A stretch of 53,212 bases of DNA from Kiritimatiellia bacterium (GTDB lineage: Bacteria; Verrucomicrobiota; Kiritimatiellia; CAIQIC01; Lenti-01): positions 1-53,212 of the forward strand of contig JAFTAH010000043.1 of the NCBI GenBank assembly GCA_017458625.1, given 5' to 3'. This document shows positions 1 through 53,212 of this stretch, in pieces. The position numbers and the translations under genes were made by a program. The notes below the pieces were generated by a model. The model was given only the letters and a program-made list of their open reading frames with translations. It searched no databases and had not been told where the DNA came from. Each line of letters starts with the position of its first letter. Within the stretch, counting starts at the first letter, position 1.

Positions 1-6
1 CGGGGG

Positions 7-189
7 GGTGTGAGCAAAAAGTGTAAGGGTTTCAATGGAGGACGGGCAGAAAATGGCCTTGTTTGTTGAAAAACAGTCGAAAATCGCATGTCTATGAAAA
101 TATAGACATATCATTTGGCCTTTCGCGGTCGAGGGAGACGCCCGCGCCCCCAGGGCAATCGCCCGTACCTTACACTTTTTGCTCACACC
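7..189. mobile_element. IR-bounded element, family A, copy 1 (short form)
   Basis: The ends are near-perfect inverted repeats of about 22 bp: GTGTGAGCAAAAAGTGTAAG at 8-27 is mirrored by CTTACACTTTTTGCTCACAC at 169-188. Bases 7-142 are nearly identical to 11610-11743, and 142-189 match 11839-11885. The interior has a small hairpin (ATGTCTAT/ATAGACAT, about 90-116). There is no convincing ORF, so this looks like a non-autonomous MITE-like element. It lies directly upstream of psd. Confidence 0.75.
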
Positions 190-276
190 CGTCCGGGGGG
201 AGCATGGGCGTGTTTGCTTGCCAGACGAGGCGGGGAGGGGTATGGTGAAGAGACGAGAAGGGAAGAATAGAGAACC

Positions 277-1038
277 ATGGACTACAAGGTGCCATCGAAG
301 GCGGAGGTGCAGGCGGTCGACCTGTCGTGGAAGCGGTATGTGCTGCCGAGAATTCATCCGGAAGGGCGGAAAATCCTGGCGTGGGAGTTCGTCCTGTTCG
401 GGGTGCTGGGGGCGGCGGGGTTTGCGGGGCTGCGTTGCTGGCCGCTCTATGCGCTGTTCGCGTTCTGGGGGATTGGGCTGGCGGCGCTGGTGTTTTCGTT
501 CTACTTCTTCCGGAATCCAGAGCGCGTGCCGCCGGAACGGGCCGAGGAGCGGGGGTTGGTGGTGGCGCCGGCCGATGGCATCGTGAGCAACATCCGGATG
601 ATGGTGCCGCCGCCGGAAATGGGCATCGGGACCGAGGAGCGGCTGCGGGTGAGCATCTTCATGAGCGTGTTCTCGGTGCATGTGAACCGGGCGCCGGTGG
701 GGGGCGAGGTGGTGGCACTGAAATATGTGCCGGGGAAGTTCGTGTCCGTGCAGGACAAGGATAGCGAGGACAACGAGCGGCAGCTGATCGGGTTGCGGAC
801 GGGGGACGGGCGGCTGGTGGGCGTCGTGCAGATCGCGGGGCTGGTGGCGCGGCGCATCTTCTGTCCGTTGCAGGTGGGGGACAAGCTGGCGGTGGGCGAG
901 GTGTTCGGAATGATCCGGTTCGGGTCACGGCTGGACGTGTATCTGCCGCCGGGCGTGGCGCCGATGGTGCGGCTGGGACAGGTGGCGGTGGCGGGGGAGA
1001 CGGTGCTGGCGGCGATGAAGGCAAGCGAGGTGGCATGA
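277..1038 (+). CDS. psd: Phosphatidylserine decarboxylase proenzyme (short, PSD-A type)
   Basis: Converts phosphatidylserine to phosphatidylethanolamine at the inner membrane. The protein has 253 residues. A hydrophobic region at about 35-78 should anchor it. APADG (98-102) and FSVHVNR (132-138) are the conserved Asp and His regions, and FGSR at 215-218 carries the Gly-Ser bond at which this family self-cleaves to make the pyruvoyl group. The small size and FGSR-type site fit the archaeal/Bacillus-type enzyme rather than the longer E. coli form. The stop overlaps the pssA start (ATGA), so the next two steps of PE synthesis are translationally coupled. A GGGAAG-like ribosome site precedes the ATG. 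Confidence 0.95.
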   Translation: MDYKVPSKAEVQAVDLSWKRYVLPRIHPEGRKILAWEFVLFGVLGAAGFAGLRCWPLYALFAFWGIGLAALVFSFYFFRNPERVPPERAEERGLVVAPADGIVSNIRMMVPPPEMGIGTEERLRVSIFMSVFSVHVNRAPVGGEVVALKYVPGKFVSVQDKDSEDNERQLIGLRTGDGRLVGVVQIAGLVARRIFCPLQVGDKLAVGEVFGMIRFGSRLDVYLPPGVAPMVRLGQVAVAGETVLAAMKASEVA

Positions 1039-2066
1039 TGGGCAAGCACTCCAGACGGGGATGGCAGCAGGGGAGAGCAGAGGCGGCGGAGCTGCGGCGC
1101 GAGCGACGCCGGCGCCGGCTGGAACTGTTGCGGGCGGAGCATCTGGCCCCGGATCGCTTCAAGCCCATTGCGCCGAATGCGGTGACGATGCTGGCGCTGG
1201 CGTTCGGGATTTCGTCGATTCACATGGCGCTGTGGGGACGCTGGAAGATGGCTTTGGTGTTCCTGCTGGTGTCGAGCCTGTGCGACTTTCTGGACGGGAT
1301 GGTGGCACGGATGCTGGGGGTGAGTTCGCGGTTTGGGGCGGAGCTGGACTCGCTGTCGGACTTCGTGTGCTTCGGGCTGGCGCCAGGCTTCATCATGTAC
1401 AACTGGAGCATGGACGAGACGATGCGGCTGGCGGCGTTGAAGGACCTGGCGCTACGGCCGGAGGCGGTCGGCCTGCACTGGGGGTTTGCGCTGGTGCTGG
1501 CGGTGTGCTGCGCGGGACGGCTGGCGCGGTTCAATGCGGCGCTGGACGACGATCCGCCGGAGTACTGGCTGCACTACTTCACGGGGGTGCCGGCGCCGGC
1601 GGGCGGCTTTTTGGCGTTGTCGCCGCTGATTTTGTCGCTGGGATGTCCGGAATGGGAGGGCGTGTTCCGGTCGCGGTGGTGGGTCAGCTCGAGTGTGCTG
1701 GCGGCGGGGGTGCTGATGGCGTCGCGGCTGCCGACGTTTTCGCTGAAGCATCTGCGGCTGTCGCCGGGGATGCGGTCGTGGCTGTTGCCCGTGGCGGCGT
1801 TGGTGCTGGGGTGCTGCTTCGTGTGGCCGTGGAAGGTGGCGAGCGTGGTCTTGGCGGGATATGTGGTGTCGATATTCGTTAGCTGCGTGACGTTCCTGCG
1901 GGCGAAAGCGCAGTGGCATGCAGCTGGCGGAGCAGAAGGGGAGCGGGCACGCAAGGCAGCGGCGGCGGAGGCGGCGCTTGGCGAAGCGGAGGCGGTGGAA
2001 GAGACCATGGAAGCCGAAGAGGAGGCTTTCGCAGAGGGTGGGGAGATTCCCGGCCAGGAGCGGTAG
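1035..2066 (+). CDS. pssA: CDP-diacylglycerol-serine O-phosphatidyltransferase
   Basis: Makes phosphatidylserine from CDP-diacylglycerol and serine, the substrate of the upstream decarboxylase. The CDP-alcohol phosphatidyltransferase signature D-G-x2-A-R-x8-G-x3-D-x3-D is complete at residues 87-109 (DGMVAR..., G101, D105, D109). Several membrane segments follow. The 343-residue protein has a basic N-terminus (about 1-40) and a charged Ala/Glu-rich C-terminal tail (about 290-343) that is not part of the enzyme core. It overlaps psd by 4 bp, so psd-pssA is an operon in reverse order to the pathway. Confidence 0.93.
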   Translation: MMGKHSRRGWQQGRAEAAELRRERRRRRLELLRAEHLAPDRFKPIAPNAVTMLALAFGISSIHMALWGRWKMALVFLLVSSLCDFLDGMVARMLGVSSRFGAELDSLSDFVCFGLAPGFIMYNWSMDETMRLAALKDLALRPEAVGLHWGFALVLAVCCAGRLARFNAALDDDPPEYWLHYFTGVPAPAGGFLALSPLILSLGCPEWEGVFRSRWWVSSSVLAAGVLMASRLPTFSLKHLRLSPGMRSWLLPVAALVLGCCFVWPWKVASVVLAGYVVSIFVSCVTFLRAKAQWHAAGGAEGERARKAAAAEAALGEAEAVEETMEAEEEAFAEGGEIPGQER

Positions 2067-2212
2067 ACTTTTGGCACGGCGGGGGAGGCGCCGCAACAGG
2101 GGGCGAACGACCCATCGCCGACGCCCATGGCAAGGGGACGGAAAGGGCGAAACGAAACGCCCGCCCGGAGCCGAACGGGGCCGGGCGAGCGGGGAGGAGA
2201 AGCGAGGGGGCT

Positions 2213-3436
2213 CTAGGGCTGGTTGCCTTCGATGACGGCCTTGGTCTCGAGGGCGATCTGCAGCTCCTCGTTGGTCGGAATGACGAGGATCTTGAGGGGG
2301 GCGCCATCGGCCTGGATCTCGTGCGGGGCATCGGTGCGGACGAGGTTCTTGGCCTCGTCGAGGGTGACGCCGAGGTGCTCGATGCCTGTGCAGACGCGTT
2401 TCCGGATGGGGAACGAGTTCTGGCCGATGCCGGCGGTGAAGACCAGCGCGTCGAGGTTGGGCACGGCGGCCATGTAGGCGCCGATGGTCTTCTGGACGCG
2501 GTAGGTGAACATCTGGAGGGCGAGTTCCGCCAGCTCGTCGCCCTGGGCGGACTTGTCGACGACCTCGCGCATGTCGTTGACGCCGCAGATGCCCTTGAGG
2601 CCGGACTCCTTGTTGAGGGCGTGGAGCATCTGGTGGATGTCCATGCCGGTCTGGTCCATGATGTATTCGATGGCGGCGGGGTCGATGTCCCCGGAGCGCG
2701 TGCCCATCATGAGGCCTTCGAGCGGGGTGACGCCCATGGTGGTGTCGACGCACTTGCCGCCGCGCACGGCGGCCATCGAGCAGCCGTTGCCGAGGTGGAT
2801 GCTGATGATGTTGGTCTGGTCGACGGGCTTGCCGAGATAGCGGGCGGCCGCCCCCGTGATGAACTTGTGGCTGGTTCCGTGGAAGCCGTACTTGCGGAGG
2901 TGGTACTGGGTGTACCATTGCCGCGGCACCGCGTACATGAAGGCCTTCGGGGGCATGGTCTGGTGGAACGCGGTGTCGAAGACGGCGACCTGCCGCGCGT
3001 GCGGGAACACCTTTTCGGATTCCTCGATGCCCATCAGGTTGGCCGGGTTGTGCAGGGGGCCCAGCGGGAAGTAGCGACGGATGGCATCCTTGACGGCGGC
3101 GGTGGCCTCCACCGTGTCCGAGTATTCCTCGCCGCAGTTCAGCACGCGGTGACCGACGCCGGCGATCTCGTTCACGTCGCGGATGACGCCATCCTGCTCG
3201 TCGGTCAGCAGGGCCACGACGCGCTTCATGCCATCCGCGTGGGTCGGCAGGGGCTCCTGCTCCTCGATTTTGCGCTCCACGCCGCCCGGGAAGGTCTTGT
3301 GGGTGATGCAGCCGACGGGCTCTCCGATCTTCTCCACCAGGCCTGTCGCGAGGACGCTGAAATGCTCGGCATCCTCCAGGTCGATGAGCTGATACTTGAG
3401 CGACGAGCTTCCTGCGTTGATGACCAGAATCTTCAT
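2213..3436 (-). CDS. ackA: Acetate kinase
   Basis: Interconverts acetyl phosphate + ADP and acetate + ATP, giving ATP by substrate-level phosphorylation in fermenting cells. The 407-residue length matches the family. The N-terminal MKILVINAGSSSLKY and the motifs KYGFHGTSHKF, HLGNGCSM and VFTAGIGQN of the acetokinase/ASKHA fold are all present. The start at 3436 is chosen because family homology begins there and AGAAAGG lies just upstream; the frame stays open for another 83 codons upstream but shows no homology. No phosphotransacetylase gene is adjacent. Confidence 0.96.
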   Translation of the reverse strand: MKILVINAGSSSLKYQLIDLEDAEHFSVLATGLVEKIGEPVGCITHKTFPGGVERKIEEQEPLPTHADGMKRVVALLTDEQDGVIRDVNEIAGVGHRVLNCGEEYSDTVEATAAVKDAIRRYFPLGPLHNPANLMGIEESEKVFPHARQVAVFDTAFHQTMPPKAFMYAVPRQWYTQYHLRKYGFHGTSHKFITGAAARYLGKPVDQTNIISIHLGNGCSMAAVRGGKCVDTTMGVTPLEGLMMGTRSGDIDPAAIEYIMDQTGMDIHQMLHALNKESGLKGICGVNDMREVVDKSAQGDELAELALQMFTYRVQKTIGAYMAAVPNLDALVFTAGIGQNSFPIRKRVCTGIEHLGVTLDEAKNLVRTDAPHEIQADGAPLKILVIPTNEELQIALETKAVIEGNQP

Positions 3437-3574
3437 GAGGCGAACCTTTCTGTCTGAGAAGTGCGAACCGTTGCGATTCGCAGAAAAAGCAAGCAAAAAT
3501 GAATCAATGCCCTGACCGGGCGCAGGGGGTGGAGGGGAGGGGCGCCGGGGAGGGAGGGGGAGGGGAAACGATAC

Positions 3575-3603
3575 AAAAAAGAGCCGGGAGGACCCGGCTC
3601 TCG
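3575..3603 (-). terminator. Rho-independent terminator of rpsU
   Basis: GAGCCGGG/CCCGGCTC form an 8-bp GC stem with a 4-nt loop (3581-3600), followed on the minus strand by a run of six T. It lies 10 bp beyond the rpsU stop. Confidence 0.88.
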
Positions 3604-3609
3604 TGGCCA

Positions 3610-3816
3610 CTAGAGCGAAGCGGCGTAGGTGGCGCGGCGGGCATTGATGCGCGCGCGGGCGGCCTTGCGGCGACGCTTCTCGCACGGCTTCTCGAAATGC
3701 CGCTTGGCGCGGATGTCCTTCATGATCCCTTCGCGGTCGAGCTTCTTCTTGAGACGGCGCAGAGCCTTCTCGACGCTTTCGCCCTTGCGGATCTTGATTT
3801 CGGTCATCATCGTCAT
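3610..3816 (-). CDS. rpsU: 30S ribosomal protein S21
   Basis: A small basic protein of the 30S platform near the 16S rRNA 3' end. The sequence from MTEIKIRKGESVEKALRRLK onward, with the arginine/lysine-rich tail, is typical bS21 of about 65-68 residues. I start at the ATG at 3816 (68 residues) because AGGTGA lies about 10 nt upstream; an alternative ATG at 3807 would give 65 residues. The frame remains open upstream without homology. It has its own promoter and terminator, so it is probably a single-gene unit behind EfpL. Confidence 0.93.
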   Translation of the reverse strand: MTMMTEIKIRKGESVEKALRRLKKKLDREGIMKDIRAKRHFEKPCEKRRRKAARARINARRATYAASL

Positions 3817-3913
3817 GTCTGGAAATTCACCTGCCTTCGCACGTTCACCGGCGCGGCCTGGCGGCCTGCGTCCGGCCCGTCCCGGCGGAGTGCCGGAACG
3901 GAAATCGGCGCGA

Positions 3914-3942
3914 ACCATACGCTTCCCGCGCTTCCCCGTCAA
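3914..3942 (-). promoter_or_regulatory. Sigma70-type promoter of rpsU
   Basis: On the minus strand TTGACG (3942-3937) and TATGGT (3919-3914) are separated by 17 bp, about 100 bp before the rpsU start. Confidence 0.6.
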
Positions 3943-4008
3943 ATCCAAAAAGGCGGCTACGGCAAGAAAGTTGCGGAGGGCGGTTCGCCCGGGGGGCTGG
4001 CGGCACCG

Positions 4009-4578
4009 CTACTGGGCGCGCTGGATGAAGTCGCCGGTGCGGGTGTCGACGCGGACCTTCTCTCCGGTCTCGATGTATTCGGGCACCTGGACGGTCAGTC
4101 CGGTCTCCAGGGTGGCGGCCTTGGTGCGGGCGGTCACGGAGGCCCCGCGCATGGAGGGGGCCGTCTCCGTCACCTCCAGCACCACGGAGTCGGGCAGCTG
4201 GATGCACAGCACCTTCTCGCCCTGCACCAGGGCCTTGATGCCTTCGAGGCCGTCCGTGAGGTAGGGGACAGCATCCTCGATCTCGTCGGCGTGCAGCTCG
4301 ATCTGCGAGTAGTCGTCGAGGTCCATGAAGACGAACGTGTCGCCCTCGCGGTAGGAATAGGAGACGTTGCGCGTATCGAACTCGGTGTCCTGGAGGGGGT
4401 CGTCGCCCTTGAAGGACTGGTCGAGCTTGGCGTGTGTCCGGACGTTGCGGAACCGCACCTTGTAGAGGGTGGCGGCACCCCGGGCGGAAGGTGTCTGGAC
4501 GCGGATTTGCTCGACGACGTGCGGGTCGCCGTTGATTTCGACGATGGAGTTCTTTTCGAGGTCGCAGGCTTTGATCAT
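4009..4578 (-). CDS. yeiP: Elongation factor P-like protein, EfpL/YeiP type
   Basis: An EF-P paralogue that binds next to the ribosomal P site and helps form peptide bonds at stall-prone motifs. The 189-residue protein has the three beta-barrel domains of EF-P. The tip region reads QTPSARGAATLYK (28-40), with Arg at position 33, as in the EfpL/YeiP branch, where unmodified Arg replaces the modified Lys of classical EF-P. FKGDD and VTETAPSMRGAS also match that branch. No EpmA/EpmB gene is nearby, consistent with an unmodified factor. Whether a canonical efp exists elsewhere cannot be seen here. Confidence 0.85.
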   Translation of the reverse strand: MIKACDLEKNSIVEINGDPHVVEQIRVQTPSARGAATLYKVRFRNVRTHAKLDQSFKGDDPLQDTEFDTRNVSYSYREGDTFVFMDLDDYSQIELHADEIEDAVPYLTDGLEGIKALVQGEKVLCIQLPDSVVLEVTETAPSMRGASVTARTKAATLETGLTVQVPEYIETGEKVRVDTRTGDFIQRAQ

Positions 4579-4697
4579 GATGGAATCCTGGGTAGGGGAG
4601 GGGAGGGCGGGCGGCGGCGAACCGTGGCCCGCGCGGTTTTTTGCGTTGCGCCATCTTTTCTCATGAGATAGAGTGGAAATGCAAGCGGGAAATAGCC

Positions 4698-5147
4698 ATG
4701 AAGTGCATAGCGGACAAGACCTGGCAGGTGCCGAACGAGCTGGAAGCCCTCACCACGACCTCGGGGGAGGTCGAAGCATGGCTGGCCAGCCACGGACTGA
4801 GGCCGCGCGTGCCCTACACGGCCCGTCTCATCGTCGAGGAGATGGGCACGAACATCATCAAGTACGGCTATGACGACCGCCTGCCGCACTTCATCCATGT
4901 CCAGGTGCTGCTCGGGGACGAAAGGGTGCGCGTCCTCATGGAGGACGACGGGCATCCATTCAATCCGTTCGAGCAACCGCCGCCGAATCTGGAGGAGCTC
5001 TTCGCCTCGCCGCGCGAAGGCGGTCTCGGCATCGAACTGGTGCGGCGCGTGTGCGTCAAATGGAACTATGAGCGCGTGGGCAAGTGGAATCGCGTCACGC
5101 TCGACATCGCCCAGCGCATTCCCGACGACGACGTGGAGGAGCCATGA
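4698..5147 (+). CDS. Anti-sigma regulatory factor-type Ser/Thr kinase (HATPase_c_2, RsbW/SpoIIAB-like)
   Basis: A 149-residue protein consisting of one GHKL ATPase domain. The N box is EEMGTNIIKYGYDD (47-60), G1 is EDDGHPFNP (82-90) and G2 is GGLGIELV (108-115). Such proteins phosphorylate an anti-anti-sigma (STAS) partner and hold a sigma factor, or act in phosphatase/kinase partner-switching modules. No STAS or sigma gene is beside it. The start at 4698 follows a GGAAA site; the upstream open frame has no family similarity. It overlaps the next gene by 4 bp (ATGA) and is transcribed divergently from EfpL. Confidence 0.8.
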   Translation: MKCIADKTWQVPNELEALTTTSGEVEAWLASHGLRPRVPYTARLIVEEMGTNIIKYGYDDRLPHFIHVQVLLGDERVRVLMEDDGHPFNPFEQPPPNLEELFASPREGGLGIELVRRVCVKWNYERVGKWNRVTLDIAQRIPDDDVEEP

Positions 5148-5620
5148 GACACGGATGGAACAAGATTTTTCGGCCTTCGCGGCTGGCGGGGGCGGGGCTG
5201 GCGGTCTTGCTGGCGTGGGGGGCCGGTTGCGCGGCCACTCCGGCCTCGCGGATTGCGTCCAACCAGGCGTTCTTCGACGGGCTGCCCGTGGCGGCCCAGG
5301 CGCGCATCCGCGGCGGCCAGATCGACATCGGGTTCTCGCCGGAGATGGTTCGCCTGGCACTGGGCGCTCCGACGCGGCGGGTTCTGCGCCACGAGGCCGG
5401 CGAAGACGCCCCGCGCGAGGTCTGGCTCTACACGGCGGAAGACCGCCGCTACGAGCAGCAACGCGTCGAGATCGTGGATCTGGAGGGCACCTCCCTGCAC
5501 CGGCCGGCGACGGCGATGGTGACGGTCCTCCAGGAGCGCGAGGTGCTCGGCACCCGCGTCGAGTTCCGCAACGGGGTGGTCAGCGCCTGGGAGTCCCCGG
5601 CCCCCGGAGAGTCCCGCTGA
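5144..5620 (+). CDS. Predicted lipoprotein, BamE/SmpA-like fold possible
   Basis: 158 residues with a lipoprotein signal: basic start, hydrophobic stretch 14-26 and lipobox AGC with Cys29. The mature part contains IDIGFSPEMVRLALGAPTRR, which resembles the short helix-turn 'G-x-P' segment of SmpA/OmlA (BamE) proteins, followed by a strand-rich region. This similarity is weak and only by eye. It is coupled to both neighbours by overlap (ATGA with the kinase, TGATG with nrdR), so it is translated from the same message. The function is unknown. Confidence 0.75.
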   Translation: MRHGWNKIFRPSRLAGAGLAVLLAWGAGCAATPASRIASNQAFFDGLPVAAQARIRGGQIDIGFSPEMVRLALGAPTRRVLRHEAGEDAPREVWLYTAEDRRYEQQRVEIVDLEGTSLHRPATAMVTVLQEREVLGTRVEFRNGVVSAWESPAPGESR

Positions 5621-6075
5621 TGAAGTGCCCGAAGTGCGGCAACGACAACGACCACGTCATTGATTCCCGCACCGTCATGCAGGGCGTGGCGGTCCGGCGG
5701 CGGCGCCAGTGCCTCGCCTGCGGCCATCGCTACACCACGCGCGAGATGGCCGTCGCCCTGCCCCTGATGGTCCAGAAGCGCGATGCCCGCCTCGAGGAAT
5801 TCGACAAACAGAAGCTGCGGCGGTCCATCGAGCACGCCTTCGTGAAGCGTCCGGTCGGCGTCAACCAGATTGCCGAGCTTGTCGCCACCATCGAGGAGCG
5901 CCTCAAGGCCGCCTACGAGGATCTCGTGCCCTCGACGGAAATCGGGCGCCTCGTGATGGAAGGCCTTGAGCGGCTGGACGAGGTGGCCTATCTGCGCTAT
6001 GCGTCCATCTTCAAGCGCTTTCGCGATGCCACCCAGTTCACCAGCGAGGTCGAGAACCTCATCCGTCGCGAGTAG
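5620..6075 (+). CDS. nrdR: Transcriptional repressor NrdR
   Basis: Senses ATP/dATP and represses ribonucleotide reductase genes. The 151-residue length is standard. The N-terminal zinc ribbon uses Cys3, Cys6, Cys31 and Cys34 (CPKC...CLACGHRYTT), and the rest is an ATP-cone domain (from about 49, PLMVQKRDARLEEFDKQKL). The start ATG overlaps the upstream stop (TGATG). No nrd structural gene is in the window. Confidence 0.95.
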   Translation: MKCPKCGNDNDHVIDSRTVMQGVAVRRRRQCLACGHRYTTREMAVALPLMVQKRDARLEEFDKQKLRRSIEHAFVKRPVGVNQIAELVATIEERLKAAYEDLVPSTEIGRLVMEGLERLDEVAYLRYASIFKRFRDATQFTSEVENLIRRE

Positions 6076-6093
6076 CCGGGAAATGTCGCGGCG

Positions 6094-6879
6094 ATGGCGG
6101 AGACTGGCCAGCTGGGGGCGATTCGGGGACGCTATGGCGAGGAGGAGGCCGCGTTTGCCCTCCACGAGCCGCCGCCCGTTGCCGGATGGCTCGCCAACGC
6201 CCTGCGCGAAACCCTCGGCCTTGCCTGTCCGGGCGAGGCTCCGCGCAACGGCCCGCTCGACGACCTGGTTCACGCGGTCGCGGCTGCGGTGGGCCGCTTT
6301 CTTGACGAGCAGAGACTTGCCTTTGCGACTCTCCCCGACCGCTATCTCTGGCTGCTGGCCTATCGCGGTCTTTGCGCCGCCGGGGCTCGCGATGTTGCCG
6401 CCCGCTGGATTCGCGCCCGTCTGCCCGAGATGGCCGCCGAGCCCAATCCTTTCGACCCCGACGTGTGGCCCGGGCCAGTGCCGCTGGTGGTGTGGACGCT
6501 GTTCGACAGCCGACTGGTGCGTCCGGTGCGGTCGCTGACGGCGGACGGCCGCCTGATGTGGATGCTGGACTTTCGCCGTCTGCGCCCCGGCGACGGGGGC
6601 TGGCTGGAGCTGACCCTGCTACCCGGTCTTGGCGCTCTCGTCGAGCAGATGGCCCCGGCCTGGGATGCCGTGGACGGCCGCGGCGTGCTGGCGCTACGCG
6701 GACTGCTGGCGACAGGCTTTGCCCCCACGCCCCGGCGTCGCTCCCGTCGCCGCGACGCCTGTCTGGACACCACGGCCATCCGCGCCTATTGCCTCCGACT
6801 CCTCTCTCGCGAGACTGAACGCCGACATTGGGCGCGCCGCCCGGATGTTGTCTTTCTGGACGCGCCCCGCCGCGAGTAG
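6094..6879 (+). CDS. Unrecognised protein, 261 residues
   Basis: Starts 18 bp after nrdR in the same direction and is probably the last gene of the ATPase-lipoprotein-nrdR operon. I do not recognise a family. It is rich in Arg, Trp and Leu, has no signal peptide and no clear membrane segment, and looks mostly helical. The region PLVVWTLFDSRLVRP (about 125-140) followed by strand-like segments is the most distinctive part. A basic run PRRRSRRRDA lies near residue 220. Codon use resembles its neighbours, which supports it as a real gene. Confidence 0.6.
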   Translation: MAETGQLGAIRGRYGEEEAAFALHEPPPVAGWLANALRETLGLACPGEAPRNGPLDDLVHAVAAAVGRFLDEQRLAFATLPDRYLWLLAYRGLCAAGARDVAARWIRARLPEMAAEPNPFDPDVWPGPVPLVVWTLFDSRLVRPVRSLTADGRLMWMLDFRRLRPGDGGWLELTLLPGLGALVEQMAPAWDAVDGRGVLALRGLLATGFAPTPRRRSRRRDACLDTTAIRAYCLRLLSRETERRHWARRPDVVFLDAPRRE

Positions 6880-6993
6880 CGGGGAGCGAATGGCGCAGCC
6901 TCATGGCGCGGAGACAGGAAAGGGGACAGCCCTGGGAAAGGCTATCTGGAATCATCGACAGCATCCGATGTCGTCGACTCCGGCGGAACCGTT

Positions 6994-7082
6994 TTCCATT
7001 GAATGGAAGCATGTTTTGGCCTTTTTCCATTGAATGGAAGCATGTTTGGGCATAATTTCCAGACAATGGAAACATGTTTTGC
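6994..7082. repeat. Triple TTCCA-N5-TGGAA dyad (family B)
   Basis: Three copies of a 15-bp dyad at 6994-7008, 7025-7039 (both TTCCATTGAATGGAA) and 7057-7071 (TTCCAGACAATGGAA), each followed by [AG]CATGTTT. The spacing is 31 and 32 bp centre to centre, about three helical turns, so all three sit on the same DNA face. Related copies are at 15521-15535 and 21061-21076. Confidence 0.85.
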
Positions 7083-7107
7083 GCGGGAGGGAAACGGCGG
7101 TTGATGC

Positions 7108-7130
7108 GGCAACGGCGGGGACACCGTTGC
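7108..7130. repeat. GGCAACGG/CCGTTGC palindrome
   Basis: GCAACGG and CCGTTGC form a 7-bp stem around a GC-rich loop. The same palindrome occurs at 30077-30097, 30949-30968, 40666-40689 and, in mirror form, 44704-44722. It is followed by TACATCGGGCGGG, which also recurs. Confidence 0.75.
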
Positions 7131-7154
7131 TACATCGGGCGGGCGCAAAAAAGA

Positions 7155-7235
7155 CAGTTGCTCCCGCGATGGGGCATAGAGGGAGCAGTGTACTGCGACC
7201 GCTAGCCAGTGCCCGTGTGCAACCGAAACGGCTAC
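7155..7235 (-). repeat. Hairpin repeat family C, inverted copy
   Basis: The reverse complement begins GTAGCCGTTTCGGTTGCACA and contains CGGTCGCAGTA and a hairpin of CCCTC/GAGGG type. It matches the plus-strand copies at 17681-17813 and 30180-30311. It lies at the 3' end of thiD, as the other copies lie at 3' ends of minus-strand genes. Confidence 0.7.
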
Positions 7236-7252
7236 AGAAAAGAAGAACAGCT

Positions 7253-8053
7253 CTAGAACTCAGGTGTGGGAATCGCGAACATGTGGTCCATGGGGCCGGC
7301 GCCTCTGCCAAGATCGAGCATTGCGGCCAGCGCCCCCGAGAGGTAGGCCTTGGCGGCACGGATGGCCTCGGGTAGCGAGCGGCCCATCGCAAGATTGCAG
7401 GCGATGGCGGATGACAGGGTGCAGCCGGTCCCGTGGGTGTTGGGATTGTCGATGCGCGGGGAACGGAACCATGTCCCTTGCCCCTCGTGCCAGAGGAGAT
7501 CCGTGGCGTCGTTGACGAGATGCCCCCCCTTGACCAGAATGGCCCCGGGATAAAACGCGGCAATGGCCTGGGCGGCGGCAATCATGTCGTCGGCGCCGCG
7601 AATGGGGCGCTTGGCCAGGACTTCGGCCTCGGGAATATTGGGCGTGATGACCGTGGCCAGCGGGAAGAGGCGGGCGACCAGGGCATCGGCCGCATCCTCG
7701 GCGATCAGCCGTGCGCCGCTGGTGGCGACCATCACCGGGTCAAGGACGATGTTGGGAGCGTGGTACTGCTCGAGCTTGGCGGCGATGGCCTCGATGATGT
7801 CGGCCCGGGAGACCATTCCGATCTTGACGGCGGCAGGAGGGATGTCGGTGAAGATGGCGTCCAGCTGGGCGGCGACAAAGGCCGGGGGCACATCGTGGAT
7901 GCCGAACACGCCCGTGGTGTTCTGGGCGGTCAGGGCGGTGATGGCCGACGTGCCGAAGAGCTTGTGGGCGGTAATGGTCTTGAGGTCAGCCTGGATGCCG
8001 GCCCCTCCGGAGCTGTCGGATCCGGCAATGGCAAGGACGGACTTGAGTTTCAT
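7253..8053 (-). CDS. thiD: Hydroxymethylpyrimidine/phosphomethylpyrimidine kinase
   Basis: Phosphorylates HMP and HMP-P in thiamin synthesis and salvage. The 266-residue ribokinase-fold protein has the N-terminal AIAGSDSSGGAGIQADLKT, LDPVMVATSG for substrate binding and the anion-hole motif NTHGTGCTLSSAIA near residue 210. It follows tenA by 15 bp and must share the TPP-riboswitch-controlled message. No thiE, thiC or thiG gene is present here, so the operon looks like pyrimidine salvage. Confidence 0.96.
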   Translation of the reverse strand: MKLKSVLAIAGSDSSGGAGIQADLKTITAHKLFGTSAITALTAQNTTGVFGIHDVPPAFVAAQLDAIFTDIPPAAVKIGMVSRADIIEAIAAKLEQYHAPNIVLDPVMVATSGARLIAEDAADALVARLFPLATVITPNIPEAEVLAKRPIRGADDMIAAAQAIAAFYPGAILVKGGHLVNDATDLLWHEGQGTWFRSPRIDNPNTHGTGCTLSSAIACNLAMGRSLPEAIRAAKAYLSGALAAMLDLGRGAGPMDHMFAIPTPEF

Positions 8054-8068
8054 GGCAGTCTCTCCTGG

Positions 8069-8731
8069 CTACATCTGAAGATGGTAGGCGCTATCCCAGA
8101 AGGCGAATTCCGCCTCGGTGGCGCGGTCGTACGCCGCCGTCATGGCCTCCTGGAGGGCCGGGGCGGCCGCGGCATGTTCGTCGCAAACGGCAATGCACTG
8201 CCGGACCTCGGCGTCGAAGGCATCACAGGCGTAGGTGTCAATCCAGGCCTGGTAGGGATTCGCCCCGCGCGTTTGGTGGGCCACGATGTGGCGTCCGACC
8301 TCGTTGTAGACCCAGAAACACGGCAGGATCGCAGCCAGGCTGACCTCCAGCTGACCGGCAGCCGTGCATTCGCGTAGAAAACCGGTGTAGTCCGCGCAGG
8401 CGGCCGACTTGATGGGCTGGGGTGGGATGTGGAAGGCGCGGATGAAGGACTCGTGCAGCTGCTGTTCACAAAGGACAGCCTCCTCGGCGAAATGCTGGAA
8501 AAGGGCTTTCTGGTCGGGTTTCACGAGAAGCCGGGCGATGGCGGCCAGCGCCTCTCCGTAGTCCTGGAGGTAGAGCGCGTCCTGCTGGATGTAGAACTCG
8601 AACTTGGGGCGCGGCAACGTGCCGGCGGCCAGCTCGGCCAGATAGGGCATGGCCAGGATGCGGTTGAAGATGGGGAGGGCGTGGTTCCAGGCCTGCTGGC
8701 TCCACGGTTGTTCGCGATGGCATTCGCTCAT
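8069..8731 (-). CDS. tenA: Aminopyrimidine aminohydrolase / thiaminase II family
   Basis: Releases HMP from degraded thiamin (base salvage), providing the substrate for ThiD. The 220-residue all-helical protein shows the TenA pattern: FNRILAMPYLAELAAGTLP, FEFYIQQDALYLQDYGEALA and the C-terminal YQAWIDTYA. The start at 8731 is fixed by GGAAAG 6-8 nt upstream and by the riboswitch ending just before it. It is first in the tenA-thiD operon. Confidence 0.93.
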   Translation of the reverse strand: MSECHREQPWSQQAWNHALPIFNRILAMPYLAELAAGTLPRPKFEFYIQQDALYLQDYGEALAAIARLLVKPDQKALFQHFAEEAVLCEQQLHESFIRAFHIPPQPIKSAACADYTGFLRECTAAGQLEVSLAAILPCFWVYNEVGRHIVAHQTRGANPYQAWIDTYACDAFDAEVRQCIAVCDEHAAAAPALQEAMTAAYDRATEAEFAFWDSAYHLQM

Positions 8732-8738
8732 GATTTCT

Positions 8739-8830
8739 TTCCTTTCGCCGGCATGACCCGGATCAAGTTCCGTTTTGCAACAAGGGTATGTTCTCAGCCG
8801 CGGACCCTCGTCCAGCGGCACCCCGATTCG
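8739..8830 (-). ncRNA. TPP riboswitch (THI box) leading tenA-thiD
   Basis: On the minus strand the leader contains GGGGTGCC, then GGCTGAGA...ACCC, GAACTTGATCCGGGT and ATGCCGGCGAAAGGA, the conserved parts of the thi-box aptamer in the right order. The aptamer ends at the tenA ribosome-binding site, which suggests control by hiding the Shine-Dalgarno rather than by transcription termination. The single base change in the usual GAACCTGATC is at the less constrained C. Confidence 0.93.
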
Positions 8831-8836
8831 CCGCCA

Positions 8837-8864
8837 AGCATAGTCTTCCCCGCGCGCAAGTCAA
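8837..8864 (-). promoter_or_regulatory. Sigma70-type promoter of the tenA-thiD operon
   Basis: TTGACT (8864-8859) and TATGCT (8842-8837) on the minus strand are 16 bp apart. The expected start site falls at the 5' edge of the riboswitch, which supports the assignment. Confidence 0.75.
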
Positions 8865-9002
8865 TGCTCAAGCGCTCGACCCGCGAAACGCGGGCAAACC
8901 ACGTGACAACGCCTGCCCAGTCCCTGGGGAGAGCGATTTCCCGGGCGTCACGCCGCAGGCCGGTCCTGCTGCCCCGAGACCGGGCGGCGGGGGCGTCCGG
9001 GG

Positions 9003-11528
9003 TCAGTCTGGGGCGCCGGCGCGGATGAAGACGAGGGGGTTGGTGATGGAGATGTAGTTGGTGGACCAGCCCGCTTCGCCGGCAAGGAGGTTGGTGGAGT
9101 ACTGGAGGCCGGAGGAGGTATGGTCGAGCGTCGTGCCGTTGTCGAGGTCGAAGCGGAAGGTGCCGTCGGCAGGGTTGAAGACGAAGTTGGTGATGGTGAC
9201 GGCATCCGAGACGGGTTCGGGCGGCAGGCCGCGCCGATAGAAGGAATGGACGGCATTGCCCGAAGCGGACGTGGCCGTGGTGAAGAAGAGCTTGCTGGTG
9301 TCGAAGCGCGCGTAGCGGTTGGAGCTGCCGCCGGTCTCGGCCTGGACGCCCAGGTTGAGGATGACGGCATCGCCGTCGACCGTCGGGCTTGGCGTGATGT
9401 TCCAGTAGAGGAAGAAGTTTGTGGCGGTGGGGTCGCAGAGGGCCTCCTCCTCGATGGCGTCCTCGCTCCAGGCGTAGAAGTTGTTCTTGGCATAGGCGGC
9501 CTTGTAGCCGGCGTACTTGTAGGTCTTGATGGCGGTGGAGCAGAAGAGGAAGCCATCGGTGGAGCCGTCGGGAAGCGGCTTGAGATGCCAGATGAGGTTG
9601 GTGTCGGCGGAGCGGATGACGCCTTGGGCGTCAGGCTCGACGGGGGTTCCGGCGTAGGTCGGGGCGGTGCCGGTGGAGGACGGCTCGCCCATCGCGTAGG
9701 CATTGGAGGCGACGGTGGCGACGATGAGGTAGTCGCCCTCGGTCAGGTCGGCAAGATCATTGACACGGACATAGGTGGGATAGGTGGAGGGGTCGGTGAC
9801 ATCGATGAAGAACTTGCGCGTCGCCGTGCCGCCATCGTACGTCGCGGTGATGACCACCTCGCCGTTGGTGGCGGCCTCGGGCGTCCACGTCCAGAGCCCG
9901 GTCTCCGCATCGACCTCGCCGGCGGAGACGGTCCAGGCGGTGGCCTGGGCGTTGTTGAGGAGGAAGGTGTTGGTCAGCAGGTCGCCGATTTCGGCGGATT
10001 TGGGGGGTACGGCGGCGTAGGCGATGGCCGGGGTGGCGTCCACGGTGCCGTAGGTGACGACGATCTTGTCCAGATAGGCGACGGGGCTCGACGACTTGGT
10101 TCGGATGCCGATGTAGGCGTAGCCGGAGATCTCAAGCGAGGAGGAGCTCCCGTTGACGATGCTCCCGAGGTTGACGCCCTGCAGGTCGCGGTCGAAAAGG
10201 TCGGCGGGCGAGAGGTAGGGCTGGTGGCTGCCGTAGACGTAGAGGGTCGCGTCCGCCCCGGTCTTCGCGTTCCAGACGACGCTCACCTGGGAAGGGTTCT
10301 TGCCGCCGTTCCAGCTCATGGCGAGGCCGGAACTCTTGTCCGTTTCGCGGAACTGGATGCAGGGCGAGGCTGCCGCCCCCCCGGCACCATACCCGAGATA
10401 GTGCGAGCCGGAGGGCTTGTTCATGATTGGGTTTTTCGTCCACTCGGCATACGTGGAGGAGGTGCGGCCGACATCCGCGTTGTCGAAGGTGTCGCCGGTG
10501 GCGAGAGGCGCGAAGTCGGCGCTGATGACGACGTTGGTGGCCGGCATGTTGAAGACGTTGCCCTCGAACGGCTCGCCGTTGGCGTAGAGCGTGGACAGCA
10601 CGTAGCCTTCGGCCTGGACGACGGTGACGGTGACGGAGTGGTTCGCGATGGCGGTGGCCGGGCCGGAAAGCGTGCCAAAGGCGTTCGTCGCATAGGTGAT
10701 GGAATAGGGCGTGACGACGGAGAACGTGACCGTGTTGGTGGCAACGACGGTGGGGTCGTCCTGGTCGGTCGCGATGACGCTCACCGTGAGGGCGTCTGCC
10801 GCCTCTTCGGGGTCGAAGGAGAACGTGTCGCCCTCCAGGGCCACCGACGCGCCGTTGCGGAACCACGCGAAGTCGACGTTCGCGCCAAACGTGGAGTTGG
10901 GATGCGCCGTGATGGTGGCCGTGTCGCCGAGGATGAGCTCGCCATCCTTGAACGAATAGGAAAACGGAACCACGGGGGGCAGCGGCGTGCCGTCGTAGGC
11001 GATGTCGAAGCGCGACAGCGCCACGACCTGCGACTTGGCCCGGAGCCCGATGTAGGGATAGAGCTCGGAGCCCGCGTAGACGAACTCGTCGTAGTTGCCG
11101 CTCTCGGGGCTGGTGAAGGTCGCCAGGACGGTCGCGCACTCCGTGCAGTAGAGATCCAGGGAGGAGGTCAGCGGCGTGGCCGAGCCCAGCACCTCGAGGG
11201 TGCGCCCCTTCACGGCGGACGAGTCCCAGTGGATGGCAATTGCGGAAAAGTTGCCGCCGGAGTTGGTCGAAACGATTCCAGTAGCCTTGGCCAGGTCCTT
11301 CGTGAGGCTGATGGTCCCCTTGTAGACTTTGGCATTGCCGGCGTAGACCGCCGGGGAACCGCGTTCACCGACCACACCGGAAAAGTTCGTGTAGCTCGAT
11401 TTCGAGAAGCCAAAGCTGGCGGCTGTGAGCGTGTCCAGTCCGGCGGCGGATGCAATATGCGGCGCGAGGCAGGCCAGCAGGGTACCGACAAGCACGGGGG
11501 AAAGAACGTGTGACATAGCTTGCTTCAT
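9003..11528 (-). CDS. Large secreted multidomain protein of unknown function
   Basis: 841 residues with a clear signal peptide (MKQAMSHVLSPVLVGTLLAC..., cleavage near IASAAG, about residue 29). The rest is strand-rich with very low Lys content and many Thr/Ser/Asn. An Ig-like or PKD-like part is visible at about 190-280 (DTATITAHPNS...WFRNG), then an InlB-type beta-repeat-like part, then a putative-Ig segment TNTFLLNNAQATAWTVSAG, and a C-terminal region ending in FVFNPADGTFRFDLDNG. No catalytic motif is recognised. The start at 11528 has GAGGAGCT 3 nt upstream; the open frame before it is repeat sequence. It is probably a surface or extracellular protein. Confidence 0.8.
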   Translation of the reverse strand: MKQAMSHVLSPVLVGTLLACLAPHIASAAGLDTLTAASFGFSKSSYTNFSGVVGERGSPAVYAGNAKVYKGTISLTKDLAKATGIVSTNSGGNFSAIAIHWDSSAVKGRTLEVLGSATPLTSSLDLYCTECATVLATFTSPESGNYDEFVYAGSELYPYIGLRAKSQVVALSRFDIAYDGTPLPPVVPFSYSFKDGELILGDTATITAHPNSTFGANVDFAWFRNGASVALEGDTFSFDPEEAADALTVSVIATDQDDPTVVATNTVTFSVVTPYSITYATNAFGTLSGPATAIANHSVTVTVVQAEGYVLSTLYANGEPFEGNVFNMPATNVVISADFAPLATGDTFDNADVGRTSSTYAEWTKNPIMNKPSGSHYLGYGAGGAAASPCIQFRETDKSSGLAMSWNGGKNPSQVSVVWNAKTGADATLYVYGSHQPYLSPADLFDRDLQGVNLGSIVNGSSSSLEISGYAYIGIRTKSSSPVAYLDKIVVTYGTVDATPAIAYAAVPPKSAEIGDLLTNTFLLNNAQATAWTVSAGEVDAETGLWTWTPEAATNGEVVITATYDGGTATRKFFIDVTDPSTYPTYVRVNDLADLTEGDYLIVATVASNAYAMGEPSSTGTAPTYAGTPVEPDAQGVIRSADTNLIWHLKPLPDGSTDGFLFCSTAIKTYKYAGYKAAYAKNNFYAWSEDAIEEEALCDPTATNFFLYWNITPSPTVDGDAVILNLGVQAETGGSSNRYARFDTSKLFFTTATSASGNAVHSFYRRGLPPEPVSDAVTITNFVFNPADGTFRFDLDNGTTLDHTSSGLQYSTNLLAGEAGWSTNYISITNPLVFIRAGAPD

Positions 11529-11610
11529 CGTAGCTCCTCTAAAGACATCAAGAGGATAACATGGCCTTCCGTTGGCTTCAAGGGGAAAGAGAGCCGCCTC
11601 GGAGGGGGGG

Positions 11611-11885
11611 GTGAGCAAAAAGTGTAAGGGTTTCAATGGAGGACGGGCAGAAAATGGCCTTGTTTGTTGAAAAACAGTCGAAAATCGCATGTCTATGAAA
11701 ATATAGACATATCATTTGGCCTTTTGCGGTCGAGGGAGACGCCTGGGGGCGCGGGCGTCTCGCCCGCGAAAATCCAAAGGATGGCGGGAGAACGGTTTAC
11801 CAAGGGGGCTTCCCAGGGAACATCGCGGGCGGGCCGCCCGCGCCCCCAGGGCAATCGCCCGTACCTCACACTTTTTGCTCACACC
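11611..11885. mobile_element. IR-bounded element, family A, copy 2 (long form with nested palindrome)
   Basis: Same ends as copy 1 (GTGAGCAAAAAGTGTAAGG at 11611-11629 and its mirror at 11864-11885) and a nearly identical left 134 bp. About 95 bp at roughly 11741-11838 are absent from copy 1. This insert begins CCTGGGGGCGCGGGCG and ends in the mirror CGCCCGCGCCCCCAGG, so it is itself a palindrome-ended unit nested in the element. The CTGGGGGCGCGGGCG motif recurs at 26661-26675. Confidence 0.75.
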
Positions 11886-11957
11886 CCGGCGGTCGGGCGG
11901 TTGCATCAATTCCGGAATTGCTCTTGAGCGAGGTTGCAAACAACTCGGATGCGCCCC
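11886..11957. repeat. Truncated right end of family F element
   Basis: CGGCGGTCGG...GAGCGAGGTTGCAAACAACT...GATGC matches the right end of the complete element at 23639-23905. It begins exactly where element A copy 2 ends, which suggests that A interrupted or replaced the left part of an F copy. Confidence 0.65.
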
Positions 11958-12073
11958 GGCTGGAGACGGCCCGAGGTTTGAAGGCAGGCATGGGAATCGC
12001 CCCTGGCCTTCGTCAGGTGAAGAGGGAAAAGGCAAAGGATATCCGCCTGCTTTCGCAGGGGGAGGGGAACGAG

Positions 12074-12487
12074 CTAGCGAGTCAGCTTCAGCGCGTGCGT
12101 CGATCCGGTGGCGGTCACGATCGTGCCCAGGCCCATGCGTTGCGAGGAATTGAAGGTGACAGAAACGAGATAGGAAGTGGTCTTGAAGGAGACCGTCCAT
12201 TCGGCCTGGTAGCCGGAGAGGTGTCCGTTAATGGCGCCACTCTCGCTGTTGGCAAGATACATTCTTCCGGTCAACTTGCCTTTCGGCGTCATCGAGAGGG
12301 TCGTCGTACCGACGGCGGTGTCATCCAGTGTCGTCGCCCAGCTCCCCGAGCAATTGAAGGCCGGATCATGGTCATAGGCGGCATCGTCATGGTCATGGTC
12401 GCTCTTGTTGTTTTCGCAGCCGCACAATCCCACCGCCAGCAACCCCGCCATCGCCAGCCTGCCCATCACACTCATCCATTTTCTCAT
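12074..12487 (-). CDS. Small predicted lipoprotein
   Basis: 137 residues with a lipoprotein signal (MRKWMSVMGRLAMAGLLAVG, lipobox LCGC, Cys24). The mature part starts with a His/Asp-rich run (NNKSDHDHDDAAYDHDP), a plausible metal-binding or flexible segment, then a compact strand-rich domain (GSWATTLDDTAVG...GKLTGRMYL...) that resembles small lipocalin- or beta-barrel-type lipoprotein domains by eye only. The ATG at 12487 is chosen over a GTG at 12496 because AAGGAG lies 8 nt upstream. The function is unknown. Confidence 0.75.
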   Translation of the reverse strand: MRKWMSVMGRLAMAGLLAVGLCGCENNKSDHDHDDAAYDHDPAFNCSGSWATTLDDTAVGTTTLSMTPKGKLTGRMYLANSESGAINGHLSGYQAEWTVSFKTTSYLVSVTFNSSQRMGLGTIVTATGSTHALKLTR

Positions 12488-12909
12488 GTCCAGCACTCCT
12501 TCTAGCCTTTGGCAATTGCCTCACGCGCCTTGGACAGACGTGTCAAAGCGCGTTATTTCCACTATATGCTCACGATGCCCGGTCTGCAATCCTGTTTTTC
12601 CGAAAAAACTTCCAGGGGGGGGGCCCGGAGCCGGACGGGGGGGGATGAGGAGGAGGGAAAGATGCAAAAAATGGCGGTTTTGACGTAAACTCACATGGTT
12701 TTTGGGGCTGGGGGGAGGGGGCGGGCACCGAAATGGCCGAAATCGCCGATTCGACGAGGCCGAGGAGGGCGACGAGGCAGACGATGGCGAAAAACGAAAG
12801 AGGGGAGGGGAGGAGGTTGCAGACAAAAACATGTGAAGTTTCGAATTTTTGACTTGAAGTCCGGGTGATTTGAACGTAGATTTTGCCAAGTTTTCGGAAT
12901 TACTGGAAA
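12488..12909. other. Spacer between lipoprotein and ilvB
   Basis: 422 bp without a convincing gene. It holds repeat H copy 1 (12662-12707) and, just before ilvB, an AT-richer stretch (12810-12905) that should contain the ilvB promoter. I see no leader peptide rich in branched-chain codons and no clear attenuator. Confidence 0.5.
12662..12707 (+). repeat. CGTAAACTCA repeat (family H), copy 1
   Basis: ATGCAAAAAA...GGTTTTGA-CGTAAACTCA-CATGGTTTTTGGGG. The same layout (TGC, A-run, T-run, CGTAAACTCA, 6-7 nt, TTGGGG; 45-46 bp overall) is found at 32768-32812 inside hypF and 39266-39310 at the prenyltransferase start. Confidence 0.7.
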
Positions 12910-14742
12910 ATGGAAGCGAAAAAAGAGCAAAAAAATGTCAAAACCGGGGCCGAGCTATTGGTGGATGGGCTGGCGGCAGGCGGGGTGAAGGTGGTGTTCG
13001 GGGTGCCGGGGGGGGCGGCGATTCCGCTGTACGACGCGCTGTATCTGCACGGGGCGGGGATGCGTTTCGTGCTGACGCGGCATGAGCAGGGGGCGGCCCA
13101 CATGGCGGATGGCTATGCGCGGGCGACGGGGCGGCTGGCGGCGGTGCTGGTGACGGGCGGGCCAGGGGCGACGAACACGGTGACGGGGATCATGACGGCG
13201 TACATGGACAGCGTGCCGATGGTGGTGGTGACGGGGCAGAGCGACCGGGCGATGCTGGGGAAGGACGCGTTCCAGGAGACGGACGTGTTCAATCTGATGA
13301 TGCCGATCGTGAAGCACAGCTATCTGGTGAAGTCGGCGGCGGAGATTCCGCGGGTGGTGGCGGAGGCGTGCCATATCGCGACGACGGGGCGTCCGGGGCC
13401 GGTGCTGCTGGACGTGCCGCGGGATGTGGCGGAGGAGCTGGCGGCGGGGCCCGGGGTGGGGGAGGCGGTGGCGATGTCGCTGCCGGGGTATCATCCGGTG
13501 GCGCGGGCGTACGGGCGGGAGACGCTGGAGCAGGTGGCGGCGGCGCTGAAGGCGGCGCGGCGGCCGGCAATCCTGGCGGGGCATGGGGTGGTGCTGGCGG
13601 GGGCGAGCGCGGCGTTGCGGGCGTTGGCGGAGAAGCTGGAGGCGCCAGTGACGACGACGCTGCTGGGCAAGGGGGTGTTCCCGGACGGGCATCGGCTGTG
13701 TCTGGGGATGCCGGGGGTGTACGGGGGGGCGGGGGCGAATCTGGCGCTGTCGGAGTGCGACGTGCTGCTGGCGGTGGGCGCGCGGCTGGACGAGCGGGTG
13801 ACGGCGATTCCAGAGCGGTTCGGGCGGGACGCGACGGTGATCCACGTGGACGTGGATGCGGCGGAATTTGGCAAGATGGTGCAGGCGGACGTGTGCGTGG
13901 AAGGGGACGCGCGGGCGGTGCTGGAGGATTTGCTGCCGCTGGTGGAGAAATGCGACAGCGGGGAGTGGCAGAAGCGGCTGGCGGCGTGCCGGCGGCGGTT
14001 CGAGGCGACGACGGGCGGGGGGGCGTCGGAGCGCCAGCCGGGGGGCATCCGGCCGCTGGCGGTGCTGCGGGAGCTGCGGGCGCAGACGTCGCCGGAGACG
14101 GTGCTGGCGACGGATGTGGGGCTGCATCAGATGTGGGCGGCCCAGGCGTGGTCGTGCGCGGCGCCGGGGCAGTTCCTGACGAGCGGGGGCGGCGGCACGA
14201 TGGGCTTCGGGCTGCCGGCGGCCATCGGGGCGCAGCTGGGGCGGCCGGGGACGCCGGTGGTGGCGGTGGTGGGGGACGGGGGCTTCCAGATGACGCTGTG
14301 CGAGCTGGCGACGATGGTGGTGCAGAAGCTGCCGATCAAGGTGTTCGTGATGAACAACCACTATCTGGGGATGGTGCGGCAGCTGCAGGACATTTTCCGG
14401 GAGGGGCATTTCAGCGGGGTGGAGCTGGAGGGGAATCCGGACTTTGCCGCGTTGGCAAAGGCGTACGGGGCGACGGGACTGTCGCTGCGGCGGCATGCGG
14501 ACATCCGGAAGGTGGTGCGGAAGGCGCTGGCGACGGAAGGGCCCGTGGTGGTGAACGTGGAGGTGGCGCGGCGGGAGGAGGTGTTCCCGATCGTGCCGCC
14601 GGGGCATCCGCTGAACGAAATGGTGTTCGAGCGGCCGCGGCGGGGGCGGGGACGGCCAGCAGGCGGGTCGGCGGCGGCCGCGGCGGCGGGGGCGGACGAG
14701 GCCGCGAAGGCGGTGACGGATATCACGAAGGAGGTGCACTGA
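12910..14742 (+). CDS. ilvB: Acetolactate synthase, large subunit
   Basis: Condenses two pyruvates, or pyruvate and 2-oxobutyrate, in branched-chain amino acid synthesis; uses ThDP, Mg and FAD. Of 610 residues, the catalytic Glu is Glu59 (RHEQGAAHMADGYAR), the FAD/middle domain spans about 190-345, and the ThDP/Mg motif GDGGF (455-459)...NN (482-483) is intact. A low-complexity Arg/Gly/Ala tail (about 570-605) is extra. The start at 12910 is chosen because homology begins soon after; the ribosome site is weak. The stop overlaps ilvN (TGATG). Confidence 0.95.
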   Translation: MEAKKEQKNVKTGAELLVDGLAAGGVKVVFGVPGGAAIPLYDALYLHGAGMRFVLTRHEQGAAHMADGYARATGRLAAVLVTGGPGATNTVTGIMTAYMDSVPMVVVTGQSDRAMLGKDAFQETDVFNLMMPIVKHSYLVKSAAEIPRVVAEACHIATTGRPGPVLLDVPRDVAEELAAGPGVGEAVAMSLPGYHPVARAYGRETLEQVAAALKAARRPAILAGHGVVLAGASAALRALAEKLEAPVTTTLLGKGVFPDGHRLCLGMPGVYGGAGANLALSECDVLLAVGARLDERVTAIPERFGRDATVIHVDVDAAEFGKMVQADVCVEGDARAVLEDLLPLVEKCDSGEWQKRLAACRRRFEATTGGGASERQPGGIRPLAVLRELRAQTSPETVLATDVGLHQMWAAQAWSCAAPGQFLTSGGGGTMGFGLPAAIGAQLGRPGTPVVAVVGDGGFQMTLCELATMVVQKLPIKVFVMNNHYLGMVRQLQDIFREGHFSGVELEGNPDFAALAKAYGATGLSLRRHADIRKVVRKALATEGPVVVNVEVARREEVFPIVPPGHPLNEMVFERPRRGRGRPAGGSAAAAAAGADEAAKAVTDITKEVH

Positions 14743-15260
14743 TGAGCAGCCAGATGCGGGAGAAGCCGTGCCGGACGGTCCGGAACTTGTCGATCTACGT
14801 GGCGAACCGTCCCGGGGCGCTGGCGCGGATTGCGCAGACGTTTTCGCGGCGGGGGTTCAACATCGATTCGCTGGTGGTGTCGGCGGGGGCGACGCCGGGG
14901 TTTTCGCGGATGACCATCACGGCGGAAGGGGACGAGGCGGGGTGGGACCAGATCATCGCGCAGTGCTCGAAGCTGGTGGACGTGGTGGCGTGCCGGTGCC
15001 ACGAGGACGAGGACGCGGTGGTGCGGGAGCTGGCGCTGGTGAAGATCCGGTGCGACCTGGCGGCGCGGACGGAGGTGTTGCAGATCGCGGACCATTTCCG
15101 GGCGAAGACGATGGACCTGACGGAGACGTCGATGATCTTGCAGGCGACGGGGAGTCCGAGCAAGCTGGACGCGATGGTGGGGCTGCTGCGGAAGTTCGAG
15201 ATCGTGGAGCTGGTGCGGACGGGGAAGGTGCTGATGGCGCGCGGGGAGGAGGCGACATAA
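14742..15260 (+). CDS. ilvN: Acetolactate synthase, small regulatory subunit
   Basis: 172 residues. The N-terminal ACT domain (LSIYVANRPGALARIAQTFSRRGFNIDSL) binds valine in this family and gives feedback control of IlvB. The C-terminal ALS_ss_C part (VKIRCDLAARTEVLQIADHF...) completes the usual length. It is coupled to ilvB by a 1-bp stop/start overlap. Confidence 0.95.
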   Translation: MSSQMREKPCRTVRNLSIYVANRPGALARIAQTFSRRGFNIDSLVVSAGATPGFSRMTITAEGDEAGWDQIIAQCSKLVDVVACRCHEDEDAVVRELALVKIRCDLAARTEVLQIADHFRAKTMDLTETSMILQATGSPSKLDAMVGLLRKFEIVELVRTGKVLMARGEEAT

Positions 15261-15348
15261 GCCCCCGGAGGGGGCGCTTGAAAAGTTGCAAGGTTGAAAA
15301 AGCGGGAGGGTCGCTGTTGATGGCGACCGCTGGCGGGAGAAGGGGCTC

Positions 15349-15535
15349 GCGCAGAGGCGCATAGGCGCAGAGAAGTTGAAGGTTGAAAGGTTGAAGAGCT
15401 GAAGGGTGATTCACCACGGAACACACGGAAAACACGAAAAAGTTGAAAGTTGCCGGAAGGGAGTCGAGTTTTTTCGAGAATTTCGACAGTTTCGAGCATT
15501 TCGAGGAGTGGGAAACAGGTTTCCATTGAATGGAA
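15349..15535. repeat. Run of four different short-period arrays plus one family B dyad
   Basis: Four successive degenerate tandem arrays: 15349-15372 is GCGCANAG x3 (period 8); 15375-15405 is GTTGAANN x4 (period 7-8); 15415-15441 is CACGGAANA-like x3 (period 9); 15472-15507 is TTTCGANNN x4 (period exactly 9). A TTCCATTGAATGGAA dyad follows at 15521-15535. These account for most of the 364-bp spacer 15261-15624; no gene is seen there. Confidence 0.8.
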
Positions 15536-15624
15536 GTGGGTTTTGAGTGATTTCTTTTGTGAGGGCGCGGGAGTTGTTGTAGGATTGCGCGTGCGCGAGG
15601 GGGAGAGAGAGATAGAGGTAGAAG

Positions 15625-17355
15625 ATGTCGTTGCTGCAACGGTTCGTGAACAGGACGGAGTTCTCGTCGTACGAGGACTTCTACGAGAATTTTCGCATCG
15701 AGGTGCCGGAGAACTTCAACTTCGGGTACGACGTGGTAGACGCGTATGCGGCGGCGGAGCCGGAGCGGCGGGCGCTGGTGTGGTGCGACGACCACGGAGG
15801 GGAGCGGATCATCAGCTTCGGGGAGCTGAAGCGGCTGAGCGACGCGGCGGCGCAGTTCCTCCAGGACGCGGGCATCCGGAAGGGGGACTGCGTGATGCTG
15901 CTGATGGGAGGGCGGTACGAGTTCTGGATCGCGATGGTGGCGCTGCACAAGCTGGGGGCGCTGGCGATTCCGGGGTCGCACATGCTGAAGGCGCACGATC
16001 TGGAGTATCGCTACCGGCTGGGGGACATCCGGCTGGTGCTGTGCAACGACCGGGAGGACCTGCGGGAGGAGGTGGCGGCGGCCGCGGCGACGCCGGGGCT
16101 GCCCATCGTGCCGAAGCTGGTGACGCTGCACGGGGCGCCGAAGGGGTGGCTGGCGCTGCATGATGCGCTCGACGAGCCCGGGCTGTCGCGGCTGGCGGGG
16201 CGGTTTGCGCGGCCGACGGGGGAGCAGGCGACGCGGAACGGGGATCCGATGCTGGCGTACTTCACGAGCGGGACGAGCGGGGAGCCGAAGCTGACGATGC
16301 ACAACTTCGTGTATCCGCTGGGACACATCACGACGGCGCGCTATTGGCAGAACGTGGAGGACGGGGGGCTGCACTACACGCTGGCGGACACGGGGTGGGC
16401 GAAGACGGCGTGGGGCAAGCTCTACGGGCAGTGGATCGCGGGGACGGCGATCTTCGTGCACGACTACGAGCGCTTCAACGCCCAGCGGACGATGGAGGTG
16501 TGCGCGAAGTACAAGGTGACGACGTTCTGCGCGCCGATGACGGTGTACCGCTATCTGGCGAAGGAGGACTTGTCGGAGTACGACTTTTCGTCGATCCACC
16601 ATGCGGCGATGGCCGGGGAGCCACTGAACGCGGCGGTGTACCAGCGGTTTGGGGCGGCGACGGGGCTGCGGCTGATGGAGGGGTTCGGGCAGAGCGAGAG
16701 CTGCGTGATCATGGCGAACTTCCTGTGGATGGAGCCGAAGCCGGGGAGCGTGGGGCGCGGGTCGCCGGTGTTCCGGCCCTGCCTGCTCAAGGACGACGGG
16801 ACGCTCGCGGAGGAGGGCGAGACCGGGGAGCTCGTCCTGCCGATGGATCGGGGGGCGCCGCCAGGACTCACCATCGGCTACTACAAGAACCCCGAGGCGA
16901 CGACCGAGGTCTTCCGCGATGGCTACTACCACACCGGCGACCTGTGCTGGCGCGATGCGGACGGGTATTTCTGGTTCGTGGGGCGGAACGACGACATCAT
17001 CAAGTCGAGCGGCTACCGGGTGGGGCCGTTCGAGGTGGAGAGCGCCCTGGTGGCGCATCCGGCGGTGCTGGAGGCGGCGGTGACGGGGCTGCCGGATCCG
17101 GACCGCGGGCAGATCGTCAAGGCCACGGTGGTGCTGGCGCGGGGGTTCTCGCCGAGCGAGGTGCTGGTGAAGGAGCTGCAGGACTTCGTGAAGAAGGAGA
17201 CCGCCCCGTACAAGTATCCGCGCCGCATCGAGTTCGTGGACGAGCTGCCGAAGACCACGAGCGGCAAGATCCAGCGCAAGGAGATTCGCAAGCGCGACCT
17301 CGAGCGGCTGCATGCGGAGGCGATGAAGGCGGCGGCGGAAGAGGTGGGGAAGTAA
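15625..17355 (+). CDS. Acyl-CoA synthetase (AMP-forming), acetyl/medium-chain type
   Basis: Activates a carboxylic acid to its CoA thioester through an acyl-AMP. The 576-residue ANL-family protein has the P-loop YFTSGTSGEPK (212-222), the A5-like EGFGQSE, YYHTGDLCWRD with the ribose-binding Asp, GRNDDIIKSSGYRVGPFEVE, and the C-terminal catalytic Lys in PKTTSGKIQRKE. The overall pattern (HMLKAHDLEYR, ADTGWAKTAWG) is that of medium-chain/ACSM-like synthetases; the substrate cannot be fixed. It stands alone between two repeat-filled spacers, after ilvBN. Confidence 0.88.
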   Translation: MSLLQRFVNRTEFSSYEDFYENFRIEVPENFNFGYDVVDAYAAAEPERRALVWCDDHGGERIISFGELKRLSDAAAQFLQDAGIRKGDCVMLLMGGRYEFWIAMVALHKLGALAIPGSHMLKAHDLEYRYRLGDIRLVLCNDREDLREEVAAAAATPGLPIVPKLVTLHGAPKGWLALHDALDEPGLSRLAGRFARPTGEQATRNGDPMLAYFTSGTSGEPKLTMHNFVYPLGHITTARYWQNVEDGGLHYTLADTGWAKTAWGKLYGQWIAGTAIFVHDYERFNAQRTMEVCAKYKVTTFCAPMTVYRYLAKEDLSEYDFSSIHHAAMAGEPLNAAVYQRFGAATGLRLMEGFGQSESCVIMANFLWMEPKPGSVGRGSPVFRPCLLKDDGTLAEEGETGELVLPMDRGAPPGLTIGYYKNPEATTEVFRDGYYHTGDLCWRDADGYFWFVGRNDDIIKSSGYRVGPFEVESALVAHPAVLEAAVTGLPDPDRGQIVKATVVLARGFSPSEVLVKELQDFVKKETAPYKYPRRIEFVDELPKTTSGKIQRKEIRKRDLERLHAEAMKAAAEEVGK

Positions 17356-17680
17356 GAAGGGGAGGGGGAGGAGTCGCCAGAGAGGGACAAGGGCATGGGC
17401 AAGGCCCCTGCGCCCCGAGAAAAGGGGGGACGAGTGGGGGGGAGGGCAGAGAGGCCGTGGCGCAAGCGGCCCGGAACTGGATCAAGGCGGGAGAGGAAAA
17501 AATGGCAAAAATGCCAATGTCTGACCCAAAAACACGCGTATTTGGAGGACAGGGAAAGGGGGGGCTGGGACAGCTGGGATGGTGAGACCACATGGACGAG
17601 GGGCGGGAAGCGGGGGGGGAGTGGGGGGGCGACAGGCTGGCGGTCAGGGGGGGGAGGGCTGGCGCGGTTCGAATTTTTCT
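17356..17680. other. Spacer without recognised gene
   Basis: G-rich sequence after the acyl-CoA synthetase. I see no gene and no clear terminator for the upstream gene. A short mirror (GGCAAAAATGCC, near 17504) is the only local structure. Confidence 0.4.
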
Positions 17681-17813
17681 GTAGCCGTTTCGGTTGCACA
17701 CAGGCACAGGCTGGCGGTCGCAGGAAACCGCGTCCCTCCCGCTGTGCCCCAGCGCGGGAGGGACGCAATTCATTGCGTCCGGCGGGCTATACTTTTCATG
17801 GATCCGCTCTAGG
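17681..17813 (+). repeat. Hairpin repeat family C, copy at hydrolase 3' end
   Basis: Starts GTAGCCGTTTCGGTTGCACA and contains a perfect 11-bp stem GTCCCTCCCGC/GCGGGAGGGAC (17732-17764), then GCAATTCATTGCG and GGCGGGCTAT, ending at the CTAG that holds the hydrolase stop. It is about 75% like 30180-30311. The strong hairpin could end transcription or protect the mRNA of the minus-strand operon. Confidence 0.8.
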
Positions 17814-18723
17814 GGGCGGGGGCGGGGGAGATGGCGGCGCGGAGAAAGGCGTCGAGGGCGGCGTGGGCAGGGGAGTTGGTCTGGAGCCAGGCGTAGTCGG
17901 AGTGGGCGCCGTTGAGGAGCGCGAACTGCTTGGGGGGGGCGGCGGCCTCGGCGAGGAGGCGGCCTGAGGCGAAGGGGACCGTGGTGTCGGCAGGGGAATG
18001 CAGGAAGAGCTTGGGGATGTCGGGGAGGCGAGAGGCGTAGTCGCCGGCGGGGAAGTGGGCGGTGAGGAGGTGGGCGAGGGGCAGGCGGGGGAAGAGGAGG
18101 TGGGCCATGTTGGTGGCGGAATGGAAGCCGCTGTCGAGGATGAGGGCGACGGGCGGGACGGGGGATTCGAGGGCGGCATGGAGGCAGACGGGGACGCCCA
18201 GGGAGTGGCCGTAGAGGAGCAGCGGGAGGCGGGGGCGGGCGAACTTGTTCATCTTGAGGGCGACGTCGATGGCCGCCTTGGCGTCGAGGTAGAGGCCGGA
18301 CTCGGTGGGCGTGCCCTCGGACTGGCCGTAGCCGCGGTAGTCGAAGAGGAAGACGTTGTAGCGGCGGGCGTGGAAGAAGGGCAGGAGCTTGAGATTGTAG
18401 GAGATGTTGCCGGCGTTGCCGTGGAAAATCACCAGGTTGGCGACGGGGTAGGAGGCCGGGATCCACCAGCCGTGGAGCTGGGTGCCGTCATCCGCGCGGA
18501 AGGTGACGTTCTGGTGGACGAGGTCGACGGCGTAGGGGTTGGCTGTGACGTCGGGGCTGGGGCGGTAGAGGAAGCTACGCTCGTAGCGGTGGAAGAGGAG
18601 GATGCCGCCAAGTCCAAAGGCCAGTCCGAGGAAGAGGACGAGGAAGAGCACCAGCCGCAGGCGGCGGAGGAAGCGCGCGAGGCGGGGGTGCCGGGAAGGG
18701 GCCTTGGCAACGTTTTTCTTCAC
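17809..18723 (-). CDS. Alpha/beta hydrolase, membrane-anchored (BEM46-like)
   Basis: 304 residues. An N-terminal membrane anchor (about 22-44) precedes a hydrolase domain with oxyanion segment FHGNAGN (100-106), nucleophile elbow GHSLG (Ser174), Asp246 in HSPADTTVPF and His274 in NGAHSDY, a full catalytic triad. This is the pattern of the BEM46/ABHD13-like serine hydrolases; the substrate is unknown. It overlaps the permease gene by 4 bp and is the last gene of a four-gene operon. Confidence 0.85.
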   Translation of the reverse strand: MKKNVAKAPSRHPRLARFLRRLRLVLFLVLFLGLAFGLGGILLFHRYERSFLYRPSPDVTANPYAVDLVHQNVTFRADDGTQLHGWWIPASYPVANLVIFHGNAGNISYNLKLLPFFHARRYNVFLFDYRGYGQSEGTPTESGLYLDAKAAIDVALKMNKFARPRLPLLLYGHSLGVPVCLHAALESPVPPVALILDSGFHSATNMAHLLFPRLPLAHLLTAHFPAGDYASRLPDIPKLFLHSPADTTVPFASGRLLAEAAAPPKQFALLNGAHSDYAWLQTNSPAHAALDAFLRAAISPAPAP

Positions 18724-20195
18724 GGGGAGGGGGGAGGGGAGCAGGAGGCGGGCTGCGCGGAAGGCGCTTCGGGCGCGGGAGGCTCGGGAGGAGGCGTGGC
18801 AGGGACAGCTGGGGCCTCTGGGACGGAGGGGGCGGGCGGCTCAGGGGCAGGGGGCGGGGAGGGGAAGAGAGAGGAGAAGGGGGAGAGGGGGCCGGGCGTG
18901 CCGGGAGGCACCATGGGGACGGCGGCCTTCTTCTTCTTTTTCTTTTTCCTGCGCCTGGAGGAGGAGGGGGTGTCGGGCGGTGGCGGGGTGTCGCGGATGA
19001 CATCGTCGGGAGAAAGGTCGTCGGTGGCGGGGGCGAAGAGCAGGTCGTCGTCCGTGGGGGCGTCGGGTTCGGGCGACGGAGAGGCGTGGCGGCGGGGGTG
19101 GCGGCGGCGGAGGAGGGAGCGGGCATGGTGCTTGGAGGAGCCCATGAGGATGGCCAGGGAGGTCAGGAACGGGATGTGTACCATGGTGATCTGGACGGTG
19201 GCGGCCAGTGGTACCGCCAGCAGCACGCCCGGGATGCCCCAGAGCCAGCCCCAGAAGAGCAGGAAGAGCAGGACGGTCACGGGGGAGAGGTTCAGGCGGT
19301 CGCCGTAGAGCTTCGGGGCCACGAGCGTGCCCAGGAGGAACTGGATGATGGTGAGGACCGAGGCGACCATCAGGGTCGGGCCCAGGGCGCCGCCGAACTG
19401 GACGAGGGCGGTGACGGAGGGCAGGATGGTCGCCACGATGGAGCCGAGGGTCGGGACGAAGTTCAGGGTGAAGGCGAGGAGGCCCCAGGTAAAGGCGAAG
19501 TCGACCCCCATGAGGATGAGGGCGGCCCAGAAGGCGAGTCCGGTGAGGAGGGAGACGATGAAGAGGCTGCCGAGGTAGATGGCGATCTGGGAGGAGATGG
19601 TGGCGAGGAGGCTGGAGATGGCGGCGCTGCGGCCGGGGAAGGCGGCGAGCAGCTTGTCGGAGGCGTAGGGGCGGGCGAGGAGCATGAAGAAGAGGAAGAT
19701 GATCACCAGGAGGGCGTTGTAGCCGAAGGAGAAGAGGGCGCGGGTGAGGCGCAGGAGGGAGGAGGTGACGGCGCTCTGGATGTCTATGCCGTCGAGGGCG
19801 CCGGGGGGGAGGTCGAGGCGGGCGGCGTAGTCGGCGATGAGGGCGGCGAGGCGGGGGGCGTAGGCGGGGAGCTTCTGGGCGAAGGTGAAGAGACGCTGCT
19901 GGACAATGGTGCCGGCGTAGATGGCCAGGGCGACGAGCACCACCAGGACGAAGGTGACGGAGATGGCGGAGGGCACGCGGCAGCGGCGGGTCAGGAAGTT
20001 GACAGGGGGGGCCAGGACGTAGGCGAGGAGCCAGGCGATGACCAGGGGGATGACGACGGACTGCGCGGCCTTCAGGACGACGCCGATGGCGATGATGGCG
20101 AGAATCCAGATGGGGATGGTGGCGGCGGAGACGGCCCGGGCGGAGAAAAGAGGGGGCGGGGTGGATTCGGTGGACTGGTCGAGGAAGTTGGTCAT
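18720..20195 (-). CDS. AI-2E family transporter (PerM-like) with long Pro-rich tail
   Basis: Residues 1 to about 350 are a typical AI-2 exporter/PerM family protein with about eight membrane segments and the conserved region LLFWGWLWGIPGVLLAVPLAAT. Family members move small molecules or act as Na+/H+ antiporters; the substrate here is unknown. Beyond about residue 355 there is a 135-residue cytoplasmic tail: His/Arg-rich, then acidic, then SSRRRKKKKKKKAA, then about 80 residues of Pro/Ala repeats. This tail is not part of the family. It overlaps both neighbours by 4 bp. Confidence 0.85.
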   Translation of the reverse strand: MTNFLDQSTESTPPPLFSARAVSAATIPIWILAIIAIGVVLKAAQSVVIPLVIAWLLAYVLAPPVNFLTRRCRVPSAISVTFVLVVLVALAIYAGTIVQQRLFTFAQKLPAYAPRLAALIADYAARLDLPPGALDGIDIQSAVTSSLLRLTRALFSFGYNALLVIIFLFFMLLARPYASDKLLAAFPGRSAAISSLLATISSQIAIYLGSLFIVSLLTGLAFWAALILMGVDFAFTWGLLAFTLNFVPTLGSIVATILPSVTALVQFGGALGPTLMVASVLTIIQFLLGTLVAPKLYGDRLNLSPVTVLLFLLFWGWLWGIPGVLLAVPLAATVQITMVHIPFLTSLAILMGSSKHHARSLLRRRHPRRHASPSPEPDAPTDDDLLFAPATDDLSPDDVIRDTPPPPDTPSSSRRRKKKKKKKAAVPMVPPGTPGPLSPFSSLFPSPPPAPEPPAPSVPEAPAVPATPPPEPPAPEAPSAQPASCSPPPSP

Positions 20196-21067
20196 GGCGC
20201 GAAGGTGTATTGGACGGTATAGTCGAGGGAGGCGTTGCCGCGGGGGGGGAGGAGGACGGGGAAGAGGAGGGTGCCGGGACGGGTGCCGGGGCGGGACTCG
20301 CGGGTGGCCGAGGTCAGGGCGAAGTCGGAGGAGCGGGGAAAGGTCTCGATGACGTGGATGGTGGTGCGGCGGGAAGTGGCGTTATGGAAGTCGAAGTGGA
20401 AGGACTCGGTGGCGATGGCTCCCGGCGTTTCGGCGGACGGCGGGGGCGCGGGGAGGAAGTCGGTGCGGAGCCGGGTGGCGAAGAGGCCGGGGGCGGGATC
20501 GAGGCGGAGGACGGCGGTGTCGCCGGGGGAAAGGGAGGCATCGAGGAGGAGGTCGCCGAGGGGGAGGGGGGCGCGGTCGGCATCGCCGGCGAGGAGGAGG
20601 AAGCGGCCCGGGGCGAGCGGGTGGTCGGCGGGGACTTCGAAGGTGAGCTGGTAGGGGAGGGGGCGGGGCTGGACGTCCTCGTCGGAGGAGGCGGCGCCCG
20701 GGAAGTCAGGGTCGGTGCGCGGATTGCGGGGAAAGGCGTCGGGGGCGTAGACGTCCAGGACGGGGACGAGTTCGCAAGGGAGGTCGCGGTCGAAGGCGAG
20801 GGTGCGGCGGGTGCCGTCGGGGGCGGTGGCGGTGGAGAGGAGGGTGATGGCGGCGCGGGAGGGGGCGAGATGGGCGGTGTGGAGGATGGGCGCGGAAGAG
20901 GCATCGCCCGCGACGAGCGGGGCCGCCGGGGCGGGGGAGCAGAGTTGTGCGAGCAGGGTGAAAACGATGGGAAGTCGCCGCAAATGGCGAAGGGCAGGGG
21001 AAAGGACGGAACGCGGGGCGCGACGGCCCCGCGGTCCAAGGGAGGTGGGTGAGGAACAGGTTCCCAT
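20192..21067 (-). CDS. Secreted protein with DUF4139-like C-terminal domain
   Basis: 291 residues. A hydrophobic export signal lies at about 27-50 (RRLPIVFTLLAQLCSPAPAAP). The C-terminal part (ESFHFDFHNATSRRTTIHVIETFPRS...LPPRGNASLDYTVQYTF) looks like the end of DUF4139 proteins, where a strand-rich domain closes with VPPGG...YTVRY. It lacks the usual N-terminal DUF4140 part. The start ATG at 21067 lies inside a family B dyad with no clear ribosome site, so an internal start is possible. It overlaps the permease by 4 bp. Confidence 0.65.
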   Translation of the reverse strand: MGTCSSPTSLGPRGRRAPRSVLSPALRHLRRLPIVFTLLAQLCSPAPAAPLVAGDASSAPILHTAHLAPSRAAITLLSTATAPDGTRRTLAFDRDLPCELVPVLDVYAPDAFPRNPRTDPDFPGAASSDEDVQPRPLPYQLTFEVPADHPLAPGRFLLLAGDADRAPLPLGDLLLDASLSPGDTAVLRLDPAPGLFATRLRTDFLPAPPPSAETPGAIATESFHFDFHNATSRRTTIHVIETFPRSSDFALTSATRESRPGTRPGTLLFPVLLPPRGNASLDYTVQYTFAP

Positions 21068-21076
21068 CGTCTGGAA
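21061..21076. repeat. Family B dyad over a start codon
   Basis: TTCCCATCGTCTGGAA followed by ACGTGTTTTC matches the dyad-plus-[AG]CATGTTTT layout of 7057-7082. It sits in the 17-bp gap between degT and the DUF4139-like gene and contains that gene's ATG. Confidence 0.6.
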
Positions 21077-21084
21077 ACGTGTTT

Positions 21085-22200
21085 TCAGGGGGCGGCGTAG
21101 AAGTCGGCGATGGTCTGGACGACGTAGGCGGCCATGTCGTCGGAGAGCTCGGGGTAGATGGGCAGGGCGATGGTCTCGCGGGCGGCGCGTTCGGCCTCGG
21201 GGAAGTCGCCGGCCTTGTAGCCGAGGTCGGCGAAGCATTCCTGGACGTGGAGGGGGACGGGGTAGTAGATGGCGCAGCCGACACCGTGGGCGCGGAGGTA
21301 GGCGACGAGGTCGTCGCGGCGCGGGACGCGGCAGATGAACTGGTTGTAGACGTGTCGGCCCGGGCCAGGGGTGGGCAGGACAACCTGGGAGAGGCCGGCC
21401 TCGGCGAAGAGCTTCACGTAGCGCTTGGCGTTGGTCTGACGGGCGGCGGACCAGCCGTCGAGGTACTTGAGCTTGCACTCGATGACGGCGGCCTGGAGGG
21501 CGTCGAGGCGGAAGTTGCCGCCGATGCAATGGTGGTAGTACTGGGGCTCCATGCCGTGGTTGCGCATGATCTCGACGCGGTGGGCGCGGGCGGGGTCGGT
21601 AGCGGTGACGAGGCCACCGTCGCCGAAGCAGCCGAGGTTCTTGGAGGGGAAGAAGGAGAAGCAGCCGTAGTCGCCGATGGAGCCGGCGCGGCGGCCCTGG
21701 GCGTCTTCGGCGCCGATGGCCTGGCAGGCGTCCTCGACAAGCACCAGATTGTGCTTCCTGGCGATGGCTTCGAAGGCGGCCATGTCGGCGAGGCGGCCGT
21801 AGAGGTGGACGGGGAGGATGGCGCGGGTGCGCGGGGTGATGCGGGCCTCGACCAGCGCGGGGTCGAGGTTGAAGGAGTCGGGGTCGATGTCCGCGAAGAC
21901 GATGCGGGCGCCGACGCGGGCGATGGCCCCGGCGGTGGCGAAGAAGGTGTAGGGGGTGGTGATGACCTCGTCGCCGGGGCCGATGCCGGCGGCCATCAGG
22001 GAGACGATGAGCGCGTCGGAGCCAGAGGAGACGCCGATGGCGTGCGGGACGTGGCAGTAGGCGGCCAGGGCGGCCTCGCAGGACTTGACGGAGGGGCCGA
22101 GGATGAAGGTCTGGTCGGCGCAGATCTTCTCGAGGACGGGGCGGAGCTCGTCGGCGAAGGTCTGGTACTGGGGCTTGAGGTCGAGCAGAGGAACGTTCAT
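21085..22200 (-). CDS. DegT/DnrJ/EryC1 aminotransferase (nucleotide-sugar type)
   Basis: PLP-dependent transfer of an amino group to a keto-sugar nucleotide, for amino sugars of surface polysaccharides. The 371-residue protein has GVSSGSDAL (56-64), TPYTFFATA, VEDACQ (Asp157) and the PLP Lys187 in FSFFPSKNLG, plus GGNFRLDALQAAV. AGGAG precedes the ATG. It starts the operon with the DUF4139-like protein, permease and hydrolase. The exact sugar is unknown. Confidence 0.9.
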   Translation of the reverse strand: MNVPLLDLKPQYQTFADELRPVLEKICADQTFILGPSVKSCEAALAAYCHVPHAIGVSSGSDALIVSLMAAGIGPGDEVITTPYTFFATAGAIARVGARIVFADIDPDSFNLDPALVEARITPRTRAILPVHLYGRLADMAAFEAIARKHNLVLVEDACQAIGAEDAQGRRAGSIGDYGCFSFFPSKNLGCFGDGGLVTATDPARAHRVEIMRNHGMEPQYYHHCIGGNFRLDALQAAVIECKLKYLDGWSAARQTNAKRYVKLFAEAGLSQVVLPTPGPGRHVYNQFICRVPRRDDLVAYLRAHGVGCAIYYPVPLHVQECFADLGYKAGDFPEAERAARETIALPIYPELSDDMAAYVVQTIADFYAAP

Positions 22201-22323
22201 GGAGGACTCCTGGGGTTGCGGGCGGCGTACAATGCGCCAATGCCGTCAGCATACGCGTCCGGCTTGGCGGTCGCAAGAATGAAACGGGCGCGCGCCGGCG
22301 GAAAGCGACGGCGGCCAGCGCGG

Positions 22324-23538
22324 CTAGGGGGCGACCTTGAGCTTGGCGAAGCCGCGCTTGCCGGCGCGAAGGACGAGGCCGTCCGAGGGGACGAGGCGGT
22401 GGCGGAAGTCGGTGATGCGCTCGTCGCCGACATGGACGGCGCCGGCCTGGACGAGGCGGCGGGCTTCGCTGGTGCTCGGGGCGAGGTGGGCGGCGACCAT
22501 CAGGGAGAGTAGCCCGGTCTCGGCCGGGGGGACGACGACGACAGGGATGTCGGCGGGAAGCTGGTTCTTGGCGAAGACGCGGGCGAACTCGGCGGCGGCG
22601 GCCTCGGCATCGTCGTCGGAGTGGAACTGGGCGACGATACGGCGGGCGAGGGCGTCCTTGACGTCGCGGGGGTGGCGACGGCCGGCGGCGACGTCGGCGC
22701 GAAGGGCGGCGATCTCGGCATCGGGCATGCAGAGGACGAGGGAATAGTAGCGCCACATGAGGTCATCGCTGACGCTCATGGTCTTGCCGTACATGTCGTT
22801 GGGGGTGTCGTTGACCGCGATGTAGTTGCCGAGGGATTTGGACATCTTGTGGACGCCGTCAAGGCCTTCGAGGAGAGGGAGGGTCATCACGATCTGGGGC
22901 TCCTGGCCGAGGGCGCGCTGGAGCTCGCGGCCGAGGAGGAGGTTGAAGAGCTGGTCGGTGCCGCCGAGCTCGACATCGGCGCGGACCATCACGGAGTCGT
23001 AGGCCTGGACGAGGGGGTAGAGGAACTCGACGAGCGAGATGGGCTGCTTGGCGGCGTAGCGCTTGGCGAAGTCGTCGCGGGCGAGGAGCTGGGCGACGGT
23101 GACGTGGGCGGAGAGGCGGATCACCTTGTCAAAGGTCATCGGGCCGAACCATTCGGAGTTGAAGTGGATCTCGGTGCGGGCGGGGTCGAGAATCTTGAAG
23201 ACCTGCTCCTGGTAGCTCTTGGCGTTCTCGAGGACTTGCTCGCGGGAAAGCTGGGGGCGGGTGGCGTTCTTGCCGGAAGGGTCGCCGATCATGCCGGTGA
23301 AGTCGCCGATGATGAAGACGACGGTATGGCCGCACTCCTGGAACTCGCGGAGCTTGTTCATGGCGACGCAGTGGCCGAGGTGGAGGTCGGGGGCGGAGGG
23401 GTCGGCGCCCATCTTGATGCGGAGGGGGCGGCCTTCGGCGGTGGCCTTTTCGAGGCGGGTCTTGAGCTCGGCGAGGCTGTGGAGGTCGACGATGCGGGCG
23501 GTGAGGCGGGCGAGTTGCTGGGCAATATCCATGGACAT
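22324..23538 (-). CDS. tyrS: Tyrosyl-tRNA synthetase (TyrZ-like form)
   Basis: Charges tRNA-Tyr. 404 residues; class I signatures HLGH (53-56) and KMSKS (231-235), [13 protein letters not shown] for ATP and the GGTDQLFN substrate region (192-199). A C-terminal S4 domain begins near 345 ([19 protein letters not shown]). The HLGH and GDPSGKN pattern is that of the TyrZ-type subgroup rather than E. coli TyrS. AAAGGA lies 7 nt before the ATG at 23538. No T-box leader is seen upstream. Confidence 0.95.
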
Positions 23539-23638
23539 GGGGGAATCCTTTCAAGGCGGTCGGGGCCGCCAACGGGCGGACAGCTTAGCGGGGGGCGGGG
23601 GCAGGCGCAAGCAGAAAGGGGAACTCACCAGCGCAATG

Positions 23639-23905
23639 GGCGCATCTGAGTTGTTTGCACAAGAGGAAACACCTGGGTTGCGTGGAGTCGCTTTTTGTCC
23701 CGCTGCCCCTTCAGTTTTCGGCTCCTCGCCAGAAAGGCCTTCCCGACCTCCGGGCGGGCCGAGCCCAAGGGATTCGGAACCATTATTCCGGAAACTGTCC
23801 TTGCATACGGGCCGCCCGGCGGTCGGCCCCTCCCATGCCTGCCGGACGTTTGCGTCTATTCCGAAATCGCTCTCGAGCGAGGTTGCAAACAACTCAGATG
23901 CACCC
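23639..23905. mobile_element. IR-bounded element family F with apparent 11-bp target duplication
   Basis: Near-perfect ends: CATCTGAGTTGTTTGCA at 23643-23659 is mirrored by TGCAAACAACTCAGATG at 23884-23900. The element is flanked by the exact direct repeat CCAGCGCAATG (23628-23638 and 23906-23916), as expected of a target-site duplication. The 267-bp interior has no transposase ORF; it contains GGGCGGGCCGAGCCC...CGGCGGTCGGC, which recurs at 29917-30055. Likely a non-autonomous transposon. Confidence 0.8.
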
Positions 23906-23913
23906 CCAGCGCA

Positions 23914-24162
23914 ATGAAAGTTCCAATAGGAACTGGACAGGGCCTGGTGCCGACGAGCGTGACGCCCGACCTCGCCGGGTGCCAGGTCGCGTTCGCGTCC
24001 GACATCGGGCTTCACGTGACGGACGGCGCCATGCTGACGGTCGTGGATGCCAAGGGCGGAGGGACGCTGACCGCCGGCGAATACGCCATCTATGCCGACG
24101 GGGCAAACGCGGCTGTCGCGGGCGGGGTTCCGTCGCGTTCGTCTTGCCCAAAACCCGCATAA
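23914..24162 (+). pseudogene. Possible remnant of a surface-protein gene
   Basis: An 82-codon open frame (MKVPIGTGQGLVPTSVTPDL... to TAA) whose ATG lies in the right-hand copy of the F-element target duplication. The peptide GLHVTDGAMLTVVDAKGGGTL...YAIYADGANAAVAGG looks like one turn of a beta-helix or adhesin-type repeat protein. It has no signal peptide or ribosome site, so I read it as a gene fragment cut by element F. Its first bases share the AAAGTTCC...GAACTGGACAGGGC repeat with 30841-30867. Confidence 0.3.
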
Positions 24163-24239
24163 TCCCCTTTGTTTTACCGAAATCTCACACCAATTCGCCC
24201 CTTGCCCGCCATCCTTCAAACTGCTAGGATTCCTCTGCC

Positions 24240-25769
24240 ATGAATATCTTGTCCAGTCTTTTGCCCACCTCCTGGCTGCCGGAAGCCATGATCTACCAGG
24301 TGAATCTCCGTGCCCTCGCCGCCCGCGAGCCCCGCAACCCCGTCGAGGCCGCCGCCGAAAAGCCCGTCGAGGAGTCGCCTCTCGCCTACCTGACCCGCAA
24401 TCTGTCGCGCCTGAAGCGCCTCGGCTTCACCGTGCTCTACCTCCTCCCCCCTTACCCCATCGGCCGCGCCGGCCGCAAGGGCATCGGCTCCCCCTATTCC
24501 TCGCGGGACTTCGCCGCCATCGAGCCGGAATATGGCACCAAGGGCGAAGTGCTGGAGCTTGTCCGCAAGGCCCACAAGCTCAAGCTCAAGGTCATTTTCG
24601 ACATCACGCCGAACCACACCGCCCGCGACCACGTGTGGATGAAGGAGCATCCGGAATACTATGTGCGCAACCCGGACGGCAGCGCCTTCTTCGACTGCGA
24701 CTGGTCGGACACGGCGAAGCTGGACTACCGCGTTCCGGCCCTTCGTGCCGCCATGGTCGAGGTCTACGACCGCTGGCTCTCCTGCCTGGGCGATGGCGAC
24801 GGCATCGACGGCTTCCGCCTCGACATGGCCCACTTCATCAACGACCGCAGCTTCTGGAACGACGCCATGGCCGAGCTCCAGCGCCGCCACGCCGACCGCG
24901 AGCTGCTGTTCCTCGCCGAATGCTATGGCTTCGACAACAATCTCGACCTCTTCCGGCGCGGCATCGTGGCCGCCTACGACGACGACTTCTACAAGCTCTC
25001 CCAGTATGGCTACGCCGTCGACGAGGCCACCGGCGAATCGCGCGTCCGCCTCTCCGAGGACGCCCATCACAACCACGATTTCCAGCCGATTCTGGAGGCC
25101 TGGGGCGATGGCGGCATCGCCGCCGCCGCCGGACGCATCCTCATGCGCTACGAGGAGGCGGCCGCTGCGTTCAACACCCCCCGCTTCGTGGCGCGCTACA
25201 CCGACAACCACGACGAGGGCCGCGGCCTCTACCGCTTCGGCCCCGGCGCCGTCCGCGCCATGAACGCCCTGGCCTTCCTCGCCCCGCGCACGATTCCGTT
25301 CCTGCTCTGCGGCGAAGAGTTCGGGGCCCTCGACCGCCCCAGCATCCACGCCCGCTGCCAGACCTGCGACAAGGGCCGCCGCATTCTCCTGCGCGATGGC
25401 CGCGAAGTCCGCATCGAGGGCGTCGAGTTCGAGGGCAACGTCTACGCCCGCGGCTTCGAGACGCGCCTGGAGTGGTACGAGTTCTTCCGCGACCTGTTCC
25501 GGCTACGGCGCAGGAACCGCATCCTAACCGAAGGCACCTGCGCCCTCGTCGACGTCGGCGAACAGGCGCCCGCCCGGGAACGCACCGTCGTGGCCTTCGA
25601 CCGCGCCCTCGGCCGCCGCCTCTGGCGATGCGCCGTCAATCTCGGCGAAAAGCCCCGCCAGCTCGCCCGGGCCGGGGCGCTGCTCGACGGCAAAGTGGTC
25701 TTTGGCGGCCTTGACGACGACGGCAGCCTGCCGCCATTCGGCGCCCTCGTCGTGGCCATCGGTGAATAA
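24240..25769 (+). CDS. Glycoside hydrolase family 13 (alpha-amylase-like) protein
   Basis: 509 residues, no signal peptide, so cytoplasmic action on alpha-glucans or sucrose/trehalose-like substrates. GH13 regions: DITPNH (121-126), GFRLDMAH with nucleophile Asp195, FLAECYG with acid/base Glu227, and YTDNHDE with Asp325. All three catalytic residues are present. A C-terminal beta domain ends VFGGLDDDGSLPPFGALVVAIGE. The layout (LLPPYPIGRAGRKGIGSPYSSRDF) is that of maltosyltransferase/trehalose-type GH13 enzymes; the precise activity is undetermined. The downstream HD gene begins 18 bp later. Confidence 0.88.
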   Translation: MNILSSLLPTSWLPEAMIYQVNLRALAAREPRNPVEAAAEKPVEESPLAYLTRNLSRLKRLGFTVLYLLPPYPIGRAGRKGIGSPYSSRDFAAIEPEYGTKGEVLELVRKAHKLKLKVIFDITPNHTARDHVWMKEHPEYYVRNPDGSAFFDCDWSDTAKLDYRVPALRAAMVEVYDRWLSCLGDGDGIDGFRLDMAHFINDRSFWNDAMAELQRRHADRELLFLAECYGFDNNLDLFRRGIVAAYDDDFYKLSQYGYAVDEATGESRVRLSEDAHHNHDFQPILEAWGDGGIAAAAGRILMRYEEAAAAFNTPRFVARYTDNHDEGRGLYRFGPGAVRAMNALAFLAPRTIPFLLCGEEFGALDRPSIHARCQTCDKGRRILLRDGREVRIEGVEFEGNVYARGFETRLEWYEFFRDLFRLRRRNRILTEGTCALVDVGEQAPARERTVVAFDRALGRRLWRCAVNLGEKPRQLARAGALLDGKVVFGGLDDDGSLPPFGALVVAIGE

Positions 25770-25787
25770 CCCTCGTTTGCCCCCTAC

Positions 25788-26417
25788 ATGACCACGATCC
25801 CGCCCCTCTCTCCGCCTTCGCCTGCCGAGCAGAAAGCCCGCTTCATCCAGCTCCTGGCCGCGACGAGACGACGTGGCATCAAGCGTGTGCTGGAGGAACT
25901 CGGGCACCTCGGCTTCTACGAGGCCCCCGCCTCCACGGTTTTCCACCTCAACCACCCCGGCGGCCTCCTCACCCATTCCCTCAACGTCTACGACATGGCC
26001 GTCATGCTCCGCAGGCAGATGATCCGGCGCATTCCCGCGCTTGCCGCCGCCCTTCCCGCCCGCAGCATCGCCATTGCCGCCCTCCTGCACGATGTCTGCA
26101 AGGCCGAGGTCTACAAACCCTCCATCCGCCATCGCAAGAACGCCGACGGCCGCTGGGAGGACTACCAGGGCTACGAGGTCGACTACGCCGCCTTTCCGCT
26201 CGGCCATGGCGAAAAGTCAGTCATCCGGCTCCTCCGCTGGGGCCTTGACCTCACCGACGACGAGATGTTCGCCATCCGCTGGCACATGGGGGCCTGGGAA
26301 CTGCCCTTCCAGAGCGCCGAGGCCAAGGGCAACCTGAACGCCGCCCGTGCCCGCTGTCCCCTGGCCACCATCGTCTCCACCGCCGACGGCCTCGCCGCCG
26401 CCCTCCTCGAAGGTTAG
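25788..26417 (+). CDS. HD-domain hydrolase, possibly truncated at the 3' end
   Basis: 209 residues. The HD metal site is visible as THSLNVYDMA (His63) and ALLHDVCKAEVYK (His101-Asp102), followed by GHGEKSV and an IRWHMGAWE segment (conserved His/metal region). Such proteins are metal-dependent phosphohydrolases, often on nucleotides. The stop codon TAG is the first three bases of the inverted repeat of the MITE at 26415, so the original C-terminus may have been longer. It is co-directional with the GH13 gene. Confidence 0.82.
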   Translation: MTTIPPLSPPSPAEQKARFIQLLAATRRRGIKRVLEELGHLGFYEAPASTVFHLNHPGGLLTHSLNVYDMAVMLRRQMIRRIPALAAALPARSIAIAALLHDVCKAEVYKPSIRHRKNADGRWEDYQGYEVDYAAFPLGHGEKSVIRLLRWGLDLTDDEMFAIRWHMGAWELPFQSAEAKGNLNAARARCPLATIVSTADGLAAALLEG

Positions 26418-26569
26418 TGTCCTGGATTCAAAATTCCTTGTCCAAACTTGCCCTGATGTTCCCCCACGTCGTTGCCGGATTTCGACGCAGGAAACTGCGC
26501 CTTCAATCCGGCGCCTCGTCGGGAAACACCATGCCGTCGTTTGAACAAGTTTTATCATCCAGGACACTA
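26415..26569. mobile_element. 155-bp MITE (family E)
   Basis: Perfect 13-bp ends TAGTGTCCTGGAT (26415-26427) and ATCCAGGACACTA (26557-26569); the match continues imperfectly to about 33 bp (TTGTCCAAAC/GTTTGAACAA). There is no ORF. The left end supplies the stop of the HD gene, and the right end runs directly into repeat D. The TA at both edges could be a target duplication. The end sequence resembles IS-type TIRs, but the parent IS is not in the window. Confidence 0.8.
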
Positions 26570-26660
26570 GAGCATTTTGCGAAAATGTGTGGCCGCAAGG
26601 TTCGGAGGTGCGACATCCTGTCGCGCCCAAATGAATTGCGCGGCTGGAAGCCGCACCTCC
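26568..26660. repeat. 93-bp palindromic unit (family D), copy 1
   Basis: TAGAGCATTTTGCGAAAATG...GGAGGTGCG...CGCACCTCC. About 93% identical over exactly 93 bp to 40404-40496. The 9-bp arms GGAGGTGCG/CGCACCTCC would form a long hairpin, and GCATTTTGCGAAAATG is a second one. It is followed by the CTGGGGGCGCGGGCG motif also nested in element A2. Confidence 0.85.
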
Positions 26661-26901
26661 CTGGGGGCGCGGGCGGCTCGCCCGCGATTGGTCGGGACCG
26701 GGAATGCGTTCCTGGCGGAGAAGCAGGATGTGATCCGCACAGAGCGCGGATCCTACCGGGGCGGTTGATGGCGAGACGGGGGGCGTGCCTGGTCCGTGAC
26801 AAAACTGTCGCGTTTCCCCCGAAAAGACTTTACTTCGGGAGATGGACGCGCTAGAAAAGGAGCGAACCATGGTGTTTTAGTGACATAGGCAGGATGCGCG
26901 A
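26661..26901. other. Spacer before the zinc-ribbon/EIIA gene
   Basis: Contains the palindromic CTGGGGGCGCGGGCGGCTCGCCCGCG-type motif (26661-26686), then unrelated sequence. I see no gene; a promoter for the following gene should lie at about 26780-26860 but no strong match is visible. Confidence 0.4.
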
Positions 26902-27765
26902 ATGAAAGACACGACGAACGACATGACCTCGACCATCAACCAGCTGATCCAGCTGCAGGAACTCATCATTGCGAAGACGCAGCGGCTGGCGGCCAGCCCA
27001 CAGTCCAACTTGAGCCTCCTGGACGAGAATATTGCGTCGATGCGGAAGTGCGTGGCCCCCAAGGTGCTCCAGGATTTCGACCGGCTGCTGCAGAAGTCGC
27101 AGATCGCCATTGTGCCGATGGAGCAGGGCAAGTGCACGGCGTGCAACATGACCCTGCCGGTCTCGCTGGTGCATCAGGTGCATGCGGCGGAGGCCATCTA
27201 CCATTGCCCGAGCTGCGCGCGGTTGCTGTTCTACCGCGACGCGGACTCGTCGGCCCGGAACACCCGCCCGCCCCGGAAGCGCACCGAAGCCCCCAAGACC
27301 GGCATCGCCAAGTTCTCCAGCGACGCGCTGATGGTGCCGGACCTGGAAGGGAAGGACGCGGAGTCCGTCATCCGCGAGCTGGCCGAGAAGCTGAAGGATG
27401 CCAAGTACATCGACGATGCCGAGAAGCTGGTGATGGCGGCCATGGCCCGCGAGGCCGTGGATTCGACCGCGCTGGAGAATGGCTGCGCGTTTCCGCACGC
27501 CCGCGGCATCGAAGGCGGCGCGCTTTCCTTTGCGCTGGGCATTGCCAAGAAGCCCATCGCGTTTGATTCGTCCAAGAAGGCCTCGACGCAGATCGTGGTG
27601 CTGATGGTCATCCCGACGGCCGCCTCGACGTTCTATCTCAAGCTGATCGCCGGCTTCAACCGCGTCCTGATGGTCGAGAAGAACCGCGATGCCCTGCTGG
27701 CCACCGATACGCCCGAGAAGATGTGGAAGACCCTCGTCAAGCTGACGGCGAAGGATATCCCGTAG
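26902..27765 (+). CDS. Zinc ribbon - PTS EIIA (PtsN/fructose type) fusion protein
   Basis: 287 residues in two parts. Residues 1-112 have a helical, probably coiled-coil region (about 8-70) and a C4 zinc ribbon (Cys78, Cys81, Cys102, Cys105; GKCTACNMTLP...YHCPSCARLL) like DUF164/CdsZ proteins. Residues about 137-287 are a PTS EIIA type 2 domain with the phosphorylatable His199 in GCAFPHARGIEGG and the usual LKLIAGFNRVL helix. Joining them suggests a regulator in which phosphorylation state is coupled to a nucleic-acid- or protein-binding ribbon. No HPr, EI or EIIB/C gene is adjacent. It stands alone between repeat blocks. Confidence 0.85.
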   Translation: MKDTTNDMTSTINQLIQLQELIIAKTQRLAASPQSNLSLLDENIASMRKCVAPKVLQDFDRLLQKSQIAIVPMEQGKCTACNMTLPVSLVHQVHAAEAIYHCPSCARLLFYRDADSSARNTRPPRKRTEAPKTGIAKFSSDALMVPDLEGKDAESVIRELAEKLKDAKYIDDAEKLVMAAMAREAVDSTALENGCAFPHARGIEGGALSFALGIAKKPIAFDSSKKASTQIVVLMVIPTAASTFYLKLIAGFNRVLMVEKNRDALLATDTPEKMWKTLVKLTAKDIP

Positions 27766-27817
27766 GGCGAGAACGGGGCAATGGGGGAGGGCTGGGGGGC
27801 AGAAAACCGAGAAACAG

Positions 27818-27857
27818 CTAGATGTCTAGAAATCTAGGATTCTAGAATTCTAGAGGG
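27818..27857. repeat. CTAGNNNN array, five units, period 8
   Basis: CTAGATGT, CTAGAAAT, CTAGGATT, CTAGAATT, CTAGAGGG: five consecutive 8-bp units with constant CTAG and variable second half. It lies 52 bp after the zinc-ribbon/EIIA gene and 56 bp before kdsD. Confidence 0.9.
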
Positions 27858-27913
27858 GGGAGGTGGAAGTTGGGTTTGCAGGCGGCGGGGCGGAATGGTA
27901 GAGTGGGGGGGTC

Positions 27914-28909
27914 ATGAATGAGAACATGGATACATCCTTGAAGTGTGCGCGCGAGGTGTTCGAGATCGAACTCGCGGCGCTACAGCGGACTTGCGGGCGG
28001 CTGGACGGACGCATCGGGGAGGCCGTCGAGGCGTTGCGGGAGGCCTTGGCGCGGGCGGGAAAGATTGTCGTCACGGGCATTGGCAAGTCCTACCACATTG
28101 GGCAGAAGATTGCCTCGACGCTGACTTCCACTGGCGCCCCGGCGATGATGCTTCATCCCTCGGAGGCCATGCACGGCGACCTCGGCATGCTGCAAGGCAA
28201 CGATGTGGTGCTGGCCCTGTCGTACTCCGGAGAATCGGACGAGCTGGTGCGGTTGCTGCCGCTCATCCGGCGGGCTGGCGTCCGGATTATTTCCATCACG
28301 GGCCAGGCGGAATCGACGCTGGGGAAGTATTCGGACATCGTGCTGGATGCCTCGGTGGAACGCGAGGCGTGCCCGTTCAACATGGTGCCGACGGCCTCGA
28401 CGACGGTGGCCCTGGCCATCGGCGATGCGTTGTGCATCGCGTTGCTCAAGGCCCGCGGGGTCGACCGGGACGAGTATGCGTCGTTCCATCCGGGCGGGGC
28501 AATCGGCAGAAGCCTGCTCCTCAAGGTCGACGACATCATGCGCACCGGAGATCGGCTGGCCGTCGTGTCCCAGCAGGCAACCGTGCGGGATGCGCTGATC
28601 GCCATGACCAAGGCCCAGGCGGGAGCGGTGGCGGTGGTGGCGGGGGCGGAGGACCGGACGGCGGTGGGACTGCTTACGGACGGGGACTTGCGGCGGTGTC
28701 TGGTATCGGGGCGGACGGACTTCCTGGACCGGCCGGTACGCTCGGCCATGACGGCCAATCCGACTTCGGTGCGGAGCGGCCGGCTCGCGGCGGAGGCGCT
28801 GAAGGTGTTCCAGGAGCACCACTTCGACGACCTCATGGTGTTGGCTGCGGACGGGCAGGTGCTCGGGATGATCGACATCCAGGACCTCCCGAAGTTCAAG
28901 GTGTTCTGA
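27914..28909 (+). CDS. kdsD: Arabinose-5-phosphate isomerase (KpsF/GutQ family)
   Basis: Converts ribulose 5-phosphate to arabinose 5-phosphate, the first step to KDO for lipopolysaccharide or capsule. 331 residues: an SIS domain (about 40-180; GIGKSYHIGQKIASTLTSTG, LSYSGESDE) and two CBS domains (about 205-331; VDDIMRTGDRLAVV, ...VRSAMTANPTSV...LGMIDIQDL). The full family architecture is present. The following isomerase gene starts 1 bp after the stop, so the two are cotranscribed. Confidence 0.93.
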   Translation: MNENMDTSLKCAREVFEIELAALQRTCGRLDGRIGEAVEALREALARAGKIVVTGIGKSYHIGQKIASTLTSTGAPAMMLHPSEAMHGDLGMLQGNDVVLALSYSGESDELVRLLPLIRRAGVRIISITGQAESTLGKYSDIVLDASVEREACPFNMVPTASTTVALAIGDALCIALLKARGVDRDEYASFHPGGAIGRSLLLKVDDIMRTGDRLAVVSQQATVRDALIAMTKAQAGAVAVVAGAEDRTAVGLLTDGDLRRCLVSGRTDFLDRPVRSAMTANPTSVRSGRLAAEALKVFQEHHFDDLMVLAADGQVLGMIDIQDLPKFKVF

Positions 28910-28910
28910 G

Positions 28911-29891
28911 ATGGCGTTGGCCAGCGATATCGCGCGGTTTGCGCTCAGTACGCGCTGGAACGCGGGACGGCATGTCAGCGGCGAGGCCCTGGTCGAGGAG
29001 GTGCGGTCGCTGGGCTTCAGCCGCATCGAAATCGGCTACGACCTCCGGACGGAGCTAATTCCCGGGGTGCAAGCGGCCATCAAGGCGGGGGTGGTGGGAT
29101 GCGACTCCGTGCACAACTTCTGCCCGGTGCCGGTGGGCGCGACACGGCCTAGCCCGGAAATCTACACGATGGGAGCGCCGGATGCGCGGGAGCGCGAGCT
29201 GGCGGTGAAGCATACGGCCCGAACCCTGCGGTTCGCGGCGGAGATTGGGGCGCGGACGGTGGTCTGTCATGCGGGCAACGTCGACATGCCGCGCTTCACC
29301 TACGAGCTCATCCGGCTGGTGCAGACGGGCCGCCAGTTCACGAGCGAATACGAGAATCTCAAGTACAAGGCCCAGATGACTCGCGACAAGCGGGCGATGC
29401 GGCAGGTGGATGCGCTGAGCACCTCCTTGGAGGCCATCATGCCCGTCCTGGAGGAGACCGGGGTGCACCTGGCCCTGGAAAACCTGCCGACGTGGGAGGC
29501 CCTGCCCTCGGAAATCGAGGGCGAACGGCTGGCCAAGCGGTTCGCGGGCAGCGGCTTGCGGCTGTGGTGGGACATCGGCCATGCGCAAATCCGCGACAAT
29601 CTGGGCCTCATCAACTCCTATCGCTGGCTCCAGCGGTGGCTGCCCTTCGTGGACGGCTTCCATGTCCACGATGTGCTTCCGCCGGGCGACGACCACCACG
29701 CCCCCGGACCAGGCAAGGGCGGCTCCGTGGACTTCCGCAGTTTGCGCCCGCTGGTGACCGCCCCCCCTGCCGCCAACGGCAAGCCACGCATCCTGACCTT
29801 CGAACCCTCGCCGCATGTTCCGGCCGACCATATCAAGGCCGCCTTGCCCTACGTGGCGGACATCTGGTTCCCGGAAGCGCCCCAGCCCTAG
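28911..29891 (+). CDS. Sugar phosphate isomerase/epimerase (AP endonuclease 2-type TIM barrel)
   Basis: 326 residues. Xylose isomerase-like TIM barrel features: GFSRIEIGYDL (34-44), VVCHAGNVDM, LALENLPTWE (metal Glu), WWDIGHAQ (metal Asp/His) and GFHVHDVLP (His pair), with a final Glu in LTFEPSPH. These give a divalent-metal site as in EndoIV/IolE-type enzymes. The real substrate is unknown. Its 1-bp spacing to kdsD suggests a role in the same sugar pathway. Confidence 0.82.
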   Translation: MALASDIARFALSTRWNAGRHVSGEALVEEVRSLGFSRIEIGYDLRTELIPGVQAAIKAGVVGCDSVHNFCPVPVGATRPSPEIYTMGAPDARERELAVKHTARTLRFAAEIGARTVVCHAGNVDMPRFTYELIRLVQTGRQFTSEYENLKYKAQMTRDKRAMRQVDALSTSLEAIMPVLEETGVHLALENLPTWEALPSEIEGERLAKRFAGSGLRLWWDIGHAQIRDNLGLINSYRWLQRWLPFVDGFHVHDVLPPGDDHHAPGPGKGGSVDFRSLRPLVTAPPAANGKPRILTFEPSPHVPADHIKAALPYVADIWFPEAPQP

Positions 29892-29916
29892 AGCGGAGCC
29901 ATGAAAAGTCTAGCCA

Positions 29917-30055
29917 CCACGAGGCCTTTTCGGTAGGGCTCGACCGCTGGGCGGGCCGAACCCCAGGGGCTCGACAAGATCATCCCCAAAACGCCCCTTG
30001 ACCGCGGGTCGCCCGACGGTCGGCTCTCTACCCAGCCTGTCGGGCGTTTTTCCGC
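29917..30055. repeat. Diverged copy of element F interior
   Basis: GGGCGGGCCGAACCCCAGGG...CGGTCGGC...CCTGTCGGGCGTTTTTCC resembles 23728-23850 in order and spacing but lacks the F ends. The final GCCCGACGG...CGGGCGTTTTT could act as a terminator after the isomerase gene. Confidence 0.5.
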
Positions 30056-30076
30056 GCACCCCCTCCATCCATCGCC

Positions 30077-30097
30077 GCAACGGCGAGACACCGTTGC
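30077..30097. repeat. GCAACGG/CCGTTGC palindrome
   Basis: Same palindrome as 7108-7130. The following ACATCAACTGCCGCTTTCC and CTCCCGCGCAAA are the mirror of 7078-7107, so the two spacers share a longer module in opposite orientation. Confidence 0.7.
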
Positions 30098-30135
30098 CAC
30101 ATCAACTGCCGCTTTCCTCCCGCGCAAACCCACTT

Positions 30136-30180
30136 CGACTATGCCGATGAAATCGACGAAGCCGACGAAATCGGATGCTG
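30136..30180. repeat. CGANNANNN array, five units, period 9
   Basis: CGACTATGC, CGATGAAAT, CGACGAAGC, CGACGAAAT, CGGATGCTG: five contiguous 9-bp units. It joins directly onto repeat C. Confidence 0.75.
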
Positions 30181-30311
30181 TAGCTGCTTCGGTTGCGCAC
30201 CGACACTGACTAGCGGTCGCAGTAAACTACGTCCTTCCCGCAGTGTCCCAGCGCGGGAGGGACGCAATTCATTGCGCCCGTCGGGCTATCCTTTTTATGG
30301 AATCGGGCTAG
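30180..30311 (+). repeat. Hairpin repeat family C, copy 2
   Basis: GTAGCTGCTTCGGTTGCGCA to the CTAG holding the stop of the next minus-strand gene. Contains the GTCCTTCCCGC/GCGGGAGGGAC stem and GCAATTCATTGCG, as in 17681-17813. Both plus-strand copies end on the stop codon of a minus-strand gene. Confidence 0.8.
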
Positions 30312-30754
30312 TCCCGTAAGGAGCAGGAAATCTTGACGATGGAGCCGCCTCGAACGTCAAACTCGAGCTTCATCGAGGCGTCCGGCGTGTAGTATTCGTA
30401 TTCAGTCTCGCCATCGTCGACTTCCTTCCGGTCGGGCGCGCCGTAGGCAGGCACCAGCACCGATTCGGACTGGCCGACCGCCACGCCGGCCGCAGTCGCC
30501 GTCGGGGGAACGCGGGAGCTGACGGACTCGACAATGCCGGGCCGGTCGTCGTCGAATTCCACCTTGAAGGTGGAATAGTGCCAGTTGTCGTCCGTTTTGC
30601 GCTGCGGCTGCCCGCAGGCCGACTCCAGCTGGGCGATGGTCATGCCGGGGGTTACGCCGGCCAGGGACATCTGTTCGGGGGCCACCGTTGCCTGGGCGGT
30701 CACGGCAACCGCCCACACCAGGGCCAGGACTGCGATGGAATTTTTGTGCATCAT
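30308..30754 (-). CDS. Secreted protein with two BamE/SmpA-like repeats
   Basis: 148 residues with a signal peptide (MMHKNSIAVLALVWAVAVTAQA). The mature part shows two similar units: LAGVTPGMTIAQLESACGQPQ and VAVGQSESVLVPAYGAPDRK, each followed by strands (WHYSTFKVEFD; EYEYYTPDASMKLEFD). That is the helix-then-strand pattern of SmpA/OmlA/BamE proteins; the match is by eye. There is no lipobox. AGGTGA lies 5 nt before the ATG at 30754. The function is unknown. Confidence 0.75.
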   Translation of the reverse strand: MMHKNSIAVLALVWAVAVTAQATVAPEQMSLAGVTPGMTIAQLESACGQPQRKTDDNWHYSTFKVEFDDDRPGIVESVSSRVPPTATAAGVAVGQSESVLVPAYGAPDRKEVDDGETEYEYYTPDASMKLEFDVRGGSIVKISCSLRD

Positions 30755-30840
30755 AATTCACCTCTTGAGTTGGTAAACCGTCTACCACCCGGCACCCCTT
30801 CTGTCAAGGGGAAACGCCTCGCGGGCGCATCGCATCTGGG

Positions 30841-30867
30841 AAAGTTCCGATATGAACTGGACAGGGC
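30841..30867. repeat. AAAGTTCC...GAACTGGACAGGGC repeat (family G)
   Basis: AAAGTTCCGATATGAACTGG then ACAGGGC; differs at two positions from 23917-23943 over 27 bp. It contains a GTTCC-N4-GAAC dyad. Confidence 0.6.
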
Positions 30868-30948
30868 GGCATGGTCCCTCCTTCCTGCCCCGGGCGCGGG
30901 AGACGGGGACGCCTAGGCGGCGGGAGCGAGGTGTGGGGGGAGGGGGGA

Positions 30949-30968
30949 CAACGGCAGGGCCGCCGTTG
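30949..30968. repeat. CAACGG/CCGTTG palindrome at hypF 3' end
   Basis: CAACGG and CCGTTG arms around a GC loop directly beyond the hypF stop. It may fold in the 3' end of the hypF mRNA; no T-run follows. Confidence 0.6.
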
Positions 30969-33437
30969 CTACAGCGGGAGGGCGAGGAGGGAGGCGGGGG
31001 CGAGGCCGGCGTCGGAGGGGGGGAGGACGTGGAGGGAGTAGGGCGACCGGTTTTCGGCGCGGAGAAGGGATTCGGTCAGGTGGAGGAGCAGGGGGTTCTG
31101 GAAGCAGCCGCCGACGAGGGCAAGGGGGAGGTCGGGATGGGTGCGGGCGACGGCCAGGAGCATGTGCGCGATAGTGAGGTGGAAGCGGAGGGCGGGGAGG
31201 TGGGTGGCGAGAAGGGGCAGGACGTCGGGGGGCTGGTCGGCGAGGGGGGGGAGGTGATGCTGGGCTTCCGCATGGCGGGCGAGTTCGGCAATCATGGGCG
31301 CAGGGTCGAGGGTGCCGTCGGGGGCCAGGTCGAAGGGATAGGGGGAGGGGAGGGGGGCCTTGGTCTCGTGCAAGGTGTCGTAGGCGAGGGTGGCGGCGGT
31401 CTGGAGGAGCAGGGCGGGGTAGGCTTCGGCGGTGGTGGTGTGGGCCAGTCCCAGGAGGGCGGCGGCGACATCGAAGAGGCGTCCGCAGGACGAGCACCGG
31501 GGCGCGAGAGGAGTCGGGGACGGGGCGGCGACCAGGGCGTCGAGGAGCGCGCGGGTGGCGGCGGGCAGGGCGTCGGCCAGCGGAGCGGGGAAGGGGAGGT
31601 TCCAGGCGTGGCAGAGGGCGTAGGCGGTCTGGAGGGGCCGGCGGGCGGCGGCATCGGGGCCGGGGAGCGGGAAGGGACGCAGGAAGGCGACGGGGGCGAA
31701 GTCGCGCGGGGAGGAGAGGAGGAGTGCCTGGAAGCCCCAGATGGAGGCGCGGTCGGGAGCGAGACCGGTGCCGTCGAGGGCGAACGCGAGGAAGGGGTAT
31801 GGCAGGTGGTGCTCGAGGGCGGCGGCGAGGGCGTGGGCGTGGTGGTGCTGGACGGGGGCCAGGGGAACGTGGCGGTCGGCAGCGAGGGCGCGGGCGAGGC
31901 GGGTGGAGGGGTAGTCAGGGTGAAGGTCGCAGGCGAGGGCGGCGAGGGGCGTGGAGTGGAGACGTTGGAGGTCGGCGGCGGTGGTGTGCCAGCGGGCGAT
32001 GGAGCGGGGCGTGGCGAGGTCGCCGATGTGGGCGGAGACGGCGATGGTGCGGTCGGGGAGCGAGAGGGCGACGGTCGACTTGGAGGCGGGGCCAGCGGCG
32101 AGGCGGCCGGGGGGCAGCGTGGGCGGGGCGGGCAGACTGTAGGGGGCGAGGCCGCGGGCGCGGCGCAGGAAGAGGGGGCGATCGGCGTAGTCGACCAGCA
32201 TCACGGAGTCGTCGTAGGGCGCGGCGATGGGGCGATTATGGAGCAGGAAGGCGTCGCAGAGGGGGGAGAGCTCGCGGAGGGCTTCGTCGTTGTCGGTGAC
32301 GAGCGGCTCGTCGGAGAGGTTGGCGGAGGTGGCGACGAGGGGCAGGCCGAGGTCGTCGAGGAGGAGCCAGTGGAGCGGAGAGTAGGGCAGGAAGCAACCG
32401 AGCGTGTCGAGGTGGGGCGCGAGCAGGGGCGACAGGCGCGGTGCGGAGGCGGGCGCGGGGAAACGACGGCGCAGGATGACGATGGGCGCGGCGGGCGAGG
32501 TCAGCCACCGGGCCTCGGCGGGGCGGAGGTGGCAGACGGCGCGGATGGCGTCCAGGGACGGGCAGAGGAGGGCAAACGGCTTTTCGGGCCGGCGCTTGAC
32601 GGCGCGGAGGCGGGCGACAGCCGCGTCGTCGGTCGCCAAAGCCATCAGATGGAAGCCGCCAATGCCCTTGACGGCGACGATGCGGCCTGCGCGCAGCTCG
32701 GCCTCGGCGGCGGCCAAGGCGTCCTCTCCGACGAGTGGCGACGGGGAGGGCGCGGGGGGGGTGTTTTGCGAAAGAACACCTGCTTTTACCGTAAACTCAT
32801 GCGTCTTTGGGGCGGCGGGCGAGGGGCGATATTCAAGGTGCGGGCCGCAGACGGGGCAGGCGATAGGCTGGGCGTGGAAGCGGCGGTTGGCGGGATCGGC
32901 ATACTCGGCGGCGCAGCGGGAGCAGAGGGGGAAGCCGGCCATCGTGGTCGCGGGACGGTCGTAGGGGAGCGCCGTGATGATGGAGGCGCGGGGGCCGCAG
33001 TGGGAGCAGGTGATGAAGGGATAGCGGTAGCGGGGATTGGCGGGGTCGCGGAGTTCGCGGAGGCAATCGGGGCAGGTGGCGAGGTCGGGCAGGACCAGGG
33101 CGGGGCGTTCCGCGTTGGCGGGCGCGGATGGCAGGATGACGAAGGGCGAGGGCGGCGGCGGCACATCGGTGGGCAGCGGCACGGGCGGCGAGGGCAAGGG
33201 TTCGGCGGCAGCGGGCAAGGTCCCGACGAAGTCACGCAGGAACGTCTCGACGGCGGCGGTCGGCCCCGCGAGGACGATTTCGGCCCCTTCGGGCGTATTG
33301 CGGACGGAGCCGTCGAGGCCCAGGGCACGGGCGAGGCGGTAGGCGCTGGGGCGGAAGCCGACGCCCTGGACGCGGCCGGCCAGACGCCACCGCACGGCGC
33401 GGCGGTCGGAGGAGGCGATGGGCGAGGACGAAGGCAT
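30969..33437 (-). CDS. hypF: Carbamoyltransferase HypF (NiFe hydrogenase maturation), with in-frame repeat insertion
   Basis: Makes the thiocarboxamide on HypE that becomes the CN ligand of NiFe hydrogenases. 822 residues: acylphosphatase domain (VQGVGFRPSAYRLA, catalytic Arg29, Asn47), two zinc fingers (Cys122/125/144/147 and Cys172/175/194/197), YrdC domain (VKGIGGFHL from about 256), and the Kae1-like part with HHHAHALAAALEHH and a second CSSC-type site. About 25-30 extra residues (about 205-238) between the second zinc finger and YrdC are encoded by repeat H. The ATG at 33437 lies 9 bp after the tRNA terminator with no ribosome site; a TTG at 33479 is unlikely. No other hyp or hydrogenase gene is in the window. 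Confidence 0.9.
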   Translation of the reverse strand: MPSSSPIASSDRRAVRWRLAGRVQGVGFRPSAYRLARALGLDGSVRNTPEGAEIVLAGPTAAVETFLRDFVGTLPAAAEPLPSPPVPLPTDVPPPPSPFVILPSAPANAERPALVLPDLATCPDCLRELRDPANPRYRYPFITCSHCGPRASIITALPYDRPATTMAGFPLCSRCAAEYADPANRRFHAQPIACPVCGPHLEYRPSPAAPKTHEFTVKAGVLSQNTPPAPSPSPLVGEDALAAAEAELRAGRIVAVKGIGGFHLMALATDDAAVARLRAVKRRPEKPFALLCPSLDAIRAVCHLRPAEARWLTSPAAPIVILRRRFPAPASAPRLSPLLAPHLDTLGCFLPYSPLHWLLLDDLGLPLVATSANLSDEPLVTDNDEALRELSPLCDAFLLHNRPIAAPYDDSVMLVDYADRPLFLRRARGLAPYSLPAPPTLPPGRLAAGPASKSTVALSLPDRTIAVSAHIGDLATPRSIARWHTTAADLQRLHSTPLAALACDLHPDYPSTRLARALAADRHVPLAPVQHHHAHALAAALEHHLPYPFLAFALDGTGLAPDRASIWGFQALLLSSPRDFAPVAFLRPFPLPGPDAAARRPLQTAYALCHAWNLPFPAPLADALPAATRALLDALVAAPSPTPLAPRCSSCGRLFDVAAALLGLAHTTTAEAYPALLLQTAATLAYDTLHETKAPLPSPYPFDLAPDGTLDPAPMIAELARHAEAQHHLPPLADQPPDVLPLLATHLPALRFHLTIAHMLLAVARTHPDLPLALVGGCFQNPLLLHLTESLLRAENRSPYSLHVLPPSDAGLAPASLLALPL
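32768..32812 (+). repeat. CGTAAACTCA repeat (family H), copy 2, inside hypF
   Basis: GCGAAAGAACACCTGCTTTT-AC-CGTAAACTCA-TGCGTCTTTGGGG. It has the same order and length as 12662-12707 and 39266-39310. It is antisense to hypF and read as the peptide APKTHEFTVKAGVLSQ without breaking the frame. Confidence 0.7.
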
Positions 33438-33445
33438 GGGCAAGT

Positions 33446-33478
33446 GAAAAAAAGGCGGAAACCATGCAGTTTCCGCCA
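33446..33478 (-). terminator. Rho-independent terminator of tRNA-Val
   Basis: GGCGGAAAC and GTTTCCGCC stem with a short loop, followed on the minus strand by TTTTTTT, 3 bp beyond the tRNA CCA. Confidence 0.9.
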
Positions 33479-33480
33479 AA

Positions 33481-33557
33481 TGGTGGGCGATACTGGGCTC
33501 GAACCAGTGACCTCCACGATGTCAACGTGGCGCTCTAACCAACTGAGCTAATCGCCC
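33481..33557 (-). tRNA. tRNA-Val (GAC)
   Basis: 77 nt including an encoded CCA. Acceptor stem GGGCGAT/ATCGCCC, D arm AGCTCAGTTGGTTAGAGC, anticodon stem CCACG/CGTGG with loop TTGACAT (anticodon GAC), T arm ACTGGTTCGAGCCCAGT. It has its own promoter and terminator. Confidence 0.97.
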
Positions 33558-33569
33558 GAAGTCGGGAAA

Positions 33570-33598
33570 AGTATGCACACCGACCGGGAAGAACGCAA
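33570..33598 (-). promoter_or_regulatory. Promoter of tRNA-Val
   Basis: TTGCGT (33598-33593) and CATACT (33575-33570) on the minus strand with a 17-bp spacer, ending 12 bp before the tRNA. Confidence 0.55.
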
Positions 33599-33671
33599 CA
33601 CATATTTTGCAAAAAAATGCGCGGGACGGGCGAGGGATTGGACTTGAGGGGGTGGGGGAGACGGAGGTAGA

Positions 33672-33815
33672 ATGGCATGGACAATGAAAACTTGGCACGA
33701 AATTGCGGAAAAGACCGGGGCTCCCGCCGTGCGACCGGACGATGAGATGTCGGCTATCGCGGCGCAAGGGCGGCGGGGGGCGCATGCTCCGGGAAAACGG
33801 GAAAAAGGCGCATGA
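33672..33815 (+). CDS. Small unknown protein, 47 residues
   Basis: ATG at 33672 with GGAGG 4 nt upstream, stop TGA at 33813-33815 overlapping the glycosyltransferase ATG in an ATGA. The peptide (MAWTMKTWHEIAEKTG...) is helical at the start and basic at the end, with no signal or membrane segment. The good ribosome site and coupling to the next gene favour real translation, at least as a leader that brings ribosomes to the glycosyltransferase. A start at the second ATG (33684) is possible. No family recognised. Confidence 0.5.
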   Translation: MAWTMKTWHEIAEKTGAPAVRPDDEMSAIAAQGRRGAHAPGKREKGA

Positions 33816-35002
33816 CGACAAATCGAGAGAACGGGCGCCGGGTGGTCATTGATGCGCGGTGGGTGGAGGCCGAGCTGAGCGGGATTGGGCGCTTCACCAT
33901 CGAACTCCTCCGCGAGCTCGGGCGCCAGGAGAGCGGCTTCCGGTTCCTGGTGCTGGTGCGCGATGCCGGGCGGCAGGCCGCCATCGCGCGCGAGGCCGAG
34001 CTGGCGGGGAAGGGGCAGTTCGACTTCGCGGTGGTGCCGTGGGGACCGTTCAGTCCGCGCGGGCAGTTGGCGGTGGCGGGGCTCCTGCGGGAGCAGAAGG
34101 CGGCGATCTACCACTCGACGAACTTCATGGTGCCGCTGCCTGCGTTTTCGCGCCGCCGGCCTCACGACACGCGATGCGTCTGCAACATCCACGACCTGAT
34201 TCCGCTGGTGCATCCGGAATACACGCCACGGGCGTTGAAGTCGCGTTTCGGACCGATCTACCGCCGTCTGATGAAGGAGATTGCGGCGCGCGCGGATGCG
34301 GTGCTGACGGGGAGCCAGTCGGCGAAGGCGGACATCGTGCAATGGCTGGGCATGGACGAGGGGCGCGTGGCGGTGATGGCGGACGGGGTGCGCGAGGATT
34401 GCGTGCCGGCCGACGGGCCTCGGCCCTCGGCGACGCCGGGAACGCCGCGCACGATCCTTTACGTGGGGCGCAGCGACCCGTACAAGAACGTCCCGCGTCT
34501 GGTGGAGGTCTTCGCGCGGTTGCTCAAGGGCCACGACGACCTGCCGCCGCTGGACGTGCGCCTGCGCCTCATCGGGCCGCCGGATCCGCGCTATCCCGAG
34601 GCGGCAGCGATGGCGCGCCGGCTGGGCGTGGAAGCCCGCGTCGACTGGACGGGCTACGTGGATGATGCGACTCTCGTGCGCGCCTACCAGGAGGCGGACG
34701 TTTTGGCGTTCCTTTCGCGCTACGAGGGTTTCGGGCTCCCCGTGGCGGAGGCGATGGCGTGCGGGACACCGGTGGTCTGCTCCAACGCCGCCAGTTTGCC
34801 TGAAGTCGCAGGAAACGCCGCGCTGCTCGTCTCTCCTGACGACTCCGATGCCGCCGAAACCGCGCTGCGTCGCGTCCTGACCGACCCGTCGCTGGCCGCT
34901 CAGATGCGCGAGGCTGGTCTGGCCCAGGCCCGCCAGTTCCGCTGGAAGTCGGTGGCCTGCTCCGTCTTGCAGATCTACGAGGCCCTGCTGTGTGCCCGCT
35001 AG
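33812..35002 (+). CDS. Glycosyltransferase, GT4 family
   Basis: 396 residues, GT-B fold. The N-terminal VVIDARWVEAELSGIGRFTIELLREL is the acceptor-side domain of mannosyl/rhamnosyltransferase-like GT4 proteins; the C-terminal half has ILYVGRSDPYKNVPRLVEVF and the nucleotide-sugar motif YEGFGLPVAEAMACGTPVV (E-x7-E). Likely adds a sugar to a lipid-linked surface glycan at the cytoplasmic side. It overlaps the small ORF by 4 bp and the next glycosyltransferase by 13 bp. Confidence 0.9.
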   Translation: MTTNRENGRRVVIDARWVEAELSGIGRFTIELLRELGRQESGFRFLVLVRDAGRQAAIAREAELAGKGQFDFAVVPWGPFSPRGQLAVAGLLREQKAAIYHSTNFMVPLPAFSRRRPHDTRCVCNIHDLIPLVHPEYTPRALKSRFGPIYRRLMKEIAARADAVLTGSQSAKADIVQWLGMDEGRVAVMADGVREDCVPADGPRPSATPGTPRTILYVGRSDPYKNVPRLVEVFARLLKGHDDLPPLDVRLRLIGPPDPRYPEAAAMARRLGVEARVDWTGYVDDATLVRAYQEADVLAFLSRYEGFGLPVAEAMACGTPVVCSNAASLPEVAGNAALLVSPDDSDAAETALRRVLTDPSLAAQMREAGLAQARQFRWKSVACSVLQIYEALLCAR

Positions 35003-36255
35003 CTCCTTCCTGCCCTGCTGGCACCGCCACGTCCGGTTCTCCCTCCGCATCGCCCCTGCCGGCTGGGGTGCAGGTGGCCCTTGTCCATGACTGGCTCAAC
35101 GGCATGCGCGGCGGCGAGCGTTGCCTGGAGCTGATCGCAGACCTCTTTCCCGCCGCGGACATCTACACGCTGCTCTACGTGCCCGAGGCTGTCAGCGAGC
35201 GGATTCGCCGCCACACCGTGCATCCGTCGGGGTTGCGCCGCCTGCCGTTCTTTCGCCAGCGCTACCGCTATTTCTTGCCCTTGTTTCCGGGTGCCATCGA
35301 GCGGTTCCGGCTGTCGCCGGAGACGCAGCTGGTTGTCAGCACGAGCCACTGTGTTGCCAAGGGCATCCGGCCGCCGCCGGGCGCGCGCCACCTCTGCTAC
35401 TGCTTTACGCCGATGCGCTATGCGTGGGTGCTCCCCGACGCCTATTTCGGCCCGCCGGGTTCGCCTCGCCGCCGCGTGATCGACCCGTGCCTTCGCCGGC
35501 TCCGCGACTGGGACAAGGCCGCCAGCGACCGCGTGGACCGCTTCGTGGCCATCAGCCGCCATGTCCAGGCGCGCATCGGCGAGTTCTATGGGCGCGAATC
35601 CGAGGTCGTCTATCCGCCCGTCGACTGCGACTTCTTCACGCCCGCGCTGCCCGACGGCGAGGGAGAAGGAGAAGGGCAAGCCGCCGACGCCTGGCCTTCA
35701 ACCCTGCCGCGCACCTTGCGCGAGAGCGGCTATCTGCTGGTCGTCTCGGCACTGGTGCCCTACAAACGCGTGGATCTGGCCATCGAAGCGGCGCAACTGG
35801 TCGGGCGGCCCCTGGTCGTTGCCGGCGGCGGCAGCGAGGAGACGGCCCTGCGCACCCTTGCCGCTGCGCCCGGTGCGAATGGCACCACTGCGTCCGTCTA
35901 CTTTGCCGGCCGACCTTCAGATGCCGGCATCCGCGAGCTCTATCGCCACTGCGAGGCGCTCCTTTTCCCCGGCGTCGAAGACTTTGGCATCGTGCCGCTC
36001 GAGGCCCAGGCCTGCGGGCGGCCCGTGCTGGCCTTCGGGAGTGGCGGTGCTTTGGAGACGGTGCTCGAGGGCCAGACCGGACTCTTCTTCCCCGAGCAGT
36101 CCGCCGAGGCATTGGCCGATGCCATCCGCCGCGCCGCCGCCGTTCGCTGGGATGCCGGCGCCATCCGGGCCCATGCGGAAACCTTTGCGCCTGCCCGTTT
36201 CCTTTCCGGCCTGTCCGAGCAAGTCGCCGCCACCCTGCGCGGAGAAAGGCTCTAG
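34990..36255 (+). CDS. Glycosyltransferase, GT4 family (WbaZ/mannosyltransferase-like)
   Basis: 421 residues. ALVHDWLNGMRGGERCLELIADLFPAADIYTL (30-61) and CYCFTPMRYAW are typical of the mannosyltransferase-like GT4 group; the C-terminal half has LLVVSALVPYKRVDLAIEA and FPGVEDFGIVPLEAQACGRPV (E-x7-E). A GTG at 34990 is the start implied by the frame, but the first 25 residues look unlike the family, so translation may begin nearer GVQVALVHDW. It is translationally coupled to the preceding glycosyltransferase. Confidence 0.88.
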   Translation: MCPLAPSCPAGTATSGSPSASPLPAGVQVALVHDWLNGMRGGERCLELIADLFPAADIYTLLYVPEAVSERIRRHTVHPSGLRRLPFFRQRYRYFLPLFPGAIERFRLSPETQLVVSTSHCVAKGIRPPPGARHLCYCFTPMRYAWVLPDAYFGPPGSPRRRVIDPCLRRLRDWDKAASDRVDRFVAISRHVQARIGEFYGRESEVVYPPVDCDFFTPALPDGEGEGEGQAADAWPSTLPRTLRESGYLLVVSALVPYKRVDLAIEAAQLVGRPLVVAGGGSEETALRTLAAAPGANGTTASVYFAGRPSDAGIRELYRHCEALLFPGVEDFGIVPLEAQACGRPVLAFGSGGALETVLEGQTGLFFPEQSAEALADAIRRAAAVRWDAGAIRAHAETFAPARFLSGLSEQVAATLRGERL

Positions 36256-36257
36256 CC

Positions 36258-36905
36258 ATGGACGAGAAGACCCGGGCCAAGCTCTATCGCACCGCCAAGG
36301 GGTTCGGCGGTCTCTTCTGGGCCGTGCTGCTGATCATCGCGAGCATGCTTTGCCTAGAGAAGACGCGCCTCGGATGGAAGGCCCTGCAGCTGATCTGCCT
36401 TGCCTTTGTCCTGCCGCTTGCCGAGGGCTTCATGGCCCTGCGCCATGCCGAACCGCTCCGCTGCCGCCGGGGCATGCTCCGCCTGGCCATTGCGCTGGCC
36501 ATCGTCGTCGCCTATCTGACGCCCCTGATGGTGTCCTGGCGCCTCGCTCCCCGCCAGCCTTTCCTGACCTGGAACGTCGTCGCCTACTATCTTGCCTCCA
36601 TCGCTCTCCTCTTCGTCGAGTGCCGCCTGGTCCGGGAGTACGCCGCGTGGCTCCCCGACGCCACGCTGGTCGCCGAGGCCAACTTGGTTTCCGGCATGGT
36701 GCTGATCCTCGCGGTGCTAGGCGTGGGGCTGCTCTGGTATGTCCTCCGCGACTGGCCCGACCGTTCGCTGGTCTCGCTTGGCATTGGCCTGCTCTCCCTG
36801 AGCGCGGAAGCGCGGCTGCTTCTTCTGCTGCCCTTCCTGGTGGCCGGCTACCTTTTCCTGCTGGCCCGCCGGACGGTGCTCAACCGCCTGCTCACCGCCG
36901 AATGA
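36258..36905 (+). CDS. Unknown polytopic membrane protein
   Basis: 215 residues with about six hydrophobic segments (about 18-32, 43-58, 73-92, 105-120, 140-162, 172-205) and basic connecting loops. It starts 2 bp after the glycosyltransferase stop, so it belongs to the same operon. I recognise no family. The C-terminus (LLLLLPFLVAGYLFLLARRTVLNRLL) is a strong membrane segment. Possibly a helper in envelope glycan assembly, judged only from context. Confidence 0.65.
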   Translation: MDEKTRAKLYRTAKGFGGLFWAVLLIIASMLCLEKTRLGWKALQLICLAFVLPLAEGFMALRHAEPLRCRRGMLRLAIALAIVVAYLTPLMVSWRLAPRQPFLTWNVVAYYLASIALLFVECRLVREYAAWLPDATLVAEANLVSGMVLILAVLGVGLLWYVLRDWPDRSLVSLGIGLLSLSAEARLLLLLPFLVAGYLFLLARRTVLNRLLTAE

Positions 36906-36933
36906 CCGCCATCTGGCGTCGTCGTCTTGTCCC

Positions 36934-37656
36934 ATGTCCGTCCGCCTCCAGAAAGCCTTGGCCGATGCCGGCCTCTGCTCCCGTCGCCATGCGGAAGTCC
37001 TCATTGCGGCCGGGCGCGTCACCGTCGACGGCCTGCCTGCCGTTTTGGGCACCACCGTCGACCCCGCCCGCCAACGGATACTCGTCGACGGCCGGCCTCT
37101 GCCCCCGCCGCAGGACCATCTCACCTATCTGGGCGACAAGCCGCGAGGCGTCCTCTGCACCGCCTTGGATCCGGCAGGCCGCCCCACCATCATCCAATGG
37201 GCCCGCGAAGTCGGCTTGCCCCCGGGCCGCTTCTTCACCGTGGGGCGTCTCGACTACGACAGCGAAGGCCTCATCCTGCTGACCACCGACGGCCCTCTGG
37301 CTCAGCGTCTCGCCCATCCCTCCCATCACGTCGAGAAGGAGTATCGTGCTTGGATTCCTCGTCTGCCGCCTCGCCCCGTGATTGCGGCCATGCTGCGTGG
37401 CGTCGAGGCGTCCGGCGAGCGGCTGCGTGCGTTGGCTGTTGTTCCGGAGGCGCCCCTGCATCCCGGCTGGCCGCCATCCCTGCGCATCGTGCTGGACGAA
37501 GGCCGGAATCGCCACATCCGCCGGATGCTGGCCGTTCTGGACATTCCCGTGCTCCGGCTGCGCCGCATCCGCATCGGCTCCCTCACCGAGGCGTTTCTGG
37601 GCAACCGCCCGCTTCGCCTCCTGTCCCACGGCGACGAAGAGAAGCTCGTACCCTAG
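36934..37656 (+). CDS. rRNA pseudouridine synthase, RsuA/RluB/RluE/RluF family
   Basis: 240 residues: an S4 RNA-binding domain (3-55, VRLQKALADAGLCSRRHAEVLI) and a catalytic domain with VGRLDYDSEGLILLTTDG, where Asp107 is the catalytic residue. KEYRAWIP and EGRNRHIRRML complete the family pattern. It modifies a uridine in 16S or 23S rRNA; the site cannot be told. The stop codon TAG lies in the first unit of the CTAG array at 37653. Confidence 0.93.
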   Translation: MSVRLQKALADAGLCSRRHAEVLIAAGRVTVDGLPAVLGTTVDPARQRILVDGRPLPPPQDHLTYLGDKPRGVLCTALDPAGRPTIIQWAREVGLPPGRFFTVGRLDYDSEGLILLTTDGPLAQRLAHPSHHVEKEYRAWIPRLPPRPVIAAMLRGVEASGERLRALAVVPEAPLHPGWPPSLRIVLDEGRNRHIRRMLAVLDIPVLRLRRIRIGSLTEAFLGNRPLRLLSHGDEEKLVP

Positions 37657-37700
37657 AATCCTAGAATTCTAGAACCCTGGACATTTGGCTTTCTGGACTG
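37653..37700. repeat. CTAGAANN-type array, six units, period 8
   Basis: CTAGAATC, CTAGAATT, CTAGAACC, CTGGACAT, TTGGCTTT, CTGGACTG: six 8-bp steps that decay from CTAG to YTGG. The first unit supplies the stop codon of the pseudouridine synthase gene. Confidence 0.85.
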
Positions 37701-37773
37701 TTTGGCCTTTTGCCGCTCGTCTTCCGGCTTCTGGCTTGCCCCCGTCGCCCCCTTGCGCTAGGGTGAAGACGCC

Positions 37774-39237
37774 ATGGCGCATCTTTGGCCCATCCTGTCC
37801 GCTGTTGTGTGGCTGACGCTCGTGCTGGCGGTCCTTTCGCATCTTCTCCGCTACCGCCGCCGTCCGGAGTCGGCGCTGCTCTGGTTGCTGGTGGTGATGG
37901 CCTTTCCCTTTGCCGGGGCGATTCTCTACGCCATGTTCGGCGTCACGCGCGTGCCCCGCGCCAAGTGGCTCCAGGCCGACACCCGACGTGCGGGACTGCT
38001 GCACGCCCGCGAGGTTCAGCCCCGCGCCTACTGGCTGGCCACCGCGCCCCATCGCGCTTTTCCCCCCGACCCCTGGGAGGCCGAGGTCGACCGCACATTT
38101 TCCGCCCTGACCCATGACACGCCATTGCTTTCCGGCAACCTCGTCACGCCCCTGGCCACCGGCGACGAGGCCTTCCCCGAGATGCTCGACGCCATCGCGG
38201 AGGCCCGCCACCACATCCATCTCCAGTCCTTCATCATCGGCAACGACGCAGTAGGCCGCGCCTTTCTCGACGCGCTGGCCCAAAAGGCCCGCGGCGGTGT
38301 CCGCGTCCGCGTCCTCTACGACCGCTTCGGCTCGTCCCGGGCGCTCTGGACGGGCCTTTTCCGCCGCTACGCCCGCGTCCCGAACCTTTCCCTTGCGGGC
38401 TGGACGCAAGCCAACTTCTTGCGCAAGCAGCTCCAGTTCAACCTCCGCAACCACTCCAAGAACCTGGTGGTCGACGGCCGCATCGCCTTTTTGGGCGGCA
38501 TCAACCTGACGGCCACGGAACGTTCCTCCCCCGGGCGTCCGGCCATCCGCGACTACCATTTCCGCGTCCTGGGGCCGGTAGTCCAGCAGCTCCAGTATTC
38601 GTTTCTGCGCGACTGGCATGTCATGACAGGCGAAGACCCCGCAGAGCTTCTTTCCGACGCCTATTTCCGCAACCTGCCCGCCGCCGGGGCCATGCTCGCC
38701 CGCGCCACGTCCACCGGGCCGACCGCGAGCCTCCACACGGCGGCGGATCTGGCCTTCCAGGCCATCACCTCGGCCCGGCGGAGCCTGTTGGCGGTGACTC
38801 CCTATTTCCTGCCCTCCGACGACCTGCTCCGTGCCCTGCGGCTGGCGGCTATTCGCGGCGTGGCGGTGGACCTGCTGCTGCCGGCCCGCTCCAACCACCC
38901 CTACACCGCCTGGGCGGCCCGCTCGACCTACGACGACCTGCTAGCGGCGGGCGTGCGCATCCACGAGCGCCGTCCCCCGTTCATCCACGCCAAGGCCATG
39001 ATCATCGACGACCAGATGTCCGTCATCGGCTCCAGCAACTGGGACCAGCGCTCCCTCGAGTCCAACTTCGAGACGGGCCTGGTCGTCTATGGCAAGTCGT
39101 TCGCCGAGTCGCTGAAGGCGATGGCGGCCCCGGACCTCGCCGATTCGACCCGAATCACCTTCGACGACTTCCATGCCCGTCCCCGCTGGCATCGCTACGT
39201 CGAGAACACTGCCGCCCTGCTTGCCCCACTTCTCTGA
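37774..39237 (+). CDS. cls: Cardiolipin synthase (phospholipase D type)
   Basis: 487 residues. Two N-terminal membrane segments (about 5-25 and 34-56), then two PLD domains with complete HKD motifs: HSKNLVVD (His227, Lys229, Asp234) and HAKAMIID (His405, Lys407, Asp412). It joins two phosphatidylglycerols, or PG and another phospholipid, into cardiolipin in the inner membrane. It starts 117 bp after the pseudouridine synthase gene and is followed closely by the prenyltransferase. Confidence 0.94.
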   Translation: MAHLWPILSAVVWLTLVLAVLSHLLRYRRRPESALLWLLVVMAFPFAGAILYAMFGVTRVPRAKWLQADTRRAGLLHAREVQPRAYWLATAPHRAFPPDPWEAEVDRTFSALTHDTPLLSGNLVTPLATGDEAFPEMLDAIAEARHHIHLQSFIIGNDAVGRAFLDALAQKARGGVRVRVLYDRFGSSRALWTGLFRRYARVPNLSLAGWTQANFLRKQLQFNLRNHSKNLVVDGRIAFLGGINLTATERSSPGRPAIRDYHFRVLGPVVQQLQYSFLRDWHVMTGEDPAELLSDAYFRNLPAAGAMLARATSTGPTASLHTAADLAFQAITSARRSLLAVTPYFLPSDDLLRALRLAAIRGVAVDLLLPARSNHPYTAWAARSTYDDLLAAGVRIHERRPPFIHAKAMIIDDQMSVIGSSNWDQRSLESNFETGLVVYGKSFAESLKAMAAPDLADSTRITFDDFHARPRWHRYVENTAALLAPLL

Positions 39238-39265
39238 GGCCACCGCTCCGCGCCGAGGCCAAAAC

Positions 39266-39310
39266 ATGCAGAAAAACCTTGTTTCCAGCGTAAACTCACG
39301 AGCCTTGGGG
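39266..39310 (+). repeat. CGTAAACTCA repeat (family H), copy 3
   Basis: ATGCAGAAAAACCTTGTTTC-CAG-CGTAAACTCA-CGAGCCTTGGGG; the third copy of the family, ending at the alternative ATG of the prenyltransferase. Confidence 0.7.
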
Positions 39311-40186
39311 ATGCGGGGAAAGGCCTGGTTCCGGGCCCTGCGGCTGGTGGCCGCTCCGGCCAGCCTGGGGCCGGTCGCCGTGGGGGGGCTCCTCCCGCGC
39401 GCCACCGGTGGCTCCTTCGACTGGCTACTGTGGGGGCTGGCCCTGCTGGCGGTGCTCCTGCTGCACACGGCCGCCAACCTCTGGAACGACTACTACGATT
39501 TTCTTTCCGGCCTCGACCACGTCGGCGGGGCCACCGGGTCCGGCGTGCTTCCCGAAGGCCTTCTTGCGCCCCGCCAGGTCCTAGGCGCGGCCTGGGCCTG
39601 CGCTCTGCTGGCGGGCGGCATCGGCTGCTGGCTGGCCTGGCGTTCGGCCGGGTGGGCCCTGCTGCTGCTGGGGATGCTCGGCCTGTTTGCCGCTCGCGCC
39701 TACTCCGCCGGCCCGCGCTCTCCCAAACGCCACGCCCTGGGCGAGCTGTGGGTCTTCCTGTGGATGGGGCCCGCCATGACCGGAGGTGCCGAGCTGGTCC
39801 AGACCGGCGGCTTCAGCCTGCTGGCGGTCTGGGTCGGCCTTCCCTTTGGGTTCCTCACGGCCCTGCTCATGTTCCTGGCCAATGCGCGCGACCTGCAAGA
39901 CGACCAGGCGGTCGGCCTCCACACCTTCGCCTACTGGGTCTGGACGCATGGCGGCACGTGGAACAATCCCATAGCCTGGACTGCGTTCTTCCTGTTGGGG
40001 GCGGTCTACCTGTTGCTGGGCGTGCCGTCCGGACTGCCGCCGCTGGCGCGCCTTCCCTTCCTGACGCTGCCGCTGGCGGCCTACCTTCTGCGCCAGGTCT
40101 ATCGCCGCCGCTATGCCGCCTCGATTCCTCTGCTCGCCCTCCTCCAGCTCCTCTTCGCGCTCCTGTTCGCCCTCGGCCTTCTCTGA
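39266..40186 (+). CDS. UbiA-family prenyltransferase, MenA-like
   Basis: 306 residues, about eight membrane segments. The first Asp-rich site reads AANLWNDYYDFLSGLD and is followed by TGSGVLPEGLLAP, close to 1,4-dihydroxy-2-naphthoate polyprenyltransferase (menaquinone synthesis); the second is ANARDLQDDQAVG. The ATG at 39266 has GAGG 7 nt upstream. Its first 15 codons are repeat H, so the ancestral start may be the ATG at 39311 (MRGKAWFRALRLVAAP), where homology begins. No other men genes are present. Confidence 0.83.
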   Translation: MQKNLVSSVNSRALGMRGKAWFRALRLVAAPASLGPVAVGGLLPRATGGSFDWLLWGLALLAVLLLHTAANLWNDYYDFLSGLDHVGGATGSGVLPEGLLAPRQVLGAAWACALLAGGIGCWLAWRSAGWALLLLGMLGLFAARAYSAGPRSPKRHALGELWVFLWMGPAMTGGAELVQTGGFSLLAVWVGLPFGFLTALLMFLANARDLQDDQAVGLHTFAYWVWTHGGTWNNPIAWTAFFLLGAVYLLLGVPSGLPPLARLPFLTLPLAAYLLRQVYRRRYAASIPLLALLQLLFALLFALGLL

Positions 40187-40214
40187 GCTTGGCCCGTCGC
40201 AAGTCGAAACCGCT

Positions 40215-40379
40215 TCAGCCCTTTGCTTGGCCAATGTTCTTTTGAAGGGGCCCGGCGTGTTCTTGTCCTTGACCTGCCAATACCTTGCGGATGGCCTCGG
40301 CCTGGGCGGGATTGACGTCGGCCTCGGCGGCGAAGCGGGACCATTGGGCCACGGCCTGGCGCACGTCGGAGTCATCCAT
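40215..40379 (-). CDS. Small ORF of 54 residues, doubtful
   Basis: MDDSDVRQAVAQWSRFAAEA... to TGA. The peptide is soluble and helical with a natural-looking composition, but there is no clear ribosome site. The frame continues upstream to an ATG at 40403 and then into repeat D, so it could be the intact end of a gene whose start was replaced by the repeat. No family recognised. Confidence 0.3.
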   Translation of the reverse strand: MDDSDVRQAVAQWSRFAAEADVNPAQAEAIRKVLAGQGQEHAGPLQKNIGQAKG

Positions 40380-40403
40380 GATAACTATGCCTATTTCTGG
40401 CAT

Positions 40404-40496
40404 TAGAGCATTTTGCGAAAATGTGTGGCCACAAGGTTCGGAGGTGCGACATTCTGTCGCGCCCAAATTTATTGCGCGGCTGGAAGCCGCACCTCC
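40404..40496. repeat. 93-bp palindromic unit (family D), copy 2
   Basis: Same 93-bp unit as 26568-26660 with about six differences. Arms GGAGGTGCG/CGCACCTCC are intact. Confidence 0.85.
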
Positions 40497-40803
40497 GGAA
40501 GCCGCCCGCCCAATGGCTACAGTAATTTGAAAACCGCTCTAGCAATCAATAATGCGCATAATCCTTTAACCGAGATGAATTAGCTACAAGAACAAAACGC
40601 CTATCAAGCACATATATGGCAGAAATCTGTCCGATTTCAGGCATTGTTTGCCGTCTGCTGGTTGCGGCAACGGCGAGGACGCCGTTGCCCCCCCCGTGGC
40701 CGCGTGGTGCATTGCCAGCACCTTCTCGAGAGTTTTGATGATCTCGAAAAGGGGGAAAGATTCGAGGTCTCCCCGCAATAGGTCCCCGCAACGGCGGGGC
40801 GGC
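40497..40803. other. Spacer after phosphomannomutase
   Basis: AT-rich patch (40540-40640) with no gene that I can support, followed by the GGCAACGG palindrome and CAACGGCGGGGCGGC just beyond the phosphomannomutase stop. Confidence 0.4.
40666..40689. repeat. GGCAACGG/CCGTTGCC palindrome
   Basis: Perfect 8-bp arms with an 8-nt GC loop; the best-conserved member of this family in the window. Confidence 0.75.
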
Positions 40804-42132
40804 TTATTGGCGGATGATGCCGAGCACCTGGTCGCGGCGGGCGGCCATTTCGTCGGCGGTCTTGGCCTCGAGGTTCAGGCGCAGGAGCGGCTCGGTGTTG
40901 GAGCAGCGGACGTTGAACCACCACGTCGGAAATTCCATGGACAGCCCGTCCAGCTCGTCGACCTTGGCCGCGTCGGGGAAGGCCGCCTTCAGGCGCGCCA
41001 GCGCCGCCGCAGTGTCTGCCACCGTCGAGTTGATCTCGCCCGACGCGAAATAGCGGTGGATGGGCGCGATCAGTCCCGACAGCGGCACCGCCGACTGCGA
41101 CACCAGGTTCGCGATGAGCAGCACCGCCAGCGACGACGATTCCGCAAACGAGTTCTCCTTGAAGTAGTAGTGCCCCGACAGCTCGCCCGCAAACAACGCA
41201 TCGACCTCCCGCATCTGGGCCTTGATGAAGGCGTGTCCCACGCGCGACTGGTGCGGCTTGCCGCCAGCCGCCTCGATGGTCTCCTTCACCGCCCACGACG
41301 AGCGCAGGTCGTAGAAGATGTCCGCGCCCGGATTCTTCTCCAGCAGCGTCTTGGCGATGAGGGCCGTGATCATGTCCATCGGAATGATCTCCCCCTTCTC
41401 GTCCAGGAAGCCGACCCGGTCCGCGTCGCCATCGAAGCAGGCCGCAAAGTCGAACTTGCCCGGATTGGCCCGCACCTTGGCCTGGGCGGCCGCCAGCGTC
41501 TCGAGTTTGAGCGGGTTGGCCTCGTGGTTCGGGAAGGTGCCGTCCAGCGTGTCGAACAGCGGTTCGATTTCGAACAGGCCCTGGAAGACCTTCGCCTCGT
41601 AGAGGCCCATGGCGTTGGCGTAGTCCACCAGCACGCGCAGGGGCCGCCGCACGTCGGCGAACGCACGGAAATGCGCCATATAATCCGGCAGGATATCATA
41701 TTCGCGGACCTTCCCCGGCACCGCCGCCGGCGCGAAGATGTTGGCCGTCACCAGCTTCTCGATGTCGGCGATGCCCGTCACGCCGGAGATGGGGATGGCC
41801 TGTTCCCGGCAGATCTTGAAGCCGTTCCATTCGCCCGGGTTGTGCGAGGCCGTGATCATCACCGACGCGTCCGCGCCGAGCTTCATGTTCGCGTAGTAGG
41901 ACATCGGGGTCGAGCACAGGCCCAGGCGCACCACATCGGCTCCCTGCATGGTCAGCCCACGGGTCAGCGCGTCGGCCAGGGGTACCGAATGCGGCCGCAT
42001 GTCCATGCCGACCACGACGGTCTTGGGCTTGAGAAACGTCGCAATGGCGCGTCCGATCGTGAATGCGAGGTCGTCCGTCAGCGTCTCCCCGTAGATGCCC
42101 CGGATGTCGTATGCCTTGAAAATGCCAGCCAT
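40804..42132 (-). CDS. Phosphomannomutase/phosphoglucomutase
   Basis: Interconverts hexose 6-phosphate and 1-phosphate, feeding GDP-mannose and other sugar nucleotides for the glycosyltransferases nearby. 442 residues with all four motifs: phosphoserine loop TASHNPGEWNG (Ser96), metal loop DGDADR (234-239), sugar loop GELSGHYYF and phosphate loop RCSNTEPLLRL. The start at 42132 (MAGIFKAYDIRGIYG) has GGAGG 5 nt upstream; the longer open frame lacks homology. Confidence 0.94.
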   Translation of the reverse strand: MAGIFKAYDIRGIYGETLTDDLAFTIGRAIATFLKPKTVVVGMDMRPHSVPLADALTRGLTMQGADVVRLGLCSTPMSYYANMKLGADASVMITASHNPGEWNGFKICREQAIPISGVTGIADIEKLVTANIFAPAAVPGKVREYDILPDYMAHFRAFADVRRPLRVLVDYANAMGLYEAKVFQGLFEIEPLFDTLDGTFPNHEANPLKLETLAAAQAKVRANPGKFDFAACFDGDADRVGFLDEKGEIIPMDMITALIAKTLLEKNPGADIFYDLRSSWAVKETIEAAGGKPHQSRVGHAFIKAQMREVDALFAGELSGHYYFKENSFAESSSLAVLLIANLVSQSAVPLSGLIAPIHRYFASGEINSTVADTAAALARLKAAFPDAAKVDELDGLSMEFPTWWFNVRCSNTEPLLRLNLEAKTADEMAARRDQVLGIIRQ

Positions 42133-42283
42133 GATTGCCTCCAAGTGGTTGGGCGGTATTGCGTGCGCGTGGTGTTCCCGGCGCAGCCGCCGTTCCCAAT
42201 CATAGCCCCGTCCCGCCCTCCGTCGCAAGTGCCGATTGCGCCAAAGGCACGGAATCTGGCGTATGTTTTATGGGAAGATACTT

Positions 42284-42342
42284 ATGTAGCCACAAGGCTG
42301 GGAAGTGCGGCATTTTTGTCGCGCCCAAACGGCAATACCTCC
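42284..42342. repeat. Degenerate partial copy of family D
   Basis: TAGCCACAAGGCTGGGAAGT...TGTCGCGCCCAAA...ACCTCC follows the order of repeat D from its position 20 on, with several changes and a shortened right part. Confidence 0.6.
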
Positions 42343-42821
42343 AAAGAAACCCCGCTTGGGAGGCCGCGAGGCGATGGGTTTCCCCCGTCGCTCCCGGAGG
42401 TGGCGACTATCCGGCCTTTTTTCGCGGCCTTCCCCCTCCGGGCGACCCCGCGTTCTTCTGACCCATCCGCAGCCTGCGACGCCATCGCCGCCGCCCTCCT
42501 TCCCTCCCTCCTCTCCAACCTCCTCAACGCCCACCCTGACCCTTTCCACCCTCTCTGTCTCACCCTTTTGCCCCATTCGCGCGGTTTACACCACCCCCGT
42601 TTTTCCATCCGCCCATCTCCTTGAAGGTCCATTTTTCATTCCTCCACATAGTCCAGAAAGGGGATCCGTTCCGTCTTCCAGCCTCTCTCCTTGCTGAATC
42701 TGTTCCAAATGCCATTGCGAGGAACTGTTGTCGAAGGTTGGAACAACAACCCATCCCTTGCGCACTTACATTTTGCGCATTTTTCTTGCCTTCGCGCTCA
42801 ATATTTTGTTCTATTCGCCCC
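42343..42821. other. Spacer upstream of the deaminase gene
   Basis: About 480 bp, pyrimidine-rich (CCTCC/TCC runs) on the plus strand. No gene is supported. An AT-richer part at 42690-42815 should hold the promoter of the deaminase gene; I see no convincing -35/-10 pair. Confidence 0.4.
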
Positions 42822-44123
42822 ATGAAAATCTACACTGCAGACTGGTTGATCACTCAAAACGACAACCGTGACATCATTTCCGAGGCGGCGCTCGCCATCG
42901 AAGGGAACCGCGTGGAGGAGGTGGGGCCGGCCGCCGAGGTGCTGGCGCGATATCCTGGGACAGAAGTCGATGCGCTGGCGCGCGCCGTCATCCTCCCCGG
43001 GCTCATCAACGGGCATACGCATCTTCCGATGGCCGCCCTCCGCGGCATCAGCGACGACAAGCCCCTCCTCGCCTGGCTCACCGAGGACATCTTCCCCCTC
43101 GAAGCCCGCTGGGAGCCCGCCCTCCTCCGCACCTCCGCCCTCCTCTCCTGCGCAGAGCTCCTCCGCACCGGCACCACCGCCTTCTACGACATGTACATGC
43201 TCCAGGAGAACACCTTCGCCGCGGCGGACACCGCCGGACTCCGCGGCGTCCTCGGCGAAAACCTCACCCACTTCTTCCCCCAGCTCGGCGGCGGCTCCCT
43301 CGACGAGATCTTCGGCCGCCTCCGTTCTCTCGCCGACGCCTGGCGCGGCCATCCCCGCCTCCGCGGCGCCGTCACCCCCCACGCCGTCTACACCACCGAC
43401 CCCGACCTCCTGACCGCCGCCCGCGCCCTCGCCGACGAACTCTCCTGGGGCTTCGGCATGCACATGTCCGAAACCCGCCGGGAGACCGCCGACTGCCTCC
43501 GCGACTTCCACGCCCGCCCCATCCCCTATTGCGACTCCCTCGGCATCCTCCGCCCCGGAACCGCCCTCTTCCACTGCGTCGATGTCGACGACGACGACAT
43601 CGCCATCCTCCGCGCCCGCCAATGCGCCGCCGTCCACAACCCCGCCTCCAACATGAAGCTGGCCTCCGGCGCCGCCCCCGTCGCGCGCCTCCTTTCCGCA
43701 GGCGTCCCCGTCGCCCTCGGCACCGACGGCCCCGCCTCCGAGAACGCCCAGAATCTCTTCCGCGAGATCTGGCTCGCTGCCCTCCTCGGCAAGCTCTCCG
43801 CCTCCGACCCCACCGCCATCTCCGCCCAGACCGCCCTGGACATGGCCACCCGCCACGGCGCCGCCGCCATCGGCGACCCCCTCGCCGGAACCCTGGCCCC
43901 CGGCTCGCACGCCGACTTCTGCGCCCTCGACCTCACCTCCCCCAACCTCCAGCCCGTCCACCACATCCTCTCCACCGTCGTCTACGCCGCCGCCGGCCTC
44001 GAAAACACCCTCACCGTCGTCGACGGCCGCGAATGCTACCGCGACGGCCGCTTCCTCACCTTCGACTACCCCGCCCTCCTCTCTGAAGCCGCCTCCCTCC
44101 GCCGCTGGGCCTCCTCCCGCTAG
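42822..44123 (+). CDS. mtaD: 5'-methylthioadenosine/S-adenosylhomocysteine deaminase
   Basis: Amidohydrolase that deaminates MTA/SAH to the inosine forms. 433 residues with the metal site NGHTH (His65, His67), MHMSET (His214, Glu217), FHC (His251) and TDGPAS (Asp302), in the order of the TM0936-type enzymes, plus PLEARW near 96 and SASDPTAISAQTAL. Third positions in most of the gene are almost all C, far more than in ilvB or pssA on the same strand. No ribosome site is obvious before the ATG. Other deaminases of the ATZ/TRZ family are an alternative. Confidence 0.85.
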   Translation: MKIYTADWLITQNDNRDIISEAALAIEGNRVEEVGPAAEVLARYPGTEVDALARAVILPGLINGHTHLPMAALRGISDDKPLLAWLTEDIFPLEARWEPALLRTSALLSCAELLRTGTTAFYDMYMLQENTFAAADTAGLRGVLGENLTHFFPQLGGGSLDEIFGRLRSLADAWRGHPRLRGAVTPHAVYTTDPDLLTAARALADELSWGFGMHMSETRRETADCLRDFHARPIPYCDSLGILRPGTALFHCVDVDDDDIAILRARQCAAVHNPASNMKLASGAAPVARLLSAGVPVALGTDGPASENAQNLFREIWLAALLGKLSASDPTAISAQTALDMATRHGAAAIGDPLAGTLAPGSHADFCALDLTSPNLQPVHHILSTVVYAAAGLENTLTVVDGRECYRDGRFLTFDYPALLSEAASLRRWASSR

Positions 44124-44135
44124 CACCCTCCCCCC

Positions 44136-44498
44136 ATGCCACCCCGCCAGTCCCCGTCCGCCGCACAGGTCATCCTGTGCGTCGCCGCAGTGGGCATCCT
44201 CGCACTGGCCGCCCATTTCTTCGGACTGACCCTCTGCCCCCTGAAGCGCCTCACCGGCATCCCCTGTCCCTCCTGCGGCACCACCCGCGCCTGCCTGCTC
44301 CTTCTCAACGGACATCCCCGAGCCGCCTTTGTCATGCAACCGTTCGCGCTCATAGCCATCCCCCTCCTGCTTCTTGTGGCCTTGGTCCCTCGTGCCCGTA
44401 CCCTTGCCGCCACCCTATGGAAACACCCCTCCATCAAAATCCTCGCCTTTCTCCTCCTTCTCGCCGACTGGCTCTACGTCTTCCACCACGGCAACTGA
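44136..44498 (+). CDS. DUF2752 membrane protein
   Basis: 120 residues with the DUF2752 hallmark LCPLKRLTGIPCPSCGTTRA and three hydrophobic segments (about 12-32, 70-84, 101-116). The family has paired Cys at the membrane face; its role is unknown. It starts 12 bp after the deaminase gene. Confidence 0.85.
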   Translation: MPPRQSPSAAQVILCVAAVGILALAAHFFGLTLCPLKRLTGIPCPSCGTTRACLLLLNGHPRAAFVMQPFALIAIPLLLLVALVPRARTLAATLWKHPSIKILAFLLLLADWLYVFHHGN

Positions 44499-44516
44499 CC
44501 CGCCCCTTCTTCCTTT

Positions 44517-44606
44517 CGACCGCAGCCGACTGCAATCGACTGCAATCGTTTCCGGGCTAGTTTTCTAGAAATTCTAGCAGAACTAGAAAGCTAGACATCT
44601 AGGCCC
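44517..44606. repeat. Period-10 array joined to a CTAG array
   Basis: 44517-44546: CGACCGCAGC, CGACTGCAAT, CGACTGCAAT (period 10). 44557-44606: CTAGTTTT, CTAGAAATT, CTAGCAGAA, CTAGAAAG, CTAGACAT, CTAGGCCC (period 8-9). The mirror of the second part shares CTAGATGTCTAG with the array at 27818. Confidence 0.85.
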
Positions 44607-44703
44607 GCGCTGGATGCGCTGCTCCTTTCCGTCTTGACACCCCGCCACTCGAAAAAACATACTGCCCTGCGTCCGAAGCGAGCGCCTACCGTATTTCTGC
44701 GGT

Positions 44704-44722
44704 GCCGTTGCAAGGCAACGGC
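44704..44722. repeat. GCCGTTGC/GCAACGGC palindrome
   Basis: Perfect 8-bp arms with a 3-nt loop, about 65 bp before the DUF4234 gene. It has the same words as the GGCAACGG family but in mirror order. Confidence 0.65.
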
Positions 44723-44786
44723 TTGGGAACCCAATCCATTCGGAGCCGCGCGGTGACGCAGCTTTGGCCGAACGCAAAGGAATCCC

Positions 44787-45212
44787 ATGCCCCAGCCCGT
44801 CCGACAACTCACCACCAGCCGCGGCCTTTTCGTCTGGATCATTCTCTCCATCATTACCTTGGGCCTCTATCCGCTTTTCGCCCTCTCCAACATCTCCTCC
44901 GAAATCAATCTGATTGCCTCGGCCCGCGACGGCCGCAACACCCTGAACGGGGCGCTCATGGCCCTGATCATCGCCCCCCTGACGTGCGGAATTGCCTCCC
45001 TGGTCTGGATGAACAACATCTGCGACCGCATGGGCAACGAGCTCGGCGCCCGCAACATCGACTACTCCTTCAGCGCCACCACATTCTGGGGCTGGGGCTT
45101 TTTCGGGGCGCTCATTATCATCGGCCCCTTCATTTTCTGGCACAAGTTCCTGAAGGCGATGAACAAGCTGAACGCCGACTACAACGTCAACGGCCCCTCC
45201 GCCCGCGCCTAA
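44787..45212 (+). CDS. DUF4234 membrane protein
   Basis: 141 residues. SRGLFVWIILSIITLGLYPLFALSNISSEIN is the DUF4234 start (RG...LxxiTlGiY...i), followed by membrane segments at about 55-75 and 96-117. The role is unknown. AAGGA lies 6 nt before the ATG, and a strong terminator follows, so it may be a single-gene unit. Confidence 0.85.
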   Translation: MPQPVRQLTTSRGLFVWIILSIITLGLYPLFALSNISSEINLIASARDGRNTLNGALMALIIAPLTCGIASLVWMNNICDRMGNELGARNIDYSFSATTFWGWGFFGALIIIGPFIFWHKFLKAMNKLNADYNVNGPSARA

Positions 45213-45230
45213 TCCATATCACTCCCCCCC

Positions 45231-45266
45231 AAAAAGGGCGCCCCCTCTGGCGCCCTTTTTCTTTTT
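45231..45266 (+). terminator. Rho-independent terminator after the DUF4234 gene
   Basis: AAAAAGGGCGCC and GGCGCCCTTTTT stem with a 6-nt loop and CTTTTT tail. The A/T flanks also make it usable on the opposite strand. Confidence 0.93.
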
Positions 45267-45423
45267 GCTGAGGCGAAAAGAACGCCAGTTCCTTTCTTCT
45301 CCCCGTCCGCGTTTTGTCGGGGCGACCAGAGTACAAACTGACTCTTTTTTCACATATTTCACTCCTCTCAACACGATTTGCGCGTCCCAAACGTTTTATA
45401 GGGGTAGCACGAAAGGACTTTGC

Positions 45424-47604
45424 ATGCACTTCCAACGCCTTTTTTTGTCTTCCATCGCCCTCTTCCTGGCGGAGACGGGCATTGCGGCCGCCTCGGAACG
45501 GCCTGAACTTTATGCGTTCCCGTTCAAGACGGCGGTGGAAAGCGCGGGCGACTATGTGGCGGACGGCATCGGCCAAGATTTCGTGCTGTCGGGGGAAATC
45601 AGCGGCGATGTGGCTATTTCGGGGACAGAACTGTTTCGCGTTACGCTCTCCAATGCCACGGTTTCGGGCACGCTGACGCTCGTCGGAGACGCGCAGTTGT
45701 GGCTCATCGGTGAAAACACGATCATCGCCACCTCTCCTTCGGCCGTCACCTCCTCTGCCGCCCTGACTGTCGGCGGTCCCGGCTCCCTCGCCGCATCCGC
45801 CCCCGGTGGCAAGAAGGTCGGCGTAATCTCCGCCGTGGACCTCACACTGGCGGGCGGCGACACCACGCTGACCATCGCCGACCCTACCACCAAGAACGCC
45901 TGCGGCGTCTCTCTCTCCGGCAACTACACACAGCTCGCCGGCTCCCTCTCCATCGTCGGCGGATCCGACGACGTCAAGCAAAACGGCATCTTCCTCTCCA
46001 AGAAAAAGACCACGGCGGCCATCTCGGGCGGAACGCTTACCGTCACACTCGCCGGCGAAAAATCGGTGGGCCTCGCCCTCGACAAGGATACCTGCGCCGC
46101 AACCATCTCGGGCGGGGTTCTCCGCTTCGCGATGTCCGGGGACGGCGCGAAGGGCATCAAAGGCGACGGCTCCATCACGATGACCGGCGGTCTCGTCGAC
46201 GCCACGCTCACCGGCGGCTATGCCGAAGATTTCTACACCTACGAGGACGACGACGAAGTCGAATGGTCCTACTACGTCACGCTCTCCTCCACCAACAAGA
46301 CCTCCGGCGGCACCTCGGCTTACTCCACCACCTCGCTCATCGCCAACGGCACCTACCCCGTCATGGACCCCTCCAAATCCTACGGCATCAAGGGCGGCAC
46401 CATCACCATCTCCGGCGGCACGGTTCGCATCCGCGCCACGGGCACGGCGGGACGCGGCATCGGCGGCGACTTCGTCTCCATCTCGGGCGGAGCCTTCGAC
46501 ATAGAGGTCTCCGGCGGCCCCACCGATGTCTACGTCCAAAAGCTCTCCGAGGACGATCCAGCCGACCTCCGCACGGTTCTTGACTCCGGTTCCGCCGCCT
46601 GCCTGAAGACCTCCGGCTCAAGCTCCGTCCTTTCCATCACCGGCGGCACCTTCGAGCTCGCCGCCACCGGCCCCGCCGGGAAGCTAATCAACGCCGCCGG
46701 AAGCCTCGTCATCGGCACCGCCGGGGCCGTCACCCTTCCCACCGACGCCTCCTTCTCCCCCGACATTCACGGCTCCACCTCCGGCGAAAAGGTCTACTGC
46801 ACGGCCGTCAAACAGAAATACTACGGCACCCTCGCCACTGCCGTCGCCACCACCAACCTCGACGATTTCACCCTCTCCGTCGCCGCCGACAACCTCGTGC
46901 AGACCTCCTCCGGCGGCGGCGGTCCCGGCGGGGGAGTTGGGCCCGGCGGCGGCAACGAAGACGCCGACTACTCCAACCCCAAGGGGATCAAGGCCGAAAC
47001 CGGCGTCGCCATGCACTCCGGCCGCCTACGCGTCGTCACCGCCAAGGATGGCGGCGAAGGCTTCGAATCCAAGGCCGACATGACCATCGACGGCGGCCTC
47101 CTCGAATTCGTCTGCGCCGACGACTGCATCAACACCGCCGGGAATCTAACCATCGACGGCGGCTGGATTTACGCTGTCTCCACGGGCAACGACGGCATCG
47201 ACTCCAACGGGAACATCGTCATCAACGGCGGCGTCATCCTCGCCTTCACGACCACCTCGCCCGAATGCGGAATGGACACCGACTCCTCCACCGGCATCCT
47301 CATCAACGGCGGCACCGTCGTCTCCTTCGGCTCCGCCACCCAGATGGCCTACGGCTCTTCCGGCACTCAGCCTTCCTACCGCTCCACCTCTGTCTCCGCC
47401 TCCACCTACGCTGGCAAATACCTCGTCCTCTCCCCCGGCAGCGCGACCGTCTACGTCAAAGTCCCCTCCATGACCTCCACGTCAGGCTCCCTCTCCCTCG
47501 TCTGCTCCAACGACGGCTGGACCTCCTCCAAGACCCCGACCACCGCCACCGCCGCCCCCTCGTCCGGCGACACCGGCTTCCACGGCGTCCACATCGTCGA
47601 ATGA
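45424..47604 (+). CDS. Secreted carbohydrate-binding domain protein (Cthe_2159/DUF4353-like beta-helix)
   Basis: 726 residues with a signal peptide (MHFQRLFLSSIALFLAETGIAAA). The body is made of short GG-bearing turns (ISGGTLTVT, ITMTGGLVDAT, ITISGGTVRI), typical of a parallel beta-helix. The C-terminal part MTIDGGLLEF...NDGIDSNGNIVINGGVI is the signature of Cthe_2159-type proteins, which bind polysaccharide and calcium. A Gly-rich linker (SSGGGGPGGGVGPGGG) sits at about residue 500. AAAGGA precedes the ATG. The next gene follows by 22 bp with a matching ribosome-site context, so the two form a secretion pair. Confidence 0.85.
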   Translation: MHFQRLFLSSIALFLAETGIAAASERPELYAFPFKTAVESAGDYVADGIGQDFVLSGEISGDVAISGTELFRVTLSNATVSGTLTLVGDAQLWLIGENTIIATSPSAVTSSAALTVGGPGSLAASAPGGKKVGVISAVDLTLAGGDTTLTIADPTTKNACGVSLSGNYTQLAGSLSIVGGSDDVKQNGIFLSKKKTTAAISGGTLTVTLAGEKSVGLALDKDTCAATISGGVLRFAMSGDGAKGIKGDGSITMTGGLVDATLTGGYAEDFYTYEDDDEVEWSYYVTLSSTNKTSGGTSAYSTTSLIANGTYPVMDPSKSYGIKGGTITISGGTVRIRATGTAGRGIGGDFVSISGGAFDIEVSGGPTDVYVQKLSEDDPADLRTVLDSGSAACLKTSGSSSVLSITGGTFELAATGPAGKLINAAGSLVIGTAGAVTLPTDASFSPDIHGSTSGEKVYCTAVKQKYYGTLATAVATTNLDDFTLSVAADNLVQTSSGGGGPGGGVGPGGGNEDADYSNPKGIKAETGVAMHSGRLRVVTAKDGGEGFESKADMTIDGGLLEFVCADDCINTAGNLTIDGGWIYAVSTGNDGIDSNGNIVINGGVILAFTTTSPECGMDTDSSTGILINGGTVVSFGSATQMAYGSSGTQPSYRSTSVSASTYAGKYLVLSPGSATVYVKVPSMTSTSGSLSLVCSNDGWTSSKTPTTATAAPSSGDTGFHGVHIVE

Positions 47605-47626
47605 CCCAGCAGAAAGGACTCTAGCA

Positions 47627-48934
47627 ATGAAAAAAGCCGCAATTTTCGCCCTTTCCATCGCATTCGTCCTTTCCGCCCTTGCCCAAGGTCCCGGCGGAGG
47701 AGGCGGCGGTTTCAACCCTGGCGGCGGTGGAGGCTCTTCCGGGGCCTTCAACTACGACTCCATCGCCTCTGACACCACCAACGCCGACCACACCGTCTAC
47801 CGCACCGACGGTGGCCTCCTCTACCGCTACGTCTCCGCCCCCGCCTCCATCGCCCCGCCCGCTACCGTCACCGCCCTCGCCGACGGCCTCTTCGCCGGAT
47901 GTTCCACCCTCGTCACCGCCGACCTCTTCGCCACCGCCATCACGGAAATCCCCTCCGACTGCTTCGCAGGCTGCACCTCCCTGGAAACGATACGCCTCCC
48001 CGACACCTGCACCGCCATCGGCCCCAACGCCTTCGCCGGATGCATCGCCCTCGCCAACGTCGACGCCCCAGCCGTCGCTACCATCGCCATGGATGCCTTC
48101 CGCGGTTGCGCCGCGCTTGCCGCAATCCCCGCCGCCGCAACCGAAATCGGAAACTACGCCTTCACCCAATCCGGCCTGACCGCCGTCGATGCCGACGGCC
48201 TCACCCTCGGCGCCGGAGCATTCGCCGGCTGCGAATCCCTCACCTCCCTCCAACACGCGCCCGACGCACTCCCTGCCGCCCTCTGCACCGGATGCTCCGC
48301 CCTCGACTTCCCCAACCTCGTCGGCAAAACCATCGGCCCCGCCGCCCTCGCCGGAATCCCCACCACCGCCTTCACCGTCAGTTCCGCTACCACCTTCGGC
48401 GACTCCTCCCTCGCCGCCGACTCCGCCACCCTCGCCACCGTCTTCGACCTAGCCGACGACGCCCTCCCCGCCTACACCGACACCGCCTTTCTCGGCCGTT
48501 CCGTCGGCTTCACCCCCTCCGGGACCTCCGACACCGCCCCCCTCGGTGCCTTCCACCTCGTCACCTGGCTCCAGGACCAGGCCACCGCCGAAGACCCCCT
48601 CGTCGAGACGCCAGCTGCCTACGACTCCGACACCCTCGACACCTGGCTCAAAACCCCGGACAACGCCGAAACCTACGCCTACGCCTCGCAAATCGAGGCC
48701 GCCCCCGCCTTCGCCGCGCTCACCTTCTCCGACGACGGCCAAGGCTTCGTCGTCGTCCCCCCCGACGAGGGCATCTCCGTCTCCGCCATCCCCGTCGCCT
48801 GCTACTCCCTCTCCGCCGGCGCCCCCGAATGGCTCGCCACCAATCTCGTCCAGGACCCTGATTCCGGCGTCTACTACCCCACCGAGGAAACCTCCGTCTG
48901 CTTCGCCACCCTCCGCTTCTCCTGGTCCTGGTGA
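47627..48934 (+). CDS. Secreted BspA-type leucine-rich repeat (LRR_5) protein
   Basis: 435 residues with a signal peptide (MKKAAIFALSIAFVLSALAQ) followed at once by a Gly-rich stretch (GPGGGGGGFNPGGGGGSSG). Residues about 75-260 contain BspA-like repeats of the form A-F-x-G-C-x-x-L (LFAGCSTLV, CFAGCTSLET, AFAGCIALAN, AFRGCAALAA, AFAGCESLTS). The C-terminal part is unassigned and ends SVCFATLRFSWSW, an aromatic end that may matter for export. Such proteins are surface or extracellular binding proteins. AAAGGA lies before the ATG. Almost all third positions are C. Confidence 0.85.
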   Translation: MKKAAIFALSIAFVLSALAQGPGGGGGGFNPGGGGGSSGAFNYDSIASDTTNADHTVYRTDGGLLYRYVSAPASIAPPATVTALADGLFAGCSTLVTADLFATAITEIPSDCFAGCTSLETIRLPDTCTAIGPNAFAGCIALANVDAPAVATIAMDAFRGCAALAAIPAAATEIGNYAFTQSGLTAVDADGLTLGAGAFAGCESLTSLQHAPDALPAALCTGCSALDFPNLVGKTIGPAALAGIPTTAFTVSSATTFGDSSLAADSATLATVFDLADDALPAYTDTAFLGRSVGFTPSGTSDTAPLGAFHLVTWLQDQATAEDPLVETPAAYDSDTLDTWLKTPDNAETYAYASQIEAAPAFAALTFSDDGQGFVVVPPDEGISVSAIPVACYSLSAGAPEWLATNLVQDPDSGVYYPTEETSVCFATLRFSWSW

Positions 48935-49345
48935 CAAAAGAGGAACAGACCCTGTATAATTGTTTTGAAAAAGGCGGAGCTGACGTCCGAACAGAGGCGC
49001 CATCCTTTCGTCGGCCTTGATGATTTCGATGTACTTCCGCAAGACCTTCCGGGCCGCCAGCAGCGACACCCCTCCTGTGGTACGCCGAAGCGGCTCGGGC
49101 GAGGCGGAAAGCGGTCCAAATGCGGCGAAATTAAACCACCCTGCAATGTTATGGTACGCGCGGAGGCGAGAGGCAATCCAAAATCGGGCTTTTTCGCATT
49201 TTTTGAACCAAAACCAGCCCCCTTGTTGCCAATGATGTGGCAAGGCCGCCTCGGCGGGAAAAGAGCGGGTGGGGAAGCGGGAAATGAGGCCGTCCCCCCA
49301 TAAAAATGTCTAAAGGGGACAAAGTACGGGCGAAATATCAATTGG
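48935..49345. other. Spacer after the LRR gene
   Basis: No supported gene. A -10-like TATAAT is at 48954. On the minus strand the frame reading RKVLRKYIEIIKADERMAPL (about 48985-49050) has a protein-like composition and may be a gene remnant, but I recognise no family. Confidence 0.35.
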
Positions 49346-49420
49346 ACACTGGCAACATTGGTATTGGCAACATTTCCACATTGGCAACATTCGCAACCAC
49401 GCGAAAAGTGTTGCCAGTGT
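49346..49420. repeat. Three TGGCAACATT repeats plus an inverted copy
   Basis: TGGCAACATT at 49350, 49365 and 49382 (steps 15 and 17 bp); ACACTGGCAACA (49346-49357) is mirrored exactly by TGTTGCCAGTGT (49409-49420). It lies 24 bp beyond the sensor kinase stop. Confidence 0.75.
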
Positions 49421-49443
49421 GAGAGTGGTGCCAGTTTCCAGTT

Positions 49444-51090
49444 TCAATTTCCAATGGGAGCAGGCGCGGGGGCGAGGGGGAGGGTGACCTCGAAGCGGGC
49501 GCCGCCGGAGGGGGAGGAGAAGCAGCGGACGGAGCCGCCGGCGGAGGTGGCGACGGCGCGGACGAGGGCGAGTCCGAGGCCGCTGCCGGGGGTGGCACGG
49601 GCGGCGTCGGCGCGCCAGAAGCGGCGGAATACGAGGTCGCGTTCGGAGGGGGGGACGCCGGGGCCGGTGTCATCGACGGAGAGGACGGCGGAGGAGGCGT
49701 CGGTGCGGAGGGTGAGGGTGACGCGTCCGCCGGGCGGGGTGAATTTCAGGGCGTTGTCGAGGAGGTTGCCGACGAGTTGCTGGAGGCGTCCGGGGTGTCC
49801 GCGGACGGGGACGGGGGCGGTGGGGAGGTCGGCGGAGAGGGTGAGGTGGCGGTCTTCGGCGTCGGCGGCGTAGAGGTCGCAGACACGGCGGGTTTCGGCG
49901 GCGAGGTCGACGGGGGCGGGAGGTGCGGGGTCGAGTCCGCTGGCGGCGCGGGAGACGTCGAGGGTGGCTTCGATGAGGGCGAGCATGGCGTCGGTTTCGG
50001 CGGCGACATCGGTGGGGAGGTCGTCCGGGGGCATGGCGCCGGTGGCGGCGAGCTCGGCGGCGGCACGGAGGCGTGTGAGGGGGGTGCGGAGGTCGTGGGC
50101 GATGTCGTCGGCGAGGGTGCGGAGTTCGGCGACGAGGCGTTCGTTGGAGTCGCACATGGCGTTGAAGGCGTCGCCGAGCTCGCCGAGTTCGGAGCCGTAG
50201 CGGGAGGGGGGGACGCGGCGGCGGAGGTTGCCGTCGGCGATGTCGCGGGCGGCGACGGACACGGAGGAGATGGCGCGGACGACGTGGGAGGCAAACCAGC
50301 GGGCGGCGAGGAGGGCGGGGAGGAGGGATACGAGGAGGGCGAGGAGGAGTTGGACGCCGAGGTGGCGGACGTAATGGGCTTCCGGGGAGAGGTCGGCGCC
50401 GATGGCGAGGAAGGCGCCGTCCGGGAGGGCGGCGGCGTAGACCTTGGAGGTTCGAGGGCGGCCGGTGTCGTCGGGGGCGCGGACGCGGAAGGAAGTGCGG
50501 CCGAGGCGGACGGCGGCGGCGATGGCGTCGAGGAGGGCGGGGTCATGGGAGGAGCGGAGGAGCTCGGCGCCGTCGGGGGCGAGGAGGAGGAACTGCAGGG
50601 CGTGGGGGCCGTTGTCGAAGGATTTTTCGGCGAAGACCTCGGCGAGGAAGGCGGTGTCGCCGGTTTTGCAGGGGGCGGGCGGGGCGGCGAGGGAGGCGTC
50701 GGGGCGGAAGCGGAAGTCGAGGAAGGCGCCGGGGGTGTCGGGGTCGGGGGCGATGGCGGCCCAGCCGCCGGTGGCGTCGTCGGAAGTAGCGGGGAGGCGG
50801 AGGGTGAGGACGGGGGGCGCGGGGAGGGCGGCGGCGGCGGGCAGGGGGTCGGCGTCGTGCCTGGGGACGGGGCCGGGGATTTCCTCGCCGGAGAGGTATT
50901 CCCACTTGAGCTCGCGGAGCATCTGGAGCTGCTGGTTGCGGGCGGCGGCGCGGAAGTGGCGGAGTCCGGCGAGGGAGAGCCACAGGCCGCCGGCGAGGAG
51001 GACGAGGACGGTGACGGCGACGTGGGCGACGGCCAGGCGGGTACGGAGGGATTGCGCCGCGGGGCGGCGGGGGGCGTCAGCCGAGGACAT
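49444..51090 (-). CDS. Sensor histidine kinase
   Basis: 548 residues: membrane segment about 18-42, a long periplasmic part (about 43-243), a second membrane segment (about 244-265), HAMP (about 266-320), HisKA with phospho-acceptor His332 (DDIAHDLRTPLTRLR), and an HATPase domain (N box NLLDNALKFTPPGG, G1 DDTGPGVP, G2 GSGLGLALV). The layout is that of OmpR-partner kinases such as CusS/QseC. The start at 51090 overlaps the regulator gene by 14 bp. The signal is unknown; the Cys141-containing sensor part has no recognised domain. Confidence 0.92.
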   Translation of the reverse strand: MSSADAPRRPAAQSLRTRLAVAHVAVTVLVLLAGGLWLSLAGLRHFRAAARNQQLQMLRELKWEYLSGEEIPGPVPRHDADPLPAAAALPAPPVLTLRLPATSDDATGGWAAIAPDPDTPGAFLDFRFRPDASLAAPPAPCKTGDTAFLAEVFAEKSFDNGPHALQFLLLAPDGAELLRSSHDPALLDAIAAAVRLGRTSFRVRAPDDTGRPRTSKVYAAALPDGAFLAIGADLSPEAHYVRHLGVQLLLALLVSLLPALLAARWFASHVVRAISSVSVAARDIADGNLRRRVPPSRYGSELGELGDAFNAMCDSNERLVAELRTLADDIAHDLRTPLTRLRAAAELAATGAMPPDDLPTDVAAETDAMLALIEATLDVSRAASGLDPAPPAPVDLAAETRRVCDLYAADAEDRHLTLSADLPTAPVPVRGHPGRLQQLVGNLLDNALKFTPPGGRVTLTLRTDASSAVLSVDDTGPGVPPSERDLVFRRFWRADAARATPGSGLGLALVRAVATSAGGSVRCFSSPSGGARFEVTLPLAPAPAPIGN

Positions 51091-51745
51091 AGCCAAAGCC
51101 TCGGACGGTGCGGAGGAGCTTGCGCGGGAAGTCGCGGTCGATCTTCTCGCGGAGGCGGCAGATGCGGGTTTCGACGACGTTGGTGCCGGGGTCGAAGTCG
51201 TAGCCCCAGACGCCTTCGAGGATGGTGGTGCGGGCGACGACGCGACCGGCGTGGCGCATGAGGTATTCGAGGAGCTGGTATTCGAGGCGCTGGAGGTCGA
51301 TGGGGCGGCCGTCGCGCTGGACGCGGTGGGTCAGGAGATCCATTTCGAGGTCGGCCACGCGGAGGGAGGCCGCGCCGGGGGCGGCGGAGGCGCGGCGCAG
51401 GAGGGCCTGGACGCGGGCGAGGAGCTCGGCGAAGGAGAACGGCTTGGCGAGGTAGTCGTCGCCGCCCGCTTCGAGGCCCGCAATCTTGCTTTCGACCGAG
51501 GCGCGAGCCGAAAGGACGATGACAGGCACGGCGCGACCGGCGGCGCGGAGGCGGCGGATCAGCTCCAGGCCGTCGAGCCTGGGGAGCATGATGTCGGCGA
51601 TGATGGCGTCGAAGGCGCCTTCGAGGGCGAGGTGCAGGCCTTCCTCGCCGTCGGCGGCGCGGGTGCAGGCGAAACCGGCCTCGTGGAAGCCTCGCGCGAC
51701 GAACGCGGCGGTCTTGTCGTCGTCTTCGATGATCAGCAGGTTCAT
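51077..51745 (-). CDS. Response regulator, OmpR/PhoB family
   Basis: 222 residues. Receiver with acidic pocket EDD (7-9), phospho-acceptor Asp51 and the conserved Lys in YLAKPF; then a winged-helix DNA-binding domain (about 127-222; RLEYQLLEYLMRHAGRVVART...TNVVETRICRLREKID...TVRGFGYVL). It forms a pair with the overlapping downstream kinase. The closest pattern is CusR/QseB-type. Targets are unknown. Confidence 0.94.
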   Translation of the reverse strand: MNLLIIEDDDKTAAFVARGFHEAGFACTRAADGEEGLHLALEGAFDAIIADIMLPRLDGLELIRRLRAAGRAVPVIVLSARASVESKIAGLEAGGDDYLAKPFSFAELLARVQALLRRASAAPGAASLRVADLEMDLLTHRVQRDGRPIDLQRLEYQLLEYLMRHAGRVVARTTILEGVWGYDFDPGTNVVETRICRLREKIDRDFPRKLLRTVRGFGYVLG

Positions 51746-51810
51746 GGCACGGGAAGTCTACACCTGCGGAAGAAGTCGCGTCCATTGCGGAAACGGAGAT
51801 TGCCAAGATG

Positions 51811-52404
51811 TCATGTTGGGGCGAGGCGGGCGCCGACGAGGACGGCGGGGAGGGCGGCGGGGAGGAAGCCGAGTGCGGAACCAAGGAGGAAATCCAGCGA
51901 CGAGCACGGAGCGAGGGCTAAGGCGAGATTGAGCGCGGCACCGGGAAGAGGGGCCAGCCGGAGCAGGGCGATGGCCAGGACGGGATGTCGCCGGAGCCGT
52001 CGCAGGAGAGCAGAATCCTGCGGCCCGGCGGGCGGGTGGCGGGTGGTTTTCCGCGCGAGGGCGAATTCCGCCCACGCGCCGGCGAGCGTACCGAGGAGAT
52101 TTGCGGCCAGTCCAAGGGGCAGGCCGAGGAGAAATCCCGCCGCCGTGGAGAGGGGGAGGCGCGGGAGCCCGACGGCGACGGCGGCGGCGGTGGCGAGCGT
52201 GACCAACGAGAAGGCTGGCACGGTTCCCAGGCGTCCGAGGGGGGCTCTCCACAGGGGGGCGCGGCGGGCAAGCCATGCGGCGGCGTCCGAACCGATCCAG
52301 AGGGGCAGGAGCAGTAGCAGGGCGATCAGTAGGAAGTAGGTGCCGAAGACGCGGCTCGCCTTCGGGAGCCGGAGGGCCGGGGCGGATGGAGGGGGCGTTG
52401 TCAT
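51811..52404 (-). CDS. VTT-domain (TVP38/TMEM64, DedA-related) membrane protein
   Basis: 197 residues. Membrane segments at about 22-36, 65-80 and 86-110, the VTT core GFLLGLPLGLAANLLGTLAGAWAEF, and near the end LPGAALNLALALAPCSSLDFLLGSALGFLP, the re-entrant region typical of the family. VTT proteins are linked to lipid scrambling/transport. It overlaps the GT39 gene by 4 bp, so both are cotranscribed. Confidence 0.83.
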   Translation of the reverse strand: MTTPPPSAPALRLPKASRVFGTYFLLIALLLLLPLWIGSDAAAWLARRAPLWRAPLGRLGTVPAFSLVTLATAAAVAVGLPRLPLSTAAGFLLGLPLGLAANLLGTLAGAWAEFALARKTTRHPPAGPQDSALLRRLRRHPVLAIALLRLAPLPGAALNLALALAPCSSLDFLLGSALGFLPAALPAVLVGARLAPT

Positions 52405-53212
52405 GGGGTGGCGGCGTCGAAGGCGGTCCAGACATAGCTTCTCGACCCGACGCGGAAAGCGCCGGCGGGACGGTCAGCGGCGGGCGGGAAGCGGTCGGCG
52501 AGGTCGTCGGCGAGGGAGGCCGGGAACACGGCGAGGCCGCGGCCAAGTGTGTGCATGGCGGCGAGGGCTTCGTCGTCGTCCTCGACGCGTAGGCCGGTGC
52601 GGTTGGCATGGAGGGAAAGGGTTTCGCCGTTGATGCGATAGAGGAGAAGGCGGTCGGATGGGGCGGGGAGGTGGCGGGCGGCGAGCGGGGCGATGTCGCG
52701 CGGGACCTTGAAGGTGTTCAGGAGGGGCTTGGCGGCCGAAATGACGGCAAACAGGATGAGCGCGGAGGCGAGAAGGGGCCGGGCGTGGGGACGTAGGCGC
52801 AAAGGGAGGGCATCGGGCCACGCGGCGGCCAGGCCGATGGCGAGAGGGGGGATGGAAAGGAGGATGTAGACGTTCCGCTTGCAGACAGGGACGGAGAAGA
52901 ACACGACGACGAATGCCGCCCATGCGGCGAGACGCCGGAAGAGGGACGGATCGCGCTGGCGCAGGATGCGGGCGGCAGCGGGCAACAGGAGCGTCCAGGG
53001 AAGGAATTGGAGCAGGAGGTGCGGGAGGAAGTAGAGGGGGCCGTGGCGGTGTCCGCCCACCGCGCCGGCGGCCCGCGAGAGGTTCTGGGAGAACAGGATG
53101 TTGCGGAGCCAGTCGTCCGGGGCGTGGGCGAGCCAGCGGGCGGCGGCGAGCCAGATGGCGGCGGGCAGGACCGACACGGCGGCGGCGAGGGCGAGGCGGG
53201 CGGCGGCGCGGC
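52401..53212 (-). CDS. GT39-family glycosyltransferase (ArnT/PMT-like), 5' end outside window
   Basis: The open frame runs through the window edge with no start that fits; only the C-terminal part (about 270 residues) is seen. NILFSQNLSRAAGAVGGHRHGPLYFLPHLLLQFLPWTLLL is the conserved periplasmic/membrane region of ArnT-like lipid-dependent sugar transferases, followed by VCKRNVYILLSIPPLAIGLA (R-x-Y motif) and a soluble C-terminal domain. It probably transfers a sugar from polyprenyl phosphate to a surface lipid. Confidence 0.8.
   Translation of the reverse strand, partial: RAAARLALAAAVSVLPAAIWLAAARWLAHAPDDWLRNILFSQNLSRAAGAVGGHRHGPLYFLPHLLLQFLPWTLLLPAAARILRQRDPSLFRRLAAWAAFVVVFFSVPVCKRNVYILLSIPPLAIGLAAAWPDALPLRLRPHARPLLASALILFAVISAAKPLLNTFKVPRDIAPLAARHLPAPSDRLLLYRINGETLSLHANRTGLRVEDDDEALAAMHTLGRGLAVFPASLADDLADRFPPAADRPAGAFRVGSRSYVWTAFDAATP

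Follow-up and report, generated by a model that had tools for sequence, protein, structure and literature searches.

Introduction

EIIA type 2 proteins of the PTS carry two active-site histidines. The targets of EIIA-Ntr have usually been found singly, by biochemistry. In regulators of the MtlR and LicR type, the EIIA serves as a regulatory domain and not as part of a transporter, as in the interpretation that we propose below for a different protein. In Proteobacteria, ptsN is classically located near rpoN (PMC5024086). The zinc-ribbon proteins CT398 (CdsZ) and HP0958 (FlgZ) have both been reported to bind RpoN (PMC5947703, PMC7482065). In CdsZ, the contact with RpoN is made by the long N-terminal coiled coil and not by the ribbon, and the ribbon of HP0958 binds mRNA (PMC5947703).

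Here we describe a gene that encodes a zinc ribbon and an EIIA domain in one chain. It is located at positions 26902–27765 of the forward strand of the window, which is the whole 53,212-nucleotide stretch of DNA that was analysed. The genome that contains the window has a size of 2.69 Mb and is 80% complete. Its class was taken as Kiritimatiellia from the names of its relatives, and the tree program places the named members in Kiritimatiellota.

Results

Domain organization of the fusion protein

The fusion gene encodes a protein of 287 residues and is supported by its open reading frame, its sequence, and the alignment of its orthologues. The reading frame starts with an ATG at 26902, and the ATG at 26923, where most orthologues begin, is a candidate alternative start. 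The protein can be divided into an N-terminal helical region, a C4 zinc ribbon, a linker, and a PTS EIIA type 2 domain. The zinc ribbon (PF02591, residues 77–109, positions 27130–27228) scores 36.3 bits and the EIIA domain (PF00359, residues 144–278, positions 27331–27735) scores 82.1 bits, above the gathering cut-offs of 29.1 and 27 bits, respectively. The frame is open throughout, and the fusion of a zinc ribbon to a PtsN-type EIIA domain, which had been proposed by a sequence-only reading of the window, is confirmed as a real architecture. The linker, comprising residues 110–137 (27229–27312), was delimited from the alignment and a charge count; it is mildly basic in the Kiritimatiellia fusions, with a mean net charge of +3.6 over 27 residues. 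The Pfam search of the 287 residues identified no EIIB, EIIC, or transporter domain, and no match to PF24481 (CT398_CC).

The structure predicted by AlphaFold2 is composed of short helices, the zinc ribbon, and an EIIA fold, with a mean pLDDT of 82. The pTM is 0.59, which makes the relative placement of the domains unsure. The N-terminal region (residues 8–65, positions 26923–27096) is predicted to form three helices of about 24, 13, and 13 residues (8–31, 38–50, and 53–65). The earlier description of this region as a coiled coil is generous, as the short helices do not form the long hairpin of CdsZ. A Foldseek search matched the EIIA part to Neisseria EIIA-Ntr (PDB: 2a0j), with a TM score of 0.87 on the target, and the zinc ribbon to CT398 (PDB: 4ilo), with 73 columns aligned at 1.2 Å. 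The same two families, CT398/HP0958 (HP0958 PDB: 3na7) and PtsN, were found by a profile search of PDB sequences. Together with the PF02591 match, these structures bear out the earlier description of the ribbon as DUF164/CdsZ-like. A search of a viral fold library gave no match to the fusion at E ≤ 0.001.

Invariant residues and the lost second histidine

Cys78, Cys81, Cys102, Cys105, Arg107, Arg183, Glu184, His199, and Arg201 are invariant in the 82 distinct fusion proteins that were aligned, and so are Glu204-Gly205-Gly206, Ser242, Phe244, Tyr245, and Trp275. The four cysteines and His199 are the residues that the sequence-only reading had named, and the conservation of the Cys4 motif extends to all 82 fusions. 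His199 (codon CAC, 27496–27498), which corresponds to the phosphorylatable residue of EIIA proteins, belongs to a PH motif found in all 82 sequences. A QLQEL motif is kept in the N-terminal helical region, where Q17 is present in 82/82 and Q19 in 80/82 of the fusions.

The EIIA domain had been described as intact; however, its second conserved histidine is replaced by Tyr245 (27634–27636) in all 82 fusions. A histidine is found at this position in 20 of the 22 further EIIA domains that were compared from these genomes, and in all three EIIA proteins from the PDB. In the HMMER alignment, PtsN and other EIIA proteins have the histidine, within AHL, EHL, or SHI, opposite Tyr245. Judged from the alignment, the EIIA domain of the fusion has retained the phosphorylation site and lost the second active-site histidine, of which loss the protein provides an example. 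The replacement by tyrosine may indicate that phosphotransfer is altered or absent.

Distribution of the fusion

All 56 sampled relatives contained a match, and 54 of them, at 38–59% identity, encode the full-length fusion (39 genera). The recurrence of the same fusion in 54 of 56 relatives led us to reject a gene-calling or assembly artefact. The presence of the full-length form in these genomes and the invariance of Cys4 and His199 in 82 proteins place the architecture far beyond chance. A scan of named genomes with exact peptide patterns of the fusion identified 256 relatives; the 80 of them that are listed come from MAGs or isolates, most of which bear the name Kiritimatiellae, Lentisphaerae, or Verrucomicrobia.

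Full-length forms were also counted from the tables for 388 sampled genomes of the phylum, in which the fusion is present in 118 of the 131 class genomes. The 13 class genomes without a full-length fusion comprise all six sampled members of family f21 and seven others that are scattered, which indicates that the protein is dispensable in some lineages. Outside the class, the fusion occurs in ten genomes from two families (f62 and f69), each with the CxxC pairs and the PH and FY motifs. Matches on plasmids are limited to single domains, with no record covering 80% of the fusion query. The architecture is of ancient origin and conserved. It is widespread in one class, yet no characterization of it, and no paper describing it, was found in the open-access literature, which agrees with its earlier designation as an undescribed regulatory candidate. 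The fusion looks like an undescribed nutrient-signalling regulator, nearly universal and unnamed in Kiritimatiellia, a class whose regulation has hardly been studied.

Several genomes of family f25, which groups with Pontiella, contain two full-length copies of the fusion, for example at positions 4123–5004 of L148 and 4421–5278 of L149 in genome G402. Another locus (L147, positions 1–20000 of contig C1 of genome G037) has partial copies every 11.5 kb, located at both contig ends, a pattern that suggests an artefact in the assembly of a circular contig. A Kiritimatiellia-type fusion with 57% identity is present in the 'Mollicutes bacterium' record DUVE01000105.1 (L046), the organism label of which is probably wrong.

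Unfused zinc-ribbon and EIIA genes

In two genomes outside the class, the N-terminal and EIIA parts are in one frame, separated by a TAA codon. Each half has its own start, with a new ATG after the stop, and the halves are therefore two genes; recoding of an in-frame stop was rejected. With a profile of the N-terminal part, short ORFs that encode a zinc ribbon on its own were detected in other families of the phylum. Each of the 17 that were examined, from seven families (f45, f53, f56, f57, f59, f67, and f82), is directly followed on its strand by an EIIA gene, with 0–141 nt from the stop to the ATG. The Pfam search assigns PF02591 and PF00359 to the split halves, one zinc half being just under the cut-off (28.8 vs 29.1 bits). 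The adjacency in 17/17 cases is the strongest evidence that the two parts work together. The split-module EIIAs keep the PH site; 14 of the 17 have both histidines, and three have tyrosine at the second position. Apart from the EIIA, no neighbour is shared across the families of split modules, and no rpoN was found in their short flanks.

The EIIA tree groups the fusions in one clade (99/86) and the split-module EIIAs, with L145 as the exception, in a second (98/96), and places the ptsN-like genes apart. The tree is most simply read as showing that the fusion arose once. Evolution has tied this EIIA to a single partner: the two are adjacent genes in some lineages and one polypeptide in others.

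Gene neighbourhood and PTS supply

The names given here to neighbouring genes come from a reading of the sequences and from conserved clusters, and family searches cover the Pfam-searched proteins only. The absence of PTS neighbours noted by the sequence-only reading is true of the window; elsewhere, however, a divergent ptsN-like EIIA gene with both histidines lies beside the fusion at 13 of the 80 named loci, mostly within about 150 bp, and the split halves are themselves adjacent in other families. The orthologue of this ptsN-like gene in the window's genome, also with both histidines, is on another contig (L001). A gene for a PknB-like Ser/Thr kinase is convergent to the fusion in several Kiritimatiellia families (L058, L113, L077, L101, and others) and is often found opposite the divergent ptsN-like gene.

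A one-strand arrangement, dusB-rpoN-ilvE-(tolC, MFP, RND)-alkD-fusion-aroK-oppBC, is shared by eight genomes of the window's family, with rpoN about 2.7–9.5 kb upstream of the fusion. This linkage is absent at the window's own locus, and the arrangement is a long series of dissimilar genes. A looser linkage, over about 11 kb, is found in genome G128, the only class case outside the window's family; one such case among about 130 genomes is expected by chance. The fusion follows rpsA in family f62 and is accompanied by gatAB and rlmN near Pontiella. No sugar-transport genes are among the identified conserved neighbours. Since the neighbours other than the EIIA are not conserved between families, the context names no target.

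The intergenic region just 3' of the fusion (27817–27855) contains a run of CTAG-containing units (ctagatgtctagaaatctaggattctagaattctagagg). The next gene downstream (27914–28909) appears, as read from its sequence, to encode an arabinose-5-phosphate isomerase of the KpsF/GutQ type. In E. coli, a member of this gene family (kdsD) is located in the rpoN-ptsN region.

The genome of the window encodes EI and two HPr proteins with the GIHxRP site, which makes phosphorylation of His199 possible. Genes for EI and rpoN are present in 185 and 182 of 193 class genomes, respectively. Because EI, HPr, and rpoN are near universal in the class, their co-occurrence with the fusion is uninformative.

Discussion

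Proposed mechanism

We consider it probable that the fusion serves the PTS phosphorelay as a regulatory output, being a switch that is controlled by phosphorylation and has a zinc ribbon in its effector arm. The foundations of this interpretation are the two domains, the invariant Cys4 and His199, the single fusion clade, the unfused pairs, and the EI and HPr genes of the genome. We infer the phosphorylation, its regulation of the arm, and the identity of the partner. The cell's own EI and HPr would phosphorylate the EIIA domain at His199, to an extent set by PEP/pyruvate or nitrogen status. The phosphorylation state would alter the EIIA domain, which would in turn affect the N-terminal mini-CdsZ arm, made of the short helices and the C4 zinc ribbon, in its activity or binding. 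The arm would hold a putative cytoplasmic partner, probably a component of the machinery for transcription or translation. One operon may at first have encoded the arm and the EIIA as two proteins, and these would have been joined into a single chain in the common ancestor of Kiritimatiellia and the two other families with the fusion. The idea that the phospho-signal is sent to a nucleic-acid or protein partner, put forward by the sequence-only reading, stays conjectural, as the sequence itself points to no partner. In a narrower and unlikely version, the fusion would be a PTS switch unique to one Verrucomicrobiota branch, in which the phosphorylation state of the EIIA directly gates the mini-CdsZ arm on RNA polymerase/sigma-54 or on RNA. 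If this is true, the gated arm would be a physical link from the nitrogen-PTS signal to the machinery of transcription or translation.

Regulation of sigma-54 on its own, with the CdsZ/FlgZ-like arm binding RpoN under the control of EIIA phosphorylation by the PTS, is attractive by association. The solved structures nearest to the arm, CT398/CdsZ and HP0958/FlgZ, are those of reported RpoN binders, ptsN and rpoN are classic neighbours in Proteobacteria (PMC5024086), and rpoN is both upstream of the fusion in eight genomes of the window's family and common in the class. The idea is weak by anatomy, because the coiled coil of CT398, and not the ribbon, binds RpoN (PMC5947703); this coiled coil is absent from the fusion and present in the separate CdsZ of the genome. 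Furthermore, the linkage is limited to one family, includes unrelated genes, and is attributable to chance in G128; a direct operon partnership with rpoN was downgraded for the same limited linkage and the unrelated genes in between. The short flanks of the split modules lack rpoN, and a 92% complete genome (G205) has the fusion with no rpoN match. Taken together, we find a dedicated sigma-54 regulator quite improbable. It is also doubtful that the zinc-ribbon arm and the basic linker bind RNA or DNA directly, with the EIIA switching the binding. The mildly basic linker of the Kiritimatiellia proteins agrees with this, and the location of some fusions after rpsA or by rlmN or gatAB hints at translation; however, neither the fusions outside the class nor the split proteins have the basic linker, and the neighbouring genes vary between families. 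The sigma-54 and nucleic-acid explanations are partly special cases of the phosphorylation-controlled switch, and the likelihoods given here overlap and do not sum to one.

The tyrosine at the second histidine position, found in all 82 fusions, in the ten fusions outside the class, and in three of the 17 split-module EIIAs, could mean that the domain stands outside the phosphorelay or is a dead-end acceptor, and acts as a binding scaffold or dimerization unit for the zinc-ribbon arm. We regard this as rather unlikely, because His199 with its PH motif and Arg201 are kept in 82/82 fusions and the PH motif is kept in the split relatives, which argues that the site is still used; in addition, 14 of the 17 split-module EIIAs have both histidines. 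An ordinary phosphotransfer subunit of a sugar PTS with a decorative zinc domain would be in line with the PF00359 domain and with the best NCBIfam domain match, the fructose IIA model TIGR00848, which is below its cut-off. It is highly improbable for a chain without EIIB or EIIC, with the second histidine lost, and with no sugar-transport genes among its identified conserved neighbours.

Comparison with known systems

The partner arm of this EIIA is known from sequence alone, which makes the system directly testable. The fusion is similar to PtsN (EIIA-Ntr) in its EIIA type 2 fold, its phosphorylatable histidine, and the lack of an attached transporter, and the best structural matches of its EIIA are the PtsN proteins of Neisseria, E. 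coli, and Burkholderia. In contrast to PtsN, the fusion has an N-terminal zinc-ribbon arm and a tyrosine in place of the second active-site histidine; it scores 37.1 bits against the PtsN equivalog TIGR01419 (cut-off 138.7), and the window's genome holds a separate ptsN-like EIIA with both histidines.

The arm appears, from the alignments, to be a shortened form resembling CdsZ/FlgZ. The C4 ribbon and the preceding helix align to residues 168–247 of CT398, and the split arm can be matched to the C-terminal half of the CdsZ of the window's genome. This CdsZ, located at 3547–4383 of the reverse strand of L130 (contig C123), contains PF24481 (35.7 bits) and PF02591, whereas the fusion lacks the long coiled-coil hairpin PF24481, has an EIIA domain after the ribbon, and scores 31.7 bits against the CdsZ model NF047363 (cut-off 275). 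Since a full CdsZ is present separately, the fusion is not the CdsZ of this genome, and its assignment as a canonical CdsZ was rejected. Compared with the PRD/EIIA regulators of the MtlR and LicR type, the fusion has neither PRD nor helix-turn-helix, and its effector arm is instead a zinc ribbon.
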